A stretch of DNA of 45,109 nucleotides from Paracoccaceae bacterium. GTDB taxonomy: Bacteria > Pseudomonadota > Alphaproteobacteria > Rhodobacterales > Rhodobacteraceae. Position 1 is the stretch's first letter. Every line of letters begins with the position of its first letter. Of this stretch, positions 1 through 45,109 are shown piece after piece. The notes below the pieces were generated by a model that did no database searches, was not told where the DNA came from, and saw nothing but the letters and a program-made list of their open reading frames with translations. The translations under genes were made by a program, and so were the position numbers. The stretch is taken from the NCBI GenBank assembly GCA_028875855.1, contig JAGWVA010000032.1:1-45109 (forward strand), read 5' to 3'.

Positions 1-275
1 GCGAGGCGCGCCTGCGAATGGGTCAGCGCGCCTTCGGCCATCTCGCGCGCGACGGGTTCGGACACCGCGCCATGGGCGGCCAGCGTCTCGGCCCGCACGC
101 CCAGCATCTCCTGCTTGGCGGCGTTGGAATATGTGACGAAGCCGCGATCCACGACGTCCGATGAGCCGGGAACATCCGTCAGCGCCGCCGCCACCATCCC
201 GCCTGTGCAGCTTTCGGCGGTCGCAATCATCACGCCAGCCGCCCGGGCGGCGGCCAGCACCGCCTCGGCGGTCAT
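1..275 (-). CDS. pncC: CinA C-terminal-domain protein / NMN amidohydrolase, 3' end outside window
   Basis: The first 91 codons are visible; the rest runs off the left edge. The N-terminus has the family signature [20 protein letters not shown] (residues about 18-37), which contains the conserved Ser of the CinA C-terminal amidohydrolase fold. In this family the enzyme hydrolyses nicotinamide mononucleotide to nicotinate mononucleotide plus ammonia, in pyridine nucleotide recycling. The open frame starts directly with this domain, so it is the short stand-alone PncC type and not full-length CinA with the COG1058 domain. Its ATG overlaps the stop of pgpA (ATGA), so it is probably the last gene translated from ispDF-pgpA-pncC. 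The family is clear; deamidase activity is inferred from homology. Confidence 0.85.
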
Positions 276-796
276 CGGGCGATCAGCCCGTGATAGACGC
301 CCGCCGCGACGATCACCACGGCGGCGGCCATGAGACCTGCGTAGATATCGTCGAGCATCACGCCCGCTGCGTCGCCCCGCCGGTCGGCCCGGCCGACGAA
401 CCAGGGCTTCCAGATGTCGAACAGGCGGAAGGCAAGGAAGGCGGTGACATAGCCCGGCCAGGGAAAGGTCCAGCTGTCGAGCCCGGCGAACCAGAACCCG
501 GCAGAGGGCGCGCACATGGCGATCCACTGGCCCGCCACCTCGTCGATCACGATCTCGGACGGGTCGGTGTCGCCGGGGTCCCGATCCGCCAGATCGCGCG
601 TCACCACGGCAAAGCCCAGCACCGTGACGGCGAGCGTGCAGACCAGCAGCATCGGAAAGCCGCCGATCCCGTGCAGGAAGATCGCCAGCACCACCGCCAG
701 CGCCGAGGCCCAGGTGCCCGAGGCGGGTTTCGCATAGCCCACGCCGAACAGCGTGGCGACCATGCGCGCGGAGCTGAGGTTCTTCGGCGCGCTCAT
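272..796 (-). CDS. pgpA: Phosphatidylglycerophosphatase A
   Basis: 174-residue integral membrane phosphatase that converts phosphatidylglycerol phosphate to phosphatidylglycerol, the last step of PG synthesis, at the inner membrane. The N-terminus carries the PgpA hallmark around [19 protein letters not shown] (residues about 17-35). The acidic motif [14 protein letters not shown] (about 78-91) and the later [11 protein letters not shown] are also family-typical, and hydrophobic segments are spread along the protein. Length matches the family (about 160-175). The ATG at 796 overlaps the ispDF stop, and the stop overlaps the pncC start, both as ATGA. This suggests translational coupling of isoprenoid, phospholipid and NAD-salvage genes. 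The start is supported because the longer upstream frame only runs inside ispDF. Confidence 0.93.
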
Positions 797-1941
797 GCCT
801 GCACCAGCGTCGCGGTGGCCAGCGCCGCGATCCCCTCTTCGCGCCCGGTGAAGCCCAGCCTCTCGGTCGTCGTCGCCTTCACGCTGATGCGGTCCATGTC
901 CATCTCCATGATCTGTGCCAGCGCCGCGCGCATCGCCTGAGCGTGGGGCCCGATCTTCGGGCGCTCGCACAGCAGCGTCACGTCGCAATGGGTCACGATG
1001 TAGCCCCGCGCCCGGGCAAGTCCCGCGGCATGCGCTAGGAAGATATGCGAGGCCGCGCCCTTCCATTGCGGGTCCGACGGCGGGAAATGCCGCCCGATGT
1101 CCCCCTCGGCCAGCGCGCCGTAGATCGCGTCGGTCAGCGCGTGCATCCCCACATCGGCATCCGAATGCCCCAGCAGGCCCTTGTCATGGGCAATTTTCAC
1201 GCCGCAGAGCCAGACGTGATCGCCGGGGCAGAAGGCATGAACGTCAAAGCCGTTGCCGGTGCGGATATCCATGGCGGTCCCTTTTCTCTGGCGCAGGATC
1301 TGTTCGGCCCGGTCGAAATCGCGGGCATAGGTCAGCTTTATGTTGTCCTCTTCCCCCTCGACGATCCGCACGTCAAGGCCGGCGGCGCGGGCGACCTCGA
1401 CATCGTCGGCGGCAGGGCCCGGATGGGCGCGGTGCGCGGCAAGGATCGGGGCAAAATGGAAGGCCTGCGGGGTCTGCGCACGGTAAAGCCCGTCGCGCGG
1501 CACCATGGCGGAGACAAGCCCCCCCGCGCCGCGCCACAGCGCATCGGTCACGGCCAGCGCGGGCGCGGCGGCGGGGCCTTCGTCCAGCGCGGCGATCAGC
1601 CGCCGGATCAGCGCCGGTGAGATCAGCGGCCGCGCGCCGTCGTGGATCAGGACGCGGCTCACGCCCGTGCCCTCCAGCGCCTCCAGCGCGTTGCGCACCG
1701 AGGCGTCGCGGGAGGCGCCGCCCGCCACGATCCGCGTGCGGGCGTCAATCCAGGGCATGGCGCGGTCGATATCGTCGGGGTGCAGCACCAGCACGATCGG
1801 CCCGACCTCGGCCACCGCGCGGAAGGCCGACAGCGTATGGGCCAGAACCGGCTGCCCGGCCAGCAGGCGCCATTGCTTGGGCAGGCCGCCGCCGGCACGG
1901 GTGCCGCGTCCTGCGGCGACAAGAATGGCTGCGATGGTCAT
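793..1941 (-). CDS. ispDF: Bifunctional IspD/IspF isoprenoid precursor enzyme
   Basis: 382-residue fusion of two MEP-pathway enzymes. The N-terminal half (about 1-225) is the IspD cytidylyltransferase, which makes CDP-methylerythritol from MEP and CTP; it opens with the nucleotide-binding motif [20 protein letters not shown] and has the later IHDGARPL motif. The C-terminal half (about 228-382) is IspF, which forms the cyclic diphosphate; it shows GNGFDVHAF with the metal ligands Asp and His, and LGHSDADV. Fusion is usual in many alphaproteobacteria. Dxr, two steps upstream in the same pathway, lies at the other end of the window. I place the start at 1941, just before the IspD fold, although the frame stays open upstream. 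It is divergent from dusB across 216 bp. Confidence 0.96.
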
Positions 1942-2047
1942 GCCGCTTTTCCTGCTGAGGGCCCTGTGGAAAGGCCTTGTCTTTACGACCCCTTCTCTAC
2001 GAAAGGACACACGTCCTGACAACGGTGCGGGCAGTTGCGGCATAACT

Positions 2048-2077
2048 GCACAATAATTAGGCATTGCCTGTTTGTGC
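2048..2077. promoter_or_regulatory. Dyad in the ispDF-dusB divergent region, possible operator
   Basis: The 216-bp region between the divergent ispDF and dusB genes contains a hexamer GCACAA (2048-2053) and its inverted copy TTGTGC (2072-2077). Between them is a perfect 5-1-5 palindrome AGGCA-T-TGCCT (2059-2069). The outer arms are not placed symmetrically around the inner palindrome. In Rhodobacter capsulatus the nifR3-ntrB-ntrC operon is transcribed from a promoter in the equivalent position. Whether this dyad binds NtrC or another regulator cannot be told from sequence alone. Confidence 0.35.
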
Positions 2078-2157
2078 GCCTGTCGTGATACGGTGGCAGA
2101 TTGCCAAGGGCTGGCGCCGGGGCGTAGCCCGGTGGATGACGCGCAAGGAATAGGCAA

Positions 2158-3141
2158 GTGACGATAGAACTGGCAGGTTTCCCCCTGACACCCCCGGTGC
2201 TTCTGGCGCCGATGGCGGGGATCACCGATCTTCCGACGCGCCGGATCGTCGCGCGCTTCGGAGCGGGGCTGGTCGTAAGCGAGATGGTGGCAAGCCGCGA
2301 GGTGGTCACGGCCCGGCCCGAAGCCCGCGCCCGGGCCGAGCTTGGCCTGAACGAATCCGCCACCGCCGTTCAGCTTGCGGGCCGCGAGGAAGACTGGATG
2401 GCCGAGGCCGCGCGGCTGGTCGAAGGGCAGGGCGCGCGGATCATCGACATCAACATGGGTTGCCCCGCGCGGCGCGTGACCTCGGGCTATGCGGGGTCGG
2501 CGCTGATGCGCGATCTCGACCATGCGCTGCGGCTGATCGAGGCGGTGGTGGGCGCGGTCAAGGTGCCGGTGACGCTGAAGACGCGTCTGGGCTGGGACGA
2601 TACGCTACTGAACGCGGCCGAGCTTGCGCGGCGGGCCGAAGGGGCGGGGATCAGGATGATCACGATCCACGGCCGCACCCGCTGCCAGTTCTACAAGGGG
2701 CAGGCCGACTGGGCCGCGATCCGCGCGGTGAAAGAGGCCGTGTCGATCCCCGTCATCGCCAACGGCGACATCACCAGCCCCGCCGAGGCGCGGCAGGCGC
2801 TGGCGCAATCGGGGGCGGACGGGGTGATGGTGGGGCGCGGCGCACAGGGAAAGCCCTGGCTCCTGGCCGAGATCGCCCACGGCCTTGGGTTCGGTCCGGC
2901 GCCCAAGGTGCCCGAGGGCGCGGCGCTGGCCGACCTGATCGCGGAACATCACGCGGCCCTCCTGTCCTTCTACGGGGCCGAACTGGGCCTTCGCGTCGCG
3001 CGCAAGCACCTTGGCTGGTATCTCGACGGGATTCGGGCTGACGCTGCCGAACGGCGCGAACTTTTGACGGCCGAGGCGCCGGGGCAGGTGGCGAGGCTGA
3101 TCCGGACGGTCTTTGGCTCGGGTGAAAGGATCGCCGCATGA
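2158..3141 (+). CDS. dusB: tRNA-dihydrouridine synthase DusB (NifR3)
   Basis: 327-residue flavoenzyme that reduces specific uridines in tRNA to dihydrouridine. Visible family motifs are [14 protein letters not shown] (residues about 16-29), the catalytic-loop region [20 protein letters not shown] with its Cys (about 98-117), ITIHGRTR (about 168-175) and the FMN-phosphate motif [12 protein letters not shown] (about 223-234). Translation starts at a GTG. The stop overlaps the ntrB start (ATGA), reproducing the nifR3-ntrB-ntrC operon known in Rhodobacter capsulatus, where nifR3 is the first gene. Why a tRNA-modifying enzyme is coupled to nitrogen regulators is unknown to me. Full length and intact. 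Confidence 0.95.
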
Positions 3142-4217
3142 CCCATCCCGCGCCCGGCATCATCTGGTCGTCTCTGCCGATCCCGGCGGTGCTGATCGCG
3201 CCCGACAATCGCATCAGCCACGTGAACCCGGCGGCCGAGACCTTCTTCAACGCATCGGCCCGGTCGCTGACGGGCGCCCTGGCGCTGGATCGGCTGGCGA
3301 TCGACGCGCCGCTTGCGGAAGCCTTCGCCCGGGTGCGCGACAATCAGGCCGCGCTGTTCGTGAACGATGTCGATGTCAGCGTCGGGGATCGCCCGACGGT
3401 GCAGTGCAACGTGCAGATCGCGCCGATGTCGGATCAGCCGGACGTGCTGCTGATGCTGATCTCGCCGCGCGATATCGCCGACCGTCTGGGCCGGGCAATG
3501 AACGTGAAATCGGCGGCGAAATCCGCCATCGGCATGGCCGAGATGCTGGCCCACGAGATCAAGAACCCGCTGGCGGGAATTTCCGGGGCGGCGCAGCTTC
3601 TGTCGATGGGGCTGACCGCCGAGGACCGGGAACTGACCGACCTGATCGTCGAGGAGACGCGGCGGATCGTGAAGCTTCTCGAACAGGTCGAGCAGTTCGG
3701 CAACCTGCGCCCGCCCGAGCGCCGCGCGGTCAATATCCACGACGTGCTGGACCGCGCGCGCAAATCGGCGCTGGTGGGCTTTGCCGCGCAGATGCAGATC
3801 GTCGAGGATTACGACCCGTCGCTGCCGTCCGCCTGGGCGGATGGGGACCAGTTGTTGCAGGTCTTCCTGAACCTTCTGAAGAACGCCGCCCAAGCGGCTG
3901 GAAACAAGGGCGGAACAATCCGCATCCACACCTTCTACGACCAGTCGCTTCGGGTGCGCCACCGCGACGGGCGTCGGCTTGCCCTGCCGCTTCAGGTCGA
4001 GATCATCGACGACGGCCCGGGCCTGCCGCCCGAGATCGCCGCCGATGTGTTCGAGCCCTTCGTCTCGGGGCGCGAGAACGGCACCGGGCTTGGCCTTGCG
4101 CTGGTATCAAAGATCATCACCGATCACGACGGCTGGATCGCCGTCGACTCGGTGCCCGGCCGCACCGTCTTCCGCGTGTCGCTGCCGGTCGTTCCCAGAA
4201 ACATGGAGGCAGAGTGA
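3138..4217 (+). CDS. ntrB: Nitrogen regulation sensor kinase NtrB
   Basis: 359-residue cytoplasmic histidine kinase/phosphatase acting on NtrC; in this family its activity is set by the PII protein. No membrane segment is seen. An N-terminal PAS-like region (about 5-115) is followed by the H-box [19 protein letters not shown], with the phospho-acceptor His139. The ATPase domain follows with the N-box [12 protein letters not shown] (about 242-253), G1 IIDDGPGLP and G2 GTGLGLALV. It overlaps dusB by ATGA, and its TGA overlaps the ntrC ATG by one base (TGATG), so the three genes are almost certainly translated from one mRNA. Confidence 0.96.
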
Positions 4218-5581
4218 TGGACGGCACGGTTCTGGTCGCCGACGACGACCGCACGATCCGGACGGTTCTGACGCAGGCGCTGACGCGGGCGGGCTGCAAG
4301 GTGCATGCGACCTCGAGCCTGATGACGCTGATGCGGTGGGTCGAGGAGGGCAAGGGCGATCTGGTGATCTCGGACGTGGTCATGCCCGACGGCAACGGGC
4401 TGGAGGCGCTGCCCCGGATTTCCAAGGAGCGGCCCGGCCTGCCGGTCATCGTGATCTCGGCGCAGAACACGATCATGACGGCGATCCAGGCGGCCGAGGC
4501 CGAGGCCTACGACTACCTGCCCAAGCCCTTCGATCTGCCCGACCTGATGAAGCGCGCGGCCCGCGCGCTGGAAACCAAGCGCCGCGTGGTGCCGCGCAAG
4601 CCCGACGCCCCGCGCGAAGCGGGCGAGGACCTGCCGCTGGTGGGGCGCACGGCGCAGATGCAGGCGCTCTACCGGCTGGTGGCGCGGGTGATGAACACCG
4701 ATCTGGCGGTTCTGATCACGGGCGAGTCCGGGACCGGCAAATCCCTCATCGCCCGGGCGATCCATGACTTTTCCGACCGTCGCAGCCAGCCCTTCGTGGT
4801 GGTGTCGGGCACCGATCTTGCCGGGATCGACGGCCCGTCCTCGGTGCTGGCCAAGGCGCGGGGCGGATCGATCGTCTTCGACGAGGTGTCGGATTACGAC
4901 GACGACCAGCAGGCGCGCATCGTGCGGATGCTCGACTCGCTGGGCGACCACGCCCCGCGCGTCATGGCGACGAGCCAGATGGACCTGACCTCGCGCATCG
5001 AGGCGGGCACCTTCCGGCGTGACCTGTTCTACCGGCTGGGCGGCGTGACGCTCTCTGTCCCCGGCCTGCGGGAACGGGTGGACGACATCCCGCTGCTGGC
5101 CGACCATTTCCTTGCCCGCTGCGACCGCGAGCTGGGCACGCGGCGGCATTTCTCACCCGAAGCGTTGGAACTGGTGCGCGCCTACAGCTGGCCCGGCAAC
5201 GTGCGCCAACTGGAAAACACCGTGCGCCGGCTCGTCGTCACCTCGCCCGAGGAAGAGATCACCCGCACGGAGGTCGAATCCGTGCTTGGCAGCCAGCCCA
5301 CGATGGAGCCGATGCGCGGCAGCGAGACGGAAAAGCTCTCGGCCTCGGTCGCGCGGCACCTCAAGCGCTACTTTGACCTGCACGGCGGCGCGCTGCCGCC
5401 CCCGGGTGTCTATCAGCGCGTCCTGCGCGAAGTCGAAATGCCCCTGATCGAGATCGCGCTGGACGCGACGGCGGGCAATCAGGCGCGCTGCGCCGACCTT
5501 CTGGGCATCAATCGCAATACCTTGCGCAAGAAGATCACCGACCTTGATATTCGCGTGACTCGTCGCCGAAAGTTGATGTAA
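4217..5581 (+). CDS. ntrC: Nitrogen response regulator NtrC, GAFTGA-less form
   Basis: 454-residue response regulator. The receiver domain (about 4-120) has the acidic pocket VADDD and the phospho-acceptor Asp53 in VISDVVMP. The AAA+ domain (about 138-375) has Walker A GESGTGKS (169-176) and Walker B SIVFDE (218-223). The C-terminal Fis-type helix-turn-helix is about residues 415-450. Between Walker A and B, where sigma54 activators carry loop 1 with GAFTGA, the sequence runs [20 protein letters not shown] and is several residues short. This deletion is established for Rhodobacter capsulatus NtrC, which activates sigma70-type RNA polymerase. I infer the same here. The ATG at 4217 lies directly on the ntrB stop; the frame is open further upstream only inside ntrB. 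Confidence 0.95.
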
Positions 5582-5645
5582 AAACGCAACAGCGGCGTGG
5601 CATATAGGTGTCAGCCGCCAATGCGATACCAACATCTGGGGGAGG

Positions 5646-7982
5646 GTGGCGGCCCTTCCCGGCGAGGGCAGTTTGCAGCGCGCAATGCGATCAGGAACCC
5701 TTGAGCGGCTCACAAGGCTGCGGCGGCAGCGCCGGTTCCAGACCATCGCAACGCTGATGCTGGTGGCGCTGGCGCCGCTGCTTGCGCTTGGAACCTATCT
5801 CGTTTTCGGGCCTTTGGGGCATTTCGCCTCCTCTCCGCTGCTTCGGGTCGTTCTGCTGGGAGACCTGATCTACGTGCTGACCGTCGCGGCGCTTGTCGCC
5901 GCACGCGTCGCGCGGATGATCGCGGATCGACGGTCGAAGTCGGCGGGCTCGCGGCTGCACATGCGGCTGACCGGGGTCTTTGTGCTGATCGCGCTGATTC
6001 CCACCATCCTCGTCGCCACCTTCGCCGTGCTGACGGTGAACGTCGGCCTCGAGGGGTGGTTCTCGAACCGGGTCCAGCAGGTGGTGGCCAGTTCGCTCGC
6101 CGCGGCGGAGGCCTATCAGGGCGAACACAAGCGCGACCTGACGACCGATGCCGACACGCTGGCACGATTCCTCGAACGCGCGAGGCAGACGCAGTTCTTC
6201 GTGGACGACGGGCAGTTGCGTCAGCTTCTGATGGCAGGGCAGGCGCAGATCCAGCGCGGGCTGCGGTCGGCCTTCGTGATCGACGGCACGGCCGAGATCC
6301 GCGCAAGGGGCGACCGGTCCTACCTTTTCAACTACACCCCGCCCAAGCCGGCCGATCTGAAGAAGGCCGCCGAGGGCGAGACGGTCATCATTACGGATTT
6401 CAAGGACAACGAGATGCGCGCGCTGGTCGCGCTGACGCCCTATCCGGACCGCTATCTTTACGTCTCGCGCGATGTGGACGGCAAGCTCTTGAACCTGCTG
6501 GGGGAAACCACGCAGACGGTTCGGCTTTACCAGCAGCTTGAACGCAGCCGGGGCAAGCTTCTGTTCGAATTCGGCCTTCTGTATCTTGCCTTCGCGCTGA
6601 TCCTGATCCTTGGCGCGATCTGGCTGGGGTTGTGGTTCGCCGAACGTCTGTCGCGCCCGGTGGGGCGGCTTGCGGGGGCGGCACAGCGCGTCGGCGCGGG
6701 CGATCTCGATGTGCAGGTGATCGAGGAAGAGGGCGACGACGAGATCGCGATGCTGGGGCGGATCTTCAACCAGATGACCCGGCAGCTCAAGGGCCAGCGC
6801 GAGGCGCTGATGTATAACCACCGCCAGAGCGAGGCGCGGCGGCGGCTGTTCGATTCGGTGCTGTCCTCGGTGACGGCCGGGGTGATCGGGCTTGATGCGC
6901 AGGGGCGGATCGACTTCATCAACCGCTCGGCCCAGCGGCTGCTGGCGCTGGATGGCGGCCACGACACCGGGCGCGATCTTGGCGCGGCGGCTCCGGAACT
7001 GGAACATCTGTTCGAGAAGCTTCGCAGCGGCGCCTCGGCGGTCGTGCAGGAAGAGATCAAGGTGAGCCGCAAGGGGCGGCTGGAAAGCCTGCTGGTGCGG
7101 ATGGCGATGCGGCGCGGCGAGGACGGGCGGCTGGAAGGCTACGTCGTCGCCTTCGACGATGTGACCCAGCTTGTCGGCGCGCAGCGCATGGCCGCCTGGG
7201 GCGACGTCGCGCGCCGCATCGCGCATGAGATCAAGAACCCGCTGACCCCGATCCAGCTTTCGGCCGAACGCATCCGGCGCAAGTTCCGCAATCAGGTCAG
7301 CGTCGAAGAGGCCGAGGCGCTGGACCAATATACCGAAGTGATCATTCGGCAAACCAATGACTTGCGGCGCATCGTTGATGAATTCTCGCGCTTTGCCCGG
7401 ATGCCTGAGCCAGAGCGTGCCGAGCATGACCTTGTGCGGCTTGTGCGCGACGCCGTTGTGCTTCAGGAACATGCCCTGCACGGCGCACAGCTGACCGCCG
7501 CGCTGCCCGACCATCCGATGATGATGGAACTTGACGCGACGCTGATGTCCCAAGCCTTTACAAACCTGTTGAAGAATGCCGGGGAAGCCATTGAAAGCTA
7601 TGCCGAACATGGCGCCGAGGAGGGCTATCGCCCTGAAGTGCGCGTGGCCCTGGTCGAAGAAGCGGACGCGGTCGTGATCCAGATCGCCGACAACGGGGTC
7701 GGGCTGCCGGAAGACCGGTCGCGTCTCTTCGAGCCCTACGTGACGACGCGCGCGAAGGGCACGGGGCTCGGCCTGCCGATCGTGAAGAAGATCATCGAGG
7801 AACATGGCGGCACGCTGGCGCTGGTCGATGCGCCGCCCTTTGCCGAGGGCGCCCGGGTGGGCGCCATGGCTGAAATTCGCCTGCCGCCGGCCGCCCGGAT
7901 TGCCCGGGCCGCAAAGGCACAGGCCCCCGCGCCGGGGACACCCGACACGGCGCACACCAGACCAACGGGGACGGAAGAATGA
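5646..7982 (+). CDS. ntrY: Nitrogen regulation sensor kinase NtrY
   Basis: Membrane histidine kinase of about 778 residues that pairs with NtrX. Predicted membrane segments lie near 33-56, 64-90, 108-135 and 308-331, with a periplasmic sensor region about 136-307. Then come HAMP (about 332-385), PAS (about 400-505), the H-box [17 protein letters not shown] with His527, and an ATPase domain with TNLLKNAGEAI, IADNGVGLP and GTGLGLPIV. Start choice is uncertain: the GTG at 5646 touches a GGAGG with no spacing, a TTG at 5673 follows GAGG at a good distance, and the first ATG is at 5685. All precede the first membrane helix, so function is unaffected. It is 64 bp after ntrC and overlaps ntrX by ATGA. 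Confidence 0.93.
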   Translation: MAALPGEGSLQRAMRSGTLERLTRLRRQRRFQTIATLMLVALAPLLALGTYLVFGPLGHFASSPLLRVVLLGDLIYVLTVAALVAARVARMIADRRSKSAGSRLHMRLTGVFVLIALIPTILVATFAVLTVNVGLEGWFSNRVQQVVASSLAAAEAYQGEHKRDLTTDADTLARFLERARQTQFFVDDGQLRQLLMAGQAQIQRGLRSAFVIDGTAEIRARGDRSYLFNYTPPKPADLKKAAEGETVIITDFKDNEMRALVALTPYPDRYLYVSRDVDGKLLNLLGETTQTVRLYQQLERSRGKLLFEFGLLYLAFALILILGAIWLGLWFAERLSRPVGRLAGAAQRVGAGDLDVQVIEEEGDDEIAMLGRIFNQMTRQLKGQREALMYNHRQSEARRRLFDSVLSSVTAGVIGLDAQGRIDFINRSAQRLLALDGGHDTGRDLGAAAPELEHLFEKLRSGASAVVQEEIKVSRKGRLESLLVRMAMRRGEDGRLEGYVVAFDDVTQLVGAQRMAAWGDVARRIAHEIKNPLTPIQLSAERIRRKFRNQVSVEEAEALDQYTEVIIRQTNDLRRIVDEFSRFARMPEPERAEHDLVRLVRDAVVLQEHALHGAQLTAALPDHPMMMELDATLMSQAFTNLLKNAGEAIESYAEHGAEEGYRPEVRVALVEEADAVVIQIADNGVGLPEDRSRLFEPYVTTRAKGTGLGLPIVKKIIEEHGGTLALVDAPPFAEGARVGAMAEIRLPPAARIARAAKAQAPAPGTPDTAHTRPTGTEE

Positions 7983-9391
7983 GCAGCATCCTGATTGTCG
8001 ACGACGAACGCGATATCCGGGAATTGATCTCGGACATCCTGCGCGATGAGGGCTATGTCACGCGACTTGCAGGAAATTCCGACGAGTGCATGGCAGCGAT
8101 CAACGAAGAGGCGCCGGCGCTGATGATCCTCGACATCTGGCTCAAGGACAGCCGGATGGACGGGATCGACATCCTCAAGACGGTCAAGCGCGACAACCCG
8201 GACGTGCCGGTGGTCATCATCTCGGGCCACGGCAACATCGAGATCGCCGTCGCCGCGATCAAGCAGGGCGCCTATGATTTCATCGAGAAACCCTTCAACA
8301 TCGACCAGCTGATGGTCGTGGTCAGCCGGGCGATGGAGACCTCGCGGCTGCGGCGTGAAAACGCGGACCTGCGCAGGCGCGACGCCGGATCATCCGAGAT
8401 GATCGGTTCATCCAATGCTTTCAAAGCCTTGCGGTCACAACTTGAGAAAGTCACGAAGTCGAACGGACGGGTGATGCTGACGGGGCCTTCGGGCTCGGGC
8501 AAAGAGGTCGCGGCGCGCTTCATCCATGCCCAGTCGAACCGCGCGGCGGCGCCCTTTGTCACCGTCGCCTCTGCCGCGATCCAGCCCGACCACATGGAGG
8601 CGGTTCTGTTCGGCCGGGAAACGGCCGAGCGCGGTGTTGAAAAAGGCCTTCTGGAACAGGCACATGGCGGCGTCATCTACTTCGACGAGGTGGGCGACAT
8701 GCCGCTTGGCACGCAGTCGAAGATCCTGCGCGTGCTGGTCGAACAGCAGTTCACGCGGGTGGGCGGGACGGACAAGGTGCGGGTGGACCTGCGCGTCATC
8801 TCGTCCACCACGCGCAACCTCAAGGCCGAGATCGCCGCCGGCAACTTCCGTCAGGAGCTTTACGACCGTCTCAACGTCGTTCCGATCAGCGTGCCCGCGC
8901 TGGACGAACGCCGCGACGACATTCCCGATCTGGCACGCCATTTCATCGAACTTCTGAACGCCACGCAGGGCCTGCCCGCGCGCGAACTGTCGGACGAGGC
9001 GACGGCGCTCTTGCAGACGATGCCCTGGCCCGGAAACGTGCGGCAGTTGCGCAACGTGATCGAGCGGGTGCTGATCCTTGGCGATGGCAGCGGCCCGATC
9101 GAGGCGCGCGAAATCCCGGGCGGCGGCGCGGGCCCGAACGGCGAGGGGCGGGTGGTGCTGTCGGGCGGGCTTGCGACGCTGCCGCTGCGCGAGGCGCGCG
9201 AGCTGTTCGAAAAGGAATACCTGATCACCCAGATCAACCGGTTTGGCGGCAACATCAGCCGCACGGCAAGCTTCGTGGGCATGGAGCGCTCGGCGCTTCA
9301 CCGCAAGCTGAAATCGCTGGGCGTGGTGACTTCGGGCAAGGGGAATGGCCTGCACGGGCGGGCCGGCGCGGACGAGGATGACGACGACTAA
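7979..9391 (+). CDS. ntrX: Nitrogen response regulator NtrX, GAFTGA-less
   Basis: 470-residue NtrC-family regulator partnered with NtrY. The receiver domain has the acidic pair VDDE near residue 8 and the likely phospho-acceptor Asp52 in MILDIWLKD. The AAA+ domain has Walker A GPSGSGKE (169-176) and Walker B GVIYFDEVGD (231-240). The loop-1 position reads LFGRETAERGVEKGLLEQAH, without GAFTGA. The Fis-type HTH near residues 420-450 ends in SALHRKLKSLGV, followed by an acidic tail. NtrX proteins of alphaproteobacteria commonly lack the sigma54-contact loop, and in some species NtrYX controls respiration and cell envelope genes as well as nitrogen genes. The ATG overlaps the ntrY stop (ATGA). 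Confidence 0.95.
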   Translation: MSSILIVDDERDIRELISDILRDEGYVTRLAGNSDECMAAINEEAPALMILDIWLKDSRMDGIDILKTVKRDNPDVPVVIISGHGNIEIAVAAIKQGAYDFIEKPFNIDQLMVVVSRAMETSRLRRENADLRRRDAGSSEMIGSSNAFKALRSQLEKVTKSNGRVMLTGPSGSGKEVAARFIHAQSNRAAAPFVTVASAAIQPDHMEAVLFGRETAERGVEKGLLEQAHGGVIYFDEVGDMPLGTQSKILRVLVEQQFTRVGGTDKVRVDLRVISSTTRNLKAEIAAGNFRQELYDRLNVVPISVPALDERRDDIPDLARHFIELLNATQGLPARELSDEATALLQTMPWPGNVRQLRNVIERVLILGDGSGPIEAREIPGGGAGPNGEGRVVLSGGLATLPLREARELFEKEYLITQINRFGGNISRTASFVGMERSALHRKLKSLGVVTSGKGNGLHGRAGADEDDDD

Positions 9392-9515
9392 GGTAACAAA
9401 CTGATTTTAGGTCTGGAATCTTGTCGGTTCCCGATTCATACTTGTGAAGGGACACCCGGTGCGCCACGAGGAGCGGCCACCGACACTGCATGACAAGAAT
9501 AAAGGCACAAGATTC

Positions 9516-9749
9516 ATGGCCGCCGACAAACAGAATTTGCAGGATGCTTTTCTTAACCACGTTCGCAAGACGAAGATCCCCGTGACGATCTTTCTGATCA
9601 ACGGGGTCAAACTTCAGGGTGTCATCACCTGGTTCGACAATTTCTGCGTCCTGCTGCGCCGCGACGGTCAATCCCAGCTTGTTTACAAGCATGCGATTTC
9701 CACCATCATGCCGGGCCAGCCGATCAGCCTTTACGAGGGCGAGGACTGA
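9516..9749 (+). CDS. hfq: RNA chaperone Hfq
   Basis: 77-residue Sm-like protein that forms a hexameric ring and helps small RNAs pair with mRNAs. Sm1 is seen in [20 protein letters not shown] with the distal-face region, and Sm2 in [11 protein letters not shown], which matches the canonical YKHAISTI motif. Short and ending in acidic residues (YEGED), as alphaproteobacterial Hfqs do. The frame is open upstream to 9444, but the conserved start [10 protein letters not shown] fits the ATG at 9516. A 124-bp gap separates it from ntrX, so it may have its own promoter; I could not settle on one. hflX follows after 20 bp, as in many proteobacteria. Its presence is relevant to the small RNA candidate at 26879-26954. 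Confidence 0.97.
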
Positions 9750-9769
9750 GCCCCGCGAACGCGACGGAC

Positions 9770-11038
9770 ATGACTGACAGCGCGATCACCCGCGCCTTCG
9801 TTCTGCATCCCGATCTGAAGTCCGCAGACCGGAAGCGGACGGCCGAGCATGCGCTGGCCGAGGGCGTGGCGCTTGCCGCGGCCCTTCCCAACCTGTCGGT
9901 CGAGGGGGCAGAGGTCGTTCGACTGCCGCGCATCCTGCCGGGAACGCTCTTCGGGACGGGCAAGCTTGAAGAGCTGAAGGGGCGGCTCAAGGCGGCCGAG
10001 GTCGCCCTTGTGCTGATCGACGGGCCGGTCACGCCCGTGCAGCAACGCAACCTTGAAAAGGAATGGGGCGTCAAGGTTCTCGACCGGACGGGCCTCATCC
10101 TCGAGATCTTCGCCGACCGCGCCCGCACGCGCGAGGGCGTGTTGCAGGTCGAGCTTGCCGCGCTCAGCTATCAGCGCACGCGGCTGGTTCGGGCCTGGAC
10201 GCACCTTGAACGCCAGCGCGGCGGCTTCGGCTTCGTCGGCGGACCGGGCGAGACGCAGATCGAGGCGGACCGCCGCGCGATCGACGAACAGATGGTCCGG
10301 CTGCGGCGACAGTTGGAAAAGGTGGTGAAGACGCGCGAATTGCATCGCGCCGCGCGCCGCCGCGTGCCCTTTCCGGTGGTGGCGCTGGTGGGCTACACGA
10401 ACGCCGGGAAATCCACGCTTTTCAACCGGATGACCGGGGCCGAGGTGCTGGCCAAGGACATGCTCTTTGCCACGCTCGATCCGACGATGCGGGGCGTCGT
10501 GCTGCCCGCGGGGCGCAAGGTGATCCTGTCGGACACGGTGGGCTTCATCTCGGACCTGCCGACGCAACTGGTCGCAGCCTTCCGCGCCACGCTGGAAGAG
10601 GTGCTGGAGGCCGACCTGATCCTGCATGTCCGCGACATCTCGCACCCCGAGACCGAGGCGCAGGCCGAGGACGTGGCCGCGATCCTCGCCAGCCTTGGCG
10701 TGCGGCGCGAGGTGCCGCAGCTCGAGGTCTGGAACAAGATCGACCTCGTCGCGCCCGAGGCGCGCGCCGCGCTCGAGGCGCAGGCCGCGCGCAGCGAAAC
10801 GATCTTCGTCGCCTCGGCGCTGACGGGCGAGGGGCTGGATGGCCTGCTGGACGCGGTCAACAGCCACCTTGACGAGGAACGAAGCGAACGCGTGTTCACA
10901 CTCCCGTTCTCGGACGGCCGCCGGCGCGCCTGGCTGCATGAAGAGGGCGTCGTGACGGCCGAAGATCAGGTCGAGGACGGCTATCGCCTGACCGTCAACT
11001 GGACCGCGCGGCAGGAAAAGCGGTTTCGCGACCTCTGA
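9770..11038 (+). CDS. hflX: Ribosome-associated GTPase HflX
   Basis: 422-residue GTPase that binds the 50S subunit and, in studied bacteria, splits stalled ribosomes under stress. The N-terminal HflX domain contains the conserved GTGKLEEL and the glycine-rich stretch ERQRGGFGFVGGPGETQIE (about 147-165). The G domain shows G1 GYTNAGKST (208-216), G3 LSDTVGFI and G4 NKID. The C-terminus is compact, with no extra domain. Same strand as hfq, 20 bp away, so probably cotranscribed. It converges with the acylase gene, whose stop is at 11090; no clear terminator hairpin was found in the 51-bp gap. Confidence 0.95.
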   Translation: MTDSAITRAFVLHPDLKSADRKRTAEHALAEGVALAAALPNLSVEGAEVVRLPRILPGTLFGTGKLEELKGRLKAAEVALVLIDGPVTPVQQRNLEKEWGVKVLDRTGLILEIFADRARTREGVLQVELAALSYQRTRLVRAWTHLERQRGGFGFVGGPGETQIEADRRAIDEQMVRLRRQLEKVVKTRELHRAARRRVPFPVVALVGYTNAGKSTLFNRMTGAEVLAKDMLFATLDPTMRGVVLPAGRKVILSDTVGFISDLPTQLVAAFRATLEEVLEADLILHVRDISHPETEAQAEDVAAILASLGVRREVPQLEVWNKIDLVAPEARAALEAQAARSETIFVASALTGEGLDGLLDAVNSHLDEERSERVFTLPFSDGRRRAWLHEEGVVTAEDQVEDGYRLTVNWTARQEKRFRDL

Positions 11039-11089
11039 CGTTCATCCTGGTCAAAATATCCATGCGCGGGGGCGGCGGCGGGCGACCGG

Positions 11090-13564
11090 TCAGCCGCCCT
11101 TGCCCCCGGCCGGCGTCAGCACCGTGATCCCGACCGCCGCGGCCTTTGCCAAGGCGGGATCGAGCGACATCGGGATATAGTCGCCCCGCCGCCACAGCGT
11201 GCCAAGGTTGTCGTAGAAGCGGCTGAGGGGATGGCCGGATTCGCCGGTCGAGATGATGAAGACCGAACTGTCGGGATCGGCGAAATCATAGACCCCGCGA
11301 TAGCCCGGCCCGTGCACGTCAAGGTAGGGATCGGGGCCCGACCCAAGGCTCTGACCGCGGTTGAGCGTGTTGTCGCCCCCGCTGATCGGCTGGCGCAGGT
11401 TGACGAAGTAGCGCAGCACCGGAATACGCCCCAGAACCTGATTGTTCTGCGCCGCCTGATGCGCGTCGCCCCATTGCCAGCTTTCGATATTGGGCCCGTA
11501 ATGCTGGCGCAGCCACAACAGCGCGTCATCCAGCGACAGCTTCGCCATGTCGTCGCAGGTCTCGACCGGCGTCGATTGCACCACGTCGCACCATTTGGCC
11601 GCGCCGTCGATATTCCTGAACACGCGTTCGATAAAGACCGGCATCAGGTGGCGGAACTGGTCGGCCAGCGGACCCAGCTCGTCGCGGATGATGCGGTCCT
11701 GAAGGAAGTGCATCCAGGCGGCATAGATCAGCGGCTCGGGCATGTGTTCGTTCATGTCGCCGTTCCAGTTCGCCAGAAGTTGCAGCGCCTTCTGGCGCAT
11801 GGCAAGCGGCGTGCCCTTGGGCGCGGCCTCGCCGCTGTACCACAGGTTCCTTGCGATCAGCGGCAGCAGGCGGCGCGCGGTCGGGCTGACGGTGTCAAGC
11901 TGCGCCTCGATGAAGCTTTCGCGGGTATGCACGTCGCGGCTTTTCATCAGCGTCAGCCAGCGCTGGATGCGCTCGGTATCGCCCCAGCTTGCGCTGAAAT
12001 TGTCGGGGAAGGGGCGGTCCACGATCTTGTTGTTGGTATTGCCAAGGATGCCCGAGGGCGGGTCGATCCACTGGGGATTGTCGGAATAGGGTCGCATCCC
12101 CAGCCAGCGGTTCTGCGGCAGCCAGCCCTGGTTCGGCATCTCGCCGCGCGTGGTGTTGCGGGCGTCGCGCTTCGGCATCTGGCCGATCACCTGCATCGCG
12201 ATGCCGTGCTTGTCGGCCAGCATCAGGTTCTGCGAGGGCGCCACGTAAAGCTGCCCGGCCTTGATCGCCTGAGAGATCGTCTGCGCGTGGTTGAGCCGGA
12301 TCGCCGCCGTGATCGAGGTGTCATCGGGCGACAGCGCCGTCCAGCTCAGCGACATCACATAGCCGGGGGGCGTGATCTCGCCCAGGTTATAAAGCGACGG
12401 TGGCAGCACGGGGCCGTTCTCGGTCCAGCGCAAGGTGATCGTCTTCGGCGGCTGGCCCTTGATCGTGATGATCGACTGCCGCTCGGTGAAGGGCTTCCAG
12501 CCGTCGGGCGTGAGATATTCGTTCGGGTTCTTGGGGTTCAGCCGCTCGATATGAAGATCCTGATCGTCAAGATACGAGGTGGTGAGGCCCCAGCCAAGGC
12601 TTTTCGACCGCCCCACCAGCACGACCGGAATGCCCGGGATCGTTCCCCCGATCACGCCTCCGCTGGAAAGCTGAAGCCGCGCCAGATACCAGATCGAAGG
12701 GGCCGTGAAGCCAAGGTGGGGATCGTTGGCCAGAAGCGAGCCGCCGCCCGCCGCCCGCGCGGGCGCCGCCGCCCAGGCGTTCGAGGCGCCCGCGAAGGCG
12801 CGGTCCTTGATCGGCGACAGCGGGTCGCGCGGGATGTCGAGACCGGCATAGCTGGGCTGCACCCCCGGCGCGATGGACCCGTATTTCGGCAGCGCCGCGA
12901 TCGCGGGCTGCGTGTCGGTGGACAGCAGGTCGGTCACCTGGTTCGGTTGCAGGATCAGCGACAGCCGCGCGCGCAGCACCTCGTCCTCGAGATGCGAGGA
13001 AAGTTGCAGCGCCATGAGCTTCACCAGCGCGATCGAATCCGCGGGCGTCCAGACGGCGATCTTGGGCGGAAACAGGAAATACTCGGGCGCCCCGCGCCCA
13101 AGCGAACGTTCGTTGACGATCTTGATCCAGGCGTTGACTCCCGCGGCATAGGCCTCGAGGTCGCGCTTGGTCTCGGCGTCCTGCGCCGCGAAGGACTTCA
13201 CCGCCAGCCCGTAAAGATCCAGCCGCCGCATCAGCTCGTCGATCTTCTCGGTCCGCGGCCCGAACAGCTCGGACAGCCGTCCCTGCACCGTGCGGCGCAT
13301 CGTCATCATCTGCCACAGCCGGTCCTGCGCATGGACGAAGCCCAGCCCGAAATAGCTGTCGGCGTCGGTCGTGCCGAAGATATGGGGCACGTCCTCGTTG
13401 TTGCGCACGATCTGCACCGGGGCCGAAATGCCCGCGATCGTGTAATGGGCGTTGTAATCGGGCAGCGAGCGCGACAGGAAGTAATAGGCAAGCCCGGCGC
13501 CCAGCAACGACAGGACCAGAAGGCCCGCCACGATGCGGATGAACCAGCGGATCAGGGTGAGCAT
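11090..13564 (-). CDS. Penicillin acylase family Ntn-hydrolase, membrane anchored
   Basis: 824-residue member of the penicillin/cephalosporin/AHL acylase family. These proteins cleave themselves into alpha and beta chains and use the new N-terminal Ser of the beta chain as nucleophile. The likely cleavage site is FAGA/SNAWAAAP, giving Ser261 as nucleophile; the downstream LLANDPHLGF is the usual beta-chain motif. Residues about 8-30 form one hydrophobic helix without an obvious cleavage site, so the enzyme is probably anchored facing the periplasm. The substrate cannot be told from sequence: beta-lactams, N-acyl-homoserine lactones and other amides are all known in the family. It is not in an operon. 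The upstream region of 78 bp is shared with a divergent dehydrogenase. Confidence 0.88.
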   Translation of the reverse strand: MLTLIRWFIRIVAGLLVLSLLGAGLAYYFLSRSLPDYNAHYTIAGISAPVQIVRNNEDVPHIFGTTDADSYFGLGFVHAQDRLWQMMTMRRTVQGRLSELFGPRTEKIDELMRRLDLYGLAVKSFAAQDAETKRDLEAYAAGVNAWIKIVNERSLGRGAPEYFLFPPKIAVWTPADSIALVKLMALQLSSHLEDEVLRARLSLILQPNQVTDLLSTDTQPAIAALPKYGSIAPGVQPSYAGLDIPRDPLSPIKDRAFAGASNAWAAAPARAAGGGSLLANDPHLGFTAPSIWYLARLQLSSGGVIGGTIPGIPVVLVGRSKSLGWGLTTSYLDDQDLHIERLNPKNPNEYLTPDGWKPFTERQSIITIKGQPPKTITLRWTENGPVLPPSLYNLGEITPPGYVMSLSWTALSPDDTSITAAIRLNHAQTISQAIKAGQLYVAPSQNLMLADKHGIAMQVIGQMPKRDARNTTRGEMPNQGWLPQNRWLGMRPYSDNPQWIDPPSGILGNTNNKIVDRPFPDNFSASWGDTERIQRWLTLMKSRDVHTRESFIEAQLDTVSPTARRLLPLIARNLWYSGEAAPKGTPLAMRQKALQLLANWNGDMNEHMPEPLIYAAWMHFLQDRIIRDELGPLADQFRHLMPVFIERVFRNIDGAAKWCDVVQSTPVETCDDMAKLSLDDALLWLRQHYGPNIESWQWGDAHQAAQNNQVLGRIPVLRYFVNLRQPISGGDNTLNRGQSLGSGPDPYLDVHGPGYRGVYDFADPDSSVFIISTGESGHPLSRFYDNLGTLWRRGDYIPMSLDPALAKAAAVGITVLTPAGGKGG

Positions 13565-13642
13565 CAGGGCCTCGGCTTGACGGCTTGCGCAGAGCGGTTA
13601 GTTAGGGCTGGACTTAGCGGAAACGAGAACAGGGGGGAAGAC

Positions 13643-14515
13643 ATGGCGAAGGTTGCGTTTCTCGGATTGGGCGTGATGGGGTTTCCCATGGCGGGCCATC
13701 TGGTGAAGGCCGGTCACGAGGTCACGGTTTATAATCGCAGTTGCACCAAGGCCTCGGACTGGGTTGGCAAGCACGGTGGCCGTTCGGCCGCGACGCCCGC
13801 CGAAGCCGCGGCCGGTGCCCAATTCGTGATGGCCTGTGTCGGCAATGACGACGATCTGCGCAGCGTCTGCCTTGGCGAGACGGGGGCCTTTGCGGGCATG
13901 GCAAAGGGCGCGGTCTTCGTCGATCACACCACCGTCTCGGCCCGCGTGACGCGGGAGTTGTCGGCGGTCGCGGCGGGGCAGGGCCTTGGCTTCGTCGATG
14001 CGCCGATCTCGGGCGGACAGGCGGGGGCGGAAAACGGCGTGCTGTCGGTGATGTGCGGCGGGACCGAGGGCGACTATGCCCGCGCCGAGCCGATCATTGC
14101 CGCCTATTCCCGCATCTGCCGCCGCATCGGCGAAAGCGGCGCGGGCCAGATGGCGAAGATGATGAACCAGATCTGCATCGCGGGCCTTGTGCAGGGCCTG
14201 TCCGAGGCGCTGCGCTTTGGCGAGAAGGCGGGGCTTGACGGCAAGGCGGTGGTCGAGGTCATCAGCCAGGGGGCGGCCGGGTCGTGGCAGATGGCCAACC
14301 GTCATGCGACGATGCTGGACGGCAAGTTCGACCATGGCTTCGCGGTGGACTGGATGCGCAAGGATCTTGGCATCTGCCTCGAGACCGCCGACGAGATCGG
14401 CGCGCCGCTGCCTGTCACCGCGCTGGTGGACCAGTTCTACAAGGACGTGCAGGCGATGGGCGGCAACCGCTGGGACACCTCTGCCCTGATCGAACGTCTG
14501 CGGCGGCTGAGCTGA
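13643..14515 (+). CDS. NAD(P)-dependent beta-hydroxyacid dehydrogenase (3-hydroxyisobutyrate dehydrogenase family)
   Basis: 290-residue soluble dehydrogenase. The N-terminal Rossmann motif is FLGLGVMGFPMAGHL (residues about 5-19). The substrate-binding signature is DAPISGGQAGAENG (about 120-133), and the catalytic Lys is in GQMAKMMNQ (about 170-178). Family members oxidise 3-hydroxyisobutyrate, or reduce tartronate semialdehyde, succinic semialdehyde or glyoxylate. Asn after NR in VYNRSCTK suggests a preference for NADP(H), but this is inference. It stands alone between a divergent acylase gene and a terminator, so context does not fix the substrate. The ATG at 13643 is preceded by a GGGGGAAG ribosome-binding site. 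The frame stays open far upstream but only as antisense to the acylase gene. Confidence 0.88.
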   Translation: MAKVAFLGLGVMGFPMAGHLVKAGHEVTVYNRSCTKASDWVGKHGGRSAATPAEAAAGAQFVMACVGNDDDLRSVCLGETGAFAGMAKGAVFVDHTTVSARVTRELSAVAAGQGLGFVDAPISGGQAGAENGVLSVMCGGTEGDYARAEPIIAAYSRICRRIGESGAGQMAKMMNQICIAGLVQGLSEALRFGEKAGLDGKAVVEVISQGAAGSWQMANRHATMLDGKFDHGFAVDWMRKDLGICLETADEIGAPLPVTALVDQFYKDVQAMGGNRWDTSALIERLRRLS

Positions 14516-14521
14516 CAAAAG

Positions 14522-14546
14522 CCGGGGGCCCTGCGCCCCCGGTTTT
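14522..14546 (+). terminator. Intrinsic terminator between convergent genes
   Basis: An 8-bp GC stem (CCGGGGGC at 14522-14529, GCCCCCGG at 14535-14542) with a 5-nt loop is followed by TTTTCC. It begins 6 bp after the dehydrogenase stop. The opposite strand also has CTTTTG after the stem, so it may serve the convergent SYLF gene as well. Confidence 0.85.
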
Positions 14547-14565
14547 CCTTGGGCCGATGGCCCGA

Positions 14566-15135
14566 TTACGGAATGATCCGGGTGTATTTCGTGCCGCCGA
14601 GCGAGGCGCCCGCGATCAGCCCCGCCTGACCGAAGACCAGCGCGATGACCGGCGCGGTCTCGGTCGCGGTCGAGATGCCCGCATTGCCGCCCTTGTCGGA
14701 AAAGGCGTAAGTCAGGTTCGCCCCGGCCGTCCACCCGCTGGAGCTGCGGAAGTCCTGAAGCGCGGGCTGCGTCATGAAGAACAGCACATGCGCATATTGC
14801 TGCGCGCCGATCTGAAGGCCGAACGACGCCTTGGTCGCCGAATAGTAATCGACCGTCACCCCGTTGATGCGCAGCGCGCCGCGCCCGTAGGCCCCGCCCA
14901 CGAACAGGCCCGCTTCGGTGATGAGCGGCATGTAAAGGACGCCCTGCGCCTTGCGCGTCAGCTCGTCGGTGCCCGGAAAATGGCTGTGAAGGAAGCTTAC
15001 CGTCGCGTCCACCCGCGCGTCGATGACGGCGGCGCCGTTCCCGCCCACGCCGTTGCCGCAGGCCGCCAGCGTGGCCGTGGCGCCGGTTGCGGCAATGAAG
15101 CCCCGCCGCGTCAGAAGGGTCGATCGGTTGCTCAT
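14566..15135 (-). CDS. SYLF-domain lipid-binding lipoprotein with Tat-type signal
   Basis: 189-residue exported protein. The N-terminus has a twin-arginine motif TRRGFIAA (about residues 8-15), a weakly hydrophobic stretch, and a lipobox LAAC with the Cys near 25. It is therefore probably a lipoprotein sent through Tat. The mature part matches the SYLF/DUF fold: LYMPLITEAGLFVGGAYGRG, then ATKASFGLQIGAQQYAHVLF, then AYAFS-like and GLIAGASLGGTKYTRI. SYLF domains bind phosphoinositides in eukaryotes; the bacterial role is unknown. The start at 15135 puts the Tat motif at the usual distance; an earlier start at 15189 would add 18 residues ahead of it. It follows hemB by 122 bp on the same strand. 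Confidence 0.82.
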   Translation of the reverse strand: MSNRSTLLTRRGFIAATGATATLAACGNGVGGNGAAVIDARVDATVSFLHSHFPGTDELTRKAQGVLYMPLITEAGLFVGGAYGRGALRINGVTVDYYSATKASFGLQIGAQQYAHVLFFMTQPALQDFRSSSGWTAGANLTYAFSDKGGNAGISTATETAPVIALVFGQAGLIAGASLGGTKYTRIIP

Positions 15136-15257
15136 GTCTGACTGCCCCGAATTATTGCCTGATATTGCGTCCGGCCAAGGCCGATGCACGAAGGATAGTG
15201 GTTTTGCATCCCGCTGTCATCCGCAGAGATCGGATCGGCGGAGCCTTGCGTGCCCCC

Positions 15258-16358
<1,101 letters not shown>

Positions 16359-16384
16359 TCACGAGATCAGGAAGGCCCCGACCC

Positions 16385-16912
16385 TTGCATCAACCCCTTT
16401 CCCTGTTCCAGCTTCTGGACCTGCGCAGTTTTTCCAACCTCTGGTTCTGGATCGTCCTTGCGGTGACTTGGTCGATGGCCAGCCACTGGGTGCTGGGCGT
16501 GCCCTATGACATGGTGCTGCGCGCACGCCGCATGGGCGGCAAGGCGCAACAGGATCTGGAGGAGATCACCCGCATCAACGTGGACCGCCGCCTGTATATC
16601 GCGGACCGCGCCGGGCCATGGCTGGTGGCGGCCCTGTTCTTCATCCTGTCCACCTGCGTCTTCATGGGCTTCTGGTATGACAACGAATTCTCGCAGGCGA
16701 TCTTTCTGCTGTTCACGCCGCTGAGCCTCGTGTGGTGGCTGTCGATGGCCAGCGCGCGCCGGATCGCCGCCGGAGAGGGGCAGGGCGACGCGCTGCACCG
16801 CCGCCTTTACGTGCACCGCTTCACGACGCAGGTGATCGGTCTGGCGGCGATTTTCGTGACCGCGCTCTGGGGCATGTATCAGAACCTTCGGCTTGCCATC
16901 TTCCACCATTGA
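16385..16912 (+). CDS. Small membrane protein of the Rhodobacteraceae 'SufBCD complex component' family
   Basis: 175 residues with three hydrophobic segments, near 18-38, 75-100 and 105-122, and another near 150-168. It carries the family-typical string LLDLRSFSNLWFWIVLAV, then GVPYDMVLRAR. In Rhodobacteraceae annotations this family is called a component of the SufBCD complex; I know of no experiment behind that name, and no suf gene is near. Start: the frame is open from 16295, but the TTG at 16385 follows AGGAAGG (16369-16375) with 9 nt spacing and starts just before the conserved part, so I prefer it. No downstream operon partner is evident except mfd, 30 bp away on the same strand. Confidence 0.75.
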   Translation: MHQPLSLFQLLDLRSFSNLWFWIVLAVTWSMASHWVLGVPYDMVLRARRMGGKAQQDLEEITRINVDRRLYIADRAGPWLVAALFFILSTCVFMGFWYDNEFSQAIFLLFTPLSLVWWLSMASARRIAAGEGQGDALHRRLYVHRFTTQVIGLAAIFVTALWGMYQNLRLAIFHH

Positions 16913-16942
16913 CACCGGGGCAGGTCCGGTTAGGTGAGCGCC

Positions 16943-19900
16943 ATGACTGACACGACGCGGATCACGATGGGCGGCGCGCCCGAGGGCTTTGACGGCCGCC
17001 TTCTCGCCCGCGAGATGGAGAAGACGGGCAAGCCAGTCATCCACATCGCCCGCGACGACAAGCGGATGGAGGCGATGCGCGCGGCGCTGGCCTTCTTTGC
17101 GCCCGAGGCGGTGGTGCTCACCTTGCCGGCCTGGGACTGTCTGCCCTATGACCGCGTCTCGCCCAACCCGGATGTCTCGGCCGCGCGGATGGCGACGCTG
17201 GCGGCGCTCGCGGCGGGCGTGCCGGGGCCCTTCGTGCTGCTGACCACGCTGAATGCGGCCACCCAGCGGCTTCCGGCGCGCGAGGTGCTGCGGGCGGCGT
17301 CCTTCTCGGCGCGCGTGGGCGGGCGCGTGAACGAACCCGCGCTGCGCGACTTTCTGGTGCGGATGGGGTTTTCCCAGACCTCCACCGTCTCCGAGCCGGG
17401 CGATTACGCCGTGCGCGGGGGCATCATCGACATCTTCCCGCCGGGCGAGGGCGGACCGGTGCGGCTTGATCTTTTCGGCGACGTGCTGGACGGCGCGCGC
17501 CGCTTCGACCCCGCGACACAGCGCACCATCGAGAAGCTGACATCGGTCGATCTTGCCCCGGTGTCCGAGGTGATCCTGGACGAGGCCGGGATCACCCGCT
17601 TTCGCCAGAACTACCGGCTGGAATTCGGCGCGGCCGGGACGGACGATCCGCTTTACGAGGCGGTCAGCGCGGGGCGCAAGCATCAGGGGATGGAGCATTG
17701 GCTGCCCTTCTTCCATGACCGGCTCGAGACGCTGTTCGACTACCTGCCCGGTGCCTCGGTCCTGCTCGACGATCAGGTGACGCCCGCACGGCTGTCGCGG
17801 TGGGAAAGCATCGCCGATCAATATGACACGCGCCGCGAGGCGATGACCGCCAAGGGGCGGCTCGACAGCGTTTACAAACCCTGTCCGCCGGGCCTTCTCT
17901 ATCTTGACGATGCCGCATGGGAGACGGCGACCGCGCCCCTGCGCGTGATCCAGCTCAATCCGCTGCCGCAGGGCACGGGGCCGGGCGTTCTGGACATGGG
18001 CGGGCGGATCGGGCGCAATTTCGCGCCGGAACGCCAGCTTGAGAATGTCAGCCTTTTCGGGGCTTTGGCGGATCATCTCAAGGACAGGCGCCGGACCGGC
18101 CAGATCGTCGTGACCAGCTATTCCGAAGGCGCGCGCGAACGCGTCAAGGGGCTGATGGAGGATCAGGGCGTCGCGGGTGCAACCCCGATCTCCGACATCC
18201 GCGACGTGCCCGAAGGCAAGGGCGGGCTGTTCCTGGCGATCTGGCCGCTGGATCACGGGTTCGAGGCGCCGGGGATCACGGTGATATCCGAGCAGGACGT
18301 GCTGGGCGACCGGCTGATCCGCGGTCAGAAAAAACGCAAGAAAGCCGATAACTTCCTGACCGAAGCTCAGTCGCTCTCGCCGGGCGATCTGGTCGTGCAC
18401 GTCGAACATGGCGTGGGCCGCTACAAGGGGCTCGAGACGATCACCGCGCTTGGCGCGCCCCATGAATGCATCGCGCTGGAATATGCCGAGGGCGCGCGGC
18501 TTTACCTGCCGGTCGAGAATATCGAGCTACTGTCGCGCTACGGCCATGAAGAGGGGCTGCTGGACCGTCTGGGCGGCGGCGCGTGGCAGGCCAAGAAGGC
18601 GCGGCTGAAGGAACGCATCCGCGAGATCGCCGACCGGCTGATCCGCATCGCGGCCGAACGGCAGCTTCGCCACGCACCCATTCTCGAGGCGCCGCATCAG
18701 ATCTGGGAGGCCTTCGCCGCCCGCTTCCCCTATCAGGAGACCGACGACCAGTTGTCCGCCATCGAGGACGTGCTGGGCGATCTGGAACGCGGCATCCCGA
18801 TGGACCGGCTGGTGGTGGGCGATGTGGGCTTCGGCAAGACCGAGGTGGCGATGCGCGCGGCCTTCGTCGCCGCCATGTCGGGCACACAGGTCGCGGTGAT
18901 CGCCCCCACGACGCTGCTCGCGCGTCAGCATTACAAGGGCTTTGCCGAACGTTTCCGGGGCTTTCCGATCAACGTCCGCCCGCTCTCGCGCTTTGTCAGC
19001 GCGAAAGAGGCGGCGGCGACGCGGGCGGGACTGGCCGACGGCACCGTCGATATCTGCGTGGGCACCCATGCGCTGCTGGCCAAGGGGGTGAAGTTCAAGA
19101 ACCTCGGCCTTTTGGTGATCGACGAGGAACAGCATTTCGGCGTCACCCACAAGGAACGGCTGAAGGAAATGCGAACGGACGTTCACGTCCTGACGCTGAC
19201 CGCAACGCCGATCCCGCGCACGCTGCAACTGTCGTTGACGGGGGTGCGGGACCTGTCGATCATCGGCACGCCGCCCGTGGACCGGCTGGCGATCCGCACC
19301 TATGTTAGCGAATTCGACACGGTGACGATCCGCGAGGCGCTGCTGCGCGAGCATTACCGCGGCGGGCAGTCCTTCTTCGTCGTGCCCCGGATCAAGGATC
19401 TGGCCGACATGGAGGAATTCCTGCGCGAGCAGGTCCCCGAAGTCACCTTCATCACCGCGCATGGACAACTGGCGGCGGGCGATCTGGACGACCGGATGAA
19501 CGCCTTCTACGACGGCAAATACGATGTGCTGCTGGCCACGACCATCGTGGAATCGGGCCTCGACATTCCGACGGCGAACACGATGATCGTGCACCGCGCC
19601 GACATGTTCGGCCTTGCGCAGCTTTACCAGATTAGGGGACGCGTTGGCCGGTCGAAGACGCGGGCCTATTGCTACCTCACCACCAAGCCGCGCGCGCCGC
19701 TGACCGATCAGGCGGTGAAGCGTCTCAGGCTTCTGGGCAGTCTCGACAGCCTTGGCGCGGGCTTCACGCTGGCCAGTCAGGACCTCGACCTGCGCGGGGC
19801 GGGCAACATCCTTGGCGAGGAACAATCCGGTCATATCAACGAGGTCGGATACGAACTTTACCAGCACATGCTGGAAGAGACCATCGCCCGGATCAAGTCG

Positions 19901-20404
19901 GGCGAGTTGCAGGGAATGCCCGCCGACGACCAATGGGCGCCGCAGATCAATCTTGGCGTGCCGGTGCTGATCCCGGAACCCTATATCCCCGACCTCGACA
20001 TCCGGCTTGGGCTTTACCGCCGGCTTTCGGGCCTGACCACGAAGGTGGAGCTTGAGGGGTTTGCCGCCGAACTCATCGACCGCTTCGGCCCGCTGCCCAA
20101 GGAGGTGAACACGCTCCTGCTGGTCGTCCGGGTCAAGGCGATGTGCAAGCGGGCCGGAATCTCGCGGCTTGATGTGGGGCCAAAGGGCGCGACGGTGCAG
20201 TTCCACAACGACAAGTTCGCCAATCCCGCGGGCCTTGTGGAATTCCTGCAGGCGCAGGGCGGCAATGCGCGCGTGAAGGACAACCGGATCGTGGTGGCGC
20301 AGGTCTTCCCGACCGAGGGCGACCGGATCAAGGGCGCCTTCGGCATCGCGCGCGATCTGGCCGAAAAGGTCGTTCAGGCCGAAAAGGCGAAAAAGACGGC
20401 CTAA
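16943..20404 (+). CDS. mfd: Transcription-repair coupling factor Mfd
   Basis: 1153-residue DNA translocase that removes RNA polymerase stalled at DNA lesions and recruits UvrA. The N-terminal third is UvrB-like, with WDCLPYDRVSPNPD (about 55-68). The RNA-polymerase-interacting domain starts near LSPGDLVVHVEHGVGRYKGL. The motor has Walker A GDVGFGKTEVAMRAAF, Walker B VIDEEQHFGV, motif III TATPIPRTL and motif VI QIRGRVGRS. The C-terminal TRCF domain runs to the end. The ATG at 16943 follows AGGTGA by 5 nt; the GTG at 16934 lies in that Shine-Dalgarno, so ATG is better. It converges with the exporter gene, leaving only 2 bp between the stops. Confidence 0.97.
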   Translation: MTDTTRITMGGAPEGFDGRLLAREMEKTGKPVIHIARDDKRMEAMRAALAFFAPEAVVLTLPAWDCLPYDRVSPNPDVSAARMATLAALAAGVPGPFVLLTTLNAATQRLPAREVLRAASFSARVGGRVNEPALRDFLVRMGFSQTSTVSEPGDYAVRGGIIDIFPPGEGGPVRLDLFGDVLDGARRFDPATQRTIEKLTSVDLAPVSEVILDEAGITRFRQNYRLEFGAAGTDDPLYEAVSAGRKHQGMEHWLPFFHDRLETLFDYLPGASVLLDDQVTPARLSRWESIADQYDTRREAMTAKGRLDSVYKPCPPGLLYLDDAAWETATAPLRVIQLNPLPQGTGPGVLDMGGRIGRNFAPERQLENVSLFGALADHLKDRRRTGQIVVTSYSEGARERVKGLMEDQGVAGATPISDIRDVPEGKGGLFLAIWPLDHGFEAPGITVISEQDVLGDRLIRGQKKRKKADNFLTEAQSLSPGDLVVHVEHGVGRYKGLETITALGAPHECIALEYAEGARLYLPVENIELLSRYGHEEGLLDRLGGGAWQAKKARLKERIREIADRLIRIAAERQLRHAPILEAPHQIWEAFAARFPYQETDDQLSAIEDVLGDLERGIPMDRLVVGDVGFGKTEVAMRAAFVAAMSGTQVAVIAPTTLLARQHYKGFAERFRGFPINVRPLSRFVSAKEAAATRAGLADGTVDICVGTHALLAKGVKFKNLGLLVIDEEQHFGVTHKERLKEMRTDVHVLTLTATPIPRTLQLSLTGVRDLSIIGTPPVDRLAIRTYVSEFDTVTIREALLREHYRGGQSFFVVPRIKDLADMEEFLREQVPEVTFITAHGQLAAGDLDDRMNAFYDGKYDVLLATTIVESGLDIPTANTMIVHRADMFGLAQLYQIRGRVGRSKTRAYCYLTTKPRAPLTDQAVKRLRLLGSLDSLGAGFTLASQDLDLRGAGNILGEEQSGHINEVGYELYQHMLEETIARIKSGELQGMPADDQWAPQINLGVPVLIPEPYIPDLDIRLGLYRRLSGLTTKVELEGFAAELIDRFGPLPKEVNTLLLVVRVKAMCKRAGISRLDVGPKGATVQFHNDKFANPAGLVEFLQAQGGNARVKDNRIVVAQVFPTEGDRIKGAFGIARDLAEKVVQAEKAKKTA

Positions 20405-20406
20405 GG

Positions 20407-21606
20407 TCAGGCGTGGCGGGGCAGGGTCTTCATCAGCAGGAGGCCCAGCCCGCAAAGCCCCGAGATCGCCGCCATCAACGGCACCGCCGTCCCGTCGAAG
20501 GCAAGCCCCACCGGGGCCGCGATCAACACCGCAAGGACGGTCGCCAGCGCCCCGCTGACAGAGGCGGCCATGCCCGCGATATGGCCCAAAGGCTCCAGCG
20601 CCAGCGCATTCAGGTTGCCCAGCGTCAGGCTGGTCATGAAGAAGATGCCCGTGGTCCAAAGGAGATAGGCCGGAAAGTCGAGCCATGCCGGCATCAGGTT
20701 GCCGGCCGTCAGCATCAGCATGAGGACCGAAAAGACCGTCTGCGCGCCAAGCGCGACCGTGGTCAATCGCCGCATCCCGAGCCGCACCACCAGCGTCGCG
20801 TTCAGCAGGCTGGCCGCCCCCGCCGTCAGGGCGATGGCCGCAAACCACAACGGAAAGCTTTCGCCCCGGTGATAGGTGATGTCGAAGATCTGCTGTTCGG
20901 ACGAAAGCGAGGCGAAGAGCGCGCCATAGACCAGCGTCTGCGTGGCGATGGCGGTCATCACCGTGCGATGCGAGACCACCTCGCGCGCGGCATCGAGAAG
21001 GGGCGCAAGGCGCAGCGGGCGGCGGCGTTCCCGCGGCAACGTCTCGGGCTGGCGGCTGGTCATCCACGCGGCGGCGATGCAGGAAAACAGGATCAGCGCG
21101 CCGAAGATCCCGCGCCAGCCGAAGGCCGCGATGATGAGCGTGCCGACGGACGGTGCCACGGCGGGCACCAACGTGAAGATCATCATCGCAAAGGACACGA
21201 TCCGCGCCATCTGGCGCCCCGCATGCAGATCGCGCACCATCGCCAGCGTCACGATGCGCGGCCCGGCCGAGCCGAGGCCCTGAAGCACCCGCGCGGCCAG
21301 CAGGATGCCAAGGCTCGGCGCCATCGCCGCGGCCGCCGCGCTTAGCGCATAGATCGCCACCCCGCCCAGGATCGCGGGCTTGCGTCCCACCGTGTCCGAG
21401 ATCGGCCCCGCGAACAGCGTCCCGATGCCCATGCCAAGGACGAAGGAGGTCACGACAAGCTGGGCCCGGTTCACGTCACCGGGTGTGAGCTCCGCCGCGA
21501 TCCGGGGCAGGGCGGGCAGCATGCCGTCGATGGAAAAGGACACGATTGCGAACAGCATCGCCATCATGGCGATGAATTCGGTCTGGGGCATGGGGCGTTT
21601 CGGCAT
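20407..21606 (-). CDS. MFS drug-resistance transporter, Bcr/CflA type
   Basis: 399-residue major facilitator with about 12 hydrophobic segments. The N-terminus MPQTEFIAMMAMLFAIVSFS and DGMLPALPRIAAEL after the first helix are typical of Bcr/CflA proton-driven multidrug exporters. The cytoplasmic loop 2-3 motif is seen as GPISDTVGRKPAI (about 67-79). The substrate cannot be predicted. Two in-frame ATGs at 21606 and 21591 are both possible. It is 35 bp downstream of the channel gene on the same strand and may share its transcript. Confidence 0.9.
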   Translation of the reverse strand: MPKRPMPQTEFIAMMAMLFAIVSFSIDGMLPALPRIAAELTPGDVNRAQLVVTSFVLGMGIGTLFAGPISDTVGRKPAILGGVAIYALSAAAAAMAPSLGILLAARVLQGLGSAGPRIVTLAMVRDLHAGRQMARIVSFAMMIFTLVPAVAPSVGTLIIAAFGWRGIFGALILFSCIAAAWMTSRQPETLPRERRRPLRLAPLLDAAREVVSHRTVMTAIATQTLVYGALFASLSSEQQIFDITYHRGESFPLWFAAIALTAGAASLLNATLVVRLGMRRLTTVALGAQTVFSVLMLMLTAGNLMPAWLDFPAYLLWTTGIFFMTSLTLGNLNALALEPLGHIAGMAASVSGALATVLAVLIAAPVGLAFDGTAVPLMAAISGLCGLGLLLMKTLPRHA

Positions 21607-21641
21607 CTGGTCCCGTCACGGGGCCGTCCGCTGAACCCCTG

Positions 21642-21917
21642 TCATTCGTCTTCGTTCACCTGACGCGAGACGTATAGGCCGATCTGCTGGACCGCCAGTG
21701 CAAAAACGCCAAGGCCCACGAAGATCAGGATCGTGGCCCCGATCTTGCCGATGTCGGTATGGGGGGTCATGTCGCCGTAGCCCACCGTCGAAAGCGTGAC
21801 GACGGTAAAGTAATAGGCGTCGATCCAGGCCCAGCCTTCGACATAGTGGAAGAAGGTCGTCGCCACCATGACGACGACGAAGACAAGGCCAAGCACCGTG
21901 CTGATGATGAACCGCAT
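21642..21917 (-). CDS. Small two-helix potassium channel protein
   Basis: 91 residues: helix 1 (about 3-22), a pore helix, the selectivity filter TVGYGD (about residues 45-50) and helix 2 (about 62-82), ending in a short acidic tail. This is the KcsA-like minimal pore, so a tetramer is expected. There is no RCK or cyclic-nucleotide domain, so gating cannot be inferred. I chose the ATG at 21917, 4 nt after GGAAGG. A GTG at 21929 would add four residues, but it sits inside the AGGAG sequence. Same strand as the exporter gene downstream; 105 bp after the FrnE-like gene. Confidence 0.85.
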   Translation of the reverse strand: MRFIISTVLGLVFVVVMVATTFFHYVEGWAWIDAYYFTVVTLSTVGYGDMTPHTDIGKIGATILIFVGLGVFALAVQQIGLYVSRQVNEDE

Positions 21918-22022
21918 CCGGCCTTCCACTCCTGACCGTCACCGGGGGCGGGCGATGGGCCGCGGCAACGTCTTCTGGCTGTATAAGGCCGATTGTGTTG
22001 ATGGGAAATGAAAATCCCGGGA

Positions 22023-22664
22023 TCAGCCGGCCCCGGACTGCTGCGCAAGCTCGGCGATCACCTGATCCCAGGTTTCCGAGGGCTGCGCGCCCGGCACGGC
22101 ATAGCGGTTGTCGATCAGGAAGGTGGGCACCGCGTTCACGCCCCTTTGCCGGGCATGGGCGTCGCGGGCTTGGATGTCGGCGCGGTCTGCGTCGCTGTCC
22201 AGAAGCCGGGCGACCATGGCGCGGTCCATGCCCTGCGCCTCGGCCAGATCGGCCAGAACCGCGGCATCCCCGATGTCACGCCCCTCGCGCCAGTAGGCAC
22301 GGAAAAGCGCCGCCACCACCGGCGTCTGGCGCCCCTCCAGCCCGGCCCAATGGATCAGGCGATGGGCGTCGAGCGTGTTCGGGATGCGGGGAATGCGGGC
22401 GAAGTCGATCTCGATCCCGGCTTGCCGGGCGGCCTGTTCGATGCGGTCATAGATCTCGGCCGCGCGCTCGCGTCCGCCGAATTTCATCGCGAGGTATTCG
22501 GCCCGGTCCATCCCGCCCGGCGGCATGTCCGGGTTAAGCTGAAAGGGATGCCATTCCACCGCGAAGGGGTGATCGCCTGCGCGTTCCAGCGCGCGGTCGA
22601 GGTAGGTCTTGCCGATGTAGCACCACGGGCAGACCGGGTCGGAGAAGATATCAAGCCGGATCAC
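22023..22664 (-). CDS. FrnE-like DsbA family oxidoreductase
   Basis: 213-residue thioredoxin-fold protein with the motif FSDPVCPWCYIGK, giving the redox pair Cys12 and Cys15. No signal peptide, so it acts in the cytoplasm, like the FrnE/2-hydroxychromene-2-carboxylate isomerase-related group. The later parts EWHPFQLNPDMPP, NTLDAHRLIHWA, and GVNAVPTFLIDNRYAVPGAQ with the cis-Pro region are typical of this group. Starts at a GTG at 22664 inside the end of the acyl-CoA synthetase gene (14-bp overlap), so translation is probably coupled. Its substrate is unknown. Confidence 0.88.
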   Translation of the reverse strand: MIRLDIFSDPVCPWCYIGKTYLDRALERAGDHPFAVEWHPFQLNPDMPPGGMDRAEYLAMKFGGRERAAEIYDRIEQAARQAGIEIDFARIPRIPNTLDAHRLIHWAGLEGRQTPVVAALFRAYWREGRDIGDAAVLADLAEAQGMDRAMVARLLDSDADRADIQARDAHARQRGVNAVPTFLIDNRYAVPGAQPSETWDQVIAELAQQSGAG

Positions 22665-24177
22665 TGGTGTCCCCCAAACTCTGCCGCAGCGCCCGCCGCG
22701 ACAGCTTACCATTGGCCCCGCGCGGCAGACTGTCCACCCGCCGCCAGAGCCTTGGCTGTTTGTAGCGCGCAAGGCGGGTGGCGGCAAAGGCTTCCAGCTC
22801 GGCCTCGGACACATCGTCTCCGGTGTAGGCCAGCGCGATGATCGAGGCGTCCGCCTTCACCCGAAGCTCCACCGCCACGCAGTCGGTGATGGCGGGATGG
22901 GCGGCCATGGCGGTCTCGACTTCGAGCGGCGAGACGCGGTAGCCGCCCGCATTCATCATGTCGTCGCTGCGCCCGAGATAGGTGACGGCGCCATCCTCGG
23001 CCATGCGAACAATGTCGCCGGTGAGGAACCATTCGCCGTGGAAGCGGTCTTTTGTTTCGGCTTCGGGAGCAAGGTAGCCAAGGAAAAGGCCCGGATCGCG
23101 GTTCGAGATCGCCAGCATCCCGGGCAGACCGCGCGGCACGGGGGCGCCCGCGTCCTCCAGAACGGCAAGCCTGCGGCCCGGCTGCGGATACCCCGTGGCC
23201 CCCGGCGGCGCGGGCCGGTGGGGGCTCGCCGAGACGAAGGTGGAGCATTCGGACATCCCGAGCGCCTCGTGCACCGGGCGGCCTGTCGCGGCCTCCCATG
23301 CCGCGCGGGTGGTGTCGGGCAACTTCTCGCCCGCCGACAGACCATGGCGCAGCCTGGGCAGATCGAGCCGCGCGCCGGACTTCAACATTTGCCGGTAAAC
23401 GCCTGGCGCGGCAGCGAAAATCGTCGCATCGAAGCGCTTGAGCAGCAGCCCGAGCGCCTGCGCCTCGACGCCCGCCCCCGGGATCAGCGCCGTGGCCCCC
23501 GCGGCCCATGGGTCCATCAGGCCGGTGCCCAGCGTATAGGTCCAGTTGAACGCGCCCGCATGCAGCAGCCGGTCGGCGGCGGTCAGGCCATACCAGCCCG
23601 CCCACATCATCCGCCGCGCCCAGATCGCGCGATGGGCATGCACCACCGCACGCGGCCGCCCGGAACTGCCCGAGGTGAAGACGATATAGGCCGGCCGGTC
23701 GGAGGGGCCGCGGTCGATCCGGCAGGGCGGCCGGTCGTGGAAGGCGGACACGGCGGCAGCATCAAGCACCGGCCAGTCGCCCTCCGGCAGGGCGACGCCG
23801 GGCCCTGCCACGATCAGCTTCGGCTCCACGGTCCGGGCCAGCACCGTCGCCTCTGCCGCCGTCAGTTGCGCCGAGGTCGGCACCGGGATCAGGCCGGCGG
23901 CGATGGCGCCAAGGAAGACGACGGGGAAGTCCACCGTATTGCCCAGCCGCATCAGGACCCGGTCGCCGGGGATCAGCCCAAGGGACAGAAGCCCGGTGCC
24001 GGTGCCCAGCACCGCCGCCGAAAGGCGGGCATAGCTCCAGCGTTCCGCCCCGGTCGGGCGCACGATCTGCAACGCGATCTTTTCGGGCGTCGCGGCGCCT
24101 CCGGCCAGAACGTAGTCCGCCAGGTTGAACGGCTCGGGGCAGGGAGACGGCGCGCCGTCGTCGAAGATCGCATCCAT
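22651..24177 (-). CDS. AMP-forming acyl-CoA synthetase, benzoate-CoA-ligase-like
   Basis: 508-residue member of the ANL superfamily, which activates a carboxylic acid with ATP and then transfers it to CoA. The P-loop is YIVFTSGSSGRPRAVVHAHR (about 169-188). Motif A5 is near ALGMSECSTF, the A8 hinge is SDDMMNAGGYRVSPLEVE, and the catalytic A10 Lys is in PRGANGKLSRRAL near the end. The overall pattern resembles benzoate/aryl-CoA ligases, but the acyl substrate cannot be read from sequence. It is divergent from an XRE-cupin regulator (65 bp between starts), a common arrangement for a local regulator and its target. It overlaps the FrnE-like gene downstream. Confidence 0.88.
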   Translation of the reverse strand: MDAIFDDGAPSPCPEPFNLADYVLAGGAATPEKIALQIVRPTGAERWSYARLSAAVLGTGTGLLSLGLIPGDRVLMRLGNTVDFPVVFLGAIAAGLIPVPTSAQLTAAEATVLARTVEPKLIVAGPGVALPEGDWPVLDAAAVSAFHDRPPCRIDRGPSDRPAYIVFTSGSSGRPRAVVHAHRAIWARRMMWAGWYGLTAADRLLHAGAFNWTYTLGTGLMDPWAAGATALIPGAGVEAQALGLLLKRFDATIFAAAPGVYRQMLKSGARLDLPRLRHGLSAGEKLPDTTRAAWEAATGRPVHEALGMSECSTFVSASPHRPAPPGATGYPQPGRRLAVLEDAGAPVPRGLPGMLAISNRDPGLFLGYLAPEAETKDRFHGEWFLTGDIVRMAEDGAVTYLGRSDDMMNAGGYRVSPLEVETAMAAHPAITDCVAVELRVKADASIIALAYTGDDVSEAELEAFAATRLARYKQPRLWRRVDSLPRGANGKLSRRALRQSLGDTSDPA

Positions 24178-24242
24178 GCCCCTTCGCTAGTCCCGCGCGC
24201 ATCCTGTTGCAAGCAGGCCGCGACATGCCGTATCTCACGCCC

Positions 24243-24866
24243 ATGACAAAGCCCGATCCGACCGCCATCATCCGCATCGCCCGCGAAAGCGGGGCCGAGG
24301 TCACGCCGCAACCGCTCGACCTTGGCAACCGGGTGCGCGAGCTGCGCAAGGCGCGCGGCTGGACGCTGGAACAGGCGGCGGTGCAGGCGGGGCTCGCGCG
24401 CTCGACGCTCTCGAAGATCGAGAACGGGCAGATGTCACCCACCTATGACGCGCTGAAAAAGCTGGCGTTGGGCCTTGCGATCTCGGTGCCGCAGCTTTTC
24501 ACGCCGCCGTCGAAGACGCAGGTGAACGGGCGGATGGCGGTGACGAAGGCCGGCGAGGGGCAGGGCCACGCCACCGCGACCTATGAACACGAGCTGCTGG
24601 CGGCGGCGCTGACAAAGAAGCAGATGCTGCCCTACCGCGCCCGCATCCGTGCCCGCTCGGTCGAGGAATTCGACGGCTGGGTGCGCCACGACGGCGAGGA
24701 ATTCCTCTATGTCCTCACCGGCACGATCCGGCTTTACACCGAATTCTACGAGCCACAGGACATGCGCCGGGGCGACAGCGCCTATTACGACGCCAGCATG
24801 GGGCACAACGTGATCTCGACCTCGGAAGAGGATGCGACGATCCTGTGGGTCACGTCTCTTCTGTAG
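24243..24866 (+). CDS. XRE-family regulator with C-terminal cupin domain
   Basis: 207 residues. The HTH is at about 28-82: LGNRVRELRKARGWTLEQAA, then AGLARSTLSKIENGQMSPT. The C-terminal cupin_2 barrel at about 130-205 contains WVRHDGEEFLYVLTGTIRLY and SMGHNVISTSEEDATILWV. In this family the cupin is thought to sense a small ligand or metal. Divergent from the acyl-CoA synthetase gene, which is its most likely target (inference). Possible earlier in-frame ATGs at 24207 and 24225 would lengthen the N-terminus; 24243 starts nearest to the conserved region. Confidence 0.88.
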   Translation: MTKPDPTAIIRIARESGAEVTPQPLDLGNRVRELRKARGWTLEQAAVQAGLARSTLSKIENGQMSPTYDALKKLALGLAISVPQLFTPPSKTQVNGRMAVTKAGEGQGHATATYEHELLAAALTKKQMLPYRARIRARSVEEFDGWVRHDGEEFLYVLTGTIRLYTEFYEPQDMRRGDSAYYDASMGHNVISTSEEDATILWVTSLL

Positions 24867-24884
24867 GATTTGGGCGCCTGTAGG

Positions 24885-24929
24885 GGCCGGGGGCGCCGTG
24901 TCGTCCGAAATAACGGGGCGCCCCCGGCC
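24885..24929. terminator. Perfect 13-bp inverted repeat between convergent genes
   Basis: GGCCGGGGGCGCC (24885-24897) and its exact inverted copy (24917-24929) are separated by 19 nt. It lies between the convergent XRE regulator and binding-protein genes, so a bidirectional transcription stop is likely. No T tract follows on either strand, so it is not a textbook intrinsic terminator. Confidence 0.5.
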
Positions 24930-24935
24930 GTCAGG

Positions 24936-26765
24936 TCATTTCCCCATCCACCAGACGTCGGGCAGGAAGCCGATCCAGTCGCCGTAAACGGGGATCGTCT
25001 TCGGATAGTGCAGGTCGGCCTTGTAGGCGAGCCGCGAGACGTTGGAATACCACACCGGGATCACGTAGCGCCCCGCCATCAGCGCCCGGTCCAGCGCCCT
25101 GACAGCTGCCACGAAATCCTCATGCGAGTTCGACGACACGATCTTGTCGATCAGCGCATCGATCGCGGGCTGGTTCGCGCCCATGAAGTTGCGCGTCCCC
25201 GGCTCTTTCACGCCCGACGATCCCCAGTAAAGCCGCTGCTCGTTGCCCGGCGACAGCGACAGGGCAACGCGATACTGCGTCATGTCGAAGTCGTAACTCT
25301 CGGTGCGCTGCACGTATTGCGCGGAATCGACCGTCGTCACATGGGCCGCGATCCCCAGCCGCTTGAGCGCCGAGATGTAGATCTGCGACACCGCCATCAT
25401 GTCCGAGGCGCCCTGCGGCAGCAGGATCTCGAAGCTGAAGGCCTCGCCCTTCTTGTTGCGCAGCACCCCATCCGCGCCGGCCTGCCAGCCGGCCTCGGTC
25501 AGAAGATGCACCGCCGCGCGAAGGTTGGCGCGGTTTGCCTCGGTTCCGTCGGACTTCGGCAGCGCATAACCCGAGATCGCGCCGGGCAAGAGCGTGTCCT
25601 TGAACGGCTCCAGATCGGCCAGCACCTTGCCCGTGGCGGGCCCCGTCGCCATCCCCAGTTCCGAATTCGAGAAATACGAGGCGATGCGCGGCTCTGCCCC
25701 ACCGTTCAGCGTCTTGTTGATGAACTCGAAGTTGAAAGCGTCGATCAGCGCCTGCCGCACCCGCCAGTCGGCAAAGATCGCCTTGCGGGTGTTCATCACC
25801 AGCCCGTTGATGCCCGAGGGACGGTGATCGGGAATCTCGGCCTTCACGATCCTGCCCGAGGTGACGGCGGGGAAGTCGTAGGAATTGGCCCATTTCGCCG
25901 GGTTCGGCTCGCGCCATGTGTCGATCAGCCCGGCCTTGAAGGCCTGGAACATCACGTTGGCATCGGCGTAATATTCGTCGCGGATCTCGTCGAAGTTCCA
26001 GCGCCCGCGGTTGAAGGGCAGGTCCTTGCCCCACCAGTCGGGGTTCTTCCTGAAGCTGATGAAGCGGCCCGGCTCGAACTTGTCCACGACGTAAGGTCCG
26101 GAGCCGACCGGCACGTCCAGCGTCGAGGAGGCGAAGTCCTTGCCCTGCCACTGGGCCTTTTCCAGCACCGGGCGCAGCGCAAGGATCAGCGGAAGCTCCC
26201 GATCGGGCGTGTTGAAGGTAAAGCGCACCGTCTCGGGGCCGACCTGCTCGGCCTTCGACACCTGCCGCCAGGCGTTGATGTAGCGGGGGTTGCCCACCGT
26301 GCCGAGCGTCTGGAAGGACCAGATCACATCGGCCACCGTCACCGGCTGGCCATCCGAGAACTTCGCCTTGGGGTTCAGCGTGAATTCGACCCAGGACCGA
26401 TCCGGCGGCACCGTCACCGATTCGGCCAGCAGGGGGTAAAGCGTGAAGGGTTCGTCGTAACTGCGCCCCAGAAGCGTCTCGACCGTCAGCGGCGCCAGCC
26501 AATAGGGCGCGCGGCCTTTCAGGATGAAGGGATTGAGCGAATCGAAGCTGCCGACATCGCCCATGACATAAGTGCCGCCCTTGGGCGCGTCGGGATTGGC
26601 ATAGGGGAGGGACACAAAACCCTGTGGCAGGGCAGGGGCCCCATACATAGCTATGCCCGGATCGGCCCCGGCAGGCCCGCCCAAGGCGAGCCCCGCAGCC
26701 GTCAGCGCGGCCGCGCCGAGGGTGTGGGAAATTCGCCGCAGGCAGGTGGAAAAAAACTGTCTCAT
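24936..26765 (-). CDS. Periplasmic peptide/oligopeptide-type ABC transporter substrate-binding protein (orphan)
   Basis: 609 residues, a typical length for SBP_bac_5 (cluster C) binding proteins, closest in look to the YejA-like group. A signal peptide covers about residues 1-33: MRQFFSTCLRRISHTLG, then a hydrophobic core, then PAGA/DPG. Family strings include GGTYVMGDVGSFDSLNPFIL, ADVIWSFQTL, and FNTPDRELPLIL. It would deliver peptides or similar solutes to a permease in the inner membrane. No permease or ATPase gene is adjacent on either side, so the partner is elsewhere. The frame is open to 26834, but the ATG at 26765 gives a proper signal peptide. The neighbouring 309-bp gap upstream holds a candidate small RNA. 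Confidence 0.9.
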   Translation of the reverse strand: MRQFFSTCLRRISHTLGAAALTAAGLALGGPAGADPGIAMYGAPALPQGFVSLPYANPDAPKGGTYVMGDVGSFDSLNPFILKGRAPYWLAPLTVETLLGRSYDEPFTLYPLLAESVTVPPDRSWVEFTLNPKAKFSDGQPVTVADVIWSFQTLGTVGNPRYINAWRQVSKAEQVGPETVRFTFNTPDRELPLILALRPVLEKAQWQGKDFASSTLDVPVGSGPYVVDKFEPGRFISFRKNPDWWGKDLPFNRGRWNFDEIRDEYYADANVMFQAFKAGLIDTWREPNPAKWANSYDFPAVTSGRIVKAEIPDHRPSGINGLVMNTRKAIFADWRVRQALIDAFNFEFINKTLNGGAEPRIASYFSNSELGMATGPATGKVLADLEPFKDTLLPGAISGYALPKSDGTEANRANLRAAVHLLTEAGWQAGADGVLRNKKGEAFSFEILLPQGASDMMAVSQIYISALKRLGIAAHVTTVDSAQYVQRTESYDFDMTQYRVALSLSPGNEQRLYWGSSGVKEPGTRNFMGANQPAIDALIDKIVSSNSHEDFVAAVRALDRALMAGRYVIPVWYSNVSRLAYKADLHYPKTIPVYGDWIGFLPDVWWMGK

Positions 26766-26810
26766 CACGCGAACGATCCCTCGATGCCTTGTTTTCTTAC
26801 CTCTACGCCT

Positions 26811-26820
26811 AACCGCGGTT
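26811..26820. promoter_or_regulatory. 10-bp perfect palindrome upstream of the binding-protein gene
   Basis: AACCGCGGTT is a perfect palindrome 46 bp upstream of the binding-protein start and about 47 bp upstream of the proposed small RNA promoter. It may be an operator for either. Short palindromes occur by chance, so this is weak. Confidence 0.2.
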
Positions 26821-26843
26821 GCAAGGAAATTCAAACTTCTAGC

Positions 26844-26872
26844 TTTCCTTGGGCGGCAGTTCTGCGTATAAA
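26844..26872 (+). promoter_or_regulatory. Possible promoter of the small RNA
   Basis: A TATAAA -10-like box lies at 26867-26872 in an otherwise GC-rich genome. At the standard 17-bp spacing the -35 position reads TTTCCT (26844-26849), a poor match. A transcription start near 26879 would follow. The -10 is good; the -35 is weak, so an activator or another sigma factor might be needed. Confidence 0.4.
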
Positions 26873-26878
26873 AGGCTT

Positions 26879-26954
26879 ACTGCTCGATAGGTTTCTTGCC
26901 TGTATGAAACCTGCCTCAATAACTGAACGCCGGCCTCGCGCCGGCGTTTTTTTT
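26879..26954 (+). ncRNA. Candidate small RNA with 5' hairpin and intrinsic terminator
   Basis: The 309-bp gap between the divergent binding-protein gene (minus) and bdhA (plus) contains a strong plus-strand terminator at 26926-26954 with no protein-coding gene ahead of it. Upstream of it lies a second hairpin, AGGTTTC (26889-26895) pairing with GAAACCT (26906-26912), loop 10 nt. A single-stranded linker (26913-26925) containing CTCAATAACTG joins the two. A TATAAA box at 26867-26872 would start a transcript of about 76 nt. The shape (5' stem-loop, short A/U-rich linker, terminator with a long U tail) is what Hfq-binding small RNAs look like, and hfq is present in this genome. No convincing ORF fits inside. 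I do not recognise a known family. The 5' end is an estimate. Confidence 0.6.
26926..26954 (+). terminator. Strong intrinsic terminator without an upstream protein gene
   Basis: AACGCCGG (26926-26933), a 7-nt loop, and CCGGCGTT (26941-26948) form an 8-bp stem, followed by a run of T up to 26954 (eight T in total, counting the last two stem bases). On the minus strand no T run follows the stem, so the direction is plus. This is the strongest intrinsic terminator in the window. Confidence 0.9.
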
Positions 26955-26968
26955 ACCCTCATTGTGAC

Positions 26969-27041
26969 CTGCCGTGCGGCCGGCACGGGCAGACCTTCGC
27001 CCGCAGTCGTGCTATGGAGCCCCGGGCTGGCAAGCGCCAGC
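26969..27041 (+). promoter_or_regulatory. Two hairpins in the bdhA upstream region
   Basis: Between the small RNA terminator and bdhA are CTGCC-GTGC / GCAC-GGGCAG (26969-26992, one bulged base) and the perfect GCTGGC-AAGC-GCCAGC (27026-27041). If the bdhA transcript starts before them they form its leader; no promoter was identified. No further gene is seen in this gap. Confidence 0.3.
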
Positions 27042-27074
27042 CTTCCTTGTTCACAGTCCTGCGAAGGAGACGTC

Positions 27075-27848
27075 ATGACGCTGAAAGGCAAGACCGCCAT
27101 CATCACCGGGTCCACATCGGGCATCGGCCTCGGGATCGCCCGTGCGCTGGCCGCTGCCGGGGCGAACGTGGTCCTGAACTCCTTCACCGACAGCGATTCG
27201 GATCACACGCTGGCCGAGTCGCTGGCCAGCGAACATGGCGTGACCGCGCGCTATATCCGGGCCGACATGTCCAAGGGCGAGGACTGCCGCGCCCTGATCG
27301 AGAAGGCGGGCCGCTGCGACATCCTCGTGAACAACGCGGGCATCCAGTATGTCTCGCCGATCGAGGACTTCCCGGTCGAGAAGTGGAACGCGATCCTTGC
27401 GATCAACCTCTCGTCGTCTTTCCACACCATCGCCGCCGCCGTGCCGGGGATGCGCGAGGCGGGCTGGGGCCGGATCGTCAACGTGGCCTCGGCCCATGGT
27501 CTGCGCGCCTCGCCCTTCAAGTCAGCCTATATCGCTGCCAAGCACGGGCTGGTCGGTCTGACGAAGACGGTCGCGCTGGAAACCGCGCGCGACAAGATCA
27601 CCTGCAACGCGATCTGCCCGGGCTATGTGCTGACCCCGCTGGTCGAGGCGCAGATCCCCGACCAGATGAAGGCCCACAACATGGACCGCGACACCGTCAT
27701 CCGCGAGGTCATGCTGGACCGCCAGCCGTCGAAGGAATTCGCCACGGTGGAAGAAATCGGCGGAACGGCCGCCTTCCTGTGCTCGGACGCCGCGGCGCAG
27801 ATCACCGGCACGACGATCTCGGTCGATGGCGGCTGGACGGCGATGTGA
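27075..27848 (+). CDS. bdhA: D-3-hydroxybutyrate dehydrogenase
   Basis: 257-residue short-chain dehydrogenase that interconverts D-3-hydroxybutyrate and acetoacetate with NAD, in polyhydroxybutyrate breakdown. The NAD motif is TGSTSGIGLGIA (about 11-22), then NNAG followed by IQYVSPIEDFP, and the catalytic Ser and YIAAK (Tyr and Lys near 153 and 157). The strings GIQYVSPIEDFP and NAICPGYVLTPLVE are characteristic of bacterial 3-hydroxybutyrate dehydrogenases. It starts at the ATG at 27075 with AAGGAG 7 nt before it. It is a single-gene unit, ended by a terminator 25 bp after the stop. Confidence 0.93.
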   Translation: MTLKGKTAIITGSTSGIGLGIARALAAAGANVVLNSFTDSDSDHTLAESLASEHGVTARYIRADMSKGEDCRALIEKAGRCDILVNNAGIQYVSPIEDFPVEKWNAILAINLSSSFHTIAAAVPGMREAGWGRIVNVASAHGLRASPFKSAYIAAKHGLVGLTKTVALETARDKITCNAICPGYVLTPLVEAQIPDQMKAHNMDRDTVIREVMLDRQPSKEFATVEEIGGTAAFLCSDAAAQITGTTISVDGGWTAM

Positions 27849-27872
27849 TAGGCGGGGGATCGAGACTGCGGG

Positions 27873-27904
27873 GCGGCCGGGACATGTTCCCGGCCGCTTT
27901 CGTT
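27873..27904 (+). terminator. Intrinsic terminator of bdhA
   Basis: GCGGCCGGGA (27873-27882) and TCCCGGCCGC (27887/27888-27896) form a 9-10-bp stem with a short loop, followed by TTTCGTTT. Confidence 0.8.
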
Positions 27905-27936
27905 TCGGGGGGCCGGCGACCGGGCTGAAGGCCCCC

Positions 27937-28548
27937 TTACAGCAGGCTGCGGATCAGGCTTGCGGCAATCGTCCACATGGTCACGCCGATGACCGCGTCC
28001 AGCACCTGCCAGGCCCGGCGGCTTTGCATCACGGGTGCCAGCAGCCGCGCGCCATAACCCAGCGAGAAGAAGAAAAAGAACGAGGCGGAGCCCGCGCCGA
28101 TGCCGAAGGCGGTCTTCATCTCCCAGCCGTGGAACCGGGTCGAGACGGCCCCGATCAGCCCCAGCGTGTCGAGATAGACATGCGGGTTCAGCCAGGTGAA
28201 GGCCGCCCCCGCCGCAAGCGTCGCCCAAAGGCCACGATCCCTGCCGGCGATCTCGATCACGTCGTCGGCCTTCCACGCCGCCCGCAGGCGCAGGCCGCCG
28301 TACACCGTCAGGAAGGCCGCGCCAAGGGTCGAGAAGATCGCGGGCAGGGCCGGGGCCGCCTGCACCGCCGCGCCGAAGCCCACGACGCCCGCCGCGATCA
28401 GGACGGCGTCCGACAGCGCGCACAGGAGCACCAGCGGCAGCACATGCGCCCGCAACAGCCCCTGCCGCAGCACGAAGGCGTTCTGCGCCCCGATCGCAAG
28501 GATCAGCGACAGCCCGGTGGCAAAGCCCGTGATCCAGGCAGCGATCAT
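27937..28548 (-). CDS. LysE/ArgO family amino-acid exporter
   Basis: 203 residues with about six hydrophobic segments. The N-terminus GLSLILAIGAQNAFVLRQGL (about 12-31) is the signature of the LysE/ArgO group, which exports lysine or arginine. Later AFTWLNPHVYLDTLG is also diagnostic. The run of five Phe in SASFFFFFSLGYG is part of a membrane helix. It overlaps the DUF502 gene by ATGA, so translation is probably coupled. Which amino acid is exported is not known. Confidence 0.9.
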   Translation of the reverse strand: MIAAWITGFATGLSLILAIGAQNAFVLRQGLLRAHVLPLVLLCALSDAVLIAAGVVGFGAAVQAAPALPAIFSTLGAAFLTVYGGLRLRAAWKADDVIEIAGRDRGLWATLAAGAAFTWLNPHVYLDTLGLIGAVSTRFHGWEMKTAFGIGAGSASFFFFFSLGYGARLLAPVMQSRRAWQVLDAVIGVTMWTIAASLIRSLL

Positions 28549-29255
28549 GCCTTGGCCTTGAGCGCCTTCGCGGCCGCGTCAACCGCCTTGGGCGATGGAT
28601 AGACAAGGCCCGCCGAGATGATGAGCTTGGCCGCGTCCTCCACCGTCATGTCAAGGATGATGACCTCGGAGGCGGGAACATAGAGCAGAAAGCCCGAGGT
28701 CGGGTTCGGCGTGGTCGGCAGGAAGACCGACAGGATCTGTTCCTCTGACGGGACGCGGCTGGCGATCTCGCCCTTCGCGGCGGTCGAGACGAAGCCGATG
28801 CCCCAGATCCCGCGGCGCGGATATTCGACGAGGCAGGCCCGCTCGAAGCTTTTCTCGGACTGGGCAAAGACGGTCTCGGCGATCTGCTTGAGCCCGTTAT
28901 AGATCGACCGGACGACGGGCATCCGGTCAACCAGCCGCTCGGCCCGGCGGATCAGGGTGCGGCCGATCAGCCCCTTGGCCAGCCAGCCGATCACGACGGT
29001 GAACACAAGGAAGATCAGGACACCGAGGCCCCGGATCGTGACCGCAGCCCCCGGCCCGAAGACATGGCGCAGCAGGACCTCCGGCCGGTAGGGCGACGGG
29101 ATGAAGGGCAGCACCCAGCTGTCGATCCAGCCGGTGACCGACCAGATCAGATAGACCGTGAGCGAGATCGGCAGCAGGACGACCAGCCCGGTCAGGAAAT
29201 TGGCCCTCAGTCGGGCCAGCAAGCCGCGCCGGTGGTGGTCTGGTTCGTCACTCAT
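28545..29255 (-). CDS. DUF502 family membrane protein
   Basis: 236 residues. Two hydrophobic segments (about 20-40 and 73-95) precede a soluble C-terminal half. Family marks are NFLTGLVVLLPISLTVYLIW, RMPVVRSIYNGLKQIAETVF, LVEYPRRGIWGIGFVS, and VFLPTTPNPTSGFLLYVP. The molecular function of DUF502 is not known to me. Start at the ATG at 29255. It overlaps the exporter gene by ATGA and is separated from psuG by 56 bp. Confidence 0.9.
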   Translation of the reverse strand: MSDEPDHHRRGLLARLRANFLTGLVVLLPISLTVYLIWSVTGWIDSWVLPFIPSPYRPEVLLRHVFGPGAAVTIRGLGVLIFLVFTVVIGWLAKGLIGRTLIRRAERLVDRMPVVRSIYNGLKQIAETVFAQSEKSFERACLVEYPRRGIWGIGFVSTAAKGEIASRVPSEEQILSVFLPTTPNPTSGFLLYVPASEVIILDMTVEDAAKLIISAGLVYPSPKAVDAAAKALKAKA

Positions 29256-29311
29256 CGCGCCCTCGGGGTTCAGTCAGCGGAAGGTAGGCATTCGCGCGCA
29301 TGGCTGCAATC

Positions 29312-30226
29312 TCAGCCTGCGCGCCGGGCGGCGATTTCCGCGGCAATCGCGGCGCCGAGGCGGGCGTTGTTGAGCACCAGCGCGATATTGGCCGCCAGCG
29401 ATCTGCCCGCGGTCAGTTCGAAGATGCGCTGAAGCAGGAAGGGCGTCACCGCCTTGGCCGCGATGCCCTGCGCCTCGGCCTCGGCCAGCGCCTGCGCGAT
29501 CACGGGGGCAAGCTCGGCGCGCGGGATCTCGTCCGCGGCGGGGATCGGGTTGGCGACCAGCTGGCCGCCGGGCAGGCCAAGCGCGCCGCGCGCGACATGC
29601 GCCGCGGCGATCTCGCCTGCGCTGTCCATGCGCAACGGCGCGGGCAGGCCGGAGGCGCGCGACCAGAAGGCGGGCAACTCGTCCTGTCCGACGCAGATCA
29701 CCGGGACGCCCAGCGTCTCCAGCACCTCGAGCGTCTTCGGCAGATCGAGGATCGCCTTCGCCCCCGCCGAAACCACCGTCACCGCCGTTTCCGACAATTC
29801 GCGCAGGTCGGCCGAGATATCGAAGCTGAGTTCCGCCCCGCGGTGCACCCCGCCGATCCCGCCGGTGGCAAAGACCTCGATGCCGGCAAGCCGCGCCACG
29901 ATCATCGTCGCGGCGACCGTGGTGGCGCCGGTGCGCCCCATGGCGAGGCAGGCCGCCAGATCGGCGCGCGAAAGCTTCATCACGTCCTTCGCCTGTGCGA
30001 GCGCGGTCAGTTGATCCTCGGTCAGACCGACGTGGATGCGGCCCGCGATGATCGCGATGGTCGCCGGCACGGCGCCAGCGGCCCGCACCTCTGCCTCGAC
30101 CCGCCGGGCGGTCTCGGCGTTCTGCGGCCACGGCATGCCATGGGTGATGATCGTCGATTCCAGCGCCACGATGGGTTTGCCGGCCGCGCGGGCGGCGACG
30201 ACTTCGGGGGATAGAACAAGCTGCAT
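29312..30226 (-). CDS. psuG: Pseudouridine-5'-phosphate glycosidase
   Basis: 304-residue enzyme that breaks the C-C glycosidic bond of pseudouridine 5'-phosphate, giving uracil and ribose 5-phosphate. Family strings are PIVALESTIITHGMPWPQN (about 18-36), the catalytic-Lys region KLSRADLAACL, TTVAATMIVARLAGIEVFATGGIGGVHRG (about 102-130) and SAGAKAILDLPKTLE. Start at 30226 puts the conserved region at the usual distance from the N-terminus. It follows a PfkB kinase gene by 75 bp, and together they form the known pseudouridine degradation pair. Confidence 0.95.
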   Translation of the reverse strand: MQLVLSPEVVAARAAGKPIVALESTIITHGMPWPQNAETARRVEAEVRAAGAVPATIAIIAGRIHVGLTEDQLTALAQAKDVMKLSRADLAACLAMGRTGATTVAATMIVARLAGIEVFATGGIGGVHRGAELSFDISADLRELSETAVTVVSAGAKAILDLPKTLEVLETLGVPVICVGQDELPAFWSRASGLPAPLRMDSAGEIAAAHVARGALGLPGGQLVANPIPAADEIPRAELAPVIAQALAEAEAQGIAAKAVTPFLLQRIFELTAGRSLAANIALVLNNARLGAAIAAEIAARRAG

Positions 30227-30301
30227 GGGGCCTCCGGCACGGGTTGCGGATGGTATCTCAGGGCTGATGCCGGCGTGCAAGGGCAGCGCGCGCGAAAGGG
30301 G

Positions 30302-31201
30302 CTAGCCGACCTCGCCCGAGACGTAGTCGGCCGCCGCCCGCAGCGCGGCCTCCAGCGCCTCATGCGGGGACGCGCCCCGGATCTCGGCCACGATATGGGC
30401 CGCCATGAAGGTATCCCCCGCGCCGGTGACCCGCGTCACCATGACCGGCGGCGGCGCCATCGTCAGCACCCCGCGCGCCGATCCCTCGGCGCAGGCCCGG
30501 CCCCCGTCCGTCACCAGCACGCGCGACGCCCCGCGCGCGCGCAACCCCTCGGCCGCCTGCGGCGCGGTGTCGAAACGCGTCTGGCACAAAAGCCCCGCCT
30601 CTTCGAGGTTCACATAAAGCGTCGCGCGCGGGTGGCCGATCAGCGGGCGGAGCCGTTCGGCCTTGCCGGGCGAGGCGGGCGCCACGCGCAGATCGGCGGC
30701 AGCGAACAGCGGGCTTTCCGCGATCTCGGACAACAGCGCCACGGTCAGGTTGCCATCCAGCGCCACCGGCCCCGGCCAGGGCGCCTCGGCCGCGCCAAGC
30801 CGGCCGTCCGCCATCGGGCGCAGAATGCGCGCGCCCGCCGCCTCGAGCGAATGGGCATCGGCCACCGCCGCGATCAGCCCGTTCGCCCCCTCGACCGCCA
30901 TGTAGCGGTCGGTCGGCAGGTCGTCGGATCGGTAGATGTAGTCCGTCACCAGCCCCAGCGGATGGCAGGCCGCGACCAGCTCGTCGCCCTCTGCGTCGCG
31001 GCCCACCGCCGTCAGCAGCGCCGGCCGCAGCCCGAAGCGCGCGAGCGTCATCGCGATGTTCATCGCCACACCGCCGGGCAGACGCGTGATCCGGCCCGGC
31101 ACGTCGGAGCCCACCCGCATGTGCGAGGGCGCGCGGCCGATGATGTCCCACAGGACCGAACCGATGCAGAGGATGTCGGGGCTTGCGATGCGATCTGTCA
31201 T
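30302..31201 (-). CDS. psuK: PfkB family kinase, likely pseudouridine kinase
   Basis: 299-residue ribokinase-fold enzyme. The N-terminal PfkB motif region is ILCIGSVLWDIIG, then GGVAMNIAMTLARFG (about 44-58). The second signature with the catalytic Asp is TRVTGAGDTFMAAHI, near 250-264. Being directly upstream of psuG, it most likely phosphorylates pseudouridine to pseudouridine 5'-phosphate. The family alone would allow other sugars or nucleosides. I place the start at 31201, since the longer frame upstream lacks conserved sequence. Confidence 0.85.
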   Translation of the reverse strand: MTDRIASPDILCIGSVLWDIIGRAPSHMRVGSDVPGRITRLPGGVAMNIAMTLARFGLRPALLTAVGRDAEGDELVAACHPLGLVTDYIYRSDDLPTDRYMAVEGANGLIAAVADAHSLEAAGARILRPMADGRLGAAEAPWPGPVALDGNLTVALLSEIAESPLFAAADLRVAPASPGKAERLRPLIGHPRATLYVNLEEAGLLCQTRFDTAPQAAEGLRARGASRVLVTDGGRACAEGSARGVLTMAPPPVMVTRVTGAGDTFMAAHIVAEIRGASPHEALEAALRAAADYVSGEVG

Positions 31202-31335
31202 GGGCCAGATGTGCCCGTGCGCCGCGACGCTGGCAAGAGGCGCCTTTTGCCGAACCGGGCGAGGTTTTTCGCGCGTTTGCGCGGCGGGGCCTTGCCAAAG
31301 GACCGCCCGCGCGGTAAAGGCGCGGCACTTCACAG

Positions 31336-31393
31336 GCAAGGTTTGGGCCTTGCGGGGGAGAAATCCCCGCAGGTCCGCCGGTTGGGGGCAACC
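31336..31393 (+). promoter_or_regulatory. Three-hairpin leader upstream of rpsB
   Basis: Three consecutive stem-loops precede rpsB. The first is GCAAGG/CCTTGC (31336-31341 and 31348-31353). The second is GCGGGG/CCCCGC (31352-31357 and 31365-31370), sharing two bases with the first, so the two compete at their border. The third is GGTTG/CAACC (31380-31384 and 31389-31393) with a GGGG loop. The last one ends 41 nt before the rpsB start. Ribosomal protein leaders often bind the encoded protein; S2 autoregulation is known in other bacteria. This is a candidate by position and structure only. Confidence 0.45.
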
Positions 31394-31434
31394 CTGAGAC
31401 ACCTTGCTGCGGCGCAAACCGGAAAGGAAAGACC

Positions 31435-32190
31435 ATGGCGCTTCCCGATTTCTCGATGCGTCAGCTTCTTGAAGCTGGCGTTCACTACGGCCACCAGACG
31501 CAACGCTGGAACCCCCGCATGGGCGAGTTCATCTACGGCGAGCGCAACGGCATCCACATCGTTGACCTGACGCAGACCGTTCCGATGCTGGACGCGGCGC
31601 TGCAGGTCGTGCACGACACCGTCGCCAAGGGCGGCCGCATTCTTTTCGTCGGCACCAAGCGTCAGGCGCAGAAGCCGGTGGCGGAAGCCGCCGAGAAATG
31701 CGCGCAATACTACATGAACCACCGCTGGCTGGGCGGCACGCTGACCAACTGGCAGACCGTGTCGAAGTCGATCCAGCGCCTCAAGCACCTCGACGAAATT
31801 CTGGGCGCGGGCGCCGAAGGGCTGACCAAGAAGGAACGCCTCGGGATGGAACGCGAGCAGGCCAAGCTTCAGGCTTCGCTCGGCGGCATCCGCGAAATGG
31901 GCGGCCTGCCGGACCTGCTGTTCATCATCGACGTGGGCAAGGAAGACCTCGCCATCCTCGAGGCGCAGAAGCTCGGCATCCCGGTCGTGGCCGTGGTCGA
32001 TACCAACTGCTCGCCCAAGGGCGTTGACTACATCATCCCGGGCAACGACGACGCCGCCCGCGCCATCAGCCTTTACTGCGATCTGGCCGCCCGTGCCGCG
32101 CTGGAAGGCATGTCGGCCCAACTCGGCGCCGCCGGCGTCGATATCGGCGCGATGGAAGAGGTTCCGGCCGAGGAAGAGGCCGAGGCCTGA
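31435..32190 (+). CDS. rpsB: 30S ribosomal protein S2
   Basis: 251 residues. Starts [20 protein letters not shown], the standard S2 start, and contains GQ-like [21 protein letters not shown], then FVGTKRQAQ, then [13 protein letters not shown], then [16 protein letters not shown] and [21 protein letters not shown]2 binds the 30S platform near S1. The C-terminus is acidic. SD AAGGAAAG just before the ATG. It forms the universal rpsB-tsf pair, with tsf 79 bp downstream. Confidence 0.99.
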
Positions 32191-32216
32191 TCCCGTCCCG
32201 TTACCGTTCTGTTACC

Positions 32217-32237
32217 GGGCGGGGGTAAGCCCCGCCC
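32217..32237 (+). promoter_or_regulatory. Hairpin in the rpsB-tsf spacer
   Basis: GGGCGGGG (32217-32224) pairs with CCCCGCCC (32230-32237), loop GTAAG, between rpsB and tsf. No T tract follows (next bases GAATAC), so it is more likely an RNA-processing or partial attenuation element than a full terminator. It could set the rpsB:tsf ratio. Confidence 0.5.
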
Positions 32238-32269
32238 GAATACATGTTTAGACATCGAGGAGAGCCGCA

Positions 32270-33178
32270 ATGGCAATCACCGCCCAGATGGTGAAGGAAC
32301 TGCGCGAAAGCACCGGCGCAGGCATGATGGACGCCAAGAAGGCGCTGACCGAGACCGACGGCAACATGGAAGCCGCCGTTGACTGGCTGCGCACCAAGGG
32401 CCTTGCGAAGGCCGCGAAGAAAGCCGACCGCGTCGCCGCGGAAGGTCTGGTTTCGGTGGCCGTCACCGACGGCCGCGGCGTCGCGCTGGAAGTGAACTCG
32501 GAAACCGACTTCGTTGCCAAGAACGAGGATTTCCAGGCGCTCGTGCGCGACATCACCAACGTGGCGCTGGACGTGGGCGAGTCGGTCGAGGTCGTGAAGG
32601 CCGCGCATCTCAACGGCAAGACCGTGGAAGGCGTGCTGACCGACGCGATCGCCCGCATCGGCGAGAACATGACCCTGCGCCGGATGCAGATGCTGGAAGG
32701 CGACACGATCGTGTCTTACGTGCACTCGGCCGCGACCGAAGGCATGGGCAAGATCGGCGTTCTGGTCGCGCTGAAGGGCCCGGCCGACAAGGCGCAGGAA
32801 ATCGGCAAGCAGATCGCGATGCACATCGCCGCGACCTCGCCGCTGTCGCTTTCGGAAGCCACGCTGGACGCGGCCGTGGTCGAGCGCGAGCTGGCCGTGC
32901 AGACGCAGAAGGCGCATGAGGAGAACAAGTCCTCGGCCAAGCCGAAGCCCGACGCGGTGATCGAGAACAACATCATCCCGGGCCGGATGAAGAAGTTCCT
33001 TTCCGAAGTGACGCTGCTGAGCCAGGCCTTCGTCATCAACCCCGACGTGACCGTCGAACAGGCCGCGAAGGAAGCGGGCGTCGAAGTCACCGGCTTCGTC
33101 CGTCTCGCCGTTGGCGAAGGCGTCGAGAAGAAGGAAGAGGATTTCGCCGCCGAAGTCGCGAAGACGCTCGGCGCCTGA
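32270..33178 (+). CDS. tsf: Elongation factor Ts
   Basis: 302-residue guanine-nucleotide exchange factor for EF-Tu. The N-terminal domain has [20 protein letters not shown] and [19 protein letters not shown]. The core shows [17 protein letters not shown] (about 78-94). The C-terminal part has coiled-coil-like helices. SD GAGGAGAG before the ATG at 32270. It is followed by a strong terminator 27 bp downstream. Confidence 0.98.
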
Positions 33179-33204
33179 TCTTCGGACCAGACGGCAAGAC
33201 CTTG

Positions 33205-33243
33205 AACGGGCGGGGCAGGCGCGGCTTGCCCCGCCCGTTTCCT
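33205..33243 (+). terminator. Intrinsic terminator of rpsB-tsf
   Basis: A 13-bp GC-rich stem (33205-33217 with 33227-33239) and a 9-nt loop, followed by TTTCCTTT. It begins 27 bp after the tsf stop. Confidence 0.85.
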
Positions 33244-33299
33244 TTGGGGCGCGCGATCAATGGGGCAGGGGCCGCCCACGGACCTTTCCCGGCGGATGT

Positions 33300-33331
33300 A
33301 AAAAAGGGTGGTGCGGCAAACCGCACCACCC
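33300..33331 (-). terminator. Minus-strand intrinsic terminator, probably for the luxR transcript
   Basis: GGGTGGTGCGG (33306-33316), loop CAAA, and CCGCACCACCC (33321-33331) form a perfect 11-bp stem. On the minus strand it is followed by six T (33305-33300), so the direction is minus. The nearest minus-strand gene ends at 33527, leaving about 195 nt of RNA between stop and terminator. The 348-bp gap 33179-33526 therefore holds the tsf terminator, this terminator and a small hairpin, and no protein gene that I can support. Confidence 0.8.
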
Positions 33332-33492
33332 CGTTTCGCGCAAGACGTTTGGGGAAGTCCCATGCGAAATACAGCACCGACCAACTGGAAAGACGGCGCG
33401 ACCCACCGTCCAGGCCCGTAATCGCGGGATGGATCAGTGGAAATTTCTAGTTAAATCAATACCCTCGCAACGTGTGCACCATGCCGCGACGT

Positions 33493-33510
33493 TGACTTTG
33501 AGGAAAGTCA
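33493..33510. promoter_or_regulatory. Short hairpin just after the luxR stop
   Basis: TGACTTT (33493-33499), a 4-nt loop and AAAGTCA (33504-33510) make a perfect 7-bp dyad 17 bp downstream of the luxR stop. It could stabilise the 3' end of the luxR mRNA or be a binding site. Confidence 0.3.
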
Positions 33511-33526
33511 GGATTTCCCTACCTTG

Positions 33527-34354
33527 TTAACCCGGCAGGAAGATCTGGTTGAGGCGGATCGCCTTTGCCACCGCATGGGATGTTTTTTCGACGTCCAACG
33601 CTATGCGTGCAAGGCGCAAATGCTTTTCAACCATGGCGACAGAAATGCCCATCAGCAAGGCGATATCTTGCGTCGTCTTGCCATGCGCCACCCATTCGAG
33701 CGCCTCACGCTGCCGGGGCGTCAGCGCGGTCGTCTTGGGGTGGGGGAAGCTCGACATCCTCAGATGCAGAACCGTCGCCGTCGTCAACACCGTGCGGCCG
33801 ACTCGCTCCCATAGCCCGTCGATCTCGTCCTGCGTCGCCTCGGGGGCCCCCACGAGGCCCAGGGCGCCCTTGGACAGGGTGGAGGCATCGCGGAAGCTGA
33901 TCGAATACCCCGCGTTCACCCCCATCTTGCGATTGAAGTCGATCACCTTGCGCTCGGCTTCCGTCAGTTCGCCCGCGGCATAGGCCTCGGCCACGTGACG
34001 CCAGGAAGAGGCGCCGACATTGTCGGCCGCCCACCGCACCATGGGGGCGTCGCGATACAGGCCGCGGCCGATGAAGCCTTCGAGATAGGCCGGTTCGTGG
34101 TTCGAAAGAAACAGCACCCGCCCCATGTCCGTCAGGGCATCCGCAACGCCGTCGCGCGTGAAACCATAGATTGCGCGCGGAAAACCCGTCTCGGCCATCG
34201 CCTCGGTGAAAATCCGCCAGAGATCCTCCACCGACTCCGCAGCCAACATTGATTCAATAAGCGATAAAGTTTGCTCCAATACGCAGCCGGGACACCCCTC
34301 TAATGGGGTCTTATCCCGCTCCTCACTACTTCCAATTGTGGACATTTTTGTCAT
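33527..34354 (-). CDS. LuxR family regulator with autoinducer-binding domain (solo)
   Basis: 275 residues. The autoinducer-binding fold covers about 25-195; positions that contact AHLs in TraR/LuxR appear conserved, including the Tyr and Asp in YLEGFIGRGLYRDAPMV, the Trp in SSWRHV, and GVNAGYSISFRD. The LuxR HTH covers about 205-265, with LTPRQREALEWVAHGKTTQDIA, then AMVEKHLRLA. A CPGC pair (Cys21, Cys24) stands in the N-terminus. No luxI-type synthase is in the window, so it is a solo. The ATG at 34354 follows GAGGA by 7 nt. Divergent from the FAD oxidoreductase gene (76 bp between starts), which may be its target. The ligand is not known. Confidence 0.88.
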   Translation of the reverse strand: MTKMSTIGSSEERDKTPLEGCPGCVLEQTLSLIESMLAAESVEDLWRIFTEAMAETGFPRAIYGFTRDGVADALTDMGRVLFLSNHEPAYLEGFIGRGLYRDAPMVRWAADNVGASSWRHVAEAYAAGELTEAERKVIDFNRKMGVNAGYSISFRDASTLSKGALGLVGAPEATQDEIDGLWERVGRTVLTTATVLHLRMSSFPHPKTTALTPRQREALEWVAHGKTTQDIALLMGISVAMVEKHLRLARIALDVEKTSHAVAKAIRLNQIFLPG

Positions 34355-34430
34355 TTGTCCATCCTCTTGTCGAGGCACCTTGCCGTGAAACCGCATTCGA
34401 CCAAAGTGGGCATGGAATTCGGAGGAAGGC

Positions 34431-35612
34431 ATGACTGAGTCGTGGGATGTGGTTATCGTGGGGGGCGCGGTCATGGGCGCGTCCTCCGCCTATTGGCTGA
34501 CGCGGCTCTCGCCCGGCCTGCGGGTGCTGGTGGTCGAGATGGACCCGACCTATGCGCGCTCGGCCACGGCGCTGTCCGTCGCCTCGGTGCGCCAGCAGTT
34601 CTCCAACCCGGTGAACGTTGCCGTCTCGCGCTTCGGCGTGGCCTTTATCCGCGATTTTCAGCAGGCGCTTGGCCATGACGTCGGGATCGCGTCGCTGGGG
34701 CTGAAGGAAAACGGCTACCTGTTCCTGACGGGAGACGCATCCGGCCGCGCGCGGCTGGAGCGTCTGGCCGCCATGCAGCGGGACGAGGGGGCGGCGACCG
34801 AGGTGCTGACGCCCGAACAGATCACCGCGCGGTTTCCCTGGCTCTCGGTCGAGGACGTGACCGCGGGCGCATTCGGACCACGCGACGAAGGCTGGTTCGA
34901 TAACATGGGGCTTCTCAATGGGTTCCGGGCCGCAGCTCGTGCACAGGGGGCCGAATTCTTGAAGGACCGCGTGACGGGGTTGGAAAAACAGGCCGGGCGC
35001 GTGACCGGAGTGACACTGGCCTCCGGGCGGCGGGTCTCGGCGGGCGCCGTGATCAACGCAGCCGGCACGCGCGGCGCCGAGGTCATGCGGATGCTGGGTG
35101 AGCATCTTCCTGTAGAGCCCCGCAAACGCACGGTTTTCCTGATCGACGCGCCGAATGCGCGCCATCCCGACGGCCCGCTTCTGATCGACCATACCGGCTT
35201 TTACATGCGCCCCGAGCATGGCCAATGGATCATCGCCACGGTTCCGAACGATGACGCCGCCGTGGACCCCGAGGATTTCACGCCGGATGCCGATCAGTTC
35301 GACGAGATCATCTGGCCCTTGGTCTATGCGCGCGCGCCGGGCTTCGATGCGGTGAAGGTGCAACGCTACTGGGTCGGCCATTACGATTACAACACGCTGG
35401 ACCAGAACGCCGTCGTCGGCCGTTGGCCAGGGTTCGAGAACCTGTATCTGCTCAACGGATTCTCGGGGCACGGGCTTCAGCAATCACCGGCCATGGGGCG
35501 TGGCATTGCCGAGTTGATCCTGCACGGCGCGTATCAAAGCCTTGATCTGGGGGCGCTCGGGGCGGAACGCCTGATGACCAACACGCCGTTCCTGGAAGAG
35601 GCGATCGTTTGA
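34431..35612 (+). CDS. FAD-dependent oxidoreductase, DAO/FOXRED1-like
   Basis: 393-residue flavoprotein. The N-terminal dinucleotide motif is VVIVGGAVMGASSAYWLTRL (about 7-26), followed by the acidic residue in VVEMD. Family marks are ATALSVASVRQQFSNPVNV, GLKENGYLFLTGD, and near the C-terminus YLLNGFSGHGLQQSPAMGRG. The closest pattern is the group of sarcosine/dimethylglycine-type amine oxidoreductases that includes FOXRED1. It may oxidise an N-methylated amino acid, but the substrate is unknown. A strong SD GGAGGAA precedes the ATG. The last codons lie inside a 23-bp tandem duplication. Confidence 0.88.
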   Translation: MTESWDVVIVGGAVMGASSAYWLTRLSPGLRVLVVEMDPTYARSATALSVASVRQQFSNPVNVAVSRFGVAFIRDFQQALGHDVGIASLGLKENGYLFLTGDASGRARLERLAAMQRDEGAATEVLTPEQITARFPWLSVEDVTAGAFGPRDEGWFDNMGLLNGFRAAARAQGAEFLKDRVTGLEKQAGRVTGVTLASGRRVSAGAVINAAGTRGAEVMRMLGEHLPVEPRKRTVFLIDAPNARHPDGPLLIDHTGFYMRPEHGQWIIATVPNDDAAVDPEDFTPDADQFDEIIWPLVYARAPGFDAVKVQRYWVGHYDYNTLDQNAVVGRWPGFENLYLLNGFSGHGLQQSPAMGRGIAELILHGAYQSLDLGALGAERLMTNTPFLEEAIV

Positions 35613-35649
35613 GATCAAGGGATTGCATCGTTTGAGATCAAGGGATTGC
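35604..35649 (+). repeat. Perfect 23-bp tandem duplication across a stop codon
   Basis: The unit at 35604-35626 is repeated exactly at 35627-35649. It begins with ATCGTTTGA, so the first copy contains the last two codons and the stop of the FAD oxidoreductase; the second copy is non-coding. Deletion or extra duplication of a unit would keep the protein end unchanged, because each copy carries the same stop. Confidence 0.95.
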
Positions 35650-35684
35650 AGGGGATAGCGCAACCAACGCCGTTCGCAGATCCC

Positions 35685-35739
35685 CGTTCCGGCTGATCGG
35701 TATATATTACATAATATTGATTATACGATAAACGGAACG
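35685..35739. repeat. AT-rich interrupted inverted repeat
   Basis: The arms CGTTCCG (35685-35691) and CGGAACG (35733-35739) flank a segment with about 30 bases of nearly pure A+T. A second inner pair, ATCGGTATA near 35695-35703 and TATACGAT near 35722-35729, extends the symmetry with one extra base in the left arm. The centre, about 18 nt, is all but AT only. It lies between convergent genes, so it is not a promoter of either. It could be a remnant of a small mobile element, a protein-binding site or a hairpin. Confidence 0.6.
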
Positions 35740-35769
35740 CCTCGAATGGGTGCCCCCGTGCTACGGATG

Positions 35770-36918
35770 CTAGGCCGTGAGCTTGCCCAGAACAGACCGC
35801 GCCGCACGAAGCCCCGGCGGCTCTCCCCCGCGGCCGAGCCGGTCCATGCAGCTGTCCATCGCGGCCAGTTGAGCCTCACGCCCCGGTCCCGGTTGCAGGA
35901 TCTTCACCACCTCGGGCGCGATCTTTTCCGGCCGGCAATCATGGCCCAGAAGCTCGGGCACGGTGCGCGTGTCGGTCACGAGGTTCACCAGCGTGACCGT
36001 ATTCACCTTCGCCAGCCGCCAGATGATGAAGCGCGACACGGGGTTGAAATCATAGGCCACGACCATCGGCACACGGTTTGCCGCAAGCTCCAGCGACACC
36101 GTCCCCGAGGCTGCGAGTGCACCGTCCGCCGCGCGGAACGCCGCGCGCTTGGCCGCCGCGTCGGCAAGAACGACCGGCTGACCCGGCCAGTCCTTCACCA
36201 TCCCGGTCACCATCTCCGCCACGCCCCGCACCGTCGGCACAACGACCCGGATGTCGGGGCGCGCCGCGATCACCTCGCGCAGCGCCGCCCCGAAGCGCGG
36301 GCCAAGGCGACCGACCTCGCCGCGCCGCGATCCGGGCAGCACCAGCAGCAGCGGCGCATCGGTCGGAATGCCCTGCGCCTGCCGGAAGGCCGCGGCCTCG
36401 GCCGGGCTTGCGAGCGCCTCGCCCACAACGGGATGGCCGACAAAATCGCAGGTCATGCCCGCGGCTTCCATGTAGGGCGGCTCGAACGGCAAGAGCGCCA
36501 GCACATGATCGATGACCTTCGCCATCTTGGCCGCCCTTCCCGGCCGCCACGCCCAGACCGAGGGCGCGACGTAATGGATCGTCCGGAGGCCCGGCCGTTC
36601 GGCGCGGGCGCGATGGGCGACGCGCAGGCAGAAATCCGGGCTGTCGATGGTGATCAGCGCGGCGGGATCTTCGGCCACGACCGCCTCGGCCGTCTGGATC
36701 ATGCGCCGCCGCAGGGCGCGGTATTTCGGAAGCACCTCGGCCAGCCCCATGACGGATAGCTCTTCCATCGGGAAAAGGCTTCTCAGCCCCTCGGCCTCCA
36801 TCAGCGGGCCGCCGACGCCGGCAAAGCTGACGTCCGGCACAAGCGTCCTCAACCCCGCCATCAGCGCGGCCCCCAACCGGTCGCCCGAAGGCTCTCCGGC
36901 GATGAGGAACAGCTTCAT
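35770..36918 (-). CDS. lpxB: Lipid-A-disaccharide synthase
   Basis: 382-residue glycosyltransferase that joins 2,3-diacylglucosamine-1-phosphate with UDP-2,3-diacylglucosamine to form the lipid A disaccharide, at the inner face of the inner membrane. Family marks are FLIAGEPSGDRLGAALM (about 4-20), GVGGPLMEAEGL, SVMGLAEVLPKY, TIDSPDFCLRVA, HYVAPSVWAWRPGRAAK and LPFEPPYM. Last gene of the envelope cluster; its ATG overlaps the lpxI stop (ATGA). Confidence 0.97.
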   Translation of the reverse strand: MKLFLIAGEPSGDRLGAALMAGLRTLVPDVSFAGVGGPLMEAEGLRSLFPMEELSVMGLAEVLPKYRALRRRMIQTAEAVVAEDPAALITIDSPDFCLRVAHRARAERPGLRTIHYVAPSVWAWRPGRAAKMAKVIDHVLALLPFEPPYMEAAGMTCDFVGHPVVGEALASPAEAAAFRQAQGIPTDAPLLLVLPGSRRGEVGRLGPRFGAALREVIAARPDIRVVVPTVRGVAEMVTGMVKDWPGQPVVLADAAAKRAAFRAADGALAASGTVSLELAANRVPMVVAYDFNPVSRFIIWRLAKVNTVTLVNLVTDTRTVPELLGHDCRPEKIAPEVVKILQPGPGREAQLAAMDSCMDRLGRGGEPPGLRAARSVLGKLTA

Positions 36919-37742
36919 GGCTCGCGCGCCCAGAGGAACAGGCCCAGCCGGTCGGCCTCGGCGATCATTGCGGCGCGGTCGAGCATCAGGACACCGCCCG
37001 CCTCGAAGGCGATCCCGGCAAGGCCAGCGGCGGCGGCCGCCTCGACCGTGCGGGGCCCGAGCGTCGGCAGGTCGATGCGACGGTCCTGCCCGGGCTTCGG
37101 AGCCTTGCAGAAGACGCCGCGCCCCTTCGCGGGATCGGGCCGCAGCGCCGGCTCCATCGCCGCCACCCCGCGCAGCAGCGCATCCGTGCCGGGCAGCGCC
37201 TCTACGCCGAGGCAGAGCCCCTGCGCCACCACGACCCCCTGCCCCAGATCGAGCGCCCCAAGCGCCGCGAGGATCTCTGCGCCCCGCGCGGCGTCCTTCT
37301 GATCGGCCCGCGTCGGCTCGACGGCGCCCAGAACGCCCGCACCCGGCACGAGGTCGGGCGCCACGTCCGCGACGCCCACGACCCGGAGCCCGGCATCCTC
37401 GAAAAGCGCGATCACGGCGCGCAAAAGCCCGTCGTCGCCCTGTTGCAGCATCGGCAGGATGCGTGGCACCAACGCAGCCGTCTCGGGGTCGAAAAGCGAC
37501 GGATCAAGCCGGGGACGGCGCACGGCACCGGCAAAGACGACCTCTTCAACGCCTTGATCCAGAAGGGATTTCAGGAAGGGCGCAAGGCGTTCGACTCGGA
37601 AATACAGATCCGGCGCGATGCCTTCGACCGTGTAGCCTTCGACCCCGGCGACCAGCGCCCTGCGCCCCGCGGAGGCCAGGGCCGTGGCAAGATGGGCGGG
37701 CAAGGCCCCCGTTCCCGCGATGATGGCAACCGGCGCGGTCAT
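36915..37742 (-). CDS. lpxI: UDP-2,3-diacylglucosamine diphosphatase LpxI
   Basis: 275 residues, the LpxI (DUF1009) alternative to LpxH for making 2,3-diacylglucosamine-1-phosphate. The N-terminus has IIAGTGALPAHLATAL. The C-terminal catalytic region has KPGQDRRIDLPTLGPRTVE with the conserved Asp, then GLAGIAFEAGGVLMLDR. LpxI is the typical form in alphaproteobacteria. It overlaps lpxA upstream and lpxB downstream by ATGA each, so the three lipid A genes are tightly coupled. Confidence 0.95.
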   Translation of the reverse strand: MTAPVAIIAGTGALPAHLATALASAGRRALVAGVEGYTVEGIAPDLYFRVERLAPFLKSLLDQGVEEVVFAGAVRRPRLDPSLFDPETAALVPRILPMLQQGDDGLLRAVIALFEDAGLRVVGVADVAPDLVPGAGVLGAVEPTRADQKDAARGAEILAALGALDLGQGVVVAQGLCLGVEALPGTDALLRGVAAMEPALRPDPAKGRGVFCKAPKPGQDRRIDLPTLGPRTVEAAAAAGLAGIAFEAGGVLMLDRAAMIAEADRLGLFLWAREP

Positions 37743-38536
37743 TTCGGGGTCAGGAACGAACGGTCGGAGTTCGACAGGATGAAGTCGGTCACTTCGCGCA
37801 CGTAGGTGCTTTCCGTCTCGTCGGCCAGACGGCGGGCGCGGTCGAGGAAAGCCCCCTCGCCCTGCGCGAGCATCTGGTAGGCGGCCCGCAGCGCGGTGAT
37901 GTCCGACCGCTCGACCCCGCGCCGCTTCAGGCCCACGAGGTTCAACCCGTCAAGCTCGCCGCGCGGACCTTGCACGAGGCCGAAGGGAATGACGTCGTTC
38001 GTCACCATCGTGATCGCGCCGATGATCGCGCCGTGACCGACGCGGACGAACTGGTGTATGCCCGACAGGCCGCCGATGATGACGTCGTCCTCGATCAGGC
38101 AATGTCCGGCGATGGCGACCTGATTGGCCAGCACGATCCGGCTGCCAAGCTGGGCGTCATGGCCGACATGGGCGCCGGTCATCAGAAGGTTGTCGTCGCC
38201 GATCCGGGTGACGCCGCCGCCGCCTTCGGTCCCGGTGTTCAGCGTTGCGCCCTCGCGGATACGGTTGCGCTTGCCCACGACAAGCCGCGTGCGTTCGCCC
38301 TTGAACTTGAGGTCCTGCGGCACCTCGCCCACGCAGGCGAAGGGCCAGATCACGGTGCCCTCGCCCACCTCTGTCCAGCCGGTGACGACGGCATGGGATT
38401 TCAGCTCGACCCCGGGGCCAAGCGTCACTTCGGGGCCGACGATGGAAAACGGCCCGATCACGCAGCCGGGGCCGATGCTGGCCCCCGCCTCGACCACGGC
38501 CGAGGGATGAATGCGGGCGCTCGGATCAACGCCCAT
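37739..38536 (-). CDS. lpxA: UDP-N-acetylglucosamine acyltransferase LpxA
   Basis: 265-residue trimeric acyltransferase that starts lipid A synthesis by adding a 3-hydroxyacyl chain from ACP to UDP-GlcNAc. Left-handed beta-helix hexapeptide repeats run from IHPSAVVEAGASIGPGCVIG through about residue 190. The catalytic His is in LMTGAHVGHDAQLG. The C-terminal helical part follows. Starts 3 bp after the fabZ stop. Confidence 0.97.
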   Translation of the reverse strand: MGVDPSARIHPSAVVEAGASIGPGCVIGPFSIVGPEVTLGPGVELKSHAVVTGWTEVGEGTVIWPFACVGEVPQDLKFKGERTRLVVGKRNRIREGATLNTGTEGGGGVTRIGDDNLLMTGAHVGHDAQLGSRIVLANQVAIAGHCLIEDDVIIGGLSGIHQFVRVGHGAIIGAITMVTNDVIPFGLVQGPRGELDGLNLVGLKRRGVERSDITALRAAYQMLAQGEGAFLDRARRLADETESTYVREVTDFILSNSDRSFLTPK

Positions 38537-38539
38537 GGG

Positions 38540-39031
38540 TCAGGATTTCCGCAGGTCGATCATCGCGGTGAATTCGGCCTCGCAGGCCAGTTCACCGTCA
38601 ACCGTCGTCTGGCCGAGGAATTTCCACACGCGTCCGCCGCCGCGCTTCACCGTGACCAGCATCTCCATCACGTCGCCGGGCACCACCTTGCGGCGGAACT
38701 TGCAGCCATCGATGTTCATGAAATAGACCAGCGGGTCCTTGTCCACCAGATCGAGCGTCAGGCTCACCAGAACGGCCGAGGTCTGCGCCATCGCCTCGAC
38801 GATGGTGACGCCCGGCATGATCGGCACACCGGGGAAATGGCCCTGAAACTGCGGTTCGTTAAAGGTGATGTTCTTGATCCCCAAGGCCGAGATGCCGGGG
38901 CGGATGTCGCGCACCTTGTCGATCAGCAGGAACGGGTAGCGGTGCGGAATGCACCGGCAGATGAGCGCGTGATCGGCTTCCAGCACGGCCCCCGTGGCGT
39001 CGGTCGGCACGGTAGCGGAATCTTGCGTCAT
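38540..39031 (-). CDS. fabZ: 3-Hydroxyacyl-ACP dehydratase FabZ
   Basis: 163-residue hot-dog fold enzyme that dehydrates 3-hydroxyacyl-ACP in fatty acid elongation. It competes with LpxA for the same substrate, which explains its place in this cluster. The catalytic His is in [14 protein letters not shown] and the catalytic Glu in IVEAMAQ. Start chosen at the ATG at 39031; the upstream extension in the same frame is not conserved. skp lies 83 bp upstream; an lpxD gene, often found between skp and fabZ, is absent. Confidence 0.96.
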
Positions 39032-39114
39032 GCTGGTCTCCTTCACTGGGCGGGTCGCAGACTGACTAGCAACTTGCCCCAAAGCTGGCAAGTTGGCGCG
39101 GCAGGCGGTCGGGG

Positions 39115-39825
39115 CTAATTTCCCGTATTGCCCGCCGGTTGCGGCACAGGTGCCGCCTTTTGCCCACCCTGGGGCGCAGTCGTGCCGCCGCCCGTCGTGT
39201 CGCCCGGCGTCTCAGGCGTCGCAGCCGGCTTCGATCCATCCCCGATCTTTGCATCGATCGCGCGGATCGCACGGTCCGTCACGTCGATGCCGTGATAGGA
39301 CAGAAAGACCGTCTGCCGGTTCAGGATCGCCACCGCCCCAAGTTCCCGCATGACAGAACCGAGGATCGGCACCACCCGTTGCAGGAACTTGTCCCGCTCG
39401 GACTGGCGCGCGTCTTCAAGCTCGCGGGTCTTGGTCTCGCGCGCCGTGCGGATCGCCTGCACCTTGGCGTCGAAGGCATCGGCGAGCTTGCGAAAATCCT
39501 CGGGCGACAGCGTCGCGCGCTTGGCGGTCAGGTCCTTTTCTTCTTGCGACAGCTGCGCCTCGATCCTGCGGTTCTCGGCCGCCAGCGCCTTTGCCTTGTC
39601 GGCATAGACCTGCTCGATCCGCTTGCCATAGGCGGATTCGGCAAAGAGCTTGTCGATGTCGATGGTCAGGATCGGGCTGGGGATGGTGACATCCCTGGGC
39701 GCCGACAGGGCCTTGGGCGCGCTTGACGCGGGCGGGACGGTGGGCGCGGGCGTCGTCACCTGCGCCACCGCGGGCAGGGCCCCTGCCCCGACCGCGATCA
39801 GCGCTGCCAAGGCCCGGGCCCGCAT
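39115..39825 (-). CDS. skp: OmpH/Skp family periplasmic chaperone
   Basis: 236 residues. A signal peptide covers about 1-21 (AGALPAVAQ). After a Pro/Ala-rich linker comes the OmpH region with [18 protein letters not shown] (about 52-69), a long charged coiled-coil (about 70-145) and a conserved end near [17 protein letters not shown]. The C-terminal tail (about 190-236) is Gly/Pro/Thr-rich and of low complexity. Skp holds unfolded outer-membrane proteins on the way to BamA. The ATG shares one base with the bamA stop (TGATG). Confidence 0.92.
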
Positions 39826-42158
39826 CAGAACCGCGTGGCGATCGAGAAGTTGAAGTTCTGCACCCTGTCGTAGCTCATCTTCTGGACCGGGCGCGAGAAA
39901 TCGAAGCGCAGCGGCCCGATCGCCGTATCCCAGTAGATCGTGAAGCCGATGGCCGAGCGAAGATGGAAGCTGTCATCCACGTTCACGCCATAGGTGTTCT
40001 TCAGACCCCAGACCGAACCCATGTTGAAGAAGACGCCGCCGCTGATCCCGTAGTTGGCCGGAAGCCCCAGCGGGAAGGCCGCCTCGAACCGCGCGGCCGC
40101 GTAATAGTTGCCGCCAAGCGCGTCCTGTCCGGGCACCGTCAGGTCACGCGGACCGACCCCGTTGGGCGAGAACCCGATGATCTTGTCGTTCAGGAAATAG
40201 CGGTCGGCGACCGAATTGTCCTGCCCGCCAAGCGGCGTCATCACGCCGCCTTCCAGCGTCGCGCGCAGGGTGACGGCCTGCCGGGCAAGCTTCGTCTCGG
40301 CCGAGGCAAGCGCGGTGGTCGAGACATAGCGCGTCGAGCCGCCAAAGCCTGCGAGGTCCTGCCCGAACTGCAGGCGATAGAACGTGTCCGGGCTCAGCCC
40401 ATCCTGGTTCGAGTTGAAGCTGTAGGTGTAGCCAAGCGCGCTTGGCGTCGAGGTCTTGCGCTCGGACTTGATGATGGTCGAGGCGGTGGTGTCGATGTTC
40501 GTCAGCGCCTTGCGGGCGATGGAATAGCGCAGCTCCAGCCGGCTCAGGCGGCCGACCGGGAAGGTGATCGCCGGCGACAGGCCGATGTTGGTCAGGTCGT
40601 AATTGGCATAGCTGTGCTTGATGGTCGTGTATTGCGCGTTGAAGCTCAGCGCGACATTGCGGCCATACAGCGCGGGGTTGGTGAACGAGATCGTCGAGTT
40701 GCGGTTCGTCCCGGTCGTGTTGATCGAGGCGGAGACGTGATCCCCGGTTCCCAGGAAGTTGCCTTCCGAGAAGTTGATCGCCACGCCGAAGCCGTCGTTC
40801 ACGCTGTAGGTGCCGCCCAGCGACAGGGTGCCCGTGGGCTGTTCGACCACGTTCACATCGACGATCGCCTGATCGGCGGCGGTCCCCGGCTTGGTCGTGA
40901 CCTGCACGCTCTTGAAGAAGCCAAGCGCCTTGATCCGCGCCTCGGCGGCCTTCAGCGCGCGGGGATTGAGCGGGTCGCCCTCTGCCGCGTCGAACTGCCG
41001 GCGGATCACCGCGTCCTGCGTGGTGGAGTTGCCCTGGATGTCGATGCGCTGGATGAAGATCTTTGGCGCGCGGTCCACCACGAATTCGACGTCCACCGTC
41101 TGGTTGCGGTCGTTGCGGGTGATCTTGGGCGTCACGCGGATGAAGTTCAGCCCCTCGCGCACCGCCTCGTTTTCCATCCGCGTCACGGCGGCATCGACGG
41201 CGGTCGCCGAATAGTCGCCCCCGCGCGAGATGTCCACGCGCGATTCCAGCGGCTTGAGGTTCAGCCCCGGAAGCGTCGAGGTCACCGAGGTCTTGCCAAA
41301 GCTGTATTTCTGCCCTTCCGAGATCGTGAAGGTCATGAAGAACGCGTTGCGCTGCCGGTCGAGCTGCGCCGAGACATCGAGCACGCGGAAATCGAGATAG
41401 CCGCGCGCCTTGTAGAAATCGGTGAGCTGCTTCTTGTCCTCGGCGATCCGGTTCGGGTCGTAGGTGTTGTTGCGGAACAGGAAGTGCAAAAGCCCCGCCT
41501 GTTGCGTGGAAAGCACCTGCCGCAGACGATAATCCGAGAAGTCGTGATTGCCGATGAACGAAATCCGCTGCACCTCGACCGTGTAGCCTTCGTCGATCTT
41601 GAAGACGAGATCGACGCGGTTCTGGCTGCGCGGGATGATCTGCGGCGTGACGATCACGTCATAGCGCTTGCTCTGGCGATAGGCTTCCGTGATCGTCTGG
41701 GCATCGGCCTCGGCCTGCGCGGCCGAATAGACATAGCGCGACTTCGACTTGATGATCTTGGCCAGATCCTCGCTCTTGATGCGCTGATTGCCTTCGAAGT
41801 TGATGACGTTGACGGTCGGGTATTCCTTTACCTCGATCACCAGGGTCGAGCCCTGCGGCGTCAGCGTCACGGTCTGGAAAAGACCGGTGTTCGCGATCCG
41901 CTGGTAGGCCTGGTTCAGATCGGCGTCGCTTACCGGCGTGCCGCGGGGGATCGCCGCATCGCGCACGACCGTCGCGGGCGCAACCGCCTGCGTTCCGACG
42001 ACCTTCACGGTGGTGAATGTGTAGCTTGCGGCAAGTGCGGCCGAGGCTTGCAGCACGATGCTGCCGGCCATCGCCAAGGAAATGCCAAGGCCCGCAGTCC
42101 CGCCGCGGGCCGTCCGCCGCCCCTGCCCCGTCTTTCGGGCGCCGCCGTCGTCCTGCAT
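39825..42158 (-). CDS. bamA: Outer membrane protein assembly factor BamA
   Basis: 777-residue core of the BAM complex, which folds beta-barrel proteins into the outer membrane. An extended N-region with Arg residues precedes the signal-peptide core (about 35-52, ending ASAALA). Five POTRA domains follow (about 55-400), for example VNVINFEGNQRIKSEDLAKI and ISFIGNHDFSDYRLRQVL. The barrel covers about 420-777 and ends in a terminal Phe (FNFSIATRF). The barrel loop region LRSAIGFTIYWDTAIGPLRF is characteristic. Start at the ATG at 42158; an earlier TTG at 42221 overlaps the promoter -35 box and is unlikely. Confidence 0.96.
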   Translation of the reverse strand: MQDDGGARKTGQGRRTARGGTAGLGISLAMAGSIVLQASAALAASYTFTTVKVVGTQAVAPATVVRDAAIPRGTPVSDADLNQAYQRIANTGLFQTVTLTPQGSTLVIEVKEYPTVNVINFEGNQRIKSEDLAKIIKSKSRYVYSAAQAEADAQTITEAYRQSKRYDVIVTPQIIPRSQNRVDLVFKIDEGYTVEVQRISFIGNHDFSDYRLRQVLSTQQAGLLHFLFRNNTYDPNRIAEDKKQLTDFYKARGYLDFRVLDVSAQLDRQRNAFFMTFTISEGQKYSFGKTSVTSTLPGLNLKPLESRVDISRGGDYSATAVDAAVTRMENEAVREGLNFIRVTPKITRNDRNQTVDVEFVVDRAPKIFIQRIDIQGNSTTQDAVIRRQFDAAEGDPLNPRALKAAEARIKALGFFKSVQVTTKPGTAADQAIVDVNVVEQPTGTLSLGGTYSVNDGFGVAINFSEGNFLGTGDHVSASINTTGTNRNSTISFTNPALYGRNVALSFNAQYTTIKHSYANYDLTNIGLSPAITFPVGRLSRLELRYSIARKALTNIDTTASTIIKSERKTSTPSALGYTYSFNSNQDGLSPDTFYRLQFGQDLAGFGGSTRYVSTTALASAETKLARQAVTLRATLEGGVMTPLGGQDNSVADRYFLNDKIIGFSPNGVGPRDLTVPGQDALGGNYYAAARFEAAFPLGLPANYGISGGVFFNMGSVWGLKNTYGVNVDDSFHLRSAIGFTIYWDTAIGPLRFDFSRPVQKMSYDRVQNFNFSIATRF

Positions 42159-42192
42159 TTGTCCCTGCCGTCCGTTAGGAATCCTTACAAAC

Positions 42193-42221
42193 TGACTAGC
42201 GAGTCTGGGGGGGGATGTCAA
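42193..42221 (-). promoter_or_regulatory. Putative sigma70 promoter of bamA with an 8-C spacer tract
   Basis: On the minus strand, TTGACA (42221-42216) and TAGTCA (42198-42193) are separated by exactly 17 bp, giving a perfect -35 and a fair -10. Transcription would start near 42186, about 28 nt before the bamA ATG. The spacer contains eight C in a row (plus-strand G at 42207-42214). Confidence 0.6.
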
Positions 42222-42240
42222 AAGCCCCGACAGGTCCAGA

Positions 42241-42257
42241 GGGGCGCAAGGCGCCCC
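42241..42257. terminator. Hairpin after the small ORF
   Basis: GGGGCGC (42241-42247), AAG, GCGCCCC (42251-42257) form a perfect 7-bp stem with a 3-nt loop between the small ORF and the bamA promoter. On the minus strand the tail is TCTGG, so a partial stop at best. It would separate the rseP transcript from the bamA promoter. Confidence 0.4.
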
Positions 42258-42285
42258 CCGATGCCGGCTGGCGTGTCAGGTCCGG

Positions 42286-42432
42286 TCAGGAAAAGAACGG
42301 CATGGCCTGGGCAAGGAACGACCCGGCCAGCAAAGCCGCGAGAACGGTCCCCAATGCCTTCAGGAAATCCCAGTTCAGCCGAAAGGCCAGCGAGAAGCCA
42401 CCGACCTCGTTCATATGTGCGATGCGTTGCAT
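42286..42432 (-). CDS. 48-residue predicted membrane protein, function unknown
   Basis: A short ORF starting MQRIAHMNEVGGFS with a single hydrophobic stretch near the C-terminus (about residues 23-43) and ending in FLAQAMPFFS. An excellent ribosome-binding site AAGGAG lies 8 nt before the ATG at 42432. The N-terminal half is polar and amphipathic, so an inner-membrane protein with one helix is likely. It is the only gene candidate in the 366 bp between rseP and bamA. I do not recognise a family. It could belong to the dxr-rseP transcript or have its own promoter. Confidence 0.6.
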   Translation of the reverse strand: MQRIAHMNEVGGFSLAFRLNWDFLKALGTVLAALLAGSFLAQAMPFFS

Positions 42433-42524
42433 GAGCCCCACTCCTTTACATCCAACGTCCACAACTTGGGCGCGCAATCTGGCCGAAATGGGGCGAAGTT
42501 GGGGAGTCCTGAGGGCTATGCCCG

Positions 42525-43859
42525 TCAGGGACAAAGAAGGTCGTTGGACAGCGCAAACAGCATCAGCGACAGAATCAGCACCAGCCCGCCCCCCATGAGC
42601 ACCCGCAGCGCGAAATCGCTCGGCGGGCGGCCGGTGACGGCTTCCCATGCGTGAAAGACCAGATGCCCACCGTCAAGCACCGGAACCGGGAACAGGTTCA
42701 GAAGGCCCACGGCGGTCGAGAGCATGGCGATGAAATTGAGAAAGCTCATCGTCCCCTGACTGGCCGCCATGCCCGAGGTCTCGGCGATGCCGATGGGGCC
42801 ATGCAGGTTGCACGAGCTGATCGCCCCCGTGATCATGTGGTAAAGCCCGCTCAGGCTGGTGACGACGGTATAACGCGTGGTGTCGAAGGCGCGGCCCAAT
42901 GCCTCCAGCACGCCCGGCATCCGGGTGTTGGGCGTGAAGGCAAGGCCCCCGGTGATGCCGATCAGCCAGCGCGTCTCGAACCCGCCAGATGCCGTCGGCA
43001 CGTCCGACCGCCGCGGCGTCAGCGTGACCTGACGCACCGCGCCGTCGTGCCAGACCGTCAGGGCCAGCGGCTTCCCCTGCGAGGCGGTGACCGCCTGCCG
43101 AAGCTGGTCGAAGGCATAGACCGGCGTGCCGTTCACCGCCTCGATCACGTCGCCGAACTTGAGACCAGCGGCTCCGGCCGCGGAATCGGGCGCCACGCCA
43201 TCGGCGCGAGGCGGCATCGGATAGGGGCCGTCAACGGTCATCTCGGTGCCGTCGCGCCGGATGCTGTAGCGCACCGTCGGCGCCGGATCGAGCTTTGCCG
43301 CAAGACCGGCCAGCGTCACCGTGTCGGGCGTCGGCATCCCGTTCAGAGCAAGGATCACGTCCCCCGCCTTGAGCGTTCCCGTCTGCGCAGGCGGCAGCGG
43401 ATCGAGCCGGCCCACCGTCGGCGGATTGGTGGCCACCCCTGCGGCCAGGTATAGCCCCGTCAGCAGCAGCACCGAGAAGATCATGTTGAAGGCAGGCCCC
43501 GCCAGCACCGTCGCCGCCCGCGCCCAAAGAGGTGCGCCGTGCATGGTCTGACGGCGCTCGGCGTCGGTAAGCTGGATGATCGCCTCGCCGTCGCGGCCCG
43601 ATGCGGCGTCGCTGTCACCCAGGAACCGCACGTAGCCGCCCAGCGGCAGGACCGAAAGCTGCCAGCGCGTTCCGCGTTTATCCACGCGCGACACAAGCGC
43701 CGGCCCGAACCCGAGCGAGAAGACCTCGGCCTTGATCCCGGACCAGCGGCCGACGATGTAGTGACCGAATTCATGCACCGCGACGATGATCGACAAGGCC
43801 ACGACAAAGGCAATGGCGGTGTAGATCACCCCCCCGAACGACGGTATCAGCGCGCCCAT
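42525..43859 (-). CDS. rseP: Site-2 protease RseP
   Basis: 444-residue intramembrane zinc metalloprotease that cuts anti-sigma factors and signal-peptide remnants in the inner membrane. The zinc site HEFGH is in the first helix (about residues 29-33), and the second metal motif LDGGH is near 395. Membrane segments are seen near 13-35, 106-130, 370-395 and 415-438. PDZ-like regions lie between: TGTLKAGDVILALNG and AAGAAGLKFGDVIEAVNG suggest two. Its place after dxr and before bamA is the classical cluster order. Confidence 0.95.
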   Translation of the reverse strand: MGALIPSFGGVIYTAIAFVVALSIIVAVHEFGHYIVGRWSGIKAEVFSLGFGPALVSRVDKRGTRWQLSVLPLGGYVRFLGDSDAASGRDGEAIIQLTDAERRQTMHGAPLWARAATVLAGPAFNMIFSVLLLTGLYLAAGVATNPPTVGRLDPLPPAQTGTLKAGDVILALNGMPTPDTVTLAGLAAKLDPAPTVRYSIRRDGTEMTVDGPYPMPPRADGVAPDSAAGAAGLKFGDVIEAVNGTPVYAFDQLRQAVTASQGKPLALTVWHDGAVRQVTLTPRRSDVPTASGGFETRWLIGITGGLAFTPNTRMPGVLEALGRAFDTTRYTVVTSLSGLYHMITGAISSCNLHGPIGIAETSGMAASQGTMSFLNFIAMLSTAVGLLNLFPVPVLDGGHLVFHAWEAVTGRPPSDFALRVLMGGGLVLILSLMLFALSNDLLCP

Positions 43860-43900
43860 ATTTCTTCGAACACTCCCCTCGGGTCCAGCGGTTCTGCGCC

Positions 43901-45079
43901 TCAGGCGGCGCGGGCTGCGACCACCTCTTCCGCGCACCGCCGTGCCCTTCGATCCATTTCCAGCACAACCTCAAGGCTGGCTGGGGCATTCCTTAGACAA
44001 TTTTCGCCCGAAAGCTGGGCAAGAACATCTTCAACAATAGCCGACATTTCCAGAAACCCGATCCGGCGGGCAAGGAAATGATCCAGCGCAATCTCCTTTG
44101 CGGCATTGAAGGCCGCGCCGGCAAGCCCGCCCGTCTTCATAACTTCGCGCGCAAGGCGCAGCGCGGGGAAGCGGTCGGCATCGGGCGCCTCGAAGGCCAG
44201 CGTGCCGATCTTTGCCAGATCCAGCCGCGCGACGGGCGTCTCGCGGCGGTCGGGCCAGTTCAGCGCATATCCGATCGCATGCCGCATGTCCGCCGCCCCC
44301 ATATGGGCCATCAGGGCGCCATCGGTAAATCCTACCAAAGCATGAACGATGGACTGGGGATGGACCAGAACCTCTATCCGGTCAGGTTCGATCCCGAAAA
44401 ACTCGCGCGTTTCAATAAGTTCCAGCGCCTTGTTGAACATACTGGCCGAATCGACCGAAATCCGCTGGCCCATTGACCAGTTGGGATGGGCCACCGCCTG
44501 TTCGGGCGTCGCGCGGGCGAGCTGGTCGCGGGTCCATGTCCGGAAGGGCCCGCCCGAGGCGGTGATGATGACGCGCTCGACCGCCCCCGCATCCTCGCCC
44601 ACCAGCGCCTGAAAGACGGCGGAATGCTCGCTGTCCACCGGCAGGATCGTCGCTCCGTGCCGCGCCGCCTCGGCCATCAGAAGCGGCCCCGCGGTGACAA
44701 GGCTTTCCTTGTTGGCCAGCGCCAGCGTCGTGCCCTGAGCCAGCGCGCGGAACCCCGGCGCAAGGCCCGCCGCCCCGACGATGGCCGACATGATCCAGTC
44801 CGCCGGCCGCTCTGCCGCCTCGACCAGCGCCTGTGCGCCCGCCGCCGCCTCGATCCCGCTGCCCGCCAGCGCGGCTTTCAGCGCGTCATAGCAGTCCTCA
44901 TGCGCGGTCACGGCCATCTCGGCGCGCAATTCGCGCGCCTGTTCAGCCAGCAGCGCCACATTGCGCCCCCCGCTGAGCGCGACCGTGCGATAGCGCTCCG
45001 CCCCGCCCTGCCGCCGCACGAGGTCGATGGTGTTCTGCCCGATCGAGCCGGTCGCCCCGAAAATCGATATGCGCCGCAT
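43901..45079 (-). CDS. dxr: 1-Deoxy-D-xylulose 5-phosphate reductoisomerase
   Basis: 392-residue enzyme that converts DXP to MEP with NADPH, the committed step of the MEP isoprenoid pathway. The NADPH motif is FGATGSIGQNTIDLVRR (about 7-23). The metal/substrate region is LPVDSEHSAVFQAL (about 148-161), then SGGPFRTW and HPNWSMGQRISVDSASM (about 202-218). Full length. It is upstream of rseP by 41 bp and 2 bp downstream of the partial gene at the right edge. Confidence 0.97.
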   Translation of the reverse strand: MRRISIFGATGSIGQNTIDLVRRQGGAERYRTVALSGGRNVALLAEQARELRAEMAVTAHEDCYDALKAALAGSGIEAAAGAQALVEAAERPADWIMSAIVGAAGLAPGFRALAQGTTLALANKESLVTAGPLLMAEAARHGATILPVDSEHSAVFQALVGEDAGAVERVIITASGGPFRTWTRDQLARATPEQAVAHPNWSMGQRISVDSASMFNKALELIETREFFGIEPDRIEVLVHPQSIVHALVGFTDGALMAHMGAADMRHAIGYALNWPDRRETPVARLDLAKIGTLAFEAPDADRFPALRLAREVMKTGGLAGAAFNAAKEIALDHFLARRIGFLEMSAIVEDVLAQLSGENCLRNAPASLEVVLEMDRRARRCAEEVVAARAA

Positions 45080-45081
45080 CT

Positions 45082-45109
45082 TCAGTTCCTCATCACCGGT
45101 GCGGCCAGA
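45082..45109 (-). CDS. 3' end of an upstream gene, probably cdsA
   Basis: Only about eight codons and a stop are inside the window, reading LAAPVMRN and then TGA, 2 bp before dxr. Classical order in this cluster is uppS-cdsA-dxr-rseP-bamA, so this is probably the end of phosphatidate cytidylyltransferase. The identity rests on gene order; the sequence itself is too short. Confidence 0.35.

Follow-up and report, generated by a model that had tools for sequence, protein, structure and literature searches.

A hyperconserved candidate small RNA gene beside bdhA that, by every sequence test made, represents a Rhodobacteraceae-wide new family of a known kind

Several small RNAs (sRNAs) of Alphaproteobacteria invite comparison with the RNA analysed here. 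SorX (RF02784) is, according to the available part of the source, a product of RNase E cleavage of a 3' UTR (PMC6238624); the likeness extends to the size of about 75 nt, the 7-bp hairpin, the linker and the GC-rich terminator, but SorX has a core of its own in the Rfam consensus, ACCUCCCUGUU, unlike that of the present RNA. MmgR/alphaR8 and SisA-D of Caulobacter are similar in layout, in wide conservation across Alphaproteobacteria and in a possible PHB context, whereas the CUCCCU-type core of MmgR/alphaR8 is absent from the present RNA; several alphaR8 copies are given for many genera in the accessible portion of PMC12559287. SorY (RF02651) is of similar size and has its own promoter, as stated in the available part of PMC6238624, but differs in sequence and in locus (1,632,645 in R. 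sphaeroides), and the R. sphaeroides copy of the present RNA gives no match to SorY (gathering score 111). StsR (RSs0827) appears, in the part of PMC8307010 at hand, as a 72-nt Hfq-associated sRNA of R. sphaeroides; identity with StsR was rejected, given that the complement of the probe published in the available part of PMC11354728 has, compared by eye, no counterpart in the RNA. Many sRNAs are listed for Ruegeria (PMC4809877) and Paracoccus (PMC5107571), and none of those in the accessible portions of these two sources was matched to the present RNA; for the Paracoccus denitrificans sRNAs 'Intergenic 28/60/134' (PMC5107571), no genome that fits the published coordinates was found. The RNA may already be listed, nameless, in an RNA-seq table. 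In the main texts of open-access papers (5.39 million searched), six 14-letter fragments of its sequence, taken from either strand, were found in one unrelated insect paper and nowhere else.

The copy of the RNA in R. sphaeroides 2.4.1 lies on the minus strand of chromosome 1 (1,443,996-1,444,071), flanked by genes that we read as SBP-like and bdhA-like. We infer that this genome (G051) is strain 2.4.1 because its SorX and SorY matches, at 2,598,225 and 1,632,645, adjoin the 5' ends of 2,598,224 and 1,632,642 published for that strain in the available part of PMC6238624. By its location, therefore, the RNA is not SorX, SorY, PcrZ (2,565,820), RSs1624 (1,724,505) or either of the RSP_1771 and RSP_7527 sRNAs of that paper.

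In the window, that is, the whole stretch of 45,109 nt that was analysed, positions 26879-26954 of the plus strand almost certainly comprise a real small-RNA gene with a predicted transcript of 76 nt; the assignment draws on sequence, folding, promoter pattern and homologues, and a chance origin is excluded because of the family-wide conservation described below. The gene lies in the gap between two divergent genes, the arrangement from which the earlier note had started. On one side, the gene for an ABC solute-binding protein (SBP; SBP_bac_5, PF00496) occupies 24936-26765 on the minus strand and points away from the sRNA; on the other, bdhA, encoding 3-hydroxybutyrate dehydrogenase (TIGR01963, 377.6 bits vs a cut-off of 307.05), occupies 27075-27848 on the plus strand, with LysE and DUF502 genes beyond it. 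The note's central proposal, an unannotated small RNA of about 76 nt with its own promoter and a start near 26879, is supported by the sequence comparisons, and so is the putative form of an Hfq-dependent sRNA; the same window contains hfq (9531-9713, plus strand; TIGR02383, 114.2 bits vs a cut-off of 61.7), 17 kb from the sRNA.

The stretch between the sRNA and bdhA has features of its own. The bdhA leader contains an 8-bp hairpin, GGGCTGGCAAGCGCCAGCC, followed by a weak T stretch (27024-27043, plus strand). PhaR-like palindromes (TGCN2-3GCA) are present in 25 of 119 spacers between the sRNA and bdhA, compared to a mean of 7.8 in letter shuffles, so that PhaR may act on bdhA in some of the relatives; the window's own spacer (115 nt examined) contains no such palindrome.

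The predicted transcript contains an invariant 39-nt core, CTGCTCGATAGGTTTCTTGCCTGTATGAAACCTGCCTCA (26880-26918), a first hairpin that lies within it, a linker and a terminator, all on the plus strand. Hairpin 1, found by folding, pairs AGGTTTC (26889-26895) with GAAACCT (26906-26912) in 7 bp around a 10-nt loop, TTGCCTGTAT, and is the second, 7-bp hairpin that the earlier note had reported. In the linker (26914-26924), the alignments show a conserved CCTCA and then variable letters. The intrinsic terminator (26925-26954), detected by the terminator scan and by covariation, has a 5-nt loop, a U8 tail (T run 26947-26954) and a stem of 10 bp, 7 of them G-C (26925-26934/26940-26949), rather than the 8 bp given previously. 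Its earlier ranking above all other terminators of the window is borne out by the T run and, on the plus strand, overall; a terminator-like hairpin on the minus strand (33332-33305; 12 pairs, T5) has a longer stem, the longest found in the whole-window scan. The predicted folding energy of an 80-nt stretch is -26.6 kcal/mol, compared with a mean of -15.07 for shuffled sequences (z -4.40; none of 200 shuffles as good), and in the predicted ensemble the 5' end and the loop of hairpin 1 would be unpaired.

Among 38 diverse copies, the terminator helix shows changes on both sides in 7 of the 8 counted pairs, and the whole structure has 47 double-change cells vs 11.7 in shuffles; the T run is maintained alongside the covarying terminator in divergent members. 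In the same 38 sequences, 7 of 8 pairs of hairpin 1 are invariant, so that covariation neither supports nor contradicts this hairpin because its pairs hardly vary. Hairpin 1 is accordingly predicted by folding, not proven by covariation, and the compensating changes anticipated for the hairpins were found in the terminator stem but not in hairpin 1. One alignment row, from a Neomegalonema contig (L133), ends early, without the terminator. We also considered a small protein gene (MKPAS...). Its ATG is shared by 161 of the 163 distinct copies; the frame, however, is variable in length or lacks a stop ahead of the terminator, and silent changes are almost absent from the initial codons, so that it was rejected as a peptide gene.

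Upstream of the core, base frequencies over 160 distinct loci (3 of the 163 rows, without the full upstream stretch, were left out) reveal a bipartite promoter pattern: TTTTCAAACTTTTAGCTTGGA, a 17-nt spacer, GCGTATAAA and then an A at the inferred +1. The first part, TTTTCAAACTTTTAGCTTGGA, is the family consensus of an upstream element (-52 to -32) that holds an imperfect inverted repeat, CAAnCTnnnAGnTTG, overlapping the -35; the window's copy, CAAACTTCTAGCTTTC (26832-26847, plus strand), is degenerate. The putative -35 hexamer of the window, TTTCCT (26844-26849, plus strand), is placed by the conservation of CTTGG at -37 to -33 and by the sequence, and a 17-nt spacer follows it; the family consensus is TTGGAC, mostly with a C before it. 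The -10 hexamer, TATAAA (26867-26872, plus strand), is the TATAAA box noticed earlier, with each base of TATAA conserved in 73-97% of the 160 loci. The probable start, A26879, is 99% conserved across these loci, and therefore the conserved transcript would begin exactly at the core. The promoter of the sRNA is not among the listings of the sigma-70 pattern in the whole-window scan; its assignment comes from conservation over the 160 loci, not from that pattern.

In one genus, a 16-nt consensus, CAAACTTTTAGCTTGG, has one mismatch-free site in each of 12 of the 13 genomes, which sits 48-49 nt ahead of the core in 11 of these 12 and is interrupted by the contig end in the twelfth. A regulon sharing the promoter element was considered and rejected: just three further sites, at 2 mismatches, turned up in the 13 genomes of this genus. 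In two related genomes (L326, L327), a near-copy, CAAACTGTTAACTTGG, is located near the start of a polysaccharide export-like gene.

The RNA is conserved throughout the family. BLAST with 131 bases against 295 whole family genomes yields matches in 289 at E <= 2e-14; of the remaining six, five give E values of 0.05 to 0.6 and one gives no match. The family-wide covariance search that the earlier note had called for is strongly positive: a model built from 24 copies has matches in all 196 of the 196 genomes of the order sample, and in 40 family genomes, mostly those weak or absent in BLAST, it finds 34 at >= 67.9 bits, the six without a match being 71-92% complete. The exact 39-mer is present in 279 of the 295 family genomes, which amounts to 278 of 294 genera, in a single copy in 278 genomes and in two copies in one; the 16 genomes without it comprise six that are incomplete and ten with a diverged copy. 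In one genus, inferred to be Paracoccus, 124 of 125 genomes have the RNA. A scan of named genomes found at least 118 stretches with the RNA, and among the matches listed (80) are Ruegeria, Paracoccus, Roseobacter, Celeribacter, Thioclava and Neomegalonema as well as uncultured Rhodobacteraceae and Alphaproteobacteria.

Because loci from L119 onward were selected by the exact core string, the conservation counts are drawn from other samples. Among 78 distinct loci not selected in this way (the best matches plus 30 of the weakest family matches), 75 carry the exact core, with a mean pairwise identity of 0.986. The longest word common to >= 95% of loci is 39 nt for the sRNA vs 6 nt for bdhA (58) and SBP (70), and the pairwise identity of the core (98.6%) compares with 50% for third codon positions (30 equal-length bdhA genes) and 36% for the promoter spacer. 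The constraint starts at the inferred +1 and stops in the linker.

Two copies stand apart. G181 is the only genome of the 295 with two exact cores (G181:C64:3-41), one of them at a contig end, and the second core may be an assembly duplicate. In the copy of genome G227 (L111), ATGGCGCTAAGG replaces CTGCTCGATAGG, and CACTGCTCGAG lies about 30 nt upstream, which may reflect an insertion into the 5' end.

Beyond the family, the core is absent from the samples searched. In the phylum sample of 299 genomes, the last 30 nt of the core occur within 3 mismatches in 15 genomes, all family members, and in none of the 284 outside the family. In the class sample, in which weak matches were filtered more strictly, 29 of 289 genomes match the covariance model, four family members at >100 bits and the other 25 at <= 33.2 bits, the latter read as bare terminators; absence outside the family is a statement about these two samples. 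None of 26 outside-family loci comes closer than 17 mismatches to the 39-nt core. One such locus (L060; G658:C20:8918-9012, minus strand) has a hairpin, then GCCTCCCTG and a terminator, and resembles alphaR8 or SorX more than the present RNA. Among plasmid records, four Paracoccus replicons carry the RNA, and one Cupriavidus record matches the linker and terminator only. A phage or viral origin was rejected: seven phage matches span the terminator only, and the exact 22-nt hairpin string is found in none of the viral contigs.

At most loci the RNA keeps the same company. Among the 199 loci with the exact core (163 distinct rows, some genomes being repeated) are 181 with room for a gene on either side. 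The SBP gene lies upstream at 171 of the 181, both neighbors are in place at 144, and neither is at 10; absence here refers to the examined stretch rather than to the genome, and one lineage contributes several of the ten. The usual gene order looks like common descent. In two neighbor-less loci (L099 and L101, from genomes of 2.1 and 2.5 Mb), the RNA lies between DUF502 and mfd-like genes, named from reading translations; given that the window has LysE and DUF502 beyond bdhA, it seems that these small genomes have lost the usual neighbors but retained the RNA. At two more of these loci, L203 and the Neomegalonema contig (L133), a gene read from its translation as a CBS-domain gene adjoins the sRNA, away from the usual neighbors; this may be an early move or the ancestral place.

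The earlier note had named bdhA and the ABC binding protein as first guesses for targets, and this suggestion is not supported, because the predicted pairing with them does not exceed that with randomly chosen segments from these loci. In the first pairing test, the mean duplex energy for 128 bdhA starts was -25.4 vs -22.1 (sd 1.4; 20 letter shuffles, lowest -25.5) and that for 174 SBP starts, some of which overlapped the sRNA itself, was -25.6 vs -22.6 (sd 1.2; no shuffle of 20 as low). A non-overlapping repeat gave medians of -24.9 kcal/mol for bdhA starts (n=60; 1 of 60 shuffles as low) and -25.4 kcal/mol for SBP starts (n=60; 0 of 60), values for the start regions of the neighbors that lie some 2 to 2.6 sd below those for shuffled sRNA. 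For random segments, however, the predicted pairing is no weaker (medians -26.0 and -25.95; 6 and 3 of 60 shuffles as low), and the signal is therefore not specific to the neighbors.

The pattern TGAGGCAGG, sought within 14 nt before an ATG, has between 1 and 20 sites per genome in 16 members of the family (at least 5 in 13 of them) and between 1 and 22 in nine genomes from outside it, compared with 0 to 4 sites for the reversed control pattern; the loop pattern is rare (7 of 25 genomes). Among 20 such pattern places that were read, about four of the ATGs could be gene starts. The only site that recurs between genera, in four of them, was rejected: it is antisense within a malic enzyme-like gene, on the strand that cannot pair with the sRNA. 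Thus, the target searches, comprising genome patterns and neighbor pairing, found no conserved target. An own-genome BLAST of both strands (E <= 10) found no long complement of the core in any of the organism's own RNAs, only two chance-level matches to core pieces (19-20 nt, 89-95% identity, E 5.3 and 0.82).

We consider it probable that 26879-26954 forms a gene in its own right, whose product is a regulatory sRNA of the Hfq-dependent kind that acts in trans by base pairing. Transcription would run from A26879, under a sigma-70-like promoter of its own with the upstream element, the 17-nt spacer and TATAAA, to the end of the intrinsic terminator at 26954. Base pairing would proceed through three unpaired, almost invariant stretches, namely, the 5' end, ACUGCUCGAU, the loop of hairpin 1, UUGCCUGUAU, and the linker with the 3' strand of the hairpin, (GAAACCU)GCCUCA; UGCCU occurs in the loop as well as in the linker. 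The sequence complementary to the linker, UGAGGCAGG, looks similar to a ribosome-binding site, and hence the blocking of translation starts would be the plainest guess as to the mode of action. Given that the letters of the stem are equally fixed, the hairpin can perhaps open such that its strands, too, are read by partners; the fixed stem points either to a hairpin that opens for pairing or to a core that serves, as a whole, to bind a conserved partner. The gene, its conservation, terminator and promoter pattern and its independence of both neighbors are direct results of sequence comparison. Transcription, Hfq binding, base pairing and targets are predictions. A base-pairing regulator of the Hfq type would be in keeping with the size and the promoter, with the U tail of the terminator, and with an exposed 5' end and loop and a C-rich linker.

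Among alternatives, the main one is a housekeeping-like RNA whose 40-nt core would form, as a whole, one rigid binding site, either of a conserved protein or of some invariant RNA (rRNA, tRNA or another sRNA), instead of a series of mRNA seeds. A near-fixed block of 39 nt that includes a stem is stricter than usual among base-pairing sRNAs, so that binding of a protein or of rRNA is conceivable; the stem, the loop and the unpaired flanks on either side hardly vary, beyond the needs of folding or short seeds, and a conserved mRNA target was not found. Nevertheless, we regard this role as unlikely, with the own-genome BLAST lacking a long complement to the core (shorter pairings are possible) and with a size, promoter and U-tailed terminator like those of ordinary Hfq sRNAs. 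The same near-fixed sequence with its inverted repeat, usually in a single copy per genome, could also be that of an element acting as DNA, for recombination, segregation or protein binding, rather than an RNA gene; that the promoter pattern stops exactly at the start of the core, and that a covarying terminator and a T run follow it in divergent members, makes such an element highly improbable.

Membership in a known family, as a distant relative of MmgR/alphaR8 (suhB, RF00519) or SorX, is already largely refuted, and we rate it as very unlikely. At the gathering threshold, Rfam (Rfam 15) has no match in the window or in the R. sphaeroides copy. The best sub-threshold match is SorX (23.5 bits, E 0.00056, vs a gathering score of 46.6), and suhB reaches 17.5 bits in the window vs a gathering score of 41; in relatives, the two rise to at most 24.3 and 23.3 bits. 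These matches, weak as they are, are full-length, the layout of hairpin, C-rich linker and terminator is alike, and bdhA as a neighbor recalls the link of MmgR with PHB. Unrelated families, however, give similar sub-threshold scores, the CUCCCU consensus motif of both families is missing here, and SorX occupies another locus in R. sphaeroides; the weak SorX and suhB/MmgR matches rest on layout and terminator. Hardly any more credible is a role as leader or attenuator of bdhA, an origin as a by-product of its 5' UTR, or an antisense function against the SBP gene. The RNA is on the same strand as bdhA, about 120 nt ahead of it, and both genes accompany it at most loci with room on both sides, but a full terminator stands ahead of bdhA, the start regions of bdhA and SBP show no special pairing, and the RNA is kept at the 10 loci where neither gene is beside it and is therefore not a leader. 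The best reading thus remains a putative new family of trans-acting, base-pairing sRNAs of the Hfq type.

By every sequence test made, this is a genuine, hyperconserved sRNA gene with family-wide presence; it would represent a new family of a known kind and a case of an sRNA whose stem is as fixed as its unpaired stretches. More tentatively, and with somewhat less than even confidence, we propose a Rhodobacteraceae-wide regulator, kept even in small genomes where the usual neighbors no longer flank it, in which the 40-nt 5' half, with its stem, is frozen across nearly 300 genera as every segment of it is read by partners. If true, this RNA would be among the most sequence-constrained bacterial sRNAs, and either its core regulon would be large and conserved or its partner, whether RNA or protein, would be invariant; Rfam 15 has no family for it. 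Rhodobacteraceae are abundant aquatic bacteria that include well-studied laboratory species. Being strongly constrained and present in 278 of the 294 sampled genera, the sRNA is likely to be part of the core physiology of this family.
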